Part shown: piece after piece, positions 1-64,000 of the stretch
Numbering within the stretch: position 1 is the first letter of the stretch
How the letters are laid out: each line of letters opens with the position of its first letter
DNA from: Ehretia macrophylla
Taxonomy: Eukaryota; Streptophyta; Magnoliopsida; Boraginales; Ehretiaceae
NCBI GenBank assembly: GCA_037974665.1
Contig: CM075783.1
Location: 13,479,762-13,543,761, forward strand
DNA: 64,000 nucleotides
Reading direction: 5' to 3'
Program-made: the position numbers and the translations under genes
The notes under the pieces: model-generated
What the model was told of the DNA's origin: nothing
Database searches by the model: none
What the model saw: the letters and a program-made list of their open reading frames with translations, nothing else

Positions 1-681
1 TAATGTCCATATCCCAAATGTGCCTTTCACAAACTTGGCCTCATTTTTTAACTTCTTAACGAGTTTAGAGTCAAGTTCTAGCATGTTTCACTTGTTAACA
101 TACTTTGATGTCAAATGGAAGCTTGGCCTTCATATACGAACTATTATAAGAAATACATTCAAATGATAAGAAACTCTTTTGCCTCATTTTCGAATGATAA
201 ACACAGGTATGAAACCTAAAATAAACATCATGAAAAGCTCTTATATCCATTTATGCCATACACGAACATTTGAAATCCTAAACAAAGTGAAACACCTTTT
301 TGTAGCAAAATACATTACAACCATTTCAAATCCTAAACAAAGTTAAACACATAATCCAAATCCCAAATAAAACATACATAATTGGTTGTTTCCAATACAT
401 AAAAGTAAAAGGTGACAATTAAGTAATCGTTCAAATCTCCTTAGAAGCTCTAGAGTTTTCATTGCTGTAGCTACCTAAATTAGAACTCAAAGCCTCTTTC
501 AGGTTTCTTAAGCTCACACAGTTTTTCCCCTTCCAAGTGTATGGTGAACTTTGCACAATTTTGGATCCAATGTTTAATGATCTTGAACTTGGTACCAAAG
601 GTTGGCCCCCTCATATGCACACATGTTCCAGCTGGAAGGAATGGTGGTCTTTTGGCTTGGTTGGATGTATCTTGCGTTAAG

Positions 682-3600
682 TTATGACTTAGAAGTAAAT
701 GTTAGCTTGCAAAGAAATAAGAACACATACAAGTTTGGACTAAAATCTAAATTAACTTGCAAAGAAAGAAGAACACATACAAGTTTGGAATGGCTTGGCT
801 TGGGTTGGAGTGTTGAAAGCTTGTCAGCATTGGCTTTAATTCTTTTCATGTGTTTTGCATGATCTGAGGTGCATGACCGTGTTGAATGACCAAATTTCAA
901 ACACATTCTACACTTAGTCATCCTAACAGGGAGCTTTCGTCTTGGTGCGACATTTGTAGTATTTGCACTAGTTTCCTTTTCCACAGTTCCTTGCACTTGT
1001 ATATTACTTAGATCGGCATCCACTAACACATTGCCCATCATTACCTTTACCTGCACCCACTTGTTCTTGCATTAATATCGATCTCTCTTGTGTTAGCATC
1101 TGCAATGACTTGGCTAGTATTACTGGCAACATTGATATCACTCATGTATGCATCTACATTGATATCATTTAGGTACTCAGAATGTATATTCAGATCATTA
1201 CATTCACTGCTCACATTACCTGCACTACTCCCTTGTACATCATTTGTACTTACTGATGTTGTTTTATTCTTACAACTCCTTTTGTTATGGCCAAGACATT
1301 TGCAAATGGTACACTTCTGCTTTTGCCCTTTTATGGTGATCTTTTGAATTTTTTAATTGCTACATTTAGCTCTTGCTTTTTTTTTCTCTTCATCAACCTC
1401 CTTTCTTCTAGATTTCTTTGGCCTCCCTGGAGGTTTGAATGCCTTGGATGCATGTACTTCTGGTTTACCAATAACTAGCCACAAGTTTGGGCCATTAATT
1501 GGATTAATGATAGGCTCATATGCCCTTATGTAAGCATTCTTCTTATAGCAATTATTGACATAGTCTTCAGGCTCACGTCCCACATAAGTCAGGGCATAAA
1601 TAGTATGTGCACATAGGATTCCAGAAAGATTCCATCTCCTACATGAACAACTCATCTCATTCAAATCTATAACATATTGTTCTGTCCCTAAACACCTAAC
1701 TTCAAACTTGTTCCCACCACAGAATGTGGCATTCCATGGTGCACTCTCACTTTTCTTCTGATTCATCAACTTTCTTATTTTAAGGCAAATACTCCCTTCA
1801 TATTTTGGCATCCACTCCCTCTTAATTTGCAACCTCCTCATTAGATAAATCTGAATCTTTTCCAACATCACTATAATGGATCTATCTCTTGCCGGGAGTA
1901 TGACAAAATTAAAACTCTCACACAGGTTATTAAACAAAATGTCACATTAACTTCTTGACCTACCAACCATTTATATGCACTATGGTCTATCTAATTTATC
2001 ACATTCATAACCCCCACCAAACTTTTCAACATATGGTGCCTTTATAGCTCGCCACATTGGGTTTTTGGGTATTAATCCACCATGCAATTTCTTGAAATTG
2101 TTGTACATGTGTCGAGCACAGTGTCAATGCTCAACATTAGGCAAGATCTCAAAGATGGCAGGCAATAGACCCTGCAAACAACATACATAAAAGATTAGTT
2201 AACATATTTACTTTACTTTAAGCAAGTTAAAAAAAGTTTAATATAATGTATTTACCTTCTACTTATTAGTCATTAAAACCCATCTCTTTTGATCCCACAT
2301 TTCAAGATCTTGGTCCATTAGATTCAAAAACTAACTCTAAGTTCTTTTATCTTATTTTTTTAGCAACATAATAGATTACTGGGTAAATGCAGTTATTGCC
2401 ATCAATTCCCACTACAGTCAATATAACCCAAGATGAGATCGTTTCAAATGGCAACCATTTGAACCAATTACACGTCTGCAACCTGATAAAAAACCTTTTT
2501 CTTAGTGCATCAAGGAATACGTATAATCTCATAAACCTTTCTTCTCTCATCTTCTTCAGTCTCTAACACTACCGTTGACCCAGGATTAGATCTCATTAAC
2601 TCAGCACAATAATCTCAAATCCTTTTATATTGATCATTTTACTGCCCTTCGATCATTGTTCTAGCCAATATGAAAGTTCTATACACTTGTTTCTCACTTA
2701 TGTTTACACACAAGTTTGAGTGGACCCTTGTTTGGAAATCAGGAACTATGGAAAACATGTTTAACCTTATGTCATCAAGGTACATCCTACACAAAACTTT
2801 GGCAGTTAGATTTCTGCTATCTAATGCCTTTCCATAGTTCTGTTGATTGCACATGCTTTGGAATGTACCCTTATCCTTAAGATAAGATGCATTTATGAAC
2901 CAGTCACATGTCTTACCCTGGCATTTAGCTTTCAATCTATCCTTGTCATTCTTCACAAACTCGATGTCACTAGAGTGCTTTACTTTGTGTGCCCTAATTG
3001 CACTTCTCAGTTCTTTTGCATCACCAAATAATATGCCACCAGCAAACTTAGGATCAACCATGTCTACAAAAGCTCTAAATCTCTTAAATTTTTTTATCAC
3101 TGTCTCATTTTTTATCATCTTCAAAACTATTATCCAAACTCTCAAGATCTTTAGAAGATTCAATCTCAGAACCACTGCCACAAATTTCAATGTCTTCTCC
3201 ATATTCACCACTGCTAGAGGTGTCTCCAATCCAAGCTCTCTTACCCTTATTCTCATTCATTGAATTAAGAAGTCCATTCAATTAATCATCTATATCAATG
3301 TTTTCCTCATAAAGCTTGTCATCATTACTTTAATTCCTGGTATAATCACTGTCAGCAAAACTGGAATCCTCAGTATTATCCTCTTCACTATGACTATCAT
3401 TATCTTCCAAAACCTTTCTTTTCCTCTTCTCTAATCTTTTTTTAAGCCATTTTATCACGACCCTCATCAGCAAAAAATGCATTGATATCATTCTCTATCC
3501 CTATTTCTAACATATTAGAAAGACCAACGACAGGATTGTATGATTCAACTTGGTTCTCTAAAGTCAGGGACAACACATCATACTCTCTAACCACATAAAC

Positions 3601-3867
3601 ATCAATAACAACATTATCTGAGCACACTTTGTACATCTCTAGAACATCACGATCAGTCATCAAAAAAACTAATCCATTTTCTAAGTCACGATCAAGTTTC
3701 CTATAATAGAAACTTGCATTTTCTTTGTACCCTAGATCACGAGTAACAACATTAAATATACATAAAGATATCTCATTATATTGCAACTCTTTTATAGGCA
3801 TACTATTATCCCCAACATACTGCTTCATAGGCAAATCTTCAAATTGACCACCGAAATGAAAGATCAC
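682..3867 (-). pseudogene. MULE transposase (MURA-like), broken into several frames
   Basis: Read on the minus strand, the blocks follow the order of a plant MULE transposase. First (3867-3442) is an N-terminal block opening MIFHFGGQFEDLP. Next (3256-2639) is the MuDR-type DNA-binding domain, with FAGGILFGDAKELRSAIRAH and the CQGKTCDWFINAS zinc-binding stretch. Then comes a degenerate piece of the DDE core (2550-2347, containing LTVVGIDGNNCIYPV) and a core remnant near 2160-1940 (HCARHMYNNFKK). The SWIM zinc finger follows (1937-1353, CSCRRWNLSGILCAHTIYAL). Last is a proline/lysine-rich tail with two CCHC knuckles (CTICKCLGHNKRSC near 1300 and CRMCLKFGHSTRSC near 920). The enzyme would cut and paste the element in the nucleus. 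Stops and frameshifts separate the blocks and the first catalytic Asp motif is altered, so it is not functional. Family identity is secure; exact gene ends are not. Confidence 0.88.
706..789. repeat. 34-bp direct repeat, two copies
   Basis: The 34 bases at 706-739 and 756-789 are the same apart from one base and share a 50-bp period (core AAGAACACATACAAGTTTGG). They lie in the 3' tail of the MULE transposase pseudogene and add to its disruption. It looks like a local slippage or repair duplication. Confidence 0.8.
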
Positions 3868-4974
3868 ATCAAAATGTTTTGAAAAATAAGATTAAACACA
3901 ATTAAAAGATTTATAGGCAAATCTTCAAAGTGACTACTCCCAACATATAAAAGTTCACATCAACAGCTTCATAAAAAAATATAAAAACACAAAGAGCAAG
4001 AAACAGTAGAAACTAAATAGAGAAAAATATTGAATGCCTATAATATGACAAATACATTAGACATTGTTAAATATGGAGACTGAATCTATCTTATCAGTCA
4101 ACACATTTTTGTATTTATTCCTCAGAGTTTTTGTTTACTATAAACAACAGATGAACCACTAAAAAAAGAAAAAAAAATAGTTCACATCTCATTGATCATT
4201 AGAGCATGTTCCTCTTGAATAAAAGAAAAATAAAGATGCTGAGTTTTGGAAATGTAGATTAGTTTAAAAATCGACAAAAAATATAAGAAAATGGTATATA
4301 CTCCCAGTTTGGAAGTAATTTTCTCTGACCATTGAAAATCAATTATATGACAGTTATACATCAAATGATAACATGACACTATTTTCTGGATCTCTGTTTC
4401 AATATGTTATTATAGGTAGAAAAATTTGCATGGTTATGCAAATGACTTGTGCAATGGAAAACTCTAGCTTTCCATTCATCATGGTAGCTATGTCATGAGT
4501 TTGAAAACATTAATTGGCTAGCCTAGTAAGTGCCATTATCAGCCAAATATTAAAGCCCCAATTGGATCGACTAAACCTAGTAACGACATGAAAGATTCTA
4601 CTTAACCAAAGTATTCTCAAACCACTAAAAAGGGCTTAACAAGTAAAATATAGAAGGTATTACTTGTACCTTTACACAACACCAGTTGCAAAATATAGAA
4701 GGCATGACATTATTAAAAAGCATAAATTCAATTTGTACAATACAGCCAGACAAAAGGCGAGTATGAGCAGACAAGAGGCGAGTATGAGCTTGATACTTAC
4801 TATACGGATAAGAAGAATCCATGAGCGATTTGTTGCCACTTGGTGATGGCGAATTTGAAGTTGTCGTTTGATGATAGGAATAGGGTTAGGGTTCTTACAT
4901 TGAAAAGAGAATTAGGAAAATTAGGTATCGGGTGATATTTTGTGAGAAAAAGAATGAGTTGTAATGACCAATTT
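3868..4974. other. MULE 5' leader, no gene recognised
   Basis: About 1.1 kb of AT-rich sequence lies between the transposase start and the terminal repeat region. Short direct repeats occur near 4655-4700 (AATATAGAAGG twice) and 4755-4790 (GGCGAGTATGAGC twice). No coding block or RNA gene could be supported. Confidence 0.5.
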
Positions 4975-5167
4975 AACCTTCTAAGATTTTTTTTACGTGC
5001 GGTGTCCTATTCACGTGACTTTAATGGAGCAAATCTAACATAAATTAGCTAAAGGACTAACGGTGTCCCTTATGTAAAACGTTTGAGACTAAAGTGTCTA
5101 ATTTGAAATGTTTGGGACTAAAATGTCAAAACAAGCAAATTTTTGGGACTAATTGAGCCATTTTTTC
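4975..5167. repeat. MULE right terminal region with spaced GGGACTAA-type motifs
   Basis: Three related blocks (GTTTGAGACTAAAGTGTC, GTTTGGGACTAAAATGTC, TTTTTGGGACTAATTGAG) follow each other at about 5080-5160, preceded by AAAGGACTAACGGTGTCCC. Arrays like this are usual at plant MULE termini. A related phrase (AAAGGACTAACGGTGTCCC) occurs again at about 44415, inside a separate short repeat. Confidence 0.5.
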
Positions 5168-5576
5168 TATGCTTAAGTACACACTTTTTGGCTTTTGTGC
5201 ATTAAATGTATGTCTCATTATAAGCCAAATTGTACTTCAATATATTGGCTTATGTCAGCGTTATCGATATCATACGATTCACGATACGAATCATACGATT
5301 CGGTTCGATTCACTCATAAATTGATACGAATCAGTGAGTGAATCGTAAATTAAGGTGAATCGAGAAGTGAATCGCATATGAAACCTAGCGAATCGGACGA
5401 TTCACTGAATCGTTCTGATTCACCATTGTGCATATGTTTTTTTTTCTTTTTAGAAAAATAAAGAAAAATAACTCAAAAGGTAGCTTTTAAAAAAAATCAT
5501 TTTTAAAAGAGAAAATATACAAATTGATCATCTTATTTGTATAAGGGGAAAATAAAGAAGAAGAAGAAGAAGATAC

Positions 5577-5768
5577 CTTGAGGGATCGTTGGAGAGCATT
5601 GGAAAGGTGGAGCTGATAATGATGATGATGAGTGTGGCTATTATTATTATTACTAGTAAGGTGGAACTCCGTGTCCTTAGGTACCATGATGATTCTTCCA
5701 TAAAAATCTCCTTCACCCGCTCCCATCATGCAGTAGCTCTTCTTCTGGGTCTCCGATTGTATCGCCAT
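5577..5768 (-). pseudogene. Captured host first exon (64 codons) with splice donor, gene unknown
   Basis: From the ATG at 5768 the frame is open for 64 codons (begins MAIQSETQKKSYCMMGAGEG, then a His/Asn-rich stretch, ends LQRSLK) and stops exactly at CAAG|GTATC, a good plant splice donor. After the donor the sequence turns into a GAA/TTC-rich intron start. Upstream on the same strand are a short leader and a TATA box. It therefore looks like promoter plus exon 1 of a normal plant gene, moved inside a transposable element without the rest of the gene. I do not recognise the protein family. Reading on through the donor gives a 93-codon ORF, which may be all that is translated if it is expressed. 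Confidence 0.55.
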
Positions 5769-5828
5769 TTTTTTTTATTTGTTATTACTTACAGTATAAA
5801 GAAGAAGAGGAGAAGAATAAAAGAAGGC

Positions 5829-5837
5829 GTTATAGAG
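5829..5837 (-). promoter_or_regulatory. TATA box of captured exon
   Basis: On the minus strand the sequence CTCTATAACGCC lies about 60-65 bp upstream of the ATG at 5768, with a purine/pyrimidine-skewed leader between them. Position and context fit a plant TATA box. Confidence 0.45.
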
Positions 5838-6221
5838 GGGCGTGCCTTGGAGTTAGAGGCTTTTGTATCATTTCCTTGTTTTTGAACAGTGCATATGTAT
5901 GTGTTAGATATTTATGGCGTATGCGGCCCATTGGCCCTGTTTAAAATATATTTATTATTTGAGAATATTAAAATTATTGCTTGATATGTAGAAATGTATA
6001 TTCAATTATATAAGTATTTTTTTACTTAAAACAACTAATGGGAATATATTATATCAATTATTAATTTATTTTTTAATATGTGGCCAAATCGTTACGATTC
6101 ACGATTCGATACGATTCGCGATTCGAAAAAATAATATTTCGATTCACGATTTGACAACTATGGCTTATGTGGATGTATTGTACTAATAATATTGTGAGCC
6201 AAAATATATTGTGGATTCTTG

Positions 6222-7837
6222 GTGTTGAAAGAGGAAGAGTATCTTGCATAAAAGAAAAAAATGTGATTGATCAGAGAATAAATGGAAGATAAAAAAGATG
6301 CAAACTTATGTATGCATTGAAGTATACGATCATGATCACCACAAGTATGAAAAAATGAAGTATTGAAGAGTTGAAGAAATTAAGATCATATTTCAAAATT
6401 CAAGATTTGAAGACATGAAAACAAAGTGATGTAATAAGGATGGATACGTGGCGACATAAGGGGTAGCGCCTTAAAAATATCGTTTGCCTTAGGTATACAT
6501 TTTTATAGTTCAAGCACTTGGTAATCTTTCAAAAATGTATTTAAATCTTTCCTCAATATTTTTAAAAATATTTTAAAAGGCTAAATGGGTTGGAACATCT
6601 TTTGAAGAAATGTTCTTAAAAGGTCCAAATGATTTATCTTCAAAAGATTGACTTTTCGGGCGAAAACTTTGTTTTAAACTCTTGAATTCAAAATTCGATT
6701 TTGATCTTTCCACAAGAGTTTAGAAAATATTTTGAAATGTTAAAAATGTTGGAAACACTTTTGAAGAAGTGTTTTTGAAGTGCCTAGATGTTTTGTCTTC
6801 GAAAAATTAGATTTCGGGTGAAATTCTGCAAAGTTGAAAATCAAGCACTATTTGGTACTATTCATCCGTTCGTGATACTGGTCAAGTTAACACAAATGCC
6901 TATCAAGACCACCCCGTAGGCATAAAGCTTGCTACTTTAACGGTCTTGATACCCGGTCGAGTTAACACGACCGGTGGTCTGCAACTTTTGAAAAATAGTC
7001 GTTTTATGACTGTTATAACATTTTCTATAAATATCAAATAAACACGTTTCATCAAATCAACTCTTCCAATCAATCTCTACTTGTTCTAAACTTATATTGT
7101 TGATTCAATCCACCAAAAACACTAAGCTTAAGCTACAACTTGCAAAATATATTGAGCATTCAAGTTCATTCAATTGTATATCAACTCATTAACGAGTATA
7201 TAGTTGTGTAAGCCTTTTATACACATTATTTATATTGTATACACTCTTGCGGCTCTAGAATAGGATTGAGTCAATTCTTGTAAGAGAGAAGAGTATAGAA
7301 AAATCATTTGTGGATTCAAAGGAAATAGTGAGTAGGTTTTAAGTCTCACCTACATTTGAAGAAGCTTTGTTTGATCTCTTGTGGATTCAAGAAAATGTTG
7401 TAGTAGGTTGAAGCTTCACCTACATTAGAAGAAGCTTATGTTTCTCTTATGGACTCAAGAGAAGGTTGTAAATTTGGTTTGTACTTCATCAACATTTGAA
7501 GAAGCAACAACTAGTGGAGTTTGTGCAAATCCTAAGGGAAGGAAGACATTAGGTAGTGGACTAGGCTTTCAGGAGTTCGAACCACTTGAAAATACCGAGT
7601 TTGATTTCTCTTTCCCTACTCTATTTATATTCATTGTCATATATATTGCTTAGAGTAATTATCTTGCTCTTGTGTGTGATTTAATTCATCATAATTTATT
7701 TTATCAAGTTGTCCACACAAGGTGTTTGATAAATTGTCTCAAAGAGGTTTTTGTAGGTTGTAGTAATTTTTTAAATAGCAATACTTTGCTATAATCCTAA
7801 TTCACCTGCCCTCTCTTAAGATTATTTGCCACTCACA
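6222..7837 (+). mobile_element. Decayed Copia 5' LTR
   Basis: The long non-coding stretch ends in ACTCACA just before a primer-binding-site-like TGGTTATAGAG (7840-7850), followed by a gag reading frame, so it is read as the 5' LTR of the Copia element downstream. It has a TATA-like TATAAATA near 7026 and the GTCCACACAAGGTGTTTGAT phrase at about 7710, plus three internal ~68-bp repeats. The left boundary (TGTTGAAAGAGG at about 6222) is a guess; no second LTR is in the window. Confidence 0.5.
7310..7515. repeat. Three tandem ~68-bp repeats within the Copia LTR
   Basis: Three consecutive units begin with TGTGGATTCAA, TGTGGATTCAAG and TATGGACTCAAG, and each contains an ACCTACATT-GAAGAAGC-like block (third copy diverged). 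Tandem blocks inside LTRs are often enhancer-like. Confidence 0.6.
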
Positions 7838-7839
7838 AG

Positions 7840-7850
7840 TGGTTATAGAG
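7840..7850 (+). promoter_or_regulatory. Degenerate primer binding site (initiator tRNA-Met type)
   Basis: TGGTTATAGAG resembles the Copia primer site TGGTATCAGAG and follows the LTR end after a 2-bp spacer, in the usual position. Confidence 0.5.
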
Positions 7851-7919
7851 TTAGGGTTCTACGTATAGTTTAATCGCTAATAGAATATACGATAACAAAT
7901 AATCCCGTATTTTCAAGGT

Positions 7920-8870
7920 GTGAAGGATATTCAATTGATAGACCTTTATTTTTCACAAGTCCAAATTATATTGTTTGGAAGAATAAGATGCAAACATATA
8001 TACAATCTGAAGATTATACATTGTGGGATATTGTTGAAAATGGGCCATATGAAGTTGTGTTGAAAATGAATGATAAACTAACCGAGCAAGATATTGCCAA
8101 ACTCACTAAAAATGCTCAAGCTAAGAATCTTCTTTATTGTGCATTAAATTACATTGAATTTAACCGAATTAGCAAATGCACATCGGCTCGTGATATATGA
8201 AAAACAGATTTATACAGACGAAGAAGAAGAAGAAGAAGAAGAAGAGAGAAAAGATGAGGAAGAAGAAGAACAAGAGGAAAATGTCGTACACTTCATTGCG
8301 AAAGATGAAAAGGTATGTTTAACTTCTACATCTAGTTGTTCTTTATCTAGTGGGAATGATTTTACATTTGATGCATTGCAAGAAGCCTTCTCCAATGTTC
8401 ATAATGATTTAAAGCTTGCACTCGATAAAAAACAAAAATCTTCATAAGCAATTGTAATATGCTACAAATGAGAAGAATGAGTTTGAAAATAAAAATGCAT
8501 TACTCATTGAAACAACCAATAAGCTTCAAAAGGACAATACTTCCTTGATTGAAAGAAATAAAGTGTTAGAAAATGAGATTTCCTATTTTAGAAAGAAAAA
8601 TGGTAAATCAAAGGTAGAGATTGTGAAATCTAACAAAGGGAAAGAAATAGTAGATGTTATGCAAAACAGGGCATGTAAACGAAAAGATATTGGACATAAA
8701 CCGTGTAGTAGTCAAAAGATTTTAATAAAAACTCATTCTTTTAAAACTCTAAGTACTTACATAGCATCTACATCTAAAGTACATAAACATTCTTGTACAT
8801 ATTGTGATATTTAGGACATATTGCATCACATTGTCATTATAGGAAACTGGTTGATAGAAGATCAAAAGTT
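7920..8870 (+). pseudogene. Copia gag, frameshifted
   Basis: The first block (ends ...FNRISKCTSARDI before a stop at 8198) is a gag core of the UBN2/DUF4219 type, with MQTYIQSEDYTLWDIVENGP and NLLYCALNYIEFNRIS. It is followed in another frame by a Glu-rich segment driven by a GAA microsatellite (8218-8280), a Lys-rich coiled segment (8545-8814), and a CCHC knuckle split by a frameshift (TYCDI at ~8805, then a shifted GHIASHCHYRK-like stretch at ~8820-8850). Gag would package the element RNA in cytoplasmic particles. No protease, integrase or RT follows; after 8870 the sequence has no recognisable pol, so this is a truncated element. Confidence 0.75.
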
Positions 8871-9299
8871 TCATAGTGGCTAAAACACAAATGAATTATT
8901 AAAGGTACAACAAATGAGATTATCTTTCAAGGACCTAATTAAAGATAGGTACCTAGATCTTGCTTTATTGTAGGAATGTCAGGCAACACCAAAAATAATG
9001 GTGATGCAAACCACAAGAAAATGCAAGATCATTGAGATAAGGAAGCACGGTGATATTGAATTTACTTTCATAAGTGCTCCTTGAGAAATGTCCTTATGAA
9101 TTGGTTTTGTGTTGATTATATATGTACCCCAATGATTGTTTGAACTTATGCTTGAGATGTTATATGCATTGTTATGTCATGTGATTTTGAAGATACATGT
9201 CTTGTATAAACAAGATGAATTTGATGGTTTAAATACTAGAAAATAAATTTAAGATACATCACATGTCTTATGTTGAAATATAGGAAATGATATTAGTCA
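8871..9299. other. Tail of decayed Copia element, no domain recognised
   Basis: AT-rich sequence follows the gag knuckle. Short phrases suggest old retroelement internal sequence, but no protein block could be read in any frame. Confidence 0.4.
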
Positions 9300-10490
9300 A
9301 AATAATTTCAAAAGATGCATGTCGTTTAGCTCGTCTTATGCGCAGCTAGACTCGGGATATTTTTTCTCCCATTTTCTCAAGAAAAAACAATTGTTTGGTA
9401 AAGACTAGGCCTAAAATGATGGACATGGTGCACAAGTAAGGACAAATATTAATGCTATATGCATGCATGGATTTAAGATGTGTTTCATGAAAAAAAAAAA
9501 CAATAACATGTGTTTCCAAATCACACGCATAAATAATAGAAGACGTATTTGTAAAACAAAGGATAAGTTCCACTTGGTCGTATAAAATATACTAGTAACT
9601 TTCATGCTAGTTCAAGGTGGTAGTTATACTTCAACTTTTACGAGGACTTTAGCGGAAGTCTATCTTCAATCTATCTGAACGTACATGATGTTTTTGTTAG
9701 GTTTTGGCTCAAATTTTATGTCTAAGTTTATATTCAAGACAAGTAGAACTTTTATTAAGAGTAGAAGACTTTCTAAATAAGCTTATGATGTGTTTTTTTA
9801 TAAATAAGACTTTCTAATTTGTAGACTTAGAACTTTTTAGCAATACGGCTCTGATATCATGTTAAGTGACCACTTGATTTAAATATTTAAACTGCTAGAG
9901 AGTGTATGTATATATATCTACTCAAATAGTTTGATGTATCTATTAATTATAATATCAATTTGGAGCTTAACAATGTGAAAAAAAAAAAAATCAAATAGAT
10001 TCTGGAAAGAGATTGCACAACCTCAAATCATGGATCATAGTGATCCTATCTAAGCATGCAACACATGTTGTGAGGCAAACATATATACATGAAACTTGAA
10101 AGAAAAAAGAAAAAAAAAACACCCAGTAATATCTGCGATTTTAGCGTCACTAATATGTGCCAAAAGGTTGACGTTTGGCGTTTGTCGAGAATATTGATAC
10201 TCCGTGGTTGGTGAGCTTTTGTTTGAGGTAGTTGTTGCACAATTACAATACCCAAAACTAACCGTTAATGCTACCTACTAAAAAGAGAATTTAGGTGTGT
10301 CTCCATCTTTGCCACTATTAGAATTGTGGTGCATATGAACCTGCTTGATTTAAAAAGACCTCTTAATTGACATGAAAAATGGTGGATCATTTTAAAGGCA
10401 GAAAAAGGCATTCCACGTTCAAGGGCTGGTATTGTGACAGATGAGATATTCAAAAAGAATTGTTTGCTAAATCTCAAGTCCAATAACTAT
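9300..10490. repeat. Duplicated segment, copy A (partner at 44165-48090)
   Basis: Three blocks here match three blocks further right in the same order and orientation: 9300-9440 with 44165-44310 (both contain GATGGACATGGTGCAC), 10005-10090 with 47640-47735 (TATGGATCATAGTGATC against CATGGATCATAGTGATC), and 10195-10480 with 47795-48075 (CCGTGGTTGGTGAGCTTTTG; TTAGAATTGTGGTGCATA). No reading frame is conserved, so it looks like duplicated non-coding or promoter DNA rather than a duplicated gene. Confidence 0.75.
9860..9972 (-). mobile_element. TRIM-like solo LTR with adjoining primer site
   Basis: A TG...CA segment (TGTTAAGTGACCACTTGATT ... GGAGCTTAACA) is preceded by GGCTCTGATATCAT, the reverse complement of a tRNA-Met type primer site. 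This pattern is common for small terminal-repeat retrotransposons in plants, read on the minus strand. It sits inside copy A of the duplicated segment and is missing from the matching part of copy B. Confidence 0.5.
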
Positions 10491-11576
10491 TGTTCCTCCA
10501 TAAAATCCAAAATTTTACAATCCTCCCAATTAAAAGTCTTAGAGAGAATCCCTAATCTTTTTTTCCCTCCATAACGGATAGAAATTTTTATTAAGAAGAG
10601 TAACAACTTATTTTAGAAGAATAATAACATTCCAGTAATATACAATTGTATATACATAAGTTTCAAAATCTGGTTTAAGCTCACGCCCAACTTTTGAAGA
10701 GAAAGGTTGATCTTGGATAATGTCAATCAAGCACGACTAGTACCTATCGTTAATTGGAAGGACCATTTGGATTGATACAGACCCATTTTCACATGATTAA
10801 CTAGACTATATTATAACACCTGTAGAATCGACTAATTACCGAGCACACCAAAACTAAGACCTAGCCTAACCTAGTTGAAATTGGGCTCACCCTACATATA
10901 GGTGAGTCGATTTGGGTCATGAAGTTTCTGACCTATCCCATTTGAGCTCGGACCCATTTCGACACAGGCCCAACCTAGCTTATCTTGTAAGCCTAGCCCA
11001 ATTCAAAGCCCCAACTCAGCTAGTGAGCCCAACCTAGCTCAGAGCCCAGTCCAGCTCAGGCCTCGCTCGTTTGTTCTTATATCTGAAAACTCATTTAATT
11101 TTGGAGAAGATCCTACATTTGAAACCTATGTCAAAGTCTTTACAATCTACTTTTGTAAGAGTTCCACAAAATACTTTAATTTTTTTTTCAATTGTTAATG
11201 AAGAAAATAACATTTTGCAAGTAATATTTTCTTCTCTTTGAACTAAAATTCATTTGACATGTGATTGTTAGAGTAGTAGAGCTAATCTTCCTTTTTATGC
11301 ATATAACTACTCATTCAATTTACACTTATGGCATTTGCAAAGAAGAATACTTTCTTTTCATATTATGTAATATTGTATGTTAATGTTATTAATATACTGG
11401 TGTCTTTTAAACCATTAAATTAATTTTTTTAATAAAAAATTAAATTTAAGTTTTACTTAGATTATTTTTATTAATCCAAGTGCCACTCAATTAATGTGTT
11501 TGTATGTGTGTAGGTATCAGTCTTTTATATGTATATATATGTCTATTAATATATTCAAAATATACTGATGACAAAA
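10491..11576. other. Intergenic, includes degenerate CCAACCTAGCTC-type repeats
   Basis: No gene was recognised. At about 10860-11070 short degenerate units (AGCCCAACCTAGCTC, GCCCAACCTAGCTTA, GAGCCCAGTCCAGCTCA) recur, the style of subterminal repeats of hAT-like elements. The rest is AT-rich. Confidence 0.4.
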
Positions 11577-11766
11577 ACAAGGCTGGCACAACCCAACCCA
11601 ACCCAGCTTGTGATATAGGGACGTGGGTTAAAAGGCAGAGTTGGATAATTTGTTTTGAGAAATGAGCATAACCCAGTCCAACACACTAAAAACCTAGGAC
11701 GAACTCGGTTTGGTTCTCTCAATCCACTCGAATGAGTTGGATTGATGAGTTGGGCAGGGCTAGGCA
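11577..11766. mobile_element. Small hAT-like MITE candidate
   Basis: The left end GGCTGGCACAACCCAACCCA and the reverse complement of the right end (GCCTAGCCCTGCCCAACTCA) form an imperfect inverted repeat around ~190 bp without coding content. No clear 8-bp target duplication was found, so this is tentative. Confidence 0.35.
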
Positions 11767-12539
11767 ATATACTAGCTCTAGGCTTCAATTAAGAACATAT
11801 AATGTGAGTATTGTAATACACATCTATGTTTAGGTTTTTTTTGTGGATATTGTAATTTGGGTTTATGGAATGACCAAAAAAAAGTTTGGGTTTGTGGTGG
11901 TACAGAGTGGGCACTTTGATTTGTCAATCGTGGTGGGGGAATAGGGTAATGGAGGTGGCTGGATGGTAAGGGGAGATACGGGATAAATTGAATGAAGAAG
12001 AACAAAAAAAGGTCACAAAGACCTAAACTATGAATAGCCAAATATACTCCTGAAAATTTAGAAATTAGCACACTACTTGACCTTAACGTTAGTTTTTAGA
12101 TGAAAAAATGAAAAAGGACTAACGACGTCAAGTAGTGGTAGAGCTAGACACATTAAATTAGGGTGTGCACACCGAGGGTGGGGACACTCATTAAAACTAT
12201 TAAGTTTATACCTAAAATCATGTTTTTTATTATGAGAGATCACATATGCGATAACTAAACTAATACTTAATTTAATATAATTATAGCACAAATGAAGTCT
12301 TTAAGGCATGACTAGATTGACAAGGTCTTTTTGCCGAGTAGTATCTTCGTACTTTATTTCGATCTTTTGAATGATAATATATAATTTTATAAGCGTAACC
12401 TAAAATGAGAAGTTTCAAATGGAGAAATAATGACAATCGGACATTACCAATCTATTTATGATATCTGTAATATTTACTGATAAGTTATTATATTTCCACA
12501 TATTGAAAATACTTGATTTTGTAGTTATTTTTTTTGACT
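11767..12539. other. Intergenic, nothing recognised
   Basis: AT-rich sequence with only short low-complexity ORFs. No conserved coding block, RNA gene or clear repeat was found. Confidence 0.4.
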
Positions 12540-12692
12540 ATTTTATTTTTATCACCCAAATACTACTTCATATGTGTATGCTTAATTGACATATTAAAAG
12601 AAAAAAGAGAAATAAAAAGTTTAGTATTTTAACATACCAACTAAGGATCAATGTAGGAGAATATGGTATTTGGGTGATAAAAATAGAGAAAT
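12540..12692. mobile_element. Short MITE with ~25-bp inverted ends
   Basis: ATTTTTATCACCCAAATAC at about 12545-12566 is inverted as GTATTTGGGTGATAAAAAT at about 12667-12685, around a ~100-bp AT-rich loop. Size and structure fit a MITE; no target duplication could be fixed. Confidence 0.5.
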
Positions 12693-12719
12693 GTTATATT
12701 TTATTATGACTTAGAAAAG

Positions 12720-13899
12720 TGTGCTAAATCTTTATCTGTCAGAATATTACAAATATATAGGAAACATATATGACCTAGGGTCATATGTGGACTAGTCTTA
12801 AACTAACTAGTCTTGAACCTCATAATAAGCAGATCAATATCTAATTACTACGAGCCCAATTAAATTAATATTGGGACGATCCTAAAATTAATTTAATCTT
12901 TTCTCTAATCCAATTAATTTGTAAATTCTTTTTTGTGTGTGACCTCTTGGGTTCATAATTAATTAGTAGCGAATAATTAATTCTACTAATTAATTAAATT
13001 AGAACTCATTTCTAATTAATTCAAAAATCGTGAGTGACACCTACTAGTATATCGCAATTACCCAATTAAAGATAAAGTGCAAGTATACGAACCCATTTAG
13101 TAATTTTTATGCAATTGAATCCTACTGTCTAAATGATCTTGATCGAACCAGAGTCATGGATTGGGTCATCAAATTCTATTACTCAATCATATGTCAGAAT
13201 CTATTTAATCAGTGACTAACGAATATCTAGTGGAACTACTTCTACTATTCTACCTTGGCCAATGATTTCTAGCCACTAGATTAATAGATCGCATAGGATT
13301 CCTAGTTGACATATTTCGTATATACAACACTTATCTCTGTGATAGGATGTATCATAATCACTGGATACATTGTCTAATCCATAATTAGGACCAACTTAAT
13401 TGCACCAACAAATTATGGCATTCCTTATCACGAGATAACAGTGATGTCTCAGGTCTGAGGATTAATTGCATGATTACATAATACAATGAATTATTGACAT
13501 TCCATGTAATTCGTTGTATTAGTGGTCATGTCCAGTCACTTGTTCTCCAACAAGTACTTATACATCTACCACAACGATAGGTAACTGATCGCCCAAATTA
13601 ATATCTCATATTATTTAGTTAGTAGACTATAATCCAATCTTTCCAGATAAATTAATGCCCAATTAAATTATCCTATGATCAAGAAGAACTTTTAGAACAT
13701 ATTTGTGAATATAAACTCTGTCACTCATATCCTTACTCTTAAGAATAGAATCTATAAATAATATTCTAAGGACTTTTATTTATTTAATTAAAACATATTA
13801 AAAATAAATAAACTACCTGTATTAAATGATTAATTAAATAATAGATTATCCATAATTTTAAAATACAATTTATTGGCTTATAGGACATTTTTCCTAACA
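12720..13899 (-). mobile_element. Solo LTR, 1180 bp
   Basis: Read on the minus strand the segment begins TGTTAGGAAAAATGTCCTAT and ends TTTAGCACA, i.e. TG...CA termini. No internal retroelement domain lies on either side. The flanks share AAAG (12716-12719 and 13900-13903), compatible with a worn target duplication. The opening phrase is typical of a widespread plant Copia LTR family. It likely arose by recombination between two LTRs. Confidence 0.65.
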
Positions 13900-14639
13900 A
13901 AAGCTTCAACAAAAGCTACTAAATCTCACAAAATCAACAATGCAAAGCATGGCAACAATCAGACAAACTTATTTGGAGGTACCATTTTAGCTTTTGAGTA
14001 TTGATGTCTGGTTAACTTTTTGGTGGGAAGAGAGGTTGGTGTTGTCAGTAAAGCAAAACAAAAGGGCAATTCTTTTTTTAATATATAAAAGTAAAAGTAT
14101 TGAAGTATTTCAGGATGTGCACTGGCATACCCAATGTGAAGTGTGGCTTTGCCACTACACTGTCAAGCAATATTAAGATAAAGGAATGAAAGATTTATTT
14201 TGAAATATAAGAAATTCAATTGACAAAATCGTTAAAGATCAAGGACGAATAGTGTAATTTATCTTTTTTTATGATTTGAGTAAAGTTGATAAGATATGAA
14301 TTGATTTGTTCTTGTGTGATTGTTATGAATCCATCCATAAATATGAAGTTTAGATTCAGTTCCCAAAAAATAATTAAAACAAGGTTTATTCTCACATGAA
14401 CTAAGAAATGAAAAAATATATATATTATATTATCCTTCTCTTCTTTAACAACTTTCAACTTCTCTTCACCTCTCTTCCTTGCAAGTTAGTTATACTCTAA
14501 TTAGAAAGTCCTCCAAAATACAGTAAATGAAGACTATATGTGATAAAAAGAAAAAAAAAAATGGCCCTTGAAGATCTGTTCATGTTGGAGGATCGTACAC
14601 ATAGATTAGCAAAACATAATTATATTTTCAATATAATTC
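13900..14639. other. Intergenic, nothing recognised
   Basis: About 740 bp of AT-rich DNA. Short ORFs here are low-complexity and without conserved motifs. Confidence 0.4.
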
Positions 14640-14860
14640 GGCTTGATCTACGCGTACGTAATATTTTTCCCTGATACTTTAAAAGAGTATAATCGTAGTT
14701 TTAGGTTTGCACACCTTGTGGTGTGTGACATGTAGCCCCAGTGCAACCAAGTTTGGTTTATCCATCTTGCAGTGTGCGACCATTAAATGTAAGTTATATA
14801 AAGTTATATATTCCTACTTATATAAGTGCTAAACTATGAAGAATAGAATTCTTATACTTT
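14640..14860 (+). repeat. Dispersed repeat, copy 1 (related copy at 33480-33960)
   Basis: Shared phrases in the same order as the second copy include AATCGTAG/AATCATAG, a GTG-rich block, GTGTGCGACCATTAAA/GTGTCTGACCATTAAA, AAGTTA and GAATAGAATTCT. Both copies face the same way and bracket the Tat element. The wording resembles plant TRIM/LTR sequences. By eye the identity is only moderate. Confidence 0.5.
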
Positions 14861-14968
14861 TAGAACATTTTACCTTTTATTGAGTTTTTATTTATCTTAT
14901 ATATATCATTAGAGTTTGTAATTGGAGTCATATTCAATAAATTCGTCTATTCGTAACGCTATTCAATA

Positions 14969-15263
14969 TCAGCTCACAACTCCACTACAATGAAAATATA
15001 GCGGATTCTTCATTCGTAAAAACCAATTGTGAGATTTTCTTCGAAGCTTCTCAGGCAAAGCTTCTCCCTTAATGACGAGGATTCTTATGCCAGCTCTGCA
15101 ATCAATGTTCGGTGCCGCAATAGCGACAATGGGCTCCATTATCTTCATCAACAGAAGTAACAATCTGAGCAGCAACAACAGCAACAAAGATGGGGAAAAG
15201 TCTGCTGTAATGTCTAATTTATTGCTCTTCTCTCTTATCTTTCCCGTGAGCACACTACACTAA
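14969..15263. other. Gene-like islet, ORFs on both strands
   Basis: A ~270-bp stretch has gene-like rather than AT-rich composition. On the plus strand 15072-15263 reads MTRILMPALQSMFGAAIATM, then a hydrophobic helix and an Asn/Ser-rich stretch, resembling the membrane-anchored start of some plant proteins. On the minus strand 15253-14969 reads through a Leu-run into EPIVAIAAPNIDCRAG. The left edge has CACTACAATGAAAA (14990), like a CACTA end, but no partner end was found. It may be a captured exon; which strand is real is undecided, and I do not recognise the family. Confidence 0.35.
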
Positions 15264-15483
15264 GTCTTGACATAAGTAAGGACGTATCCAAATGTTTTTC
15301 TTGGTGGGGGTTATACCATATATTTTTTTGACTATATATATTTTTATCTTTTTTTTCTTTTTGAAAAGATATAAATTTTCCCAATTAGCTCCGCCATTGG
15401 ATGTAGGAACCTCTCATGCTCAGATGTCCTTTTATGGACAACAAGAACCAATGTATATATATATGTATACCAAATTCTGATAC

Positions 15484-15902
15484 TGAAATGGGTATAAACC
15501 CGAGCCGGGACAGGTCTTCCCGACCTGAAGCATGCGACTTGGCCTCTGTCCAACCCGCATCACTTCTCCCAGCCTAGCGGTCATATCTGATCTAACATAA
15601 AGGCGATGCCCAACTTTAACCTCTGGACAATAGCTTTTTCTGCTGGATAATAGCTTTAAGCATTAATTGTTGCCCGTAATCTATATTAGTATAAATAGCC
15701 TACTCAACAACCCTTACCAGGTAATTCGTGCATATTTATTGCTCTCAACAACCTACCATTCAACTCTGGCATATTAATCACTTTCGCACCCGAGGGAAAA
15801 CACGGGCCACTACCCCCATAGTTCCTTCCCTTCTTTTGCAGATCAGGTAGCTTGAGGTTGAAGTGTTGAGCTTGAGCGGACTGACATTTTCCACCCTCAT
15901 CT
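15484..15902 (+). repeat. Tat 5' LTR
   Basis: It starts TGAAATGGGTATAAACCCGA and ends CCACCCTCATCT just before the primer site. A TATA-like TATAAATAG lies at ~15690. It lacks about 45 bp present in the 3' LTR, apparently by deletion between two short TTAA-like repeats. Confidence 0.85.
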
Positions 15903-15903
15903 G

Positions 15904-15922
15904 TTGACGCCGTTTGTGGGAA
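15904..15922 (+). promoter_or_regulatory. Tat primer binding site
   Basis: TTGACGCCGTTTGTGGGAA lies directly after the LTR and resembles the TTGGCGCCGTCTGTGGGAA type found in plant Tat and related gypsy elements. Confidence 0.7.
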
Positions 15923-15960
15923 CCACTAGCTTTGTTTTCCCATCAACCCTCTGAGAAAAG

Positions 15961-17500
15961 CCACTATGGTGAGCACTAAAATCCATAACCGTATGGCCGG
16001 GACCCTCCATCCTCGGATAGGATACCTGAAACGACCCCCGACACAAACTTAACCTAAACCTACACTAGACTGAGCCAGCGTATACACTTAGCCACAAATA
16101 TTCCCCAACTTTAAGCGGATGATTTAATGGCCTCAATGAGTCCAGAGGTGAAACTGCTGTACCAGATGTTCAGAGAGCTCCAAGATGCGGTGGGTCGCCT
16201 CTTTGCCAATTAGGCGTTCCTACCGTAGCACCGAACCTAGGTTCACATAGCCGACCAGGGGTATAAAGGAATCGTACCCCAGCAGACGCAGTGAGTTCGG
16301 AACGAAGCTAACGATCGAGGTTCCTTAGGGCCTATTAACCGCCCCGAGGGGACGAAAGGGAAAATGGCAGTCTATACTGAGCCCGAACCTACTAAGACTG
16401 CTTCAGCAATCACCAAGGTCATTCATCAACTCGGGGTTAGTCCATTGACCCCGAACATCTTGGCCACTCCTTTGCCCGCAGGCAACCGCATGCCCAATCT
16501 GGCTATGTACAATGGAGAGAAGGATCCAACCAGCTACCCAAGAATTTTGAGCACCACATGACTCTCCATGACATGACCGACGCAATGAAATGTAAGGCAT
16601 TCCTGACCACATTGGTAGGAAATGCATTGACTTGGTATCAGGGGCTTTCGTCGGGATTGATTGACGTATTCTCCAAGATAGCGGAGGCTTTCTTGGGTCT
16701 GTTTGCTGGTAGCCGACGGTCGACGCGGCACACTTCATCTCTATTGGCAATTTGGCAGTATAAGGGAGAGACCTTGAGGTTATACATAGCCCAATTCAAC
16801 GAAGAGTCTCTCAGGATCCCTTATTTGGAGGATTTCATGGCATTGATGGCATACCAAAGTGGGCTTAGGTTGGAGCTCTTATATTATCATTAGCCATTAA
16901 TCCGGTGGACACCATAGCCAACCTGATGGTCAAGGCCCAAGGGTATATCCATGATGAGGATATCTACAAGGCGAAAATAGATGATGACAAGGAGAAGGAG
17001 TTGGCGAAGAAGGGGGAATCCTCTGCACCGAAGGGTTAGCCCAAGAATAAAGCCCAGGGTGACAATAAAGGAAAGCAGCAACAGCAACGGGGACAAGCGT
17101 CGAGGTTCACAGCGTTTACCTCTCTTAATACTCCGAGGGAGCAGATCCTAATAGAGGTACAAACCCTGTATGATATACCTCCCCCTCCTAAGATGGGAGG
17201 TCAGCCTAAGAAGAGGTCAAAAAATAAATTTTGTCAATTTCACAATGATTTCGAGCATAATACTAAGGATTACAATGTGCTGAAGTAGGAAATTGAGGCC
17301 TTGATTGCCCAGGCTTATTTGAGAAGGTACATTGCGGGTCAACCACCTCGGAATCCAGAGTAAGAGGGGAAGAGAAAGAGAGAGAATCCCCCCAAGACGG
17401 GCTCCAAGAAGAGTTTACCACGCTGCGATCGAGACCATTGTAGGAGGTCTCATTTCCAGAGGAGAAACTGCTGCAAGTCAGAAAGGGTACGTCCGGGCCA
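15961..17500 (+). pseudogene. Tat gag, broken
   Basis: The ATG at 15966 begins a degenerate reading frame. The clear gag core runs from about 16364 to 16893 (LATPLPAGNRMPNLAMYNGE, then in another frame DAMKCKAFLTTLVGNALTWY and IAQFNEESLRIPY), typical of the retrotransposon gag domain. A basic, Gln-rich tail follows to ~17400, with a region resembling the CX2C-type knuckle (KNKFCQFHNDFEHNT) at ~17220-17270. The protein would form cytoplasmic capsids. In-frame stops include TAG at 16211, 17037 and 17286, each where Gln is plausible. It cannot make full-length gag. Confidence 0.8.
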
Positions 17501-17559
17501 GGCGTGAGTGAGGGCCTGTGGCGAGTGTGGCCCGAGGCCTCGAGAGGATAACCTTTTAC

Positions 17560-20500
17560 TTGGATAATTTGGAGGGAGAATTACTCCCGCATGATGACCC
17601 CCTAATGATTAGTACAACCTTCTCCAACAGATGGTCGTGAGAATTATGGTGGCTAGAGGGAGTTCGACAAAGTTAATCTTCTTGAAAGCTTTTGAGCAGT
17701 TGGGGCTCGATTAAAGTCGGCTAAGGTAGTTGAGAGGCACCTTGGCAAGATTAACTAGGCAAGAGTATAAGGCTAAGGGGATAATCAACTTCCCATTAAC
17801 TTTGGAAGTGGGAAAAAAGTGTGTCACCATGCAGGCTAACTTTATTGTGATAGACTGCAACTCCGCCTACAATAGGAACTTAGGTTGGGTAGCCTTGAAC
17901 TACTTCAAATTGGTTCCTTCTATCTACCACTAAATGTTATAGTTTTCAACCCCCATGGGCATTGCGGAGCTTAGAGAAGCGCAGCTTTTAGCTCGGGAAT
18001 GTTATGGGAATTTCATGTGCCTAAAGTAGTAGGCAAATTGGAGCCCAGACCTACCCAAGAAGAAAAAGGATGCCAAGCAAGGAAGCCCTGCCTAAGACTT
18101 ATAGGAAATCCAACTGTTCGATGATAACGAGAAGGCTAAGATCGGGAGCGAGCTTCCTAACCACCTCAAGAAATGTATAAGCCAGCTCTTTTTTTCCAAA
18201 ATGAAAGTATATTTTTTTGGTCTACTATTGATATGACAGGTATCAAACTGAGCATAATCAAGCATCATTTGAGCGTTGAGCTCGATTACCTACCAATGCA
18301 GCAGAAGCGTAAGCATTTCCATTATGATAAACAAAAATTTATTTCTTAGAAAGTGGATAAGCTGATCAATGACAGCCACATTCGTGAGATTATGTGCCCG
18401 ACCTGGTAGTCTAATGTGGTTTTGATTCAAAAGACCCCGGGAAAATGGAGACTGTGCATTGACTTCACCGACCTGAATAAAGCATGCCCCAAGGATTGCT
18501 TTTCTTTGCCCCGGATTGACCAAATAGTTGATACTACCTCGAGCTATGAGCTACTCACATTTATGGATGCCTTCAAGGGTTACAACCATATCAAAATGGC
18601 TCTCGAGGACCGAGAAAAAATAACCTTCATCACTGACCACGGGCTCCATTATTACGAGGTCATACTGGTTGGCCATAAGAATGCAGGGGCCACTTACCAG
18701 CGGATAGTGAACAAAGTTTTCAAATGTTAGATCGGGTGCAATATGGAGATTTAAGTTGATGACATGTTGGTCAAAAGCAAAAGGGTTGAGGATCACATTG
18801 TCGACTTGAGAGAAGCCTTCGCTGCTATGGAAAAGTTTGGGATCAAGCTGAATCCAAAGAAGTGTGCATTTGAAGTTAAGGCAGAAAAGTTCTTGGGTTT
18901 CATGGTCACGACTTGGGGAATTGAGCCCAACCCAAAAATGATTTAGGTGATATTGGATCCGGCCTCTCTGAGCTGCATGAATTACGTGCAGGAGCTGACA
19001 GGCAGAGTGGCTACCTTGAGCCAATTCATGTCCAGGTCAGTAGATAAGTGTGCGCCTCTTTTCAAAATTCTAAGAAATCCAAAAATTTTTGAGTGGACGG
19101 AAGAATGTTAAAAGGCATTTGACGATCTGAAAAGGTACCTATCTTCGCCCCCTCTGTTCTCCCGACCTGAGAAATGGGAAGAGCTGGTACTATATTTGGC
19201 ATACTCGAGAACAACGGTAGTAGCTGTGGTAGTCCGGGAAGAACACAAGGATTAGAAACCTGTCTACTATGTTAGTGAAACTCTCAGGGATACTGAGACG
19301 AGATGTTCATCCTTAGAAAAGATTGCTTTGGCTCTGATCATAGTATCCAGAAAGTTAAGGCCCTATTTTGATGCACATACCGTCAAGGTAATGATCGATG
19401 CACCACTCAAGTCTATTTTACACAAGCCAGAAGCCTCGGGCAGACTCATTAAGTGGACGGTGAAGGTAAGTCAGTTTGACCTATTGTATCATCTGAGGAG
19501 GGCTATTAAAGGTCAAGCAATTGCTGATTTTGTAATAGAATGCACCGACCAAACCGAGCACAATCCCGAAGAGGTTTGAAAGATCCAGGTTGATGGGGCA
19601 TCAGGTAAGTAAGGTAATGGGGCCAGAGTTATGATTCTCAACCCGATGGGGCATGAGCACCAATACTCTTTGAAGTTTGCATTCCTGACCTCGAATAACG
19701 AGGACGAGTATGAGGCATTGTTGGCAGGCTTAAAGATAACGTCTCAGCTCGGGGCTCAGACGGCAGAAATGTATACTAATTCTTAGTTGATTTCTAATCA
19801 CATGTTAGGAAAATTCGAAGCTAGGGGTACCGTGATGCTTGCTTACCTTAATAAGGTTAAGGAATTGATCTTGAGGTTTCGAAGGTTTTCGGTGTAGCAG
19901 ATCCTGAGACAAAAGAACGTTAAAGTTGATGCCTTAGCCAAATTAGCAGCTGGAGAAACCTGTCCTGCGGTGGTTTATATAGAGGAGATTTTCGAACCGA
20001 GCGTCCAGATTGGCGAAAAAGCAATTGCAAAATTAAATGTGAATCCGGACTGGACTAAACCGATCCTAGACTTCATCAAGAGCGGTATGGTCCCAGATGA
20101 CGAGAAGGCAGCTCGAAAGATTGAGAGGCAGGCTTCGAGGTATGTCATCGTGGCTGGGCAACTGTATAAGAAAGCTTATACTTAGCCAGGAATGAAACTA
20201 TGTACTAAGAAAAATTCATGAAGGCATATATGGGAACTACCTCGGAGGTAAAGCTTTGGCTCGGAAGGCTTTGAGACAAGGTTATTTCTAGCCGACCCTA
20301 GAGCAGGATGCCAAGGAATTTGTAAGGTGGTATGATACTTGCTAGCAATTTGCCAGTATTCAGAAGAAGCTCGTGGTGGATCTGACAGTAATGCTAAGCC
20401 TATGGCCATTTTATCAGTGGGGTTTAGACATTATCGGCTACTTTCGAACATCGTGGGGCAGAAGAAACATGTTTTTGTGGCTATTGATTACTTCACTAAA

Positions 20501-21254
20501 TGGCCCAAGGCCGAGGCCGTGGCGAGAATCACCGACAAGGTGACTTGGAACTTTATGTGGAGGTTCATCACTTGCCACTTTAGTGTGCCCAAAGTTATGG
20601 TGACCGACCATGACAAGCAGTTTGATAATGCATACTTCTGAGGGAAATGTTCCAAGATCATAATTAATCTTAAATTCTATTTTATTGCTCATCTTCAATG
20701 CAATGGTTAAGTCGAGGTAACTAATAGATCTATTTTGCAGGGTTTGAGAACCAAGTTGGGAGAGGCAAAGTGACTATGGGCAGTGAACTTCCTGAGGTCC
20801 TATGGGTTCATCGCACCACGACCAGTTCGGCGACAGAAAAGTCTCTCTTCAATCTGACTTTCGATATGGAACTATTTCTGCCAGTGGAGATCGGGTCTCC
20901 CACCAGTATGACCTTCATCCATGACGAGAAAATAAACAAAGCAAGGATCCGAGATGAGCTGGAATTAGCTAAAGAATTGCGGGCTAAGGCTCAAGTCCGA
21001 ATACTAGCTAGCAAGTTGGCCATGGAGAGAGCCTTCGCAAAGCAGGTCAAGCCCAAGTCAATCAAAGAAGGGATCTGGTCCTGAGAAGAACTATCTTTCA
21101 GCTGACCTCGAGTGGCAAACTGTCCCTGCTCTGGGAGGGTCCATACCAAGTAGTGAAAGAACTTCGGCCAGGGACTTTCTATCTTGTTGAAAAGTATGGA
21201 AAGCAGTTGAGAAATGCTTGGAATGCTGAGCATTTAAAGTTTTATTTTGTATGA
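17560..21254 (+). pseudogene. Tat pol: protease, RT, RNase H, second RNase H, integrase; many stops
   Basis: Protease-like sequence lies at 17630-17940 (VVRIMVARGSSTKLIFLKAF, with the Asp of the usual V-D-RGSS motif replaced). RT lies at 18400-18950 (GKWRLCIDFTDLNKACPKD; VDDMLVKS). RNase H lies at 19090-19560 (SSLEKIALALIIVSRKLRPY). A second, archaeal-type RNase H lies at 19580-19950 (IQVDGASG; NEDEYEALLAGL), the Tat hallmark. Integrase lies at 20030-21254 (AIDYFTKWPKAEA; VTDHDKQFDN; NG-VEVTNR; end NAEHLKFYFV). These would copy RNA to DNA in particles and insert it in the nucleus. The tyrosine codon of the YVDD box is a TAA stop (18752). In-frame TAG stops occur at 18347, 18407, 18728, 18944, 19253, 19784, 19895, 20183 and 20343. 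Non-functional. Confidence 0.9.
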
Positions 21255-21933
21255 CTACTGAGCCACAGAGAGATTTTTATGCTCTGAACAAAATGTACTA
21301 AATCCTTTCTTGAATGCCAAGTCTATGTTCTTAAACATACTTGTGAATTTTGTACATCTTTGCGAGGTTAGAATACTTTATATTTCTAAAAGCAATAATG
21401 AGCTCGCAATTGTTAATGCACTTGTTACTTGATATACTAACTCAGCTGATTAGCTAAATGCCTGCGAGTCACACTGGTGGTCCAAGGCGAGATGAGGTCG
21501 TGAAAAAACACACTCGTGAACTTAGATTACTTAGGCCGATCCGAGCCTAAAACTAATCGAGGAAGTTATGGGAAAACACTCATAAACGCACAGCTTGGGC
21601 ACAATGCCAATATAAGGTTGTCATCACTTATTCATTGGTGACTATTGAGGATCCAGCTCGGGTCCGACATCAATTTGGTTTGATTAAGTTTCAAGGTTAA
21701 AACTCAATTTAAGGTTTAATTTGAGTCTACCTTTAAATCAAATTGATTCACTTAAAGTTAACAGTAGTCTCAACCTCAAAATATAAGTCAAGTTCCAAGC
21801 TAATTTACTTATACTTCGAATGATACTTTGAAAAATTGAGCGAATCGGCATAGAGCTTGGCTCAAGAGATATGTCGCACTCAAAACAAAGTAAAAATAAA
21901 GGTAAAAAATTGACTTAAAGATTGCTCTATTAA
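21255..21933. other. Tat post-pol spacer, left part
   Basis: Non-coding Tat DNA lies between the integrase end and the CACTA insertion. It is somewhat richer in G+C than surrounding intergenic DNA. No ORF was recognised. Confidence 0.5.
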
Positions 21934-21954
21934 GACTACAAAAAACAAGCTATT

Positions 21955-22330
21955 TTGTGACGGCCAGTAATCGTCACATTTTCGTCACAAACAAGCAAAT
22001 GCAACAAAATTGTGATGACATATCAGTTGTCGCCAAACATGGTATCGCAAAATCGTTTTTCGTCACATTTTTATGGCCTTGTGACTAATTTGTGACGACA
22101 TACAAAGCTGGAAGTGTTCGTGACAAATTCGTGGCAAATGCGACTAATATGCCACGACATGTAGTTGAGGCCATTTCGTAACAAATTTTTTCGTCACAAA
22201 TTCGTGGCTAATTTTTTCGTCACAAATTCGTGGCTAATTTTTTAGTCACAAATTCGTGGTTAAATTTTTCATCACAAATTCGTCCCGAATTGTAAATGAC
22301 GGCCCTATTTCATTTTTGTCACAAATTTGT
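21955..22330. repeat. CACTA left subterminal repeat array
   Basis: More than ten degenerate copies of GTCACAAA or its complement occur, including three near-identical runs of CGTCACAAATTCGTGGC spaced about 28 bp (22190-22270). Such arrays bind the subterminal-binding transposase protein in En/Spm elements. Confidence 0.8.
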
Positions 22331-23429
22331 GGTGGCAGTGACTCTGGTACATTTTCCATATGAGGCTCCATTTCTGATCAACATGACCATCAAGTAGAAC
22401 AAGGAAAACATTAATTCAGCTGATAATAGATTTACAATTTACGCGACAACTTGATGCACTACAAAGATATTTAGTGAAGATTGGAGCAATAAGAACAACA
22501 ATGAAAATATGGAGGAAAGTAAGAAGCTATACTAATGGTGTTACATTAACTAAACAAAGATGTTAAAAAAATTCAACATTGAATGAATTTAACAATTTGA
22601 ATAGTGCTATCAGTAATGCACAGTATCACCAAATTTCTATGGCTGCATTGCAAAGAAGACCAAACAAAGACCAAAAGAATTAGATGTATTCCCAAATTCC
22701 ATGGCTGGAGTGCAGCATATCTGAATTATAATGCAAATAGAAACTTCAAGTTATGAGTCATGCCAAACAAAGATGTATGACATTAAAATTATAGAACTCT
22801 TTCCAAGACCCGGGAGTTTCATACGCCGGACTGCGCTTTATAGATATCATGTATTGCTCTTTGTTTTTGCTATTATCTTCTTTTCCTATTTGTGCTATCA
22901 AAGTGATTAAGAAACAGAACAATAGAGCTTATAAAGATAAGTAAACTAATAACTCAGAAGCAAGGGATGTAAATCTATTAACTATTTCTATCAATTTTAT
23001 TTTCACTTTGTCTCGAGTCTACATAACAAAAGATACCAAATTAAACCAAACCAAAAAAAAAAAAACAAACCAAGCTTTATATCTACTAGGTGTGGTCGGC
23101 TAATACCAAGTCAAATCAAATCAAAATAAACTAAACCAAGCTTTATCCCACTAGGTTCAGTCACCTAATACTGAATCAAACATATAAGAAAAAAATTCCT
23201 TAGATACTTGTTACTAGTTAGAATTCAGAGCAAGATTCCAAAAATAAAAAATAAAAACATGAGAAAAGGCAAAGCAAACAATTCTCAAGGCCTTATAATT
23301 GAAAGATGTCAGAATACATAATTGTAATTATTTATAGCAATATATATATATACAGAAATGGAAACTTGATGTAGCAAAAGCAATAATGTCCACCTTCTTG
23401 ATAAACTCTGCATACATGAATGTACGCTT
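22331..23429. other. CACTA interior, unassigned
   Basis: No coding block was recognised. Two related phrases (CCAAATTTCTATGGCTGCA at ~22630 and CCCAAATTCCATGGCTGGA at ~22690) suggest a small diverged tandem duplication. Some of it could be decayed downstream parts of the ARGONAUTE gene, but I could not show that. Confidence 0.4.
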
Positions 23430-24072
23430 GACAGGTAACAAAGAATTCATACCACCCAGCTGCCATGTATAAGTTTTAACATAATACATCTTTTCTACTC
23501 TTATGGGAGCAGGACCACGTCAAGAATGAGGTTCTTCTTCAATGGTGACAAATGGATCATTATTACATAGACTGCAAAATAATTCAGTTGTATTAGATAA
23601 TAAAAATTGGAGATGTTAAGATAAAAAATTAGGATCAATAAAAGATTGTAAGGAAACACTTACAATTCCTTTGTTTTGGCCACATTTTATCAGATCCCGA
23701 CAGTCTATTCATATCAACACGGAAAGAGAAGTTCACAACAGTCCATCGTTCAATTTTAACTAGTTCAACTAGTTTCTGGACAGGTAAAGCTTTTATGTCA
23801 AATACTGATTAGAACTTTTAAACTAGAATAAAGAAGTCTCTTACCTTGTTGTTGAAATTCCACCTTCCATTGCGAGGAAAAAAGTCCTCTCCATTGCCTG
23901 CTGTCAATTGCATAATATATGCAGAGAAAGACAGGTGAGAGACTGAAGCAAGTTGTTAATGATAAGCAACACAAATGGCCATATGCATACAAAGTAAGAA
24001 TAAACAAGAAAAGAGTCCCACAGGAACAAAAATAGATTACCCTTGGTGCTTGCAAAACACGACCTTCCACCT
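23430..24072 (-). pseudogene. Captured fragment of an ARGONAUTE gene, AGO4/6/9 clade, introns retained
   Basis: Four exon remnants lie in gene order on the minus strand. (1) About 24072-24041 reads QVEGRVLQAPR, then GTAATC. (2) 23907-23845 reads LTAGNGEDFFPRNGRWNFNNK in pieces, ending at a GTAAGAG donor. (3) 23775-23664 reads KLVELVKIERWTVVNFSFR after a CAG acceptor and ends at GTAAGTG. (4) From 23571, after TTTTGCAG, DPFVTIEEEPHS-stop-RGPAPIRVEKM is followed by QLGGMNSLLPVK. This order matches the PAZ/linker-to-MID/PIWI part of AGO4-type proteins, which load 24-nt siRNAs and direct DNA methylation. A TGA in exon 4, a phase mismatch and the missing N- and C-terminal parts make it non-coding for AGO. 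Introns show DNA-level capture. Recognition is by remembered family consensus. Confidence 0.82.
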
Positions 24073-26723
24073 GAGATAACTCAGTAAATAGTCATGTAGG
24101 GGTCAAATTATCTACATGAAAAAATGCCCCGTGTAAATTTCAATTAAACTTTGAGGGAAAGATTATAGATCAATTCAAAATTTGACAACAATTATAAAAT
24201 GTTTACGAAGCATCAAGTAAATAGATTAACATACGCATGTGATACATTTTCAGAGATTGTCAAATGAGAGGGACTGAATTCAACATCTATTCTAAAGTCA
24301 ATTAGTACCAAAACTAGTGCAACAACTTTATTCCAAAATCAAATGACATATTCCACAAAACAATTCGAGCAACTCCCGAAGCTAATCGAGCTCTAGAAAG
24401 ATTGAACCTTTTGAACTTGTGAGAGATGCACCAATTGATCTTTGAGCTATTAAAAAATAAGGGAGATGTCATTTTGAGAAGACAAGAATGAGGGTTCTTA
24501 AGAGGTAGGATAGAATGTTTTGTTGGAGATTTATTGTAGTTTAAGTTTTCAAGTTTGAAATTATATTATTTCATCATAAATATTATTTAATTTTTAACTG
24601 ATTTGAAACATATTTTGAGATACACCATTGCCTCATAGGCTTATAACATTAAAATAACTTCAATGTTGTAGTTTCTCATCAGAATTAAAATTAAACCAAA
24701 AAATGTCTAACTATTTAAGTGTAACCTTTCGCATGTTAAGGTACACTTTATATAATGTGACTTACCCTATCGTAAACTCATTTTTTTGGCTAGATTAGCA
24801 AGAAGATTATTTTCATCCCACTTCAATGTATAAAACATGACATCAGTTCAAAAATCAAACAAGATGTTCGATGACAAGACACAAGAAAGTAAGTCAATAT
24901 TAAAATAACCTACTGTTTAAAGGAATTTAAACTTATATAACCAATAATTCATGATATAAATCAGACACAAGTTTTTACCCTATGCCAACGCAAAGAAAAA
25001 AGAGTTTACACTTTATACCATTCATATTCATATAAATAGATAAGCTAAAATAATGGAACAATTAGTGATGGAAACCATCTCATCTACGATAAGATTTTCA
25101 AAATTAGCAATGAAGGTGATGAAAGATGAATTCCTAAATCTTATTTAATCGAAGCAATATATGCTGCAATGGAAGTCAAAGCTCTTTACTCAAGTTTAGG
25201 GCTGGATTTGGATACTTTGGTGTATTTTTTAGAAGTCTAAGAGACACAATTAGCTCCTAATATATAGTAGCCAATAACTTGTAGTGGACCTCCTAGTAAT
25301 AGACACAGAAAAATGCTATCCAAAGTCTAATGTGCCTTTAACATATCTGGGAATACATTTAACATCTTGAAAGTGTCCAAAATTTGAAGTTTTCATATCC
25401 CTTCCATTACAAATATTGTTGGGCTCTTGACTGTCCTAGATCATGGAGCACGTCACTGCATCACGGGATTTAATTATAATTTTTGGGTGAATCCAATGTG
25501 ATTCTTTCGAAAGTGAGTCTGATCACTTCATGAAGGGGAAAAAAATGAAAAACATTAGATATTATAGAGCCCCAACAAATTATCTATAATGTTGAGTATT
25601 ACAGACTCATGGATTACATGTCTTTATGCCAAAGCAATGGGATTTTCTTTTGGCAAGGAACATAGTTGATTTCTTAAGTAGTTTTACTGCATACTAATCG
25701 GACTAATTGATATGAATGCCACCTTCAACTGAAACACCACTTCAATCCCTAAAAATCAATGCTCATTTGAGCTACTGAAAATGATAAGTATAGGAATGTT
25801 TCCTATAAATAAAATATAAATTTAAACCAAAGGCGACACAAAGTCAGCATTCATGTGTATGATGAATGAAGAAAACCTACCCTATTGCAAAGAAAATCGA
25901 TACATAGTAAAAAGGTATTGAATTTGTTAAACCAAACTTGAGGAGCTTGTTTAAGACCATTAATTATTTTTTATAACTTCACATGATTAAAAAATAGAGG
26001 AAAATGGAATCTAGGAGGTTGGTCCATAAAAAAATTTTCATGCAAGCTGCTATGAAAAAAAAAAACAAGAAAAATTCATTTTCGACTTCAAAATGTTGGA
26101 TATCCCAATACTTAACCACCAGAATACTGAACACCACCCTATTTTTTAAAAAAAAGAATGAAATGAGGATCAAAACACTAACATCAACTGTCATTTTCAC
26201 AAATTTTGATGAAATTAAAATAGCGAAGATGTATTTCCTCATCATTGTGAAATAGAGCACTTGTACCACGAAGCTGAACGTTTTGCACTCTCGCCTAGTT
26301 GGTTAGTTCAATAAGTCCTAGACTATGCAATTTTGCGCAACCATCTATCATTTGCAAAGACCAAAAAAACTATAAATACAAATTGATCAAAATCAACCTT
26401 TCCTTCACTCACAACACAAAAAATCCTAACAGAGATAACATGTTCTCTTCTCTGCTTTCCCACACATCTTATTATTTCTTCTTCATTTTTATGCAGTTCT
26501 AATTTGTGCATTTCTTGCAGATATTATGTGTTCATCGATCAAATTAATTGGAACATGCTTCTCAATACAGTTGAGTGGAGGTTCCTCTCAATTCCTTAAT
26601 AGGACCCACAATTTCTTCCAAACACAAGGGAGTAACACATTGCCCATCAATTTCAAATAACAAATCACTTTTCATCTGATCATAACAAACACGCATATAA
26701 AATCCAAATCCAAATGACATACT
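24073..26723. other. CACTA interior, unassigned, between the two captured fragments
   Basis: About 2.65 kb of AT-rich sequence. Overlapping ORFs on both strands near 25979-26269 and 26299-26511 are low-complexity and lack motifs. No transposase, RNA gene or further host exon was recognised. Confidence 0.45.
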
Positions 26724-26875
26724 AGTAATGCGAACCATGGTTTCTCTTCCAGACAAATCAGTCACGTGCTGCAATAACATAAAATAAATAAATAATCTTC
26801 CAAAAAATAGTACAATAAACACAAACAAAGAATCAGAAGACATATGATGAAGGTGTCGTTAAAGGAGGCAAAAAA
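26724..26875 (-). pseudogene. Captured fragment of ribosomal protein uS11 gene (RPS14), intron retained
   Basis: On the minus strand 26875-26846 reads FFASFNDTFI. It is followed by a ~77-bp intron whose donor GT has become AT (ATATG) and whose acceptor is TTATTGCAG. The next exon reads HVTDLSGRETMVRIT (26768-26724). These two pieces are consecutive in cytosolic 40S protein uS11 and match the family at almost every residue. After VRIT the frame continues for some 50 residues (FGFYMRVCYDQMKSD...) that are not uS11 and that I do not recognise, so the exon is joined to foreign sequence. It is a fragment of about 25 codons with no ribosomal function. Confidence 0.82.
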
Positions 26876-27354
26876 GTAAGAACTTGAAGACACCTCATTG
26901 GAAAGGAAAAAGAATACAAGAAGATGGATGTACTGTGACCTAGAAAAGAAAAAAGATAAAGATAGACAGAGTAGGGGAAGGCATGTCGAGGCATAAATAC
27001 CATACATCCGCACCCACACACACAAGTAGAAGAGAGAATAACTCTACAAGCTCATAATCAAACGCGGAGCAGAGCAGTGAAAAACGAAACAGTGAATGAT
27101 TTGGAGAAGAAAGAAGAAAATACAAAGGGTTACTTTTTAGAACTTCCAAATGATGGTGCAAGATGGCAGTGGCAGTGGTGGTGGTGCAAGGTGCGATGGT
27201 GTAGAGTACCGAAGGTGCAAGGTACTAGTGCTGGTGGGGTTGCGAAGTGGCAGTGAAGTGTGTGTGTAGGTGGATGGCTGGTGAAAATCGTATGGGTAAA
27301 AAATGGGCTATTTAATTTGTCATTTTTTCAACAAAGTATTTTTTTAATTAAATA

Positions 27355-27800
27355 GTAAAGTCGTCACAATTTCGTCACAAACTCATATTCGTCTTATTTT
27401 CGTCACAAACTTTGCATCAATAATATTTTTTTTTCCGCTGCTAAATTGACTTTGTCACAAAATCATAGCCGATTGCCACAAATAGGCGACGAAAAATCTA
27501 ATTTGTATAAAATGTCACAGATTCGTCACAATAGTTGAGTCAACTCTGCAACGTTATCACAAAAATGTAGTCTTTTATCACGACTTTGAGAGGATTTTTA
27601 TTTCCCGCGCTACAGCTATTGCTGTCATGGCCAAATTATCACAGTTTATGACGAATTTACGACAAATTGTAGTTCGCGTCACAATTTCGTCCCAATTTCC
27701 ACACAATCTGAGCGACAAAAAATTTCGTAGCAATTGCGTCCCAATTTTGCGTCGATTTTCATTTTGTCACAAAATTTCGTTGCAAAACAGCTTTTTTTGT
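27355..27800. repeat. CACTA right subterminal repeat array
   Basis: Many copies of CGTCACAA and ATTTCGTC lie in inverted orientation relative to the left array, running up to the terminal TTTTTTTGTAGT. Confidence 0.8.
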
Positions 27801-27859
27801 AGTATAAATTCAAAATAATAGTACATGAATAGGCCACCTCGGGCCGAAGTACATTAGAA

Positions 27860-28981
27860 GAAAAATACAAAGTAAAAAAATCCTAAGTTTGTGGGGGGAA
27901 AGCCGAGCTCGAGACAACAGCATTGGCAATAGGGTCCGCGACAGGCGTGCTACCATTCTCCTCGCCTTGTAATCCTTCCCTGTGCTACTCGTTCGCACAG
28001 TTGAGATTTCTAGTGATCTCCTTAGTAGCAACCCGGGTCTCGGGATCCAAGTTGGGGATCTCCCATAATGCAGCATCGGAGGGCTCAACGATGTCGTTGA
28101 TGCCGGATTTGACGTCAGGGTAAAAGGTTTTGGCCAGAATCTTAGACTTGAGTTGGCCCCTGGAATAGCCTATGACATAGCCATATTGAGCTATCTTGTC
28201 TGAGTTCTCAAGTAGAAACTAGACTTCATCATCGCCATCTTTAAAGGCCTGCACTGCCTTCTCACCATTAGCCCTGACTTTTTTAACAAAGCCCCAGAGT
28301 TTTCCCTCAGTCGCGTCCTTCTCACCTCGGACTTTCTCGAGCTCATTTGCGTGTTTCTCCTGCAGCTTGGCTTGGTCCGAGGTCGAGGCCTAAAGCTTTT
28401 GATTCTTCTCTTTGAGCTCTTTCTTCAAGCGCTTGATTTTATCCCCATCATCTTTGAACCACCTCCTGGCTTCGAGTTGGTCCTACATCAGCTCAGTTTT
28501 CACCTGTTGGTAGCGGCATTTGAGCTCAGTGAAGTAGTTCTACATCTTCACAAAAAGCATGGGCATGGTGAGGATGTGGGACTCAACCTGAGAAATAGCA
28601 AAGGGAAGTGATCAGTTGCAATTAAAACTGACCTAGAAAAGAGAAATAAAGAATTGAGACTTATAGTGGCGGGTATGGTCTACATTGTGTCGATCACTTG
28701 GTTGTCAGGCCACTTTCGGAGGTTGGAGTCACACGGAGCCGAGGTAGTTGCCGCCACTGCTTGGCTTAGGGTACTGCAAAAGACCTCTTGTGTTTTTCCT
28801 TGGTCTTTGACCCCTGCACGGGACGTCTTCTTTTGGGGAGAAACCACCTCAGCTCGGGCCCTGGTGGGCTCATTGATAGAGACCCCCTCGATAGATCTTT
28901 TCTTGGATGAGAAGTCACCCTTCCTGGCCTTCTTAGAAGACACCTTCTTGATGAGCTCGGCCCGACCCTTGGATGGATCCT
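27860..28981 (-). pseudogene. Tat antisense ORF, C-terminal coiled-coil part
   Basis: Read on the minus strand this codes for a Lys/Glu-rich helical protein (DQLEARRWFKDDGDKIKRL; KLQEKHANELEKVRGEKDAT; IAQYGYVIGYSRGQLKSKIL) with several stops. It runs against the direction of gag-pol between pol and the 3' LTR. Antisense ORFs in this place are known from plant Tat-lineage elements; their role is unclear. The reading frame is cut at 28981 by the solo LTR, and its upstream half resumes at 31172. Confidence 0.65.
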
Positions 28982-29869
28982 TGTGAGACCCGCACGAAGC
29001 CATATGTATTTTATAGCATTTAATATGCTTTTGCATCATTTAATGTGCATTTATATCATTTTAAGTGACTTCGCCTTGTTTTACGTGCATTGGGATGTTT
29101 TAGACATTGTACACATTAATTAAAATTCTATTAAATTACAATAGCTAACTAGGACAATTAGATTGCAACCATAATGGAAAACTAGAAAATAAGCATTTAG
29201 TTGGAGGGCAAATTGGTCATTGGCCTAAAAATTAAAATATCTTACCTATCAATCTCTACAAAACAAACATATACACACTCATACACACATACACGGTTCA
29301 CATACAAACACACACGGTTGAGGAAGAAAGAAAAGAAGAAAGAAGAAAGGGAGGAAGAAGAAGGAAGAAATAGGGGATTTCAAGATACTCTCTTGCATTT
29401 TTAAGCTCCATCTTGCATCTACCAACATCATTCTTGCATTTCAAACTCTTGCAAAGATGAGGGATGTTTTCTAAAAGCCTTACAAAGTCACATAAGCATG
29501 TGGATGAGTTCTATATGATTATTAAGAATGACTAGGGTTGTATGTATGCTAGATTGTGAAGTTGAGCTTGGATTGTTGAAGCTTGGGTTTCAAGACTTTG
29601 ATATTGTGTTATATTTTACTTACACTTGTTCTTGTATGATAGGATAATGTTAGATGTGAGTAATATATTTGAATTGAGTCTACATGATGCGTTGGTTAAT
29701 GGCATGGTTGGTGTGTTGTAGTTGCTGGTTTTGATCTTTATTGGGTTTCAAGATGAAATTGAGTCTACATGATGTTTAAAGCATGCGAAGTTTGTGCTCA
29801 GTGCAATGGCTAAGGTTTGGGTTTAAAGGGCATAGCATAAAGAACAAGGAGAGGAAATTCGTGTGTTTT

Positions 29870-29970
29870 GCTGCAGGATCCGATCGATCGGATCAGTCGG
29901 ATCCCCTCTGCCATGGATCCGGTCGATTGAATCCAAACGAGTAGGTCATCTGGATAGTTCATTCGGATCC
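29870..29970. repeat. Cluster of palindromic GATCCGGTCGA-type motifs in the LTR
   Basis: GATCCGATCGATCGGATC, AGTCGGATCC and GGATCCGGTCGATTG occur within about 100 bp. A matching cluster with CCGGTCGACCGG sits at the corresponding place of the other solo LTR (54115-54220). Confidence 0.7.
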
Positions 29971-30349
29971 TCATTTTCGTGCCTCATGCATTAGTAAGTT
30001 GGGTATTGTGCATTCCTTGAGTATGCATTGCGTGCGTGGATACATATACTAGTAAAATGGGTACTATTCGACGGTTAAATTATTAACTTTATATCAGTCT
30101 AAGGTGTAATTTTAATTGTGATCACTTGCATACTTAGGGGGAAAATCAATATATATGTTTAAAATGATGTTATCAACGATCCGATATGCATGATTTGTCT
30201 ACATGAACTTTGATACGGATGTCTTGAACTTGTACTTGCTCAATGTATGTATATGTGATAAGTAATGCTTGCTAAGTCTTGAAATTACCTTGTGCTTGTT
30301 CAAAGGCATTCTTGTTTCTGTTGCAACCTCTCGTTTCTTAAGGTATAGG

Positions 30350-30515
30350 AATGAAGTGATATGCAGAACAAAGTGCACACGACTATGATAGTGAGAGACA
30401 CATTTTGCATATAAGACACATCTCTATCTTATCCTCTCCTGCTTGTCTATGGAAAAAGAATGAGGTGCTATGCGGAACAAAGTGCACACGTTTGTGATAG
30501 TAGGAGTCACCTCTT
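30350..30515. repeat. Tandem duplication within the solo LTR, ~109-bp period
   Basis: Two units begin GAATGAAGTGATATGCAGAA (about 30349) and GAATGAGGTGCTATGCGGAA (about 30458), both continuing AAAGTGCACACG and GTGATAGT or TATGATAGT. The other solo LTR lacks a clear second unit. Confidence 0.65.
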
Positions 30516-31171
30516 GCGTCCGTATGAGTTACCTATCTACCCTTGTTCCACTCTCTTGATCAAGTCTGATATGTTTTAACCCTGTTATGTTTCTCGCAAT
30601 AAGATATGTCTTTACCTGTTCCATTAAAATAAGGTGATTTTTTGTTTATGCATAGTTATGTTTTTATGTTCATGGCAAAGTTTTACTAAATTGTTTGCAA
30701 ATATTCCCTTCCCGTTATCCCTCGCTGAGCTAGGTGTAACTCACCCCTCTTTATCACCATTTCAGGTAAGGTTGAGCCCGAGCCGGCCCCTCAAATTGAT
30801 GAAGAACTTCCTTGACGGGATAAGTCAGATTTCTACTTTTGTGTTCTATGAGCCTTCTTGTTGATGTATTTGATGAGTTACTTGATGTAAAAACTTATTC
30901 TTTTGGACAACTATGACGTAACTAAGTAGATTATTATTCCTTTGAGACCTAGGAACCCTAATGTTGGTTAGTTATTAAGTATGAACAGGTGATTTGAGGT
31001 TTTGTGAATATTTTACAAATTGATGTAATCCTTTAAGGCCGATGACTTGACAGTCTCTTGAAACTTTGGATGTACAGGCTGCTAATTTGTTAATCACAGG
31101 TTTTAAGCATCACGAACGTCATGTTTCGGCCTTAGCCTAGTGATGGATTGGGTCCAGGGCGTGTCAATCCT

Positions 31172-32640
31172 CAGTGGTGCTGAGGGCCTTTTCCTCGACG
31201 ATTGAGACATGGTAGGCCCTATGCCCTTATCCTTGGATAACAAAAAGTCCTGGCCTTGGCCCTAGCCACCAAACTTGCTCATTGCAAAGGCCTTGGCTGC
31301 TTTATTCATCCCTGAAAGAACAAAGAAAGGTTAAAAGCCCGCAATAGTAACCATAAAATAAAGAAGGTAAAGAGTCTCAGGAGTGCGGAGAGGTCGGGTC
31401 CAAAACTCAAAGATTGACCCTTCTTTCCTCTAGGAGGCTCGTCCTCGATTAGACCTGGATGTGGTTTGTCCTCATCAGGTGGTCCCGACCCAAACAACTT
31501 AGACGCCCAGATCTTTTCCCAGTCCAGATGTTAGTCCACATTCATTAGGTTCTCAGGCGCGAGGAGAAATTTAAGGTTGGCCATCTTCGGGGCGGATAGC
31601 TTGGGAGCCTTATTGATATTCTTGGGCAAGCTGTGTTTCCAAGCTCAAGAAACCCTCCAATTTGTGCTCGACTGGACGAAGTAATATCTGTTGTGCTAGC
31701 CTTTGTTGGAGGATGCCCAAGCCGTGAAGATGTTATGCTTGTCCCGAGCACAAAAATGGAACCATCATCGTCCCCCCGAATTTGGCTTGTAGACAAAACA
31801 CTTTCTGAACAGCTTCAGTGTCAAGACTATTCCTTTTAGGAGTGTGTACACATTAAAGGCCACCATTATAGCCCAGCCATTAGGTGCCATTTGTCCCAGA
31901 CTGAGCTGGAAGTAGTTGAGAATTCTACTATGTAATCGAGCAGGGGCAACCTGATAACATCAAAGGCAAAGTCGTAGACGGTATACTCGTCCATCCCTGG
32001 ATGACAGGTGGGATCTTTCTGACTTGGGACCCTAAGCCTGTAGTCCTCGGGAGTAGCCCATTCACTCAATCTTTTATTTGTCTCGGTCACTGTTGATTTG
32101 CATTCCCTCCGGTAGCAGGAAAAAAGTTGTTTCCCCCAACCTGAAGAAGCAGGAGTCTCCCCACTCGTTCCGCTTCTCGAGCTTGGTAGAGGCTCCATGG
32201 CCAGTGGCTCAGCTTCTATGACATTCTTGCTTGAGGTCGGCTATGGAGCTTGGAAAGGATCTCATAGGTTCCCAGCCGGGATTTCGAGCCTTTCTAATTT
32301 ATTCAGAGGAGATCCACGCCAAATTCGATCTCATCCATGTCGGAAAAACCTCTCAATCGATCCATTTCAGCTCCATCAGGGTTTTGTCTAACCTCAAAAA
32401 TCTCATAGTCATTGTCACTTCCTCCTTTTACACCGCCCTCTTGAGCAGGTGTAATGCCTGAGCTCTCTTCCTGAGGAGGCGATGTTCCCGAGGTCGAGGA
32501 ACTTTTTTTGTCACTACCGTAGACCGAGCTGAGCGTGCTTATGAATCCTTGGACTCCGGCCTCTCTATTTGTAGGGACAAGGGAAAGAAAGAAAACTTTA
32601 AAACTCTTAAGGAAAAGAGATCAGGGACGTACCTAATCGC
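31172..32640 (-). pseudogene. Tat antisense ORF, N-terminal part ('putative gypsy-type transposon' domain)
   Basis: On the minus strand 32198-31866 reads from an acidic/Ser-rich start into PEDYRLRVPSQKDPTCHPGM and FDVIRLPLLDYIVEF. In another frame it continues FRKCFVYKPNSGGRWFHFCA and SSTNWRVS to about 31630, then into a Pro/Glu-rich segment. The YRLRVP...RLPL pattern resembles the Pfam family described as putative gypsy-type transposon (Transposase_28). No enzymatic role is known to me. Several stops break it, and the solo LTR at 28982-31166 separates it from its coiled-coil half. Confidence 0.65.
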
Positions 32641-32956
32641 TGAGCTAAAAGAGTCCGAACTAAAGTTTTTGACTGAGTGCTCCGAGCTGGATGTCTCGAC
32701 CTGAATGGTGAAACTAGAGAGAATTCTGTGAGCTCAATTTGCAAAGGCACAAAAAGTGGATCTCAATGCAGCTCAAGCCTATTTATAGAAGGACATTTGC
32801 CTCGGGAAGCCCAACCGTCGCATCTTGTCAGAACGCAGGTGACGTGTCAACATCTTGCCTCTAGGTTGGATGACGTGGCAGCTCCTAGTAGTTTGAAGAC
32901 TTGGCGGCACGAGCATACTCATGGCGTTTCTAGAACCCTTACAGAGTTCTAGACTC

Positions 32957-32966
32957 GGGGAGGAAA
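32957..32966 (+). promoter_or_regulatory. Tat polypurine tract
   Basis: GGGGAGGAAA directly precedes the 3' LTR, where plus-strand DNA synthesis is primed in LTR retrotransposons. Confidence 0.75.
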
Positions 32967-33435
32967 TGATATAGGTATAAACCCGAGCCAGGGCAAGTCT
33001 TCCTGACCTGGGGCGTACGACCTGGCCTCTGTCCGACCTGTGCCACTTCCCTCAGCCTGATAGTCACTTTCGATGTGACATAAAGGCAATACTCGACTTT
33101 GACGTCTGGACAATAGATTTATCCGCTGGATAATAGCTTTAACCGTTGAGTAATGAGCTCAGGCAAGCATGAATAGTACCAGACAATATTAAGCATTAAT
33201 TGTTATCTGTAATTGATATTAGTATAGATAGCCCACTCACCAACCTTTACCAAGTAATTCTCGCATATTTATTGCTCTTAACTACCTACTATTCAGCTCG
33301 GATATACTAATTACTTTCGCACCCGAGGGGAAACATAGGCCACTACTCCCCTGGTTCCTTCCTTTCTTTTGCAAGTCAGGTAGCTTGAGGTCGGAGTACT
33401 AAGCTTAGGCAGATCGGCATGTTCTACCTTCATCA
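32967..33435 (+). repeat. Tat 3' LTR
   Basis: It starts TGATATAGGTATAAACCCGA and ends CTACCTTCATCA. Order and wording match the 5' LTR with many substitutions plus ~45 bp absent there, suggesting an old insertion. Confidence 0.87.
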
Positions 33436-33479
33436 TATACCAATTTGGTGGAGAGTCGTGCATATATATAGAAAGGAAA

Positions 33480-33960
33480 TTAGACACAACAGTATTTTTT
33501 TCGTGGTTCGACTTTGCCTACATACATAAAGTATTTTCCTCTGTTACTCTAAAAATATTACAATCATAGCTTTAATCTCACACGTACCATGTTGTGTGCA
33601 ATATATAGGTCTGGTGTGGCCAAGTGTGGTACACCCACCTCGTGGTGTCTGACCATTAAACAAAAGTTAGATACTCAAGAGCAGAGGCAAGGGCGGACTG
33701 AAGGAATCCTGGAGCCTCCAACTTTAAAAAAAAAAAAATCTATGTGTCATTTTTATGGAAAAAAAAATATTACGGCCCCTCTTGATTTCTTTTTTTTTAT
33801 ATATATAATTTGTGTAAAAGAAATCTCTAATTAAATCTTGACCCCCAATATTAAATTTCTAACTCTTCTTTAGGATACTCTTGTTTATAGGATACAAGTG
33901 TTAATTAATCCCATCAAGAATAGAATTCTCATTCTATGAGTCACCGACTTATTTTTCAAC
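33480..33960 (+). repeat. Dispersed repeat, copy 2 (related to 14640-14860)
   Basis: It contains CGTGGTTCGACTTTGCCTAC, ATTACAATCATAGC, GTGTCTGACCATTAAA and GAATAGAATTCTCATTC in the order seen in copy 1. A second short repeat (about 33680-33850, with A- and T-runs) seems inserted within it. Confidence 0.5.
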
Positions 33961-34302
33961 GGGTATGCGATCAGAGCCCTTGACTCACCTAAAACACGAA
34001 CCAACAACTGTTTTGCACTTTATTAATTCTTTATCTTTAATATTTGACAAGACTTGAAATTTGAACCATAATCCAACAATTCACATTGTCAGTACGTCTC
34101 ATCTAACGTCAATGTTCCATACCATATATGGAAGAACAAAATGTACAATGGTATATACCATCCCATCTTTGGATCTGTGATCCAAAGGCTTCTGCTTACC
34201 CAACCATATGCTACGTTTGAGAGAGGAAACACCTTCAATACCAAGGGTAGAGAGAGAGAGAGAACCTGAACATTGAATGGTTAGGATCTGGAAGGGTTTT
34301 CG
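33961..34302. other. Intergenic, nothing recognised
   Basis: No gene was seen. A short GA run lies at 34249-34262. Confidence 0.4.
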
Positions 34303-34436
34303 CTTTCCACGTCCATGCCAACATATAGCTCCCGGTACACAGCTTCAACCCTGATTTCTGATGGCGGCTTCGAGAACAAATATTGGACCGGAAAGAAAAG
34401 GGACTTTCCACGTCCATGCCAACATATAGCTACCGG
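34303..34436. repeat. 33-bp direct repeat, two copies 101 bp apart
   Basis: CTTTCCACGTCCATGCCAAC followed by ATATAGCT(C/A)CCGG occurs at 34303-34335 and 34404-34436 with one mismatch. The sequence is of gene-like composition. On the minus strand both copies lie in ORFs containing MDVES (34235-34565), but the protein is not recognised. Confidence 0.8.
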
Positions 34437-36734
34437 CCTTGCGGGATTTGATACGGAAGCAAGGTGTTGATTTCCATCCAAAGTTTGGCAAGTCAGCAGT
34501 CCATGCATGTTAAACCTCAAATTCGTTGACTGTTCAACCTTGAAGTATGTAAGATTTGAGTGCATGCATGTGCTGCCAACCTAACCTAATAGTGAATTAC
34601 TTTATCTGATAATTGATAATTGGAGATTAGGGTTTGAATTATATGGGGTACGATAGAGGTTAAAAATAAAAAATAAAAAAAACTCAACTAGTGCGTAAGT
34701 GAGAAGTGAAAAAAACATAGTAAAATCTGCCCCAAGTCTCGAAAAAATTAAAAACTAGCCTTTGAGGTTATATTTTATTCTTGGAAAATAAGATTAATAG
34801 AGACAAGCTAAGGTTTGTGTAGCATGCTATGCCACTTTTATTTGATTGCTGAAGCTTAAGCATATAATTAATACCCGTATGGCCCTATACGAGAGCTAAA
34901 CATCATATTCTTTGGCAATTTTTACTCAAAAATAGTAAACAAATGTAATAAATCTTTTTAAACAATTTAAACTTTTAGAAGAAAAAGACATTTAAGCTAC
35001 TACATTATTGCTCCTCAATTCATATCCATGATGATAACAGTCGCGTACAAGCTTTCGGAATTGAAAATCATGGTGATAAAAATAAGCACAAAGATCTAAG
35101 TGCAATTAAATTGCCACGACATGAACTGAGTACTATCTTTCTTGCCTTTTTGTCTTTTGTTTTTGTTCCGGGGGAGGTCTTTCCAAGATTTTTCAGCTAA
35201 ATATGACAATGGATTGTACTAGTTTTTATATCGCAACACTAGTTTATATTAGAATTAAAAAGATTTAGGGTTTTTTACTAGGCTAAGTTCCTAATTATGA
35301 GGCATATAAATATACACTCTCATATTATTTTTTTCAACACCAAAATATCAATATTTATAGTCTCTTCTAAAACCACCATGATGGTGGCTCTTATATTGTT
35401 TTTAATATACATAACTTTTTTCTTCATATTTTCTCTTTTCCTTTTCTTTCAACGGGCAGCATACGCATATCAAAACTTTTCTTGTCCTCTAATTTATCAA
35501 TGAATTATATAGATCTATACTTCATGAAAAAGATTAATTTAGATCCTATTAACCAAAAAAAAAAAAAAAAAAGCAAATTCAACCGCAGTATAATTTTCAT
35601 CTTGATGGTTGCATGCGTCATGATGATAATCTTCTTCCAATTTTATGGTTAATCATGATATGGTGGTCGAATAAAGTACTACTTGATCAATAGACTGCTA
35701 TATATTATAGTATCAGAAGACCTTACACCTTTTTATTTTTCTTAGAACCATTTTTGAAATTTTTGAAACCTCAACCCTGAAACATTTCTCAGCTATCCAA
35801 AACTCGCGATATCACTGTTCTTTTTATGATGCCCCATGATTTGTTTAAATTTTCGAGTGAAAGAAATGAAAGAAAAGCAAATCTCTGTTGATTACTAGAC
35901 CAGGACTTCCCGGACTATGAGAAATCCAAAGCACATGTATTTTGAAGATTTGAATAACTTTACGAGGAAAATCAATCGGGAGAAGTGATGACGTAGTTTT
36001 TGGATCTTTAACACTTAATGATCTGGATTATGTTATCATAATCGGATTATCAGTTCACCTCTATTGATTTTTTTAATAACGTTATAATATCGAAGGAAAT
36101 CCAAATACGTATTTTGAGGCGAATAGAATTGTGCTTAATTGAAAAAAAGAAAAGCTATCTTGGTTGAATTGTTATAGCATGCAAAGAAGGAAAATTAGGG
36201 TTTTGTCATACATAACCCTACCGGAAATTCAAGGTCGAACAGACAACGAAACAAAGGTGAACTGCAAAAGACTGCTCACGTGACAAGCAAGGCACAGAAA
36301 TCACTCACCTGAATTGATCAAAACCAAGAACCCTTAGAGCATCCCATGATCATACATCCTCCATCAACTGCAAAAAGGAGACTTTCTTTATTAAGCTAAA
36401 AGAAATCGTTATCAACAAACTTCTTCAAAGCAAGAAAACAAGGGGAAACTAAACCTAACTACAGATAAGAGACTAAGTTCAGTTATTTGATGATGGTTGG
36501 ATTTGTTTAGGAGATTTGTATAGAGGAGTAGCTTAAAAATATCTCCAATACTTGAAGCGTGTGAAGTATCACACCCTAGGGTCTATCTACCACCGGAACA
36601 CGTGAGAGAAAGCTTTGACTCGCACGTACAATGTTCCAGGTGCGTCCCCCCTCTAAACAACCAATCTATGAGGGACAACGAGAACGAGGGGGGTGGGGGG
36701 GTGGGGTGAGGGATTATATAAATTAAAATGAAAA
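34437..36734. other. Intergenic, nothing recognised
   Basis: AT-rich DNA without a supportable gene. It holds an 18-A run near 35554 and a G-rich run at 36688-36712 (GAGGGGGGTGGGGGGGTGGG). It could include promoter or low-copy sequence, but no exon could be read. Confidence 0.4.
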
Positions 36735-37205
36735 TTTCATATTCAGTCTCTATTATTTATAATATGTCTTAATTTAATTTTTATTATTTAAAATATTTTA
36801 ATTTAGTCTCTATTATTTCATTAAAAGTTTCAATTTAATCCCTATTATTTAAAATGTTCTAATTTAGTTCTTATTGTTTTTAAAAAAAAAATTAATTTCA
36901 TCCCTATTATTTTTAAAAAAATTTAATTTTGTCCCTATTATTTTCTTAAAATTTTAAATTCGTCCTTATTATTCAAGGATTAGATTAAAATTTTTTGAAA
37001 AATAATATGGATGAATTTAAAACTTTTTTAAAACAATAGAGATAAAATTAAAATTTTTTGGAAAATAATAAGGACAAAATTGAGAAACTTTAAACAATAA
37101 GGACGAAATTAAAACTTTTAGAAAAATAATAAGGACAAAATTGAAACATTTTAAATAATAAAGGCTAAACTGAAATTTTTTATAAACAATAGATGCTAAA
37201 TGTGA
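36735..37205. repeat. Foldback element of ~33-bp units in two opposed arrays
   Basis: The left half repeats a TTTAGTCCCTATTATTTAAA-like unit about six times. The right half repeats its reverse complement (AATAATAAGGACAAAATTGA) about six times; the switch lies at about 36980. The outer ends (GAAAATTTCATATTCAGTCT on the left; GAAAATCTCACATTTAGC read inward from the right) are also inverted repeats. The whole ~470 bp could fold into one long hairpin. No coding content. Confidence 0.75.
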
Positions 37206-37445
37206 GATTTTCCCTAAACTAAACCTATCACAACACTTGATCTGACGTTTTTTATTGCAACGTACTGTATGTAAGTAGAATTTACTTTAAAAGATTAAAG
37301 TATTAGAGAGTACTGTATATTTAATTATGAAGGTCAAGTGTTGTTTTTTTGAGTTATGTATGTGATAATAAAATGATACTGAAATATGCTTATGCGTGTA
37401 AATTAAACTAAATCTATCACAACACATAATCTGACGTTTGTTTGC
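37206..37445. repeat. ~40-bp direct repeat flanking 37250-37400
   Basis: AAACTAAACCTATCACAACAC...ATCTGACGTTT at ~37213-37250 recurs as AAACTAAATCTATCACAACAC...ATCTGACGTTT at ~37402-37440, about 190 bp apart. Confidence 0.7.
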
Positions 37446-37870
37446 CGTAAAATATTTTTTCGAAAAATATTTTTCATATTTTACTGTATTTGGTAATACT
37501 AAAAAATTAATTAATCATAAAATATTTTACGATCAAAAATTGCGACTGTTTTTTTTTAATTTTACGGTGTTTGGTAACATCGTAAAATTAATAAACTGTA
37601 AAATATTTTCTAGTCAATAATTGTGGCTAGTACAAAATTTTGTAAAATATTTTACAGGACTTTGGAAGAAAAAAATATTTTACGGAATTTATGATACATC
37701 CAAACACCATAAAATATTTTTTAATAATTTATTTTTTGAAAAAATATTTTCTCTCAACAAATTATTTTATGACAAATAAACGAAATCCTAAAAAATATTT
37801 TATTTTTAAAAAAAATATTTTTTATAAAAAATAATTTACACAAGTAAATTATTTTACGTTTGTTGATGAA
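37430..37870. mobile_element. MITE-like segment rich in GTAAAATATTTTAC
   Basis: The ends CGTTTGTTTGCCGTAAAATA and, read inward from the right, CAACAAACGTAAAATAATTT form an imperfect inverted repeat. The interior repeats the palindromic AAAATATTTT core many times. Elements of this wording are common in plant genomes; the superfamily is not assigned. Confidence 0.5.
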
Positions 37871-39221
37871 CCGAATGTTTTTAACACGACACATTACATT
37901 CAAGCGAGGTCTTTTAGCATGTTTCCTGCAACTTGGGCTTTAAGGTGTTCTACGCTTTGTTGAACAATAATCCACTTCATCACATAATAATGATCGATTC
38001 AGGATGAGAGAGAGAGAGAGAGACAGAGAGCGCGCTCATCTAGGGCCTGTACCCCTATTTGGTAAATCAATTGTCAAATATTTTTTTAGAATGCTCAATA
38101 TTTGTTTTGCGTCTTCTATAAAAAAAAATTTTAAAAAAAATGCTCAATTTTCATAAGATCTTCTTGATTGTTATTCAAAAGGTATAGTAATGTATGTTAG
38201 AATATTTTTTCATTATCTGGGCTGTCATTAATTATTTTTTATTTATAAAATAGACTGGATATTTGATTTATGGATTGAGTTGTGAAAACTCACCTCATAA
38301 ATCCATATACGGTAAATTGTGTATCAAAACATGCATGTTAGAATAACCATAAATATATGGTAGGTCATTTCTCTTACTTTAACCCTAACTGATTGTTTCC
38401 ATAAACAGTAGTTAATCCTAAGGAAGACCTTCATCAGTAATCGAGTACGTAACGATTACAACTTGATTTTGCTTTTATTATAATTCAAACTAGTATGTGA
38501 TTTATATATTGTGTTCCAAAGATATTGGAATACATATATTTATATATATATATACTTACAATGTATATATAAGAGTACTAAAGATCCCTATATAACGCAT
38601 TAATAATCAAAATATATATAATAGAAGATTGGGTTGGTGGAATTCGTGATTTAGAACAGAACAAGTGGAAACAAAGTTAGCTGTAGTCGTGGTGCTATGA
38701 ACTACCGATGGAGTAAAATTGAATTGCTGGCTAATTTGTGCAGCCTCACATCACATCTCTATTCCTAACTAACCCTTCCTTGGGTGGAAATTTCAAGGTA
38801 ACAATTGTTTACACGCACGAATATCGTTTGGAGGAAGAAGAAAGTATTGGTCGGAAGAAGAAGAAACTACCATGCATCATCAAGATTTTTATTAAAACAA
38901 AACAAAATAGAGAAGGACATTCTTCTATACCCAAGCTTATCCCAAAAATCTAAAAAAGTACTCGATTCATAAACACGTTTTTTTTTTTTTTTTTTTTGAT
39001 CGAAGGATACATATATTCCGAACTTTAAGATTTTGCCCTAATATTGTCGAACCCTTTGACTAAACTATAGTTTTTAATTAGTCTTTAATATACTTTTACT
39101 AGTGGAGTCTTTAATATGTTTTAGGGTAGTATTTTACATGTATATTACTATATACGTACTGTCATGATAATTTTTTCACTAATTAAATGATTCAATATAC
39201 AATAATGCCCTCCGAAGTCCT
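37871..39221. other. Intergenic with simple repeats
   Basis: A GA repeat at 38003-38030, TA repeats near 38540-38555 and a run of 19 T at ~38979-38997 are present. No gene was recognised. Confidence 0.45.
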
Positions 39222-39374
39222 TGAAAATGGATATGTATTGCATTTTTTAAATATTTTGAATTGATCTTGGATTGTGATATCTGACTATACTTATCATGTA
39301 ATCTTATCATTTAGTTGTTGTATTTATACTGATGTACTGTACACCTTTTATCAAGAGAACATCATAATTCTACA
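39222..39374 (+). repeat. Copia 5' LTR (153 bp)
   Basis: It starts TGAAAATGGATATG and ends CATAATTCTACA directly before the primer site. It contains a TATTTATACTGATG segment that may hold the TATA box. Confidence 0.92.
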
Positions 39375-39386
39375 TGGTATCAGTAG
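39375..39386 (+). promoter_or_regulatory. Copia primer binding site
   Basis: TGGTATCAGTAG abuts the 5' LTR and matches the initiator tRNA-Met type site of plant Copia elements. Confidence 0.85.
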
Positions 39387-39476
39387 TCTCACCTGACAAA
39401 AGTCTCTCGTCACTTCCCACTTTGCTTTAAACTTCTGTTCATCTTCTCTTTTTCTTTTCTTTCCCACGACAGCGCC

Positions 39477-42400
39477 ATGACCACTGCTTCCGCCTCTGCT
39501 TCGTCCATCTCTCCTGCTTCTTCTTCTCTGTTCTCACTTCCTTCGCTCAATGTCAAGATCTATGTCACTGTACTGCTTGATTACACCAACTACCTCACAT
39601 GGCAAACTCAAATGACAAACTTCCTTACTTTTAACAAACTCCTTGGCTACATCGATGGATCTATACCGAAACCCGACAAGGCCTCGTCCATTGCTTCCGC
39701 TACAACCTCCAAATCCCCCACAATGGATATCGATGACTGGTTGTGCTATGACCGTTTTGTCACCTCTTGTATTACTGCTACTTTTTTCGAAGCCTTGGTT
39801 CATCAGGCACTTGGCTATCCCTCTGCTCATGCTCTTTGGACTTCACTCCAAGAGAATTTTATGCAGCAATCCCTCGCTAGGAAAACCCTTCTTCGTGCTC
39901 AACTACGAACTCTCAAAAAGAGCGCTCTCCCTATCGCAGAATATTTACAGCAACTCCACTCCATCTCTACTGCTCTTGCTGCAATTGGGGACTCCATCAC
40001 TGATCAAGACTTGGTCATTGCTGCTCTTAATGGTCTGCCTGTTGACTATCGGGCTTTTGTCACCTCTGTTGAAAACTTGGCAGTTCCACCCACATTCACT
40101 CAACTTCGTGCCAAGCTACTCATGTATGAGCAACGTCTTCTTCTTGATGATTCTCTGACCTCCTCTGCTACTCATGACACCACAGCTCTCAATGCTCGAC
40201 TTCATGCTGTCACTTTCACTCCTGAAGCTAACACTGCCATGTCCAAGTCCTCATCTAAATCCACTCCGTCTGTTTCATTCACTGGTAAAGCTTCCTCACC
40301 TCCTCGCTCCAACTCCAAATTTGCAAACACTAAGTGTCAAATCTGTCAAAAAAATGGCCATTCAGTCGCTCGTTGTCGCTACCGTTACTCTCAGTCACGC
40401 AATACTAGCTCCTCTACTCAGTTTGCAGGCTATCACTCCAATCAGCCTGTCTCTCATCCTGGCTCGTTTGACAATGCATTTCAGACTTGGCTTCCTGTCT
40501 CCGGTGCTTCAGCTCATATAACCTCTGATCCCTCTATCTTGCAACAAATGCAACCTTATACTGGTAGTGAACAGGTAGTCGTTGGGGATGGTAAGTCACT
40601 TCCGGTCTCGCACTCTGGTTCTTCTTCCTTTACTGCTTCCTCTCGCCTATTCTCGATTAAAAATATTTTGCGCGTCCCTAAAATTACAAAGAACCTACTC
40701 TTTGTTTCTCAGTTTACTAAAGATAATGATGTCTCACTTGAATTTTTTCCTTCTCATTGTGTTGTGAAGGATCTTCGAACCAGGATTCCACTCCTCACAG
40801 GCCGCGTTGACTCAAATCTCTACTCATTGCCCTTGCCAGCCCGGTCTATGTCGTCCACTCCGTCCGTCTTTGCCGCTTCCACTCGTGTTCCATACAGTGT
40901 CTGGCATAATCGGTTGGGGCATCCGGCTGTGTGCATTATTTCTGCTTTATGTTCTAGTGATTGTTTATCTCTCTCGGGGTCTGTTTCCTCCAATAAAATT
41001 TGTAATTCATGTATGCTTGGCAAAAGTCATAAGCAACCTTTCTTTTCGTCGAATAAAGTTACATCTTTTCCTCTTGAATTGGTTCATTCGGACATTTGGG
41101 GTCCTGCACCCGTCTCTTCTTTTTCAGGCTTTCGTTATTTTATTATCTTTATTGATGATTACAGTCGATTCACATGGATATATCCTTTAAAACAAAAGAA
41201 TGATTGTGTGGCGTGCTTTCTTCACTTCAAAAACTTGACTGAAAATCTATTTAACTCGACAATCAAAGCTTTTCAATGCGATGGTGCTAAAGAGTAAACT
41301 CAGGGTCGTCTAAAGTCAATAATTGAGACTGCTGCATTCAATACCGTATCTCCTGCCCATCTTCTCCCGAGCAAAATGGTTTAGCTGAACGTAAGATCCG
41401 CCATATTACTGAGGTTGGTGTGACTCTTATGTTTCACGCTTCTCTTCCTAAAATGTTTTGGCTTGAAGCTTTTACTCATGCTGTTTTCCTAATTAACCGA
41501 TTGCCGACTCCAACCTTGTCTCTTAAGTTGCCTTTCGCAATTCTCCACTGCACTATGCCCTCCTATTCCATGCTTCGTGTTTTTGGGTGCTTATGCTACC
41601 CACATCTCGGACCGATAAAGTCGGACAAATTAAGCCCCAAATCCCTTCCGTGCGTTTTCATTGGCTTTAGTCCGTGTCATTCTGGGTATCGTTGTTTTTG
41701 TCCTAGTACAGGTCGGGTCTTCCTTTCGCGACATGTTGTCTTTGATGAACAACAATTCCCTTATGTCACCACTGAGTACTATCCGTCCCAGTCATGCTAT
41801 GTGCCTTTGGTTTCCACCTCCACTCATTCACAGAATGTCTCGCGAGTTCCTCTTACTCTTGCTACGGCTAAGCAGCTTCATCACAACTCTGTGCCCTCTG
41901 GTCTGCTATTCTCCATTCGTTCCCAGCCCCTTTCGGATACTTCACATTTGACCTCTCTATCATCCCCTACTCGCACGACTCCTGTTTTGCCTTCGCCCCC
42001 ATGTCCTTCACTAGTGTCTCCTCCATCTTCGCTCAATACATCATCATCTGCTTCTAATGGCTCCGCTACTGCTGCGTCCTCTCCTATGTCTCCTTCTACG
42101 TTTTCACAATCCTCTACACAACTTGGTACTACACTACCTCTTCCTGAGACTCGTGCGCTTCTGCCTCTTTCATCTAGGCACCCTATGATCACTCAAACTC
42201 GTGACCACACTCGAACAGCAAAATTATTTCCAGACCATGTTACTTTTTCTGCTCTGTCCGTGCCTAACTCTGATGCTTTCGTTGATACTGAACCATCATG
42301 CTTCATTCAAGCTAACAAAACTTCACATTGGCGCACCGCTATGTCTCACGAATACAATGCACTAATTCAAAATGGTACTTGGGTTCTTGTTCCGAAACCT

Positions 42401-43834
42401 GATGATGCAAATTTGATTGGGTGTAAATGGGTCTTTCGCATCAAAAAGAATTCCGATGGGTCTATTGCGCGTTACAAAGCGCGGCTTGTTGCAAAGGGGT
42501 ACAATCAAGAAGAGGGTATTGATTTTGCTGACACTTTTAGCCCGGTGGTGAAGCCAACTATGATTCGCATTGTTTTATCAATTGATTTGTCTAGAAATTG
42601 AGTGATCAGGCAGTTGGACGTGAACAACGCATTTCTCCATGGCTTTCTTAAAGAGGATGTTTACATGGCACAACCACCTGGCTTTATTCATCCGTCTTTC
42701 TCTTCGCATGTTTGCAAATTAAAAAAGGCCATATATGGCCTAAAACAGGCTCCAAGGGCGTGGTTTTCACGGCTAAGCATGTTCTTACAAAAATTGGGGT
42801 TCGTAGCCTCTATTTCGGATAACTCTCTTTTTCTCAAGCACGATTCAGCTGCCACTATTTTTGTATTAGTTTATGTCGATGATATTTTGGTCACTGGTAA
42901 CCATGAGTCTGCTATTGCTGATGTGCTCAAACAGTTGCATTGTGAATTTACTATCAAAGACTTGGGTACTGTTTATTTTTTTGTTGGTCTGCAGGCTACT
43001 TTTTGTTCCCAAGGACTTCATCTTTCGCAAAGTAAATATGCAAGAGAGATCATTCAACGTGCGGGTATGTGTGACGCCAAGCCAGTTCCTACTCCACTAT
43101 CCACAGCCCAGAAGTTATCAAAAGACGATGGAGATCCTTTCATTGACCCGAAGTTATATCGGAGTATCGTAGGTGCCTTGTAGTATTTAACAATAACATG
43201 ACTTGAGCTTGCCTATGTAGTGAACAAGGTTAGTCAGTTCATGAGTTCTCCTACTGATGTTCATTGGGCTGCAGTAAAACGAATTTTGAGATATATCACT
43301 GGCACTCTGACATATGGTTTGTTCCTTCAAAAATCACTTGATACTCAATTACATGCATATTCGGACTCGGATTGGGCTGGGTGTCCTGATGATCGGCGTA
43401 GTACTCATGGATACTGTGTTTATCTTGGTCCTAACCTTGTTTCGGGGTCTGGTAGGAAGCAAACCACAACGTCCCGTTCGAGTACTGAAGCAGAACATAG
43501 GGCTGTAGCTTTTGCGACTGGTGAGTTATGTTGGGTTAAATCGTTGCTTGATGAACTGCATTGCCTACCGTGTGCCAAACCAGTGTTGTGGTGTGACAAT
43601 TTGGGTGCTACTTACTTGACTGCGAATCCTATCTTCCATGCTCGAACTAAGCACATTGAAATAGATGTGCATTTTGTTAGGGAAAAAGTTGCATCGGGTG
43701 AATTACAAGTTCAATTTATATCTACTCTTGATCAACTGGCCGATATCATGACAAAGGCTCTCTCCAAACCGCGGTTTAATACTTTACGACACAAGCTCAC
43801 AGTTCGAGAACTGACTTCGCTTGAGGGGGCGTGA
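39477..43834 (+). pseudogene. Copia gag-pol polyprotein, nearly complete, several stops
   Basis: Domains in order: gag core (TNYLTWQTQMTNFLTFNKLL to ~40240); CCHC knuckle (CQICQKNGHSVARC, ~40340); protease (~40490); GAG-pre-integrase zinc site (HNRLGHPAV ... CNSCMLGKSHKQPF, ~40905-41035); integrase core (LVHSDIWGPAP; FQCDGAKE; an EQNGLAERK-like stretch split by a frameshift near 41370); RT (NPFSPVV-type region, LDVNNAFLHG, YVDDILVTG at ~42880); RNase H (YSDSDWAGCPDD; SRSSTEAEHRAV; LWCDNLGAT). Breaks are TAA at 41295, frame changes at 41300-41400, TGA at 42599, TAG at 43181 and TGA at ~43201. The protease motif reads PVSGAS where D-S-G-A is expected, so its catalytic Asp is lost. The start at 39477 is chosen as the first ATG of the long frame, ~100 bp past the LTR. 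Confidence 0.93.
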
Positions 43835-43984
43835 TAATGGATATGTATTGCATTTTTGAAATATTTTAAATTGATCTTGGATTGTAATATCTGACTATAC
43901 TTATCATGTAATCTTATCATTTAGTTGTTGTATTTATACTGATGTACTGTATACCTTTTATCAAGAGAACATCATAATTCTACA
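43832..43984 (+). repeat. Copia 3' LTR (153 bp)
   Basis: It starts TGATAATGGATATG and ends CATAATTCTACA, followed by the duplication GTCCT. It matches the 5' LTR at all but about five positions. Confidence 0.92.
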
Positions 43985-44164
43985 GTCCTAGAGTTAAAAA
44001 GAACATACTTGATGAGAAAATATCCTTTTTCACCAAAGGATTTTTTTTATTTGTCCAAAAAAGAAGATAATAAATAAACAATATAAACTATTTTATCATC
44101 AAGTTTATAATCTCTTCCACGTGATTGGTATTGAAAAGAAAAAGGTAGCATTTTTAAAGAAAAA

Positions 44165-44310
44165 ACTAACAATAATTTCATATGATGCATGTAGTTTAGC
44201 TCGTCCTCTGTGCTACTAGATTCGGGATATTCTCTTCTCTCTTTCCTGAAAATATAATGATATTTTGGATCAGACATCGCAAAAATGATGGACATGGTGC
44301 ACGTAAGTGG
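44165..44310. repeat. Duplicated segment, copy B, first block (matches 9300-9440)
   Basis: Shared phrases are GATGCATGT-GTTTAGCTCGTC, AGA-TCGGGATATT and AAAATGATGGACATGGTGCAC. Copy B is spread over 3.9 kb by later insertions, while copy A spans 1.2 kb. Confidence 0.75.
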
Positions 44311-44404
44311 TACAAAATTAGGGAAAAATATATTTGGTATGTGTATAATTTTACTGGCCTGTGATTCTAAATCAAGCATATCATATACATAATAAATAAA
44401 CGAT

Positions 44405-44540
44405 CATCACACAAAAGGACTAACGGTGTCCCAACTTGAAAAAATAAGGGACGACCGAAATGTATCATTTTTGAAGATAAGGGATCAGATCATCAATGAG
44501 ATTAAAGATAAGGGAACAAAAGTGGTATTAACCCTATATA
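44405..44540. repeat. MULE-terminus-like repeat
   Basis: It begins AAAGGACTAACGGTGTCCC, a phrase also in the MULE end at ~5050, and goes on with spaced AAGGGA phrases (AATAAGGGACGACC, GATAAGGGATCAG, GATAAGGGAACAA). It may be a solo terminal repeat or a small MITE. Confidence 0.4.
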
Positions 44541-45847
44541 TATATGCATATAGGCACACACACATTGAGTTGTTAAATATGAGAAAAGGAAATTGATATC
44601 GAAATGCAATGATATTCCCCGTTTTCGAATTGGGATTCCTCCTTTCTTACTACTAAGCTTACGCACGAGGGTAGGGTGGGGTGGGGTGGGGTGGGGTGCT
44701 AAGTGGGGGTTGGCTAACGGGAGTGGGGTGGGGGGTTGGGTGGTTAGGGAAGATGAGTGTTTGAAAAAAAATAAATATATATATTATTTTCTTATTTTTT
44801 GGTAAAAGATGGCATTTTAGTAAATGTATAAGTTTATTTTATTGGTAGAAGTTATAAAAATCAACCAAAGTTGTAATGCAGATGCCTGCAACACATTCCC
44901 TGTTAAAAGTAATGATTTTTTTTCAGAAGAGCACGTGTGCTACGTTTTAAAAAATTATAAGGGGTTCCTATGTACTTTTAAAAGCACAGGGGGTCATCTG
45001 CATTTTCGACAAACCATAAAGTGCTACAGTGTCATTCACCCTATATATATATATATATAGTTCGTGTGTTTGTGTAGTTTTGGGTGTTTTTCTTGTCATG
45101 GCTTGTGTCTATTGTGTGGATGATAGGTATATGAGAAGAAGAAGAAAGAAGGAGGGGAATAAGATAGAGAAAAAGTAAAGGAAAAAAGAAAAATAAATGG
45201 GTATTATTGGCATTTGAGTGGTATTGATAACTTTGACTTGGATGAAAGGATAATAAATAGTGAAAATGAAAGGTTAGGGTTGAAAATATATTTGTAGATA
45301 AAAGATAGAGATACTTAGTGAAATGAATTTTTCTTTTCTTTATTAGCAAATTTCATCGTGCGATATATATTTGGTTGCGACCAATAGAATTCTACGTACC
45401 ATATTGTTTCTTTTTTTTGTCGAAGACATAACAGATTGAAGGACATGAGAACCACCTCACAACATCAAACGTAAACAGGGGCTTCACGTCAATGGTAAAT
45501 GATATGAAATGCTAGAGTACGAAAACTTTTCGTTTTAATTTTTTCAAAAAATGTTAATAGAAAACTGGACCAGGAACTATTTTCTTTTTTTTTTCTTTAT
45601 CAAGACCAGGAAGTAATTGAAATACTTACTATGCAATAGTTTTGAAGTACCTAATACCTAGGAGTCTAGGACGGAAAATAAAATACCTGATTGGTTAATA
45701 AATTATTTTAAGACGAGCAATCTTCTTTTAGTTGATGCTTTAATGTACTTTTAAAACAAATTGCTCTAATCTCCACTAGATTTAAATTTGTATATTTCTT
45801 GTTTTAATACAAGTTATCTTCAGATGAAAAAGAAATAGATAGGTAAA
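44541..45847. other. Intergenic insertion between copy B blocks
   Basis: AT-rich, with a TA run at 45042-45059 and a G-rich block at 44668-44752. No gene was recognised. Confidence 0.4.
44668..44752 (+). repeat. G-rich tandem block, (GGGGT)n and related
   Basis: Four or more GGGGT units in a row are followed by GGGGG, GGGGT and GGGGGG runs within 85 bp on one strand, giving many four-run combinations that could form G-quadruplexes. Confidence 0.7.
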
Positions 45848-46265
45848 TGATGTGGGATAAATCTCGACCTGACGTGAAATATCAATTTTGCCCTCGAGAG
45901 AAGCTAGTCAGTTCATACCCGACCCGACCTCATCCAAGACTTGAGGTCAATGTGCATCCTAATTTATGAATTCAAGGTCGGGATCGCATAATATCTCCTA
46001 GACTTAGGGAAAGCAGTTATAACAAAATCTGATACAATCCTACGAAATCAAGAAAATATGCTCTTAAAAATGTATAAATACCTTATTCATTCATAAAGAA
46101 AATGTAACTCATTCAATGCACACACTTTCTAAATTTCTCATTTTCTTGCTAATCCAATCATACAAAAACTAACTTGAGTATTAGAGTGCATAGGTGAAAA
46201 GAACCCACAGTTGTTATGGAATGCAAGTCGAGCTTGGAGCTGAGTCCTAGATTTCTATCTCAATA
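45848..46265 (+). mobile_element. Solo LTR, Tat-like, ~418 bp
   Basis: The length is nearly that of the Tat 5' LTR (419 bp) and the layout is parallel: TGATGTGGGATAAATCTCGA at the start, a TATAAATACC box in the middle, and GCAAGTCGAGCTTGGAGCTG near the end where the Tat LTR has GCAAGTCAGGTAGCTTGAGG. GTAAA flanks both sides (45843-45847 and 46266-46270). The 3' end reads TA rather than CA. It is a diverged relative, not the same family copy. Confidence 0.55.
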
Positions 46266-47289
46266 GTAAAGATTGCTGATTTCTTACCATCCCATGTCCT
46301 TTATTTTCTTTCATATCCATAATAGATCAAAACATAATAAATATTATAAAGATTGCACTGATCGAAAAAAAAAATTATGCAAATAGTTCCAAATTAATTA
46401 AATTTCCAATCACAATAATGTGGAAATAAGCAATTACAATTGATGAAAATTATGAATTACACAAGACTAAAGAAAATTTTTCATTTGAAACTAAAAGTTA
46501 GAAAAAAGAGAAAAACAAAAGCATCAACAAGCTTGTTACAATTCATTTTGAAAACAACAAAGCAAGCAGAAAAATGAAGCCATACATATACATTTATGTA
46601 GAAGTAGATTGATAAGAAAGTGATTAGGTACCTCTTCTATTCTACACTTGTATTTTTCTTACTTCAATTAAGTATGATGGTCCTTCTTTCCTCCTCTTCC
46701 TAACTTTTGCTTCCGGGCTCATGTACCCTTGTAATTTTGTAGGAGACAGAGAAGAATAAGGAATGGAAAAGGACCCATGATGCAACTAATCCCTTCGTCG
46801 ATATATAATTATAGACTATTAATTCACCTACCTACAAAAAAAAAAAAGTGCCTCAACAAAAAAATGAATTATATTTTATTACAAGACTACCTAAAACAAA
46901 GTATACATTGTCTAAACGTGGGAAATATTTCTCAAATGTTAGTGGCTTGTGGAAAGTTTACAATATTAGAATGATTAATATTTTGTAATTATATTGACCA
47001 AAAAAACATCATCATAATGATGGTCCACAACATAGTGGACGAGGCCAAAATTTTCCCATAGTGTATTTTTTTCCACCCCCACTCCCACCTGTTCCACTCT
47101 CATAAGATTCGAACTCTAATATCTCAATTATAAAAAAAGTAGTACACCAATATACTACTTTTGAATCTCCCATTAAAGTAGCGTATGAGAAGCTTTTATT
47201 CACGAATTGAGAGAGTGTGGATTTGTCGAAATTCCACAACTACTAACTCGTCAATTAGAATAATACCAATAACTAATTTGATCAGCACT
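46266..47289. other. Intergenic, nothing recognised
   Basis: AT-rich sequence without a supportable gene or RNA. Confidence 0.4.
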
Positions 47290-47420
47290 AAATTTAACTG
47301 TTGAACACAACAAATAAAATACAACAAGCTCATCTATAACAACTTAAGTTTTTAGATAACGTAGGCACTTAATATAGTATTAGAGCCTAGACACCAAAAG
47401 ATTTGGATTCAAAACTTACT
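47290..47420 (+). mobile_element. TRIM-like LTR end with primer site remnant
   Basis: ACAACTTAAGTTTTTAGATA ... GGCACTTAA is followed by TATAGTATTAGAGCC, which resembles the tRNA-Met primer site TGGTATCAGAGCC. It is the same class of remnant as 9841-9972 but in the opposite orientation. Confidence 0.4.
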
Positions 47421-47639
47421 GTCATCCATTTGTAAAATTATACATCTACGTATAAGGTTTTATAAAAAACTATCTAACTTGCACATGAAGTGACTTATTA
47501 AGAATAATAAATAATTACGATAAATTCCTTTCTAACTTAGATGAGGTAGTTATTTAATATAAGTTAATGGAAAAATGAATTGATTTTGATCTACATAGGC
47601 CGTTTATTGTTTTGAGCTAAACAACATGAGAAAATATTC

Positions 47640-48090
47640 AAATAGATTTTGGAAAGCAATTGCATGGCCTGAATTTTATGGATCATAGTGATCTTTCGCT
47701 AAGCATGCACCACGTGATGTGTGGCTATACATGCATAAAACTTTAAAAAAGAACTTCTGTGAGTAATTGTAGCATCCGTGGTTGGTGAGCGAGATTTAAG
47801 CTTCCGTGGTTGGTGAGCTTTTGCTTGAGGTAGTTGTTGCACTTAACAACAGCCAAAAACTTACTATTGCTACCTACTAAAAAAAAGCCAATTTGCATGT
47901 TTCCATCTTTTGCCTCTATTAGAATTGTGGTGCATACGAGCCGGCTTGATTAAAAAATTGCTTCACTATGATAGCCTGTGGGTCATTTCAAAGGCGAGGC
48001 ATTCCACATTCAAGGGCTGATGAGATTCTTGACAATTGGGATTAAAAAAAAATGCTTGATTAATCGAAAATCCAATAATTATTATGGTTG
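47640..48090. repeat. Duplicated segment, copy B, second and third blocks (match 10005-10490)
   Basis: Blocks at 47640-47735 and 47795-48075 follow copy A closely (CCGTGGTTGGTGAGCTTTTG, GTAGTTGTTGCA, TTAGAATTGTGGTGCATA, GGCATTCCAC-TTCAAGGGCTG). CCGTGGTTGGTGAGC is repeated here once more at ~47777. Confidence 0.78.
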
Positions 48091-49136
48091 AAGCACAAGA
48101 GAGAAGTATATATTCCTAAAAAGACAAAGGATTGCATAAAAGAATCCGATTCTTACAGTAGTTGGTTGAATGGGGTTTCTTATTTTTAACTGTTTCCGGT
48201 TTTTTCATTGGAAAAGCAAAGGGACGGCAATGGTATGGTTTATATCTAAAATCGGCAGATATCAGACTAATAAAAATTTGGCAACGGAATTGATATGGGT
48301 ACTCATAAGAGTTTAGTTTCTACAAAGTGTTTTCAACATGTAACCAGTTGCCACGTCAAACATGTAACCTGTATGTAGATGTATATATTGTAAGCACGTC
48401 TTCAAACGTTAAATTGGGACTTGTGATAATTAAAAATTATAGATACTTATTTAAGATAAATATCTTCTTGTGACAAGCCCATCTCGGGATAACTACTAAT
48501 TATGGATAAAAATCAGTTTTTCATTGAAATAATGCTTTCTTGATGGGAGGAAGAAATAATTATGAATTTAAATAATTATTTAGGCGTTCTAACCTAGTCT
48601 ATAAATAGAGCCTGTGATTTTCATTAAATTAAGGCATTAGGAGTTGTTGACATAGGCTAGAAGACACCTATATTCTAAGAGTAGTGAGGTTATTTGTGTG
48701 ATTCTCAAGTAATCTTACTTGACCAATGATAGCCGAAGGTATATTAATTTTGTCTTCAACATATTTAAATTATCTTATAATATGCTTTCATTTGGTATAA
48801 GTCCTCTTTAGGCTATCTTGTTCATTAAAACGATAATTTTATGCTTACATATCCATCTGTTTAAAGAAAAATGAATCTATTGTTATTGGAATTGTAAGCA
48901 CTCATGCACCAGATCTAATATATATGTGTCGACAATCCATAGGATATATATAGTCTTGTTGTTTTACACACCAATTTGGAATCCGAAGGCATTTAAAAAA
49001 ACTAGAAATTAGAAACAATATAGTTGTGGTTGTGAATAATGAGATGAGCCCGAGGAGTGGTTACCCAAAGGTCTGCTCATAAGTCTCATTATAAATTCAC
49101 AATTCTTGGCAAAAGTTAAAATATGCATGTGTATAA
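48091..49136. other. Intergenic, includes an LTR-like stretch
   Basis: From about 48421 (TGTGATAATTAAAAATTATA) to about 48840 the sequence has LTR character, including a TATA box (CTATAAATAGAG at ~48598) and a following leader, but no clear right end or target duplication. No gene was recognised. Confidence 0.35.
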
Positions 49137-49795
49137 TATTGCATAAGAGTAAAATACATTATATCTTCCTGAGTTTTATAAAAGTTACACAATAAATCTT
49201 GTATTTTCAAAAGTAGCGTAAAACCCCATATGTTATCCATAATGTTGCACTATACACCCTCTGTCTAATTTTCTGTCAAATTTAACCGAGAGTGACATAC
49301 ACACGCTTATAATGCAACTAAAAATCTCACAAAACCTTAAAACACATTTAAATTGACCAAAATGCTCTTACATTGTTTCTTATTTTTCATCTTTTATTTA
49401 TCATTTTTTTTTTGTTTTTCACCCTTCTTGTTCCTCACCTAGCACATACCACCACCACTACATCTCTCCACCATAAATAATTTTATAAACTTACCATTAA
49501 TAATATTTTGAGAATCTTTATAGCCTATATATCATTTTCATATAGAAATTTAACCTCAGGATTGAATTTTAAACTAAACCCCAATTTTTTCAAAATTTTA
49601 TTATTGTGTATTAGTTAGATAAATCTTTGTGTTGTGGACTCCCCAATGGTGACTGGTGGAGGAAGTGGCGGAGGTGGTTTGTGACAGTGGAGTTGGTAGA
49701 GGAATGGCGGAGAAGATGGGTTGTAGTGGTCGCTATTATCGGCATATAAAATGATAACACTATTTCGTGCATAAACAAAGACAACAATCGCATAC

Positions 49796-49865
49796 AGCGT
49801 AGTGGTTAAGTTGCTTTAGCTCATGGTTGAAGGTCATGGTTTCGAACCTTTGTGTAAAGCGCAAG
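49796..49865 (+). mobile_element. SINE-like tRNA-derived fragment
   Basis: AGCGTAGTGG fits the pol III A box (RGYNNARNGG), and GGTTTCGAACC, about 42 bp downstream, is close to the B box. The rest does not fold into a tRNA cloverleaf that I can draw, so a SINE head is more likely than a tRNA gene. Confidence 0.4.
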
Positions 49866-50650
49866 TCTTTTCAAATTTTTGTCATTCACATGTTCACGTG
49901 GCACTACGCCACTGGTCACTTATAACAAAGTAAACTCTGCTCCACGTGTCATTATGTTGTTGGTCGCATTTAAAATCGAAACGATGTCATTTAGGTCATG
50001 TTCAACCTATCAAAATTTTAGTTTACGAAAAAAACTTCAAAAATTCATATATTTTTCATTTCTAGTCCAAATCGTATGAAATTTGAAGCATTGGATTCAT
50101 AATTTCATGTAGAATACGAAAAACTAAAAATTATATCAAATTTATTTATGAAAATTTTGGTAATATGATGCATAATAATGAAAGAACTTAAGAAAGTTAA
50201 ATAAAAATACAAAACCTTTTTTTAATAGGGTAATATCGTCTTTTAAACATTTGACTAACAAATTTTAACGGAAGTATATATTACTTAGGAGGTTCAATTG
50301 GGTAATAGGGTAATGACATTGGTGCTACGAAAAATTATATATTAGAAGGGTAGATAATAAGGTAATTTTATACACACGACACTTCCATACGCAAAACATT
50401 ACTTAGGAGATTCAATTACATTTCTTGCTAGAAGCCTTGGAATGATTCCAAGTTTCTTATTAACTATTTTCTCTTCTAACTCATGAGCTTTTGGTGTCTT
50501 TTTAATACTATTTCACTGGTTAGATTGTGTTGGGAGAAGAAATTTGGCAATATATATATGTAGATGAGGAATTTAATAAATTAAACTGCTCTAAATATCT
50601 TCAAGAAATATTTGTGTGTTATTTATGCATATTTGTTTGTGGTGTAATAG

Positions 50651-50737
50651 GAGATGACTTTAGAAGAGCATGAGAAAGTACAGAAAGAGAAAATGAAAGC
50701 TTTGCAGGCATTAAAATCATGTGAACGAGATGATTAG
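50651..50737 (+). pseudogene. Captured exon of an RGGA/HABP4-type mRNA-binding protein gene
   Basis: After a splice-acceptor-like GTGTAATAG the frame reads E-MTLEEHEKVQKEKMKALQAL and then KSCERDD before a TAG. This matches the conserved MTLEEYEKxLEEKRKALxALK segment of plant hyaluronan/mRNA-binding (RGGA, HABP4/PAI-RBP1) proteins, which bind RNA and ribosomes. Only about 29 codons are present; flanking exons are absent and AT-rich DNA follows. It lies just upstream of the CACTA subterminal array, inside the MULE, so it was probably carried in by the CACTA element. Identity rests on remembered family consensus but the match is strong. Confidence 0.75.
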
Positions 50738-50929
50738 AAGGCAATAGTAAATCATTTTAGTTTTTTTTTGTAAATTAATATTATTTTTGTATTAGTTTTT
50801 TTTGTAAATATTATAAATCTATTGTAAATATTAAAATTTTTGTAAATAATAATTTGTATTTTTAATTTTTTTTGTTAATATAAATTTTTTATATTTATAA
50901 TTGTTTTTATTTTTTTAAATTAAATAATT

Positions 50930-51439
50930 AATTAGCGACGAAATAGTTACGGCAATGAGCCGACAAAAGGCTACGGATATTTGGCGACAAATGACTACGG
51001 ATTGGCTACCATAACAATCCGTAGCCGTGGACGACGGCCTATTTATGACCGAAATGGCTACTGTTTTACTACAGACGTTAATAATTAATAACAAAATCAA
51101 AATTTTAGTTGGCTACAAATGGGCTACGGATTGGCTACGGTAAAAGGGCTACCGATATTTAGGACCGAAAGGACTACGGATTTGCTACGAACGTTAATAA
51201 TTAATTTTTTTTAAAAAAAGTTGGCTACGGATGGGCTACGACTATTTTGCTACGGAAGTTATAAAAAATAAATACAAATTAATTTTCGGAATTGGCTACG
51301 GATGGGCTACAGAATATCAAATTGGCGACGAAGCTTTTTACTACGTACGGTATTCCGTAGCCTAGCGGTCGCCCATCCCAATTTGGCTACTACTAGGCTA
51401 TGGATTTTGGCCGTCGCCTCAACCTTTTTTTCTTGTAGT
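50930..51439. mobile_element. CACTA right end with GGCTACGG subterminal repeats; left end missing
   Basis: The segment ends CTTTTTTTCTTGTAGTG, i.e. CACTACAAGAAAAAAAG read inward. It contains about ten copies of GGCTACGG/GGCTAC or its complement. No matching left end (CACTACAAG followed by the same motif) was found within the surrounding MULE, so the element is truncated. Its repeat motif differs from that of the CACTA element at 21934, so it is a separate family. Confidence 0.75.
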
Positions 51440-51570
51440 GTTAAATGAGGGCGAGTGTGAAACATTATGGATAACACAGGGGGTTTTGTGACACTTTTTA
51501 AAACACAGGATTTTATATGTAACTTTTATAAAACACAATGGGATATGGTACATTTTACTCTATTGCATAA

Positions 51571-51983
51571 TGATAAACTATGTGTGTATTGAATATATTA
51601 ATACCAATGAATGTGCTACTGTGTCTTCGGTGACTGTCAATTGTTATGAAACGCACATAGCCATCTTTTTTCCTTTCTATTAAGGTCAAAGGTTATTTCG
51701 AATGAGGATTTAATGATTATTATTGAACCTCATGTACCAATTCTAACGTTGTTATATGTAATTTCATATCATATGACGTGTAATATGGTAATTAAATGCA
51801 TATTAGGCATGAATAACCATATGGCATCTGAAAGTCATAAATATTTGTTGGCTAAGCTATTATGATGCTGTAAGAAATGGTGTGCAATAGGCACATTGTA
51901 ACGTATGAAATTATATAAAAATTTCAGCATAAAGATGTATCAGTATGTGATGTCATTATTAAGGGTATAATTTCAATAACTTC
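51571..51983. other. Intergenic, nothing recognised
   Basis: About 410 bp of AT-rich DNA lie between the MULE and the Sirevirus element. Confidence 0.4.
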
Positions 51984-52837
51984 TGAAAATCAGTTTCTAA
52001 CATCGTGTTTGATTATGCATTTAAATAATTAAACACGTTTGCAAATAGAATTCAGTAATCAGTGGATTGATTATAGTGATACGCCTTATTCATATTGTGA
52101 AACAAATGAAAAGACAGTAAGTAAAGTACACACAGTATTTTAACGTGGAAAACCCAACTGGGAAAAAATCACATGATCAATCCCTGGTCAAAATAGGCAA
52201 TCCACTAGATATTTTCACGGTTACAATAGTCAATGGACTTATGTGATTGACAACTCCCTTTGTAACCCTTACCGCCTACCATCTAACCCACCTAAGGATT
52301 TACAACCTAGCGAGATCCCTTCGACTTAGCGTATTCTCCCGAAGAATGTTTAATGAGACAAATGAATAGAGTGTTCACAAACAAAATATGCTCAGTGCGC
52401 TCACATTTCTAAAGCAAACTTTCGCCACAATGCTTACACAGACAGACTCGACAAACATATTACAGCCCTTATAAGATCTAGACTTTGCTCTCCGTCATCT
52501 GTCACAACTTGATTCTTGCGAGATTATAGTATATATAGTTATGAGTGCTACAATCTTGGGCTTCAAGCATCCATGAGCGTTATTGACCTTTGTAGGAGTA
52601 TTTACCCAAGTCAATCTCCAAAGATTTGTTCAATCAAAGATTTGCTCAATAAGAATCTTCTTGGTCTTATAAAAATTGTCTCAACATAATCACAGTTGTA
52701 GCAAATTGATCTCTTACCATATAAGATAAATCCTGCACAATCTTTTACCAAACCAAGACTTGTGTTTCCAAAAATAAAGACAATTAAGACAATGTAAATT
52801 GCCCCTAATCTAAGGCTAAATTTGGAGGCGGCTAACA
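51984..52837 (-). repeat. Sirevirus 3' LTR (854 bp)
   Basis: On the minus strand it starts TGTTAGCCGCCTCCAAATTT and ends GATTTTCA. It is 24 bp shorter than the 5' LTR, mainly because the latter has an extra copy of an ATTCTCCCGAA-type unit near 62570. Confidence 0.88.
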
Positions 52838-53142
52838 AGCTTGCCCTTTGGCTTTATTTTTGGCAAAACCATTCTAAGTACCTGCAATACCAGCAACTGT
52901 AAGAATGAAACTGTAGACTAAGAAATTCATGATCTGTTTGAACAAACCACAGTAGACAACTAGTAAACAATAATTTCTTAAACCAATCAACCCAAAAAAA
53001 ACAAACTAACTTCACTCAGATAATTTCACACAGACTCAACAATCATACCAACTGTATCTGCCTCACAAAAACCCAACAGAATTTTCTCCCCCTTTTTGCC
53101 ACAAATCAAGGCCAAAGGGGCTCAAAGGCCTAACACTAGTTG
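52838..53142 (-). other. Sirevirus 3' internal region
   Basis: On the minus strand this includes a GGCAAAAAGGGGGAGAAAAT phrase (a KKGE-type sequence seen after RNase H in plant Copia elements) and ends in the purine-rich AAAGCCAAAGGGCAAGC next to the LTR. Confidence 0.55.
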
Positions 53143-55571
53143 TGTAAGGCCCCACACGAGAGTCTATATGTAATTACACTAATTATGATGCAGTCATATC
53201 ATTTCATATGCATTAGCATCAATTAATATGCAATAATGTCATTTAACGTGTATTTTTATCATTTTACGTGCATCTACATCGTTTAACGTGCATTGAGTGA
53301 AATAGATGTCGTAGGTAATTAATTAAATCCTACTATTGAAAATAGTCAACTAGACTAGTTGAAATTTGACTAGAATGACAACTTAGCAATACACTAACCA
53401 GTTGGAGGGCAAGGTGGTCATTTGGCATATTAGAAAATATCATACCTAACTAAACAAAACAAAACATATGCATACACTATACTGCACATACACACACGAT
53501 CTGCTCATACACACACACACACACTACAAGATTAAACTAGAGAAAAGAAGAAGAATAAGACCAAGGCATTTCAATTGTTGTCAAGCTAGCTTCTTGCATT
53601 TCCAAGCCATATCTTGCATTTTCACCATCAATCACTTCCATCTCAAACTATTGCTAAGGTGAGGGATGATTTTGAAAAGCTTTGAAAAAGGCATATGAAG
53701 CATGTTATATGAATTATGTAGGTGTTTGAGCACAATGTTAGTATATATGAGCTCGGTGTTGTCATCTATGGTTTTAACTGATGTTGAGGTATTATGTGTT
53801 GGCTTGAACTTGTCTTTTATGTTCTTGATGACTTTGAAGGATAATATAAGAGTTATAGATAGAATTATATGTGTATGTGTGTTCAATTGATTGCAAGAAG
53901 AAGAATAAGGAAGTTGAGTTTTCAATGTTTAGGCTAAGTTGATGGTTTAGGAAATGATGTGTGGAAATGGTGTTGTACTTGAGTTGTATGAGGTTAGGAG
54001 CTGTAAAACTTGTGGATTAATGTTGTTTAAGCTTGAGTTAAGTTGGCTATTTGATATGAGCTTGAAAGAATAAGTTTGAAGCAAGGAAAACCAGTCAAAA
54101 ATGTGTGTTTCGGATGAATCCGGTCGACCGGATTTGATTCCAGTTGACCAGATCAGTCATCCGAATATCACTGGTCAAGATTCGGTCGAGTCGATCTGGT
54201 TGACTCCAGTCGACCAGATGATTTTCAGCTTTGCGCAACATTTTTCAAATGACCATATCTTAGTCAATTCAACTCCGAATTGAGTTCCGTTTGATTCTAG
54301 AACTATATACTTTCGATGAAATTCAAGCCTTGACCAAAATTAGATTAATTGGAGTTTGGAAATATAGGTCATTTAGCCATTTAAGTTATATTAATGCAGT
54401 TTTGCTTGTTTCGCATTTTTCTCCCTACCTAGAGTAGTCCTAAGGGATTATTGCACTCTCCTTTAGTATGTGGATATTTTATGAGCTATCAAGGGTCATG
54501 AAAAGCTTAAGAGTGGGTTATATTTTATGTTTGATTATGTATAAGACATGTACTTTCACATGCTTGTTTGATGCCTTTATTTGATCAAATGCTTGCACAT
54601 AATGGTTTAACGGAGGCAGCCTACTTTGTTGCCCTTTTATTAATGTTGTTTTATATCATGTGCTTACATGTTAACAACTACGGACGCGACGGTTGCAACC
54701 ACAATTATGGGTATGGTAGCGTTCGTTTCCCCTGGGTAGCGTAGGGCTACCAGTCGGTCTCGACTGCTATAGTCCTCAGTGGATATCTAGATATCACCTA
54801 ATGTTTAGAGTTTGGGAAAAGGTATGAAGACTGAATAAAGGCCGGCTGACTGCAACAATTACAAGGAAAACAAAACAATATCCTTTGATATATGATATAA
54901 ACTACCTTCGTTTGGTTCCTTGAGGACCTCAGAGGGTAGAGCTATGTGTTAATACTTGTTCATGATTGCTTGTACTTATTCGTTATCCGTGCATGGCATG
55001 TTTTCTAAATGGTTTCAAAAGTTCAAAACTTTTGCGAAAATCCCCTTTCCCGTTATCCCTCATTGAGCTAAGTGGTGTAGCTCACCCTTTTCATGACAAT
55101 CTTTCAGGTGAGGCCGAGCCTAAGCTAGTAGCTCAAGCCGAAGGTGAGGCATACTTGTGTGACGAGTCAGACTTCTGCTTGTTGTGACCCAGCTTGCTTG
55201 TATTGATGAATTTTTGGATGTTATAAACCCTGTTAAATTGAACAACTTCAAGTACTGTAATATTCTTTTGGATTTAGTTATGTAACTAATCTTCTAAACA
55301 TTGGATTGTAACCTCATTAATGTCTTATTCTTTTGAGGTCTAGAAGGCACTGATGTTTGTGGTATGCCTTGTGGGTCACGCTAGGCCTTGTTTATAGGTA
55401 TGAACAGGTTAATGAAAGTTGAAGTGTCAATAGTTCGAGCACCCTTCTTGAAGTTACTTGTGGATATTATGAATGTTTAGGTTATGAATGGATGATTGTA
55501 CAGGTTTATCTATCTAGTACACGTCATGTTCTGGCCTTGTCCTAACAATGGGTTAGGTTCGGGGCGTGACA
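53143..55571 (+). mobile_element. Solo LTR of a chromovirus-like gypsy element, TSD AGTTG
   Basis: It starts TGTAAGGCCCCACACGAG and ends GTTCGGGGCGTGACA. AGTTG lies on both sides (53138-53142 and 55572-55576). It shares ordered phrases with the solo LTR at 28982-31166 (TTTAACGTGCAT, CAGTTGGAGGGCAA, CCCGTTATCCCTC, TTTCAGGTGAGG), so they belong to one family, clearly diverged. It is inserted in the Sirevirus element and hence younger than it. Confidence 0.9.
54110..54235. repeat. Cluster of CCGGTCGACCGG-type palindromes in the LTR
   Basis: Within about 120 bp occur ATCCGGTCGACCGGAT and several relaxed copies (CCAGTTGACCAGAT, TTCGGTCGAGTCGA, CCAGTCGACCAGAT). The other solo LTR has a similar cluster in the same relative position. 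Confidence 0.75.
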
Positions 55572-55576
55572 AGTTG

Positions 55577-57050
55577 GCTTTCAGCCACAGTCCAAACCTG
55601 CAAAAAAACAAGAAGCAGATAGCAACAACAAGCATGCCCGATACTGTGAGGGTTGGGTTAATGACTTTCTAATCATAGATTATTAGAGGCAGTCTATAGC
55701 AAAAACAACCAAAAAATGAGTATTAGGGCCACAGACCCTTTAAGGTAACGATAAAAGAAATGTATCATTGGCACACAGGCCATAAAGACAATGTTATCAA
55801 TGGTTGTAAGAAGGAGGCAGATGAGTCAAAACTTCGTGAAACATTTCAGTAATGGTACTTTGGTCATCAAGAACATCTTGAATCAGCTTTTCTTGAGTAG
55901 CCAGAGTTTGGCATAGAGTCTTAATAGTGGCAGTTATCCGAGCCACACCACCTGTGTGAGGCAGGATCGTCAACCTGTGTTGATCGGGCTGGCTTGACCT
56001 TGCTTTTAACCTGCTCAGCATAGGTCCTCACTGTGGTAGACTTGGATTTGACATTGAGTTGTCCTTGAGCTCTGGTGCCTTTGGGTAAATCCACATCAAC
56101 CAGTCACGTACCTTGCACATATTTAGCACTAAAGGCGAAAGATTCAGAAACCTGTAAAAAAATTTCACTATCTGACTCAAATGTCTGATAAAAAAAAAAT
56201 TAAAAAAACATAGGGGAGAAAAAGAGAGAGATAGTGGCGGCGTGATTAAATGCAAAATGTTTGGAACGTGGGAAAGTGAATCACGCGCCGTCTGTCTCTG
56301 TAACTGCCAAGAAAATTGAAAAAAAATCCCACTTTTTACGATAAGATAATTTTGGCGCCCAAATTTTTGGTTGTAAGCAATGTACTACCTATGATTATGC
56401 TATAGTGAGAGAGATAATTGAATAGATCTGTCACAATACTCAATCCTAAGACACATGTCATGCCTAAGTTCATGCACACAAAGTGTGAACAACCCATAGG
56501 GCCCCACAAGAAGATCTAATACAAAGACATAACATTAATTACATATGAGTTTTAACAAGTATGAACAGGGTGTGTGTGTGAACTGTGATTCGTCTTTGCC
56601 GTACAGTGGACAGTGAAATCAAGTGACAGATTAGTTGTTCAAACTACCCACTCGACTAATCACCTTACTTTATACCTTGTCCGTCCTGGTAACTTTCACT
56701 CTTGTGCATTTCTATGTAGTATAAGGTAGCTTTTTCCAAGTGGTCTCAGTAGAGTTGACCTTGAAATTTGCACAATACAGTAATTGTCTAAATCAATTCA
56801 GATCTAATTGCAAGATCCCTTTTTTTTTTTCTCTAAATCTTGCATACTGATTGGTGTTCGGGAATAAAGATATTCCAGAGTCACAAGCTTAATACAACTT
56901 ATCAGCACTCGGACTTCATTGTATGTAAAGTAGCAGCAAGCTTGCTCACAATGGTGCAGGAGAGGTACCTGAACCATACAGTTAGAACACAATATAAGTA
57001 ATATTATATCAGTGCAGTCCCACTGTGTTTCCCTGTGAATGTCACAGTCC
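55577..57050 (-). pseudogene. Sirevirus extra ORF region downstream of RNase H
   Basis: On the minus strand two frames carry protein-like text: VDLPKGTRAQGQLNVKSKST (about 56090-55990) and, slightly downstream, TIKTLCQTLATQEKLIQDVL with DDQSTITEMFHEVLTHLPPS (to 55797), which looks helical. Sireviruses often carry an additional ORF in this place, sometimes called envelope-like. I do not assign a function: no signal peptide or membrane segment is evident and the frame is broken. Confidence 0.5.
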
Positions 57051-60000
57051 AAGTGTGCAAATGCCTAAGGCTTTGCGCATTGCTTCGAATCTCACTACAT
57101 CAAGAGCGTTAGTGGAAATGTCTGTCAATTAATTCTCAGTCACAACATGTTCAAGTACAACTTGTTTTGTTTCCACTAATTCCCGTATGAAATGGTGCCT
57201 AATATTAATATGTTTGGTACGAGAGTGTTGAACAAGGTTCTTTCAAATATTGATAGCACTTATATTATCACAGTAAACAGTGAGTAGTTGATTGCCAATA
57301 CCATAGTCTGTAAGCATCTGCTTCATCCACAGTAGTTGCACACAGAAACTCCCAATTGTTATGTACTCTGCCTCAGCGGTGCTTAAGGATATAGAAGTTT
57401 GTTTCTTACTGTACCATGATACGAGATTGTTGCCAACATAAAAATAACCCCTAGTAGTGCTTTTCCAATCATCAACATTCCCTGCCCAGTCAGAATCACT
57501 GTAGCCAGCCAAATTAGTGTTAGTATCCACACTATACCAAATACCTAAACTAGCAATGCCAGACACATATTTAAGGATGCGTTTTACTACTTTGAGATGA
57601 GATTCCCTCGGATCCGACTGGTATCGTGCACGCACACTAACACTGAAGCATATATCAGGATGACTAGCAGTTAAATATAATAGATTGCCAATTATGCTGC
57701 GATATAGTGTTGGATAAATAGCTTTTTCATTCTCCCTCTTAGTCAGCTTGGTTGTAGTACTGATAAGTGTCCGAACTGTTTTAGTATTGGCCATGCCAAA
57801 CCTCTTGACTAGTTGCAAGCATACTTTTCTTGTGAAATAAATATTATATTTTGACACTGTTTGACCTGCAAACCAAGAAAGTATGTTAGTTAACCTATCA
57901 TACTCATTTCAAATTCACGTTTCATTTGTTCGACAAAATATTGACTCTTTTTTTGGACGTAGAGCCAAACACAATATCATCCACGTAGATTTGAGCAATC
58001 AACAGTCCTGTGTTGAAGTGTTTCATGAACAGTGTTTTGTCTATTATCCCTCAAGCATAGCCCTTGTCCAGCAGAAACTTTGTGAGTCTTTCATACAAAG
58101 AACGAGGTGTTTGTTTGAGGCCATATAGTACTTTCTTCAGTTTATACACGTATATAGGGTAATGAGGATCAACAAACCCTTTGGGTTGCTCTACATATGT
58201 TTCTTTCTGTAAGATGCCGTTGAGATATGCACTTTTTACATCCATCTGAAATAGTTTGAAGTACAAAACACAAACAATGGCAAGTAACAGTCTTATTGAC
58301 TTCATCCTAGCTACAGGTGTAAATGTTTCGTCAAAGTCAATTCCTTCAATTTGTGTGTATCCCTATGCAACTAATCTAGCTTTATTGCGAGTGATTAGAC
58401 CATTTTCATCGATTTTGTTTTTGAATATCCACTTAGTGTTTATGACATTAACACCTTTTGGTCTAGGAACTAAAGTCTAAACGTCAATCCTAGCAAGCTG
58501 ACTAAGCTCATCTTGCATTGCACTAATCCAGTGGTCATCCTCTAGCGTTTCATTTACCGTCTTAGGTTAAAACTGTGAGACAAAACATGCATACCTGGCA
58601 TACTGTTGGTAGTCAATCGTACTCTTACCTCATGTCTTGATACCTTGGTCCAATTGGCCAATAACGTCATTCAATGAGTGGCCCTTTTAAACTTGCCTTG
58701 ATGGTCATTTCTAATCCAGATTTGTCACAATGTCCTTCATGAACTGTTCCTGCTCATCTATCTCTGGGGACTTCATGTCAAATGAATCCTCAGTGGGTAG
58801 CAATGTCATTACTGTATCGTTAGTTGCTGGCACAGTAGGTTGAGTCTCTAGATCTGTTGAAGTCTTGACCTTTCTACTGAACTAGTCATGCTGTTTGTCG
58901 TCCTTCGAGTGATCTACACAGTTAGTCATGTTCACCTCAGAAGAGTTTGAGCTTCTTTCTGTTTTTTTTGTATTTGGTTCCAGTGTCTTTTCAGGTTCCA
59001 TCGGTATTCCCTTACCTTTATCCACTTGAGCAGCTACTGTGCTTGGTGATATCTCCTCTTCACTGTCAATATCGATCATACCTACAGTATCATCAATGAC
59101 TACATTCGCAGATTCCATAACTGTTAGCGTTCGAAGATTATAAACTCGATATGCACGACTATTCAAGGCATAGCCCAAGAATAGTGCTTTGTTGCTCTTG
59201 GTATCAAACTTTCACAAATTATCTTGATCATTAAGAACATAACAAATACTGCCAAACAAATGGCAGTGTTTCACAGTAAGATTCTTACATTTCCACAGTT
59301 TGCAGGGGTGTGTTTTTTCCAGTCATTATAACTCACGCCATCTCCTGCAACATCCTGTTATGTCTCTCTACAACACCATTTTGCTGTTGTATTTTGGGAG
59401 CAGAAAACTCGTGAGAGATACCATGATTGACACAATAATCAGAAAATGATTGATTCTCGAATTCCTTACCATGATCACTTATGATTCGAATGACCTTCTC
59501 ATTACCTTTTTTCAGTGGTGATCCGCAAACACAATTTTTGAAAGGCTTGAAATTTTTTCCATTGAAAGTCCACCCATGCATACCTAGAAAAATCGTCAAC
59601 GTATACAAAGATATATTTCTTAACTCCCAAGCTCTCTGTTTGAACTGGACCCATGAGATCCATGTGCAACAGTGCTAAAACTTTGTTCGTGGCCAATTGT
59701 TGTGATTTCTTATGTGGTGCTCGAATCTTCTTTCCCAATTGGCATGACCACAAACTTTTTCCTTCTTCCCTGATAATCCAGGCATTCCTTTAACAATTCC
59801 TGTATTGACAATCTTGGTTAGCATTTCAAAATTGAGGTGACCTAATTTCTGACGCCACAGTTCAGTGGTTTGAAGTGAACTATTAAAGTATACCATGACC
59901 CAGTTGGACAGAACTGGTAGAGTGTAACAGTTATTAGATGAGCGTTTCCCTGCAAGAACACATTTATTATCACTGTCAATCACTCTGCACCCTTCTTTAG

Positions 60001-60500
60001 TAAAGTGTACATAGAAATTTTGATCACAAAGTTGACTAATGCTGATCAATTTTGCCCTAAAACCATCAACGTGGAGTACACCCTACAGTTTTAGAAATCC
60101 TTCAACAGCCACTGTACCGCGACCAATTACCCTTCCAGAGATGCCATCCCCAAAAGTAAGATGTCTTCCATGGTATTCATGGTAGTCTGTGAAGATACTG
60201 CGATCACTTGTCATGTGTCTCGAGCAACCACTATCCAAATACCATGAGTTAGTGGCACCGGCTTTTAAGGAAGTGTAAACAACAAGACATTTTTTATTGT
60301 TCTTAGGTACCCATATTTTTCTCACCCTTTGTTGTGCTTTCGTTTTTGAGGTACTACACCAATATGGAAAAGGATAAGTAGACATACATGTTTCCCTCAT
60401 GAGACAAAAATAGTAGGGTCGAATATGACCAGCATAGCCACAGTAATGACAGATTGGTACAAACCTTCTTTTAGATTTCTTCTTGGATGTCACTGTGTGT
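57050..60500 (-). pseudogene. Sirevirus pol: protease, integrase, RT, RNase H
   Basis: Protease has an intact WYLDSGCSRHM site (~60235). The GAG-pre-integrase zinc region (LWRQKLGHLNFEML ... CGHANWERR) lies at ~59880-59740. The integrase core has all three acidic positions in context (LLHMDLMGPVQ; RIISDHGKEFEN; QNGVVERHNR) at 59680-59340. RT is at about 58305-57900 (FQMDVKSAYLNGILQKETYV; IYVDDI by reading across a frameshift). RNase H lies at 57700-57240 (YSDSDWAGNVDD; SLSTAEAEYIT; VYCDNISAINI). Several frameshifts and stops (58860, 58560 and others) break the reading between 59330 and 58310 and in the RT. Non-functional, but the best-preserved set of catalytic motifs in the window. Confidence 0.9.
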
Positions 60501-62143
60501 GCTTGTGAAGGTGCTAGCTATGGAAGTTCCGATTTTTCTGAGGCTTTGACAAACATTATAGTATAAGTGGAATTTGATCCTTGATACCCAAGACCAGTGC
60601 GATCACCACTTGGCTTCTAGATTGAAAGTGCATGATCAAGTTTTTGCTTCCCTGAATTCATCATGTGAACACTTCATTGTAACTGTTGTAATTCACCCTG
60701 TAGATCCAATAGTTTTTGAGTTTTTTCTTTTAACCGTTGGATGAGGGTTTCATTTTGTTTTTCAAGATCATCAATTTTTTTACTTTGTTCTAGATTAGAA
60801 ATCACCAATTCTTCATTCTTCTTACAAACCACAACCCATTTTTCAAACATTAGTTCATTAGTTTTCAAGAATTTTTCATTAGTCATGGGTTCTTCTGTCT
60901 CTGAGTCGTCATAGTCGATGTCCTCCCCACCAGTCACAGTGATCTCTGGTTTGGACATAGTATGACTATTCTGAACAGCAGTGAGTGCGATATAGTCTCC
61001 TACACCATCATCACTTGGTACATCTTCTTCTTCTGGCTCCTCATCACTCCATGTGGCATTAAATGCCTTCTTTTCCTTTTTAGTGTGTTTGCACGTTCTG
61101 CTTGAATATGCCCGAAGCCCTCACACTCTCTACACTGTATATATTTCTTTTTCTTTTCTCCATAAATATCCGTGTTTGGCCTGTTATCAGTTTCTCTGGG
61201 TGTTTCACCACTAATCCTTCTGCCATGGTTGTCACCGTTGTGCCTGCTAAAATTTTATCTACTATTATTCCCTTGTCTAGAAAATTTCTTATGTTTTTGC
61301 CACTTCCCAACAGCTCTAGCAAATTTTTTTTATCAATAGTGCCAATGCTTCCAAACCGTCATCGCTGCCATCCAACTCATCAGATAATTCGGCTCGAAGT
61401 GCAATTGTTTTCTCCTTCTTTTGCTGTTTAAATTTTAGTTCATATATCTTTAAAGAACTGATAAGTACATCAACCTGCATTGTGTCAGGATCCTTTGATT
61501 CTTCAATCGCATCTACCTTCGATGCAAATCTTGAAGGCAGAGACCGTAGGATCTTTCTTACCAATTTTGCTTCAGAGTACCGTTCTCCGAAAGCAAAGGC
61601 TTCATTGGTTATGTCACATAGTCGTGCATAAAACTCTGACACTGCCTCATCTTCATGCACTTTTGGATCTTCAAACTTCGTGGTCAGATACTATAATTTG
61701 AATCTTTTCACAGCTTATGTACCTTCAAACGATGTTTGCAACACATCCCATGCTTCCTTCGTCATTTCACAGTTCGAAATTAGTGTGAACTGGTTGATGT
61801 CTACTGCATTGAATATTGCATTTAATGCTTTGGAATTACAATTCTCCAAGCGCTCTTCAGTATTAGTCCACTGGTCCTCAGGTTTGGGAACTGTAATGGT
61901 CCTCACCACAGTAGTAGAACTATTACCAGTCCCTTCAGATGATGCTCCATGTGTATTAATGCCTCTACTTTATGGTAGTGTAGTCTCAACAGTAGGCGCA
62001 GTCCACCCATTAACCATAGATCTCTAGATACCTTCATCAACCGCTTTGATATAAGCACGCATCCTAGTTTTCCAATAACTGTAGTTAGAGCCATCAAGTA
62101 GTAGCGGCTTATTGATTGAACCTCCATCACGCATGTTGTCCAT
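60500..62143 (-). pseudogene. Sirevirus gag with coiled coil and zinc knuckle
   Basis: The start MDNMRDGGSINKPLLLDGSN at 62143 lies ~70 bp after the primer site. The UBN2-type core follows (SKALNAIFNAVDINQF; YARLCDITNEAFAFGERYSE), with stops at about 62026 and 61982. A knuckle-like CRECEGFGHIQAE block (last Cys changed) lies at ~61120, an acidic stretch follows, and a heptad-like coiled coil (NEELVISNLEQSKKIDDLEK; TLIQRLKEKTQKLLDLQGEL) at 60850-60680. The long gag with this order is characteristic of Sireviruses. Confidence 0.87.
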
Positions 62144-62200
62144 TGCTGCAAAACAGCCAAAAACCTCCCGGATCTCATTGAGTTAATGATTCAGTTTCTA

Positions 62201-62213
62201 GCTCTTGATACCA
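62201..62213 (-). promoter_or_regulatory. Sirevirus primer binding site
   Basis: On the minus strand TGGTATCAAGAGC lies 2 bp inside the 5' LTR, close to the initiator tRNA-Met site TGGTATCAGAGC with one inserted base. Confidence 0.8.
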
Positions 62214-62215
62214 CT

Positions 62216-63093
62216 TGAAAACTAGTTTCCAACTTCATGTTTGATTGTGCGTTTAAACAATCAAACACGTTTACAAATAGAACTAAGTATTCAGTGGATC
62301 AACTACAGTGATACACCTTATTCATACAGTGAAACGAATGAAAAGACATTAAGTAAAGTACATACAGTATTTTAACGTGAAAAACCCAACTAGAAAAAAA
62401 CCACGTGATCAATCCCTGGTCAAAATAAGCAATCCACTAGATTTTTTCACGGTTACAATAGTCAGTGGACTTATGTGATTGACAACTCCCTTTGTAACCC
62501 CCACCGTCTAAACCATCTAACCCACCTAATGATTTACAACCTAGCGAGATCCCATCGACTTAGCGTATTCTCCCGAATACTCACCTCATTCTCCCGAAGG
62601 ATGTTTAATGAGACAAATGAATAGAGTGTTCACAAACAAAATATGCTCAGTGGGCTCACAGTTCTAAAGCAAACTCTCGTCACAGTGTTTACACAGACAG
62701 ACTCGATAAACACATTACAGCCCTTATAAGATCTAGACTTTGCTCTCCGTCATCTGTCACACCTTGATTCTTGCGAGATTATTAGTATATATAGGTGTGA
62801 GTGCTACAATCTTGGGCTCCAAGCATTCGTGAGCATTATTGACCTTTGTAGGAGTCTTTACCTAAGTTAATCTCCAAAGATATGCTCAATCAAATATTTG
62901 CTCAATCAGAATCTTCTTGGCCTTATCAAAATCGTCTCAGCATAATCACAGTTGCAGCAAATTGATCTCTCACCATATAAGATAAATCCTACACAATCTT
63001 TTACCAAACCAAGATCTGTGTTGCCAAAAATAAAGACAATTATGACAATATAAATTGCCCTTAATCTATAGCTAAATTTGGAGGTGGCTAACA
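62216..63093 (-). repeat. Sirevirus 5' LTR (878 bp)
   Basis: On the minus strand it starts TGTTAGCCACCTCCAAATTT and ends TAGTTTTCA next to the primer site; it is the partner of 51984-52837. Confidence 0.9.
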
Positions 63094-63189
63094 ACTTCAG
63101 AGTAGTCAAAGCATCCTGGGTCACGGTGATATTAGGTAGTCGTTCTTATTCAAAATATTTAAAGGACTACAAAAAAATAAATGACATCA

Positions 63190-64000
63190 ATAATTGCATT
63201 TAATTTATGAGAATAATTTACATCATGACATTTTTTATATTGCTTCATTTTCTAGAAATTTAGTTTCTGTTTTCAAACTTGCTAAAGATGGTTTTGGATT
63301 TAATTTGTATGACTATGTTTTTGAGATATTCAAAAATTATATTTTTATTGATTCTGAAATTTTGGTTGATAAACTTTATAAATTTAAATTAAATTTTACA
63401 TTTGAGTGTAGTCTTTTGACTACTCGTGAGGATATTGGTAGCAAAAGATGCATCATTAATGAAAATTCCTCAAAACTATGGCATAGAAGATTGAGACACA
63501 TTTTCATAGAGAGGATCAAAAGATTAGTAAATGAAGGAATATTACAAGCTCTTGATTTTACTGACTTTAATACTTGTGTTGGTTGCATAAAGGGCAAGCA
63601 AACCAACAAGTCCTTTAAAAGAACTAAAAAGAGTACTGAGATGCTTGAGATCATACATACAAACATATGGGGACCCTCTCCCATTCCATGCATGAATGGA
63701 CAAAAATACTTTATCTTGTTCATTGATGACCAAACAAGATATAAGTATCTTTATCTCATGTTTGATAAATTTGAGGCACTAGATGGCTTAAGGTATTCAA
63801 AGCAGAAGCAGAGAAACATAAATACAAAAAATAAAGATTGTAAGGTTAAACAAAGGTAGGGAATATTATAGAAGGTATACTAAAATAAGTCAAATGCCTA
63901 GTCCATTCGTGAAATTCCTTCAAGAAGGAGACATTACTGCACAATATACAATTCCTAAAACACCTCAACAAATGGGGTTGTTGAAAGAAGGATCGTACAC
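63190..64000 (+). pseudogene. Copia pol fragment (GAG-pre-integrase and integrase), runs off window
   Basis: The frame from 63194 reads HHDIFYIASFSRNLVSVFKL, then the zinc site LWHRRLRHIFIERI ... CVGCIKGKQTNKSF, then the first part of the integrase core (IIHTNIWGPSP with Asp changed to Asn; YFILFIDDQTRYKYLYL), ending at a stop at ~63859 after frame loss. Further on the shifted frame has ITAQYTIPKTPQQ-NG-VVER, the end of the core with its Glu. Relatives are TAR/Tork-type Copia. Its start is lost at the Sirevirus insertion or by earlier decay. Confidence 0.82.

Follow-up and report, generated by a model that had tools for sequence, protein, structure and literature searches.

A non-autonomous CACTA-like element of 5,871 bp (21934..27804 of the window, by which the whole analyzed stretch of 64,000 nucleotides is meant) carries on its minus strand, at approximately 24085-23421, five exon remnants of an AGO4-type ARGONAUTE gene, which have kept their gene order and span linker 2, MID and the start of PIWI in the encoded protein. 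This arrangement is very probably the result of a Pack-CACTA-type transduplication, whereby the AGO4 slice was captured, the element carrying it became inserted in a gypsy-type retrotransposon copy, and the whole then decayed; ordinary gene-scrap capture is the most likely description of the event.

All five blocks read from the minus strand. Block A (24041..24085; TELSQVEGRVLQAPR, TELSQ-VEGRVLQAPR) runs into the donor AGG/GTAATC and is followed by block B (23845..23907; LTAGNGEDFFPRNGRWNFNNK), which has the donor AAG/GTAAGA and has lost its acceptor, GCAA being present instead of AG. Block C (23664..23775; KLVELVKIERWTVVNFSFRVDMNRL / CRDLIKCGQNKGI), lying between the acceptor CCAG and the donor ATT/GTAAGT, contains a 2-nt frameshift near 23701 that leaves its second half out of frame, and block D (23487..23571; NDPFVTIEEEPHS*RGPAPIRVEKM) combines a probable indel near its start, where the ten bases between the acceptor and AATGAT are off-frame, with an in-frame TGA stop at 23522-23520. 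A linker of 27 nt (23460..23486), ending in ATGGCAG, then leads to block E (23421..23459; LGGMNSLLPVKRT, LGGMNSLL), the start of PIWI, and ~65 AGO4 residues, corresponding to residues ~551 to 617 of the Nyssa protein, are missing between blocks D and E. With a frameshift, a probable second indel, a stop, a lost acceptor and this gap, no intact coding capacity is left, and the AGO4 copy is, judging by its lesions, dead. The CpG observed/expected ratio of the AGO part (0.34, as compared to 1.21 and 1.74 at the element ends and 0.60 in both the window and the element) is compatible with decay by deamination, a fit that falls short of proof, and the TGA might have arisen from CGA.

That the match to AGO4 is not due to chance follows from tblastn and profile scores that are far above their controls. 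In a loose tblastn search (E up to 10), the locus was matched by all 120 AGO4-like proteins listed (of 382), and it accounted for 473 of the 1,162 rows, with 71.2 bits for the strongest single piece and 6e-21 as the lowest E; the remaining 689 rows fall elsewhere and score no higher than 28.9 bits. A profile was derived from 70 proteins, drawn from the 97 listed ones that are 850-960 residues long. Aligned so that frameshifts and introns were tolerated, it gave 458 half-bits against the whole element, whereas 20 dinucleotide shuffles averaged 72 and did not exceed 90; 446 of the 458 had already been reached where block D ends, and the small pieces added ahead of block A and past block D appear spurious. 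Block E, which is weaker than the other blocks, scored 54.8 on its own, and 30 mononucleotide shuffles of it reached 43.0 at most. The joined blocks matched ArgoMid in Pfam with E 7e-6 (26.6 bits, just under the curated cut-off of 27.5), the raw frames gave only a weak ArgoL2 match (E 0.036), and a PDB search returned Argonaute 10 (E 5e-5). The names seen among the best 120 of 382 relatives are AGO4-type, generic argonaute/Piwi or hypothetical, none being called AGO6 or AGO1; by these sequence matches the slice is AGO4-type in a broad sense that takes in AGO6 and AGO9.

An initial annotation, made from the letters alone, had proposed exon remnants of an AGO4-type gene in correct order and had staked this on an Argonaute match being found; tblastn, the profile (~450 half-bits) and the ArgoMid match agree on the family, and the blocks do stand in gene order. 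Its count of four remnants needs to be extended, as the four motifs it listed are blocks B to E, with block A, part of which lies at higher positions than it had covered, and the out-of-frame second half of block C having gone unnamed.

The same annotation had described intron boundaries as still visible, and these indeed coincide with the places at which two AGO4-like sequences with apparently retained introns, P0136 and P0137, are interrupted. Both break before LKVGNGED (LTTGNGEE), after NNK, before KLV (KFV) and after KGI (KGL), and P0137 breaks additionally after VEGRVLPAPR, block A being absent from P0136. At these very breaks the exon remnants of the window begin or end (APR/, /L(K,T), NNK/, /K(L,F)V, KG(I,L)/): the block A edge is matched in P0137, those of blocks B and C in both P0136 and P0137, and the right edge of block C also in P0133. 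Splice signals are still recognizable (donors GTAATC, GTAAGA and GTAAGT; acceptors CCAG and GCAG). As the exon edges correspond to intron positions of independent AGO4 sequences, it is genomic DNA, and not cDNA, that was copied. The 27 nt preceding block E are probably the tail of the intron before it. The upstream edge of the AGO4 match seems to fall inside an exon, as it would for a random genomic slice. A CAG/GTG before VEGRV was considered as an acceptor and rejected: the coding sequences of P0133 and P0137 run through ...FTQVEGRVL, and the window reads TELSQVEGRVL.

The boundaries of the element are given by ACTACAAAAA, found inverted at its two ends, and by the flanking TAA/TAA (21931..21933 on the left, 27805..27807 on the right), a 3-bp target-site duplication of the kind that CACTA elements make. 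Allowing each end at most one mismatch gave 24 end pairs, of which 21934/27804 is the only one in which both copies of ACTACAAAAA are exact, and it is one of two with matching 3-bp flanks; the other, 21935/24531, is mismatched at its right end, lacks CGTCACAA in the vicinity of 24531, and was taken as chance. The left terminus GACTACAAAAAACAAGCT with its subterminal repeats occupies 21934..22330 (plus strand) and includes 26-bp tandem units of TTTTTTCGTCACAAATTCGTGGC, and the right terminus, which reads TACTACAAAAAAAGCTG on the minus strand, occupies 27360..27804 with its own repeats, some of them inverted relative to the left end. The repeats are clustered at both ends, with the inverted arms I1 and I5-I7 common to left and right, and the terminal 700 bp of the element hold every CGTCACAA of the window, on the plus strand (8/8) as well as on the minus strand, where it reads TTGTGACG (2/2). 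No transposase family was matched in six frames of the element at E up to 1, as is to be expected of a non-autonomous member; it is the ends and repeats, with no transposase to add to them, that place the element in the CACTA superfamily. The placement of the AGO4 piece in a CACTA transposon, as initially annotated, therefore stands as far as the flanking TAA, the subterminal repeats and the inverted ACTACAAAAA go, whereas the terminal bases are G on the left and T on the right, giving GACTA/TACTA and not CACTA; with the terminal C lost at both ends, this copy has probably ceased to be mobile.

Elsewhere in the window, a second CACTA-type end, TTTCTTGTAGTG, is seen at 51429-51440, with GGCTACGGAT-type subterminal repeats at ~50930-51420 and no CACTACAAGAAA partner by exact search; the stretches at ~49150-49260 and 51460-51560 resemble, by eye, the inverted arms of a further element, and a broken Mutator-like transposase with DBD_Tnp_Mut and SWIM domains lies at 1356-3256 on the minus strand. 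Inside the element, a Ty1/copia reverse-transcriptase remnant was found at 25893..26060 on the minus strand (PF07727, E 3.6e-4, 20.6 bits versus a cut-off of 31.6), and an RNase H-like stretch near 25150-25290 seems, by eye, to follow it. A PF13425 match on a copia-like ORF was below its cut-off and was disregarded, and a protein search with a copia ORF gave, at E up to 1e-50, a single protein of 31% identity.

The CACTA-like element appears to be inserted in an old, degenerate Ty3/gypsy-type retrotransposon (15484..33434, plus strand), whose approximate limits are LTR-like repeats at 15484-15901 and 32967-33434 (339 identities, 78 mismatches and 52 gap positions when aligned). Broken into pieces, Retrotrans_gag, RVT_1, RNase H and a sub-threshold rve lie to the left of the element, the last match being near 20640. 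No retrotransposon domain was matched in the right flank, where two ORFs have no Pfam family, and the evidence for nesting consequently comes from the domains on the left and from the repeats outside both ends.

The most likely sequence of events would be that a non-autonomous CACTA element of a flowering plant took up genomic DNA comprising AGO4-type exons with their introns and a copia remnant, most simply by two nearby CACTA ends mobilizing the DNA between them, that a transposase acting in trans moved the element, and that it later landed in the old gypsy-type retrotransposon, having decayed since. Capture would thus have preceded the present insertion, and the slice would have no present function. 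The missing terminal C at both ends and the single copy in this window count against capture. The order of the two events could also have been the reverse, with the AGO4 slice arriving only once the CACTA element was in place, through double-strand-break repair or as part of a different nested element, and we consider this unlikely. It would agree with no second copy being seen in this window, in which nested or neighboring elements are frequent, and with some weak inverted pairs that bracket the slice among the 25 of 37 pairs listed, for example 22561-22590/24652-24681 (30 nt, 73%) and 22680-22697/25345-25362 (18 nt, 89%). These pairs, however, are short and imperfect, lie in AT-rich DNA and were not taken as ends, even if degraded or helitron-like ends would escape such a comparison.

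Quite improbable is a degraded AGO4 pseudogene locus that merely came to be flanked by two unrelated CACTA-type ends, so that no single element would have captured anything. Its interior is pieced together from several sources, a copia remnant among them, both terminal bases deviate, and end pairs with matching flanks do occur by chance (2 of the 24 loose pairs, 21934/27804 included), all of which would suit such a locus. The exact inverted ends, the TAA/TAA and the matching subterminal repeats nevertheless argue for a single element, and the gypsy-type domains on the left, together with LTR-like repeats beyond both ends, make the interval look like one that interrupts a retrotransposon.

The search for a donor returned no close one among the proteins compared (the 120 listed of 382 and eight mid-length matches). 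With the frameshift bridged, Nyssa P0002 and Liquidambar P0004 come closest within the listed 120 (out of 382), sharing 70 of 94 residues, and in blocks A and B together up to 29 of 31 residues are identical, block B being well conserved. P0001 of Prunus dulcis, which has the top E-value, was rejected as a clue to the donor: its gene model consists of two AGO4 copies (54% and 56% identical), and this would explain its high score. A search among 157 mid-length candidates gave 21 proteins at E up to 1e-3, and the highest identity in the eight of these compared by BLASTP was 53/67 residues, for P0126. P0126 is a plant-like AGO4 fragment deposited as Escherichia coli on a 380-base contig, presumably a contamination. 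Other genomes, those of Castanea and Eucalyptus among them, have incomplete AGO4 gene models that cover this region, region and length having been fixed by the query, and in trees such partial duplication of AGO4 may have happened repeatedly. Short AGO4-like linker 2-MID models include P0122-P0124 and P0128 of Castanea and P0125 and P0130 of Eucalyptus, with P0122 and P0123 running on into DUF7651. Scans of viral-contig DNA with an AGO pattern and with a subterminal pattern gave 0 matches each.

AGO4 is an effector gene of RdDM and as such among those that silence jumping genes, and we know of one well-supported example of counter-defence by CACTA elements, that of miR820 and DRM2. The initial annotation went on to propose that the slice might act likewise, yielding 21-24-nt RNAs directed at the host AGO gene; acting as miR820 does on DRM2, such RNAs would lower host AGO4 expression and relieve RdDM. 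Its premises (identity, introns, gene order and CACTA location) were upheld, and so was the analogy as far as structure goes, a piece of an RdDM gene with introns lying inside a CACTA element; the analogy is even closer than had been stated, as pre-miR820 of rice CACTA elements resembles an exon-to-intron piece of OsDRM2 (PMC3459959). The small-RNA action itself found no such backing, there being no strong foldback in the AGO part and no antisense AGO copy in the window by tblastn. Folding of the whole AGO region gave z -1.59 and -0.29 (20 shuffles each); the best 180-nt AGO window reached z -2.99 (190 element windows, 40 shuffles each), and a 140-nt part of it z -2.16 (200 shuffles), with short stems only. 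It is the subterminal repeats of the left end that fold most strongly in the element (z -4.99), and a z of -3.49 was seen at 24574 on the plus strand, outside the AGO part.

The missing foldback weakens the case for action in trans to a limited degree, since siRNAs made through a host polymerase need none. Small RNAs arise from many silenced plant elements, and they would probably arise from this one too, but would mainly silence the element itself. Captured sequences in maize (those of Helitrons, Pack-MULEs and Sireviruses) are reported to be siRNA reservoirs that can affect their donor genes (PMC13317346), and the conservation of block B makes short near-identical stretches shared with a donor possible. 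With the slice and the element ends decayed, no miRNA-like foldback or inverted AGO copy found in the window and no close donor among the compared proteins, silencing of host AGO4 by the slice is nonetheless highly improbable, even though exon and intron sequence of an RdDM effector gene is present in it; most likely the element does nothing to AGO4, and the slice is captured scrap.

CACTA elements are already known to capture gene pieces, usually with no demonstrated effect, and it is the AGO4 cargo that is notable. Pack-CACTA elements, as described in PMC8903248, are non-autonomous, have CACTA-type ends and contain genomic gene fragments, and they are proposed, in PMC8903248 and PMC13317346, to capture them by neighboring insertions whose outer ends are re-mobilized. 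The element described here shares the non-autonomy and, in blocks A-E, the genomic gene fragment; its ends are CACTA-like but read GACTA/TACTA, and it differs further in its single decayed copy and in a donor type that is an RdDM Argonaute. It resembles the rice pre-miR820 elements in being a CACTA with an exon-plus-intron piece similar to an RdDM gene, whereas miR820, which is present in several copies, has a foldback precursor and mapped cleavage and is made as RNAs of 22 and 24 nt (PMC3459959), and the AGO4 slice shows no strong foldback. Pack-MULEs and gene-carrying Helitrons likewise hold captured host-gene pieces that may yield siRNAs; they belong to other superfamilies. No report of an AGO or AGO4 piece in a CACTA element was found in the open-licence literature with exact words in titles and abstract starts. 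The word argonaute is absent from the main text of PMC8903248 and PMC13317346, and in PMC8616336, PMC10004981 and PMC11986588 it names a component of the pathway or stands in the titles of cited works.

An element that carries part of the machinery by which it is silenced is, all the same, a natural test case for a more general question: can gene capture become counter-defence? Should the host contain further copies of the family that share siRNAs, counter-defence would become directly testable; it is not shown by this single decayed copy. It would be a long shot for the present copy to turn out to be the relic of a live family whose captured-AGO4 siRNAs lower host AGO4 or alter its methylation, which would make it the second independent CACTA case of this kind.
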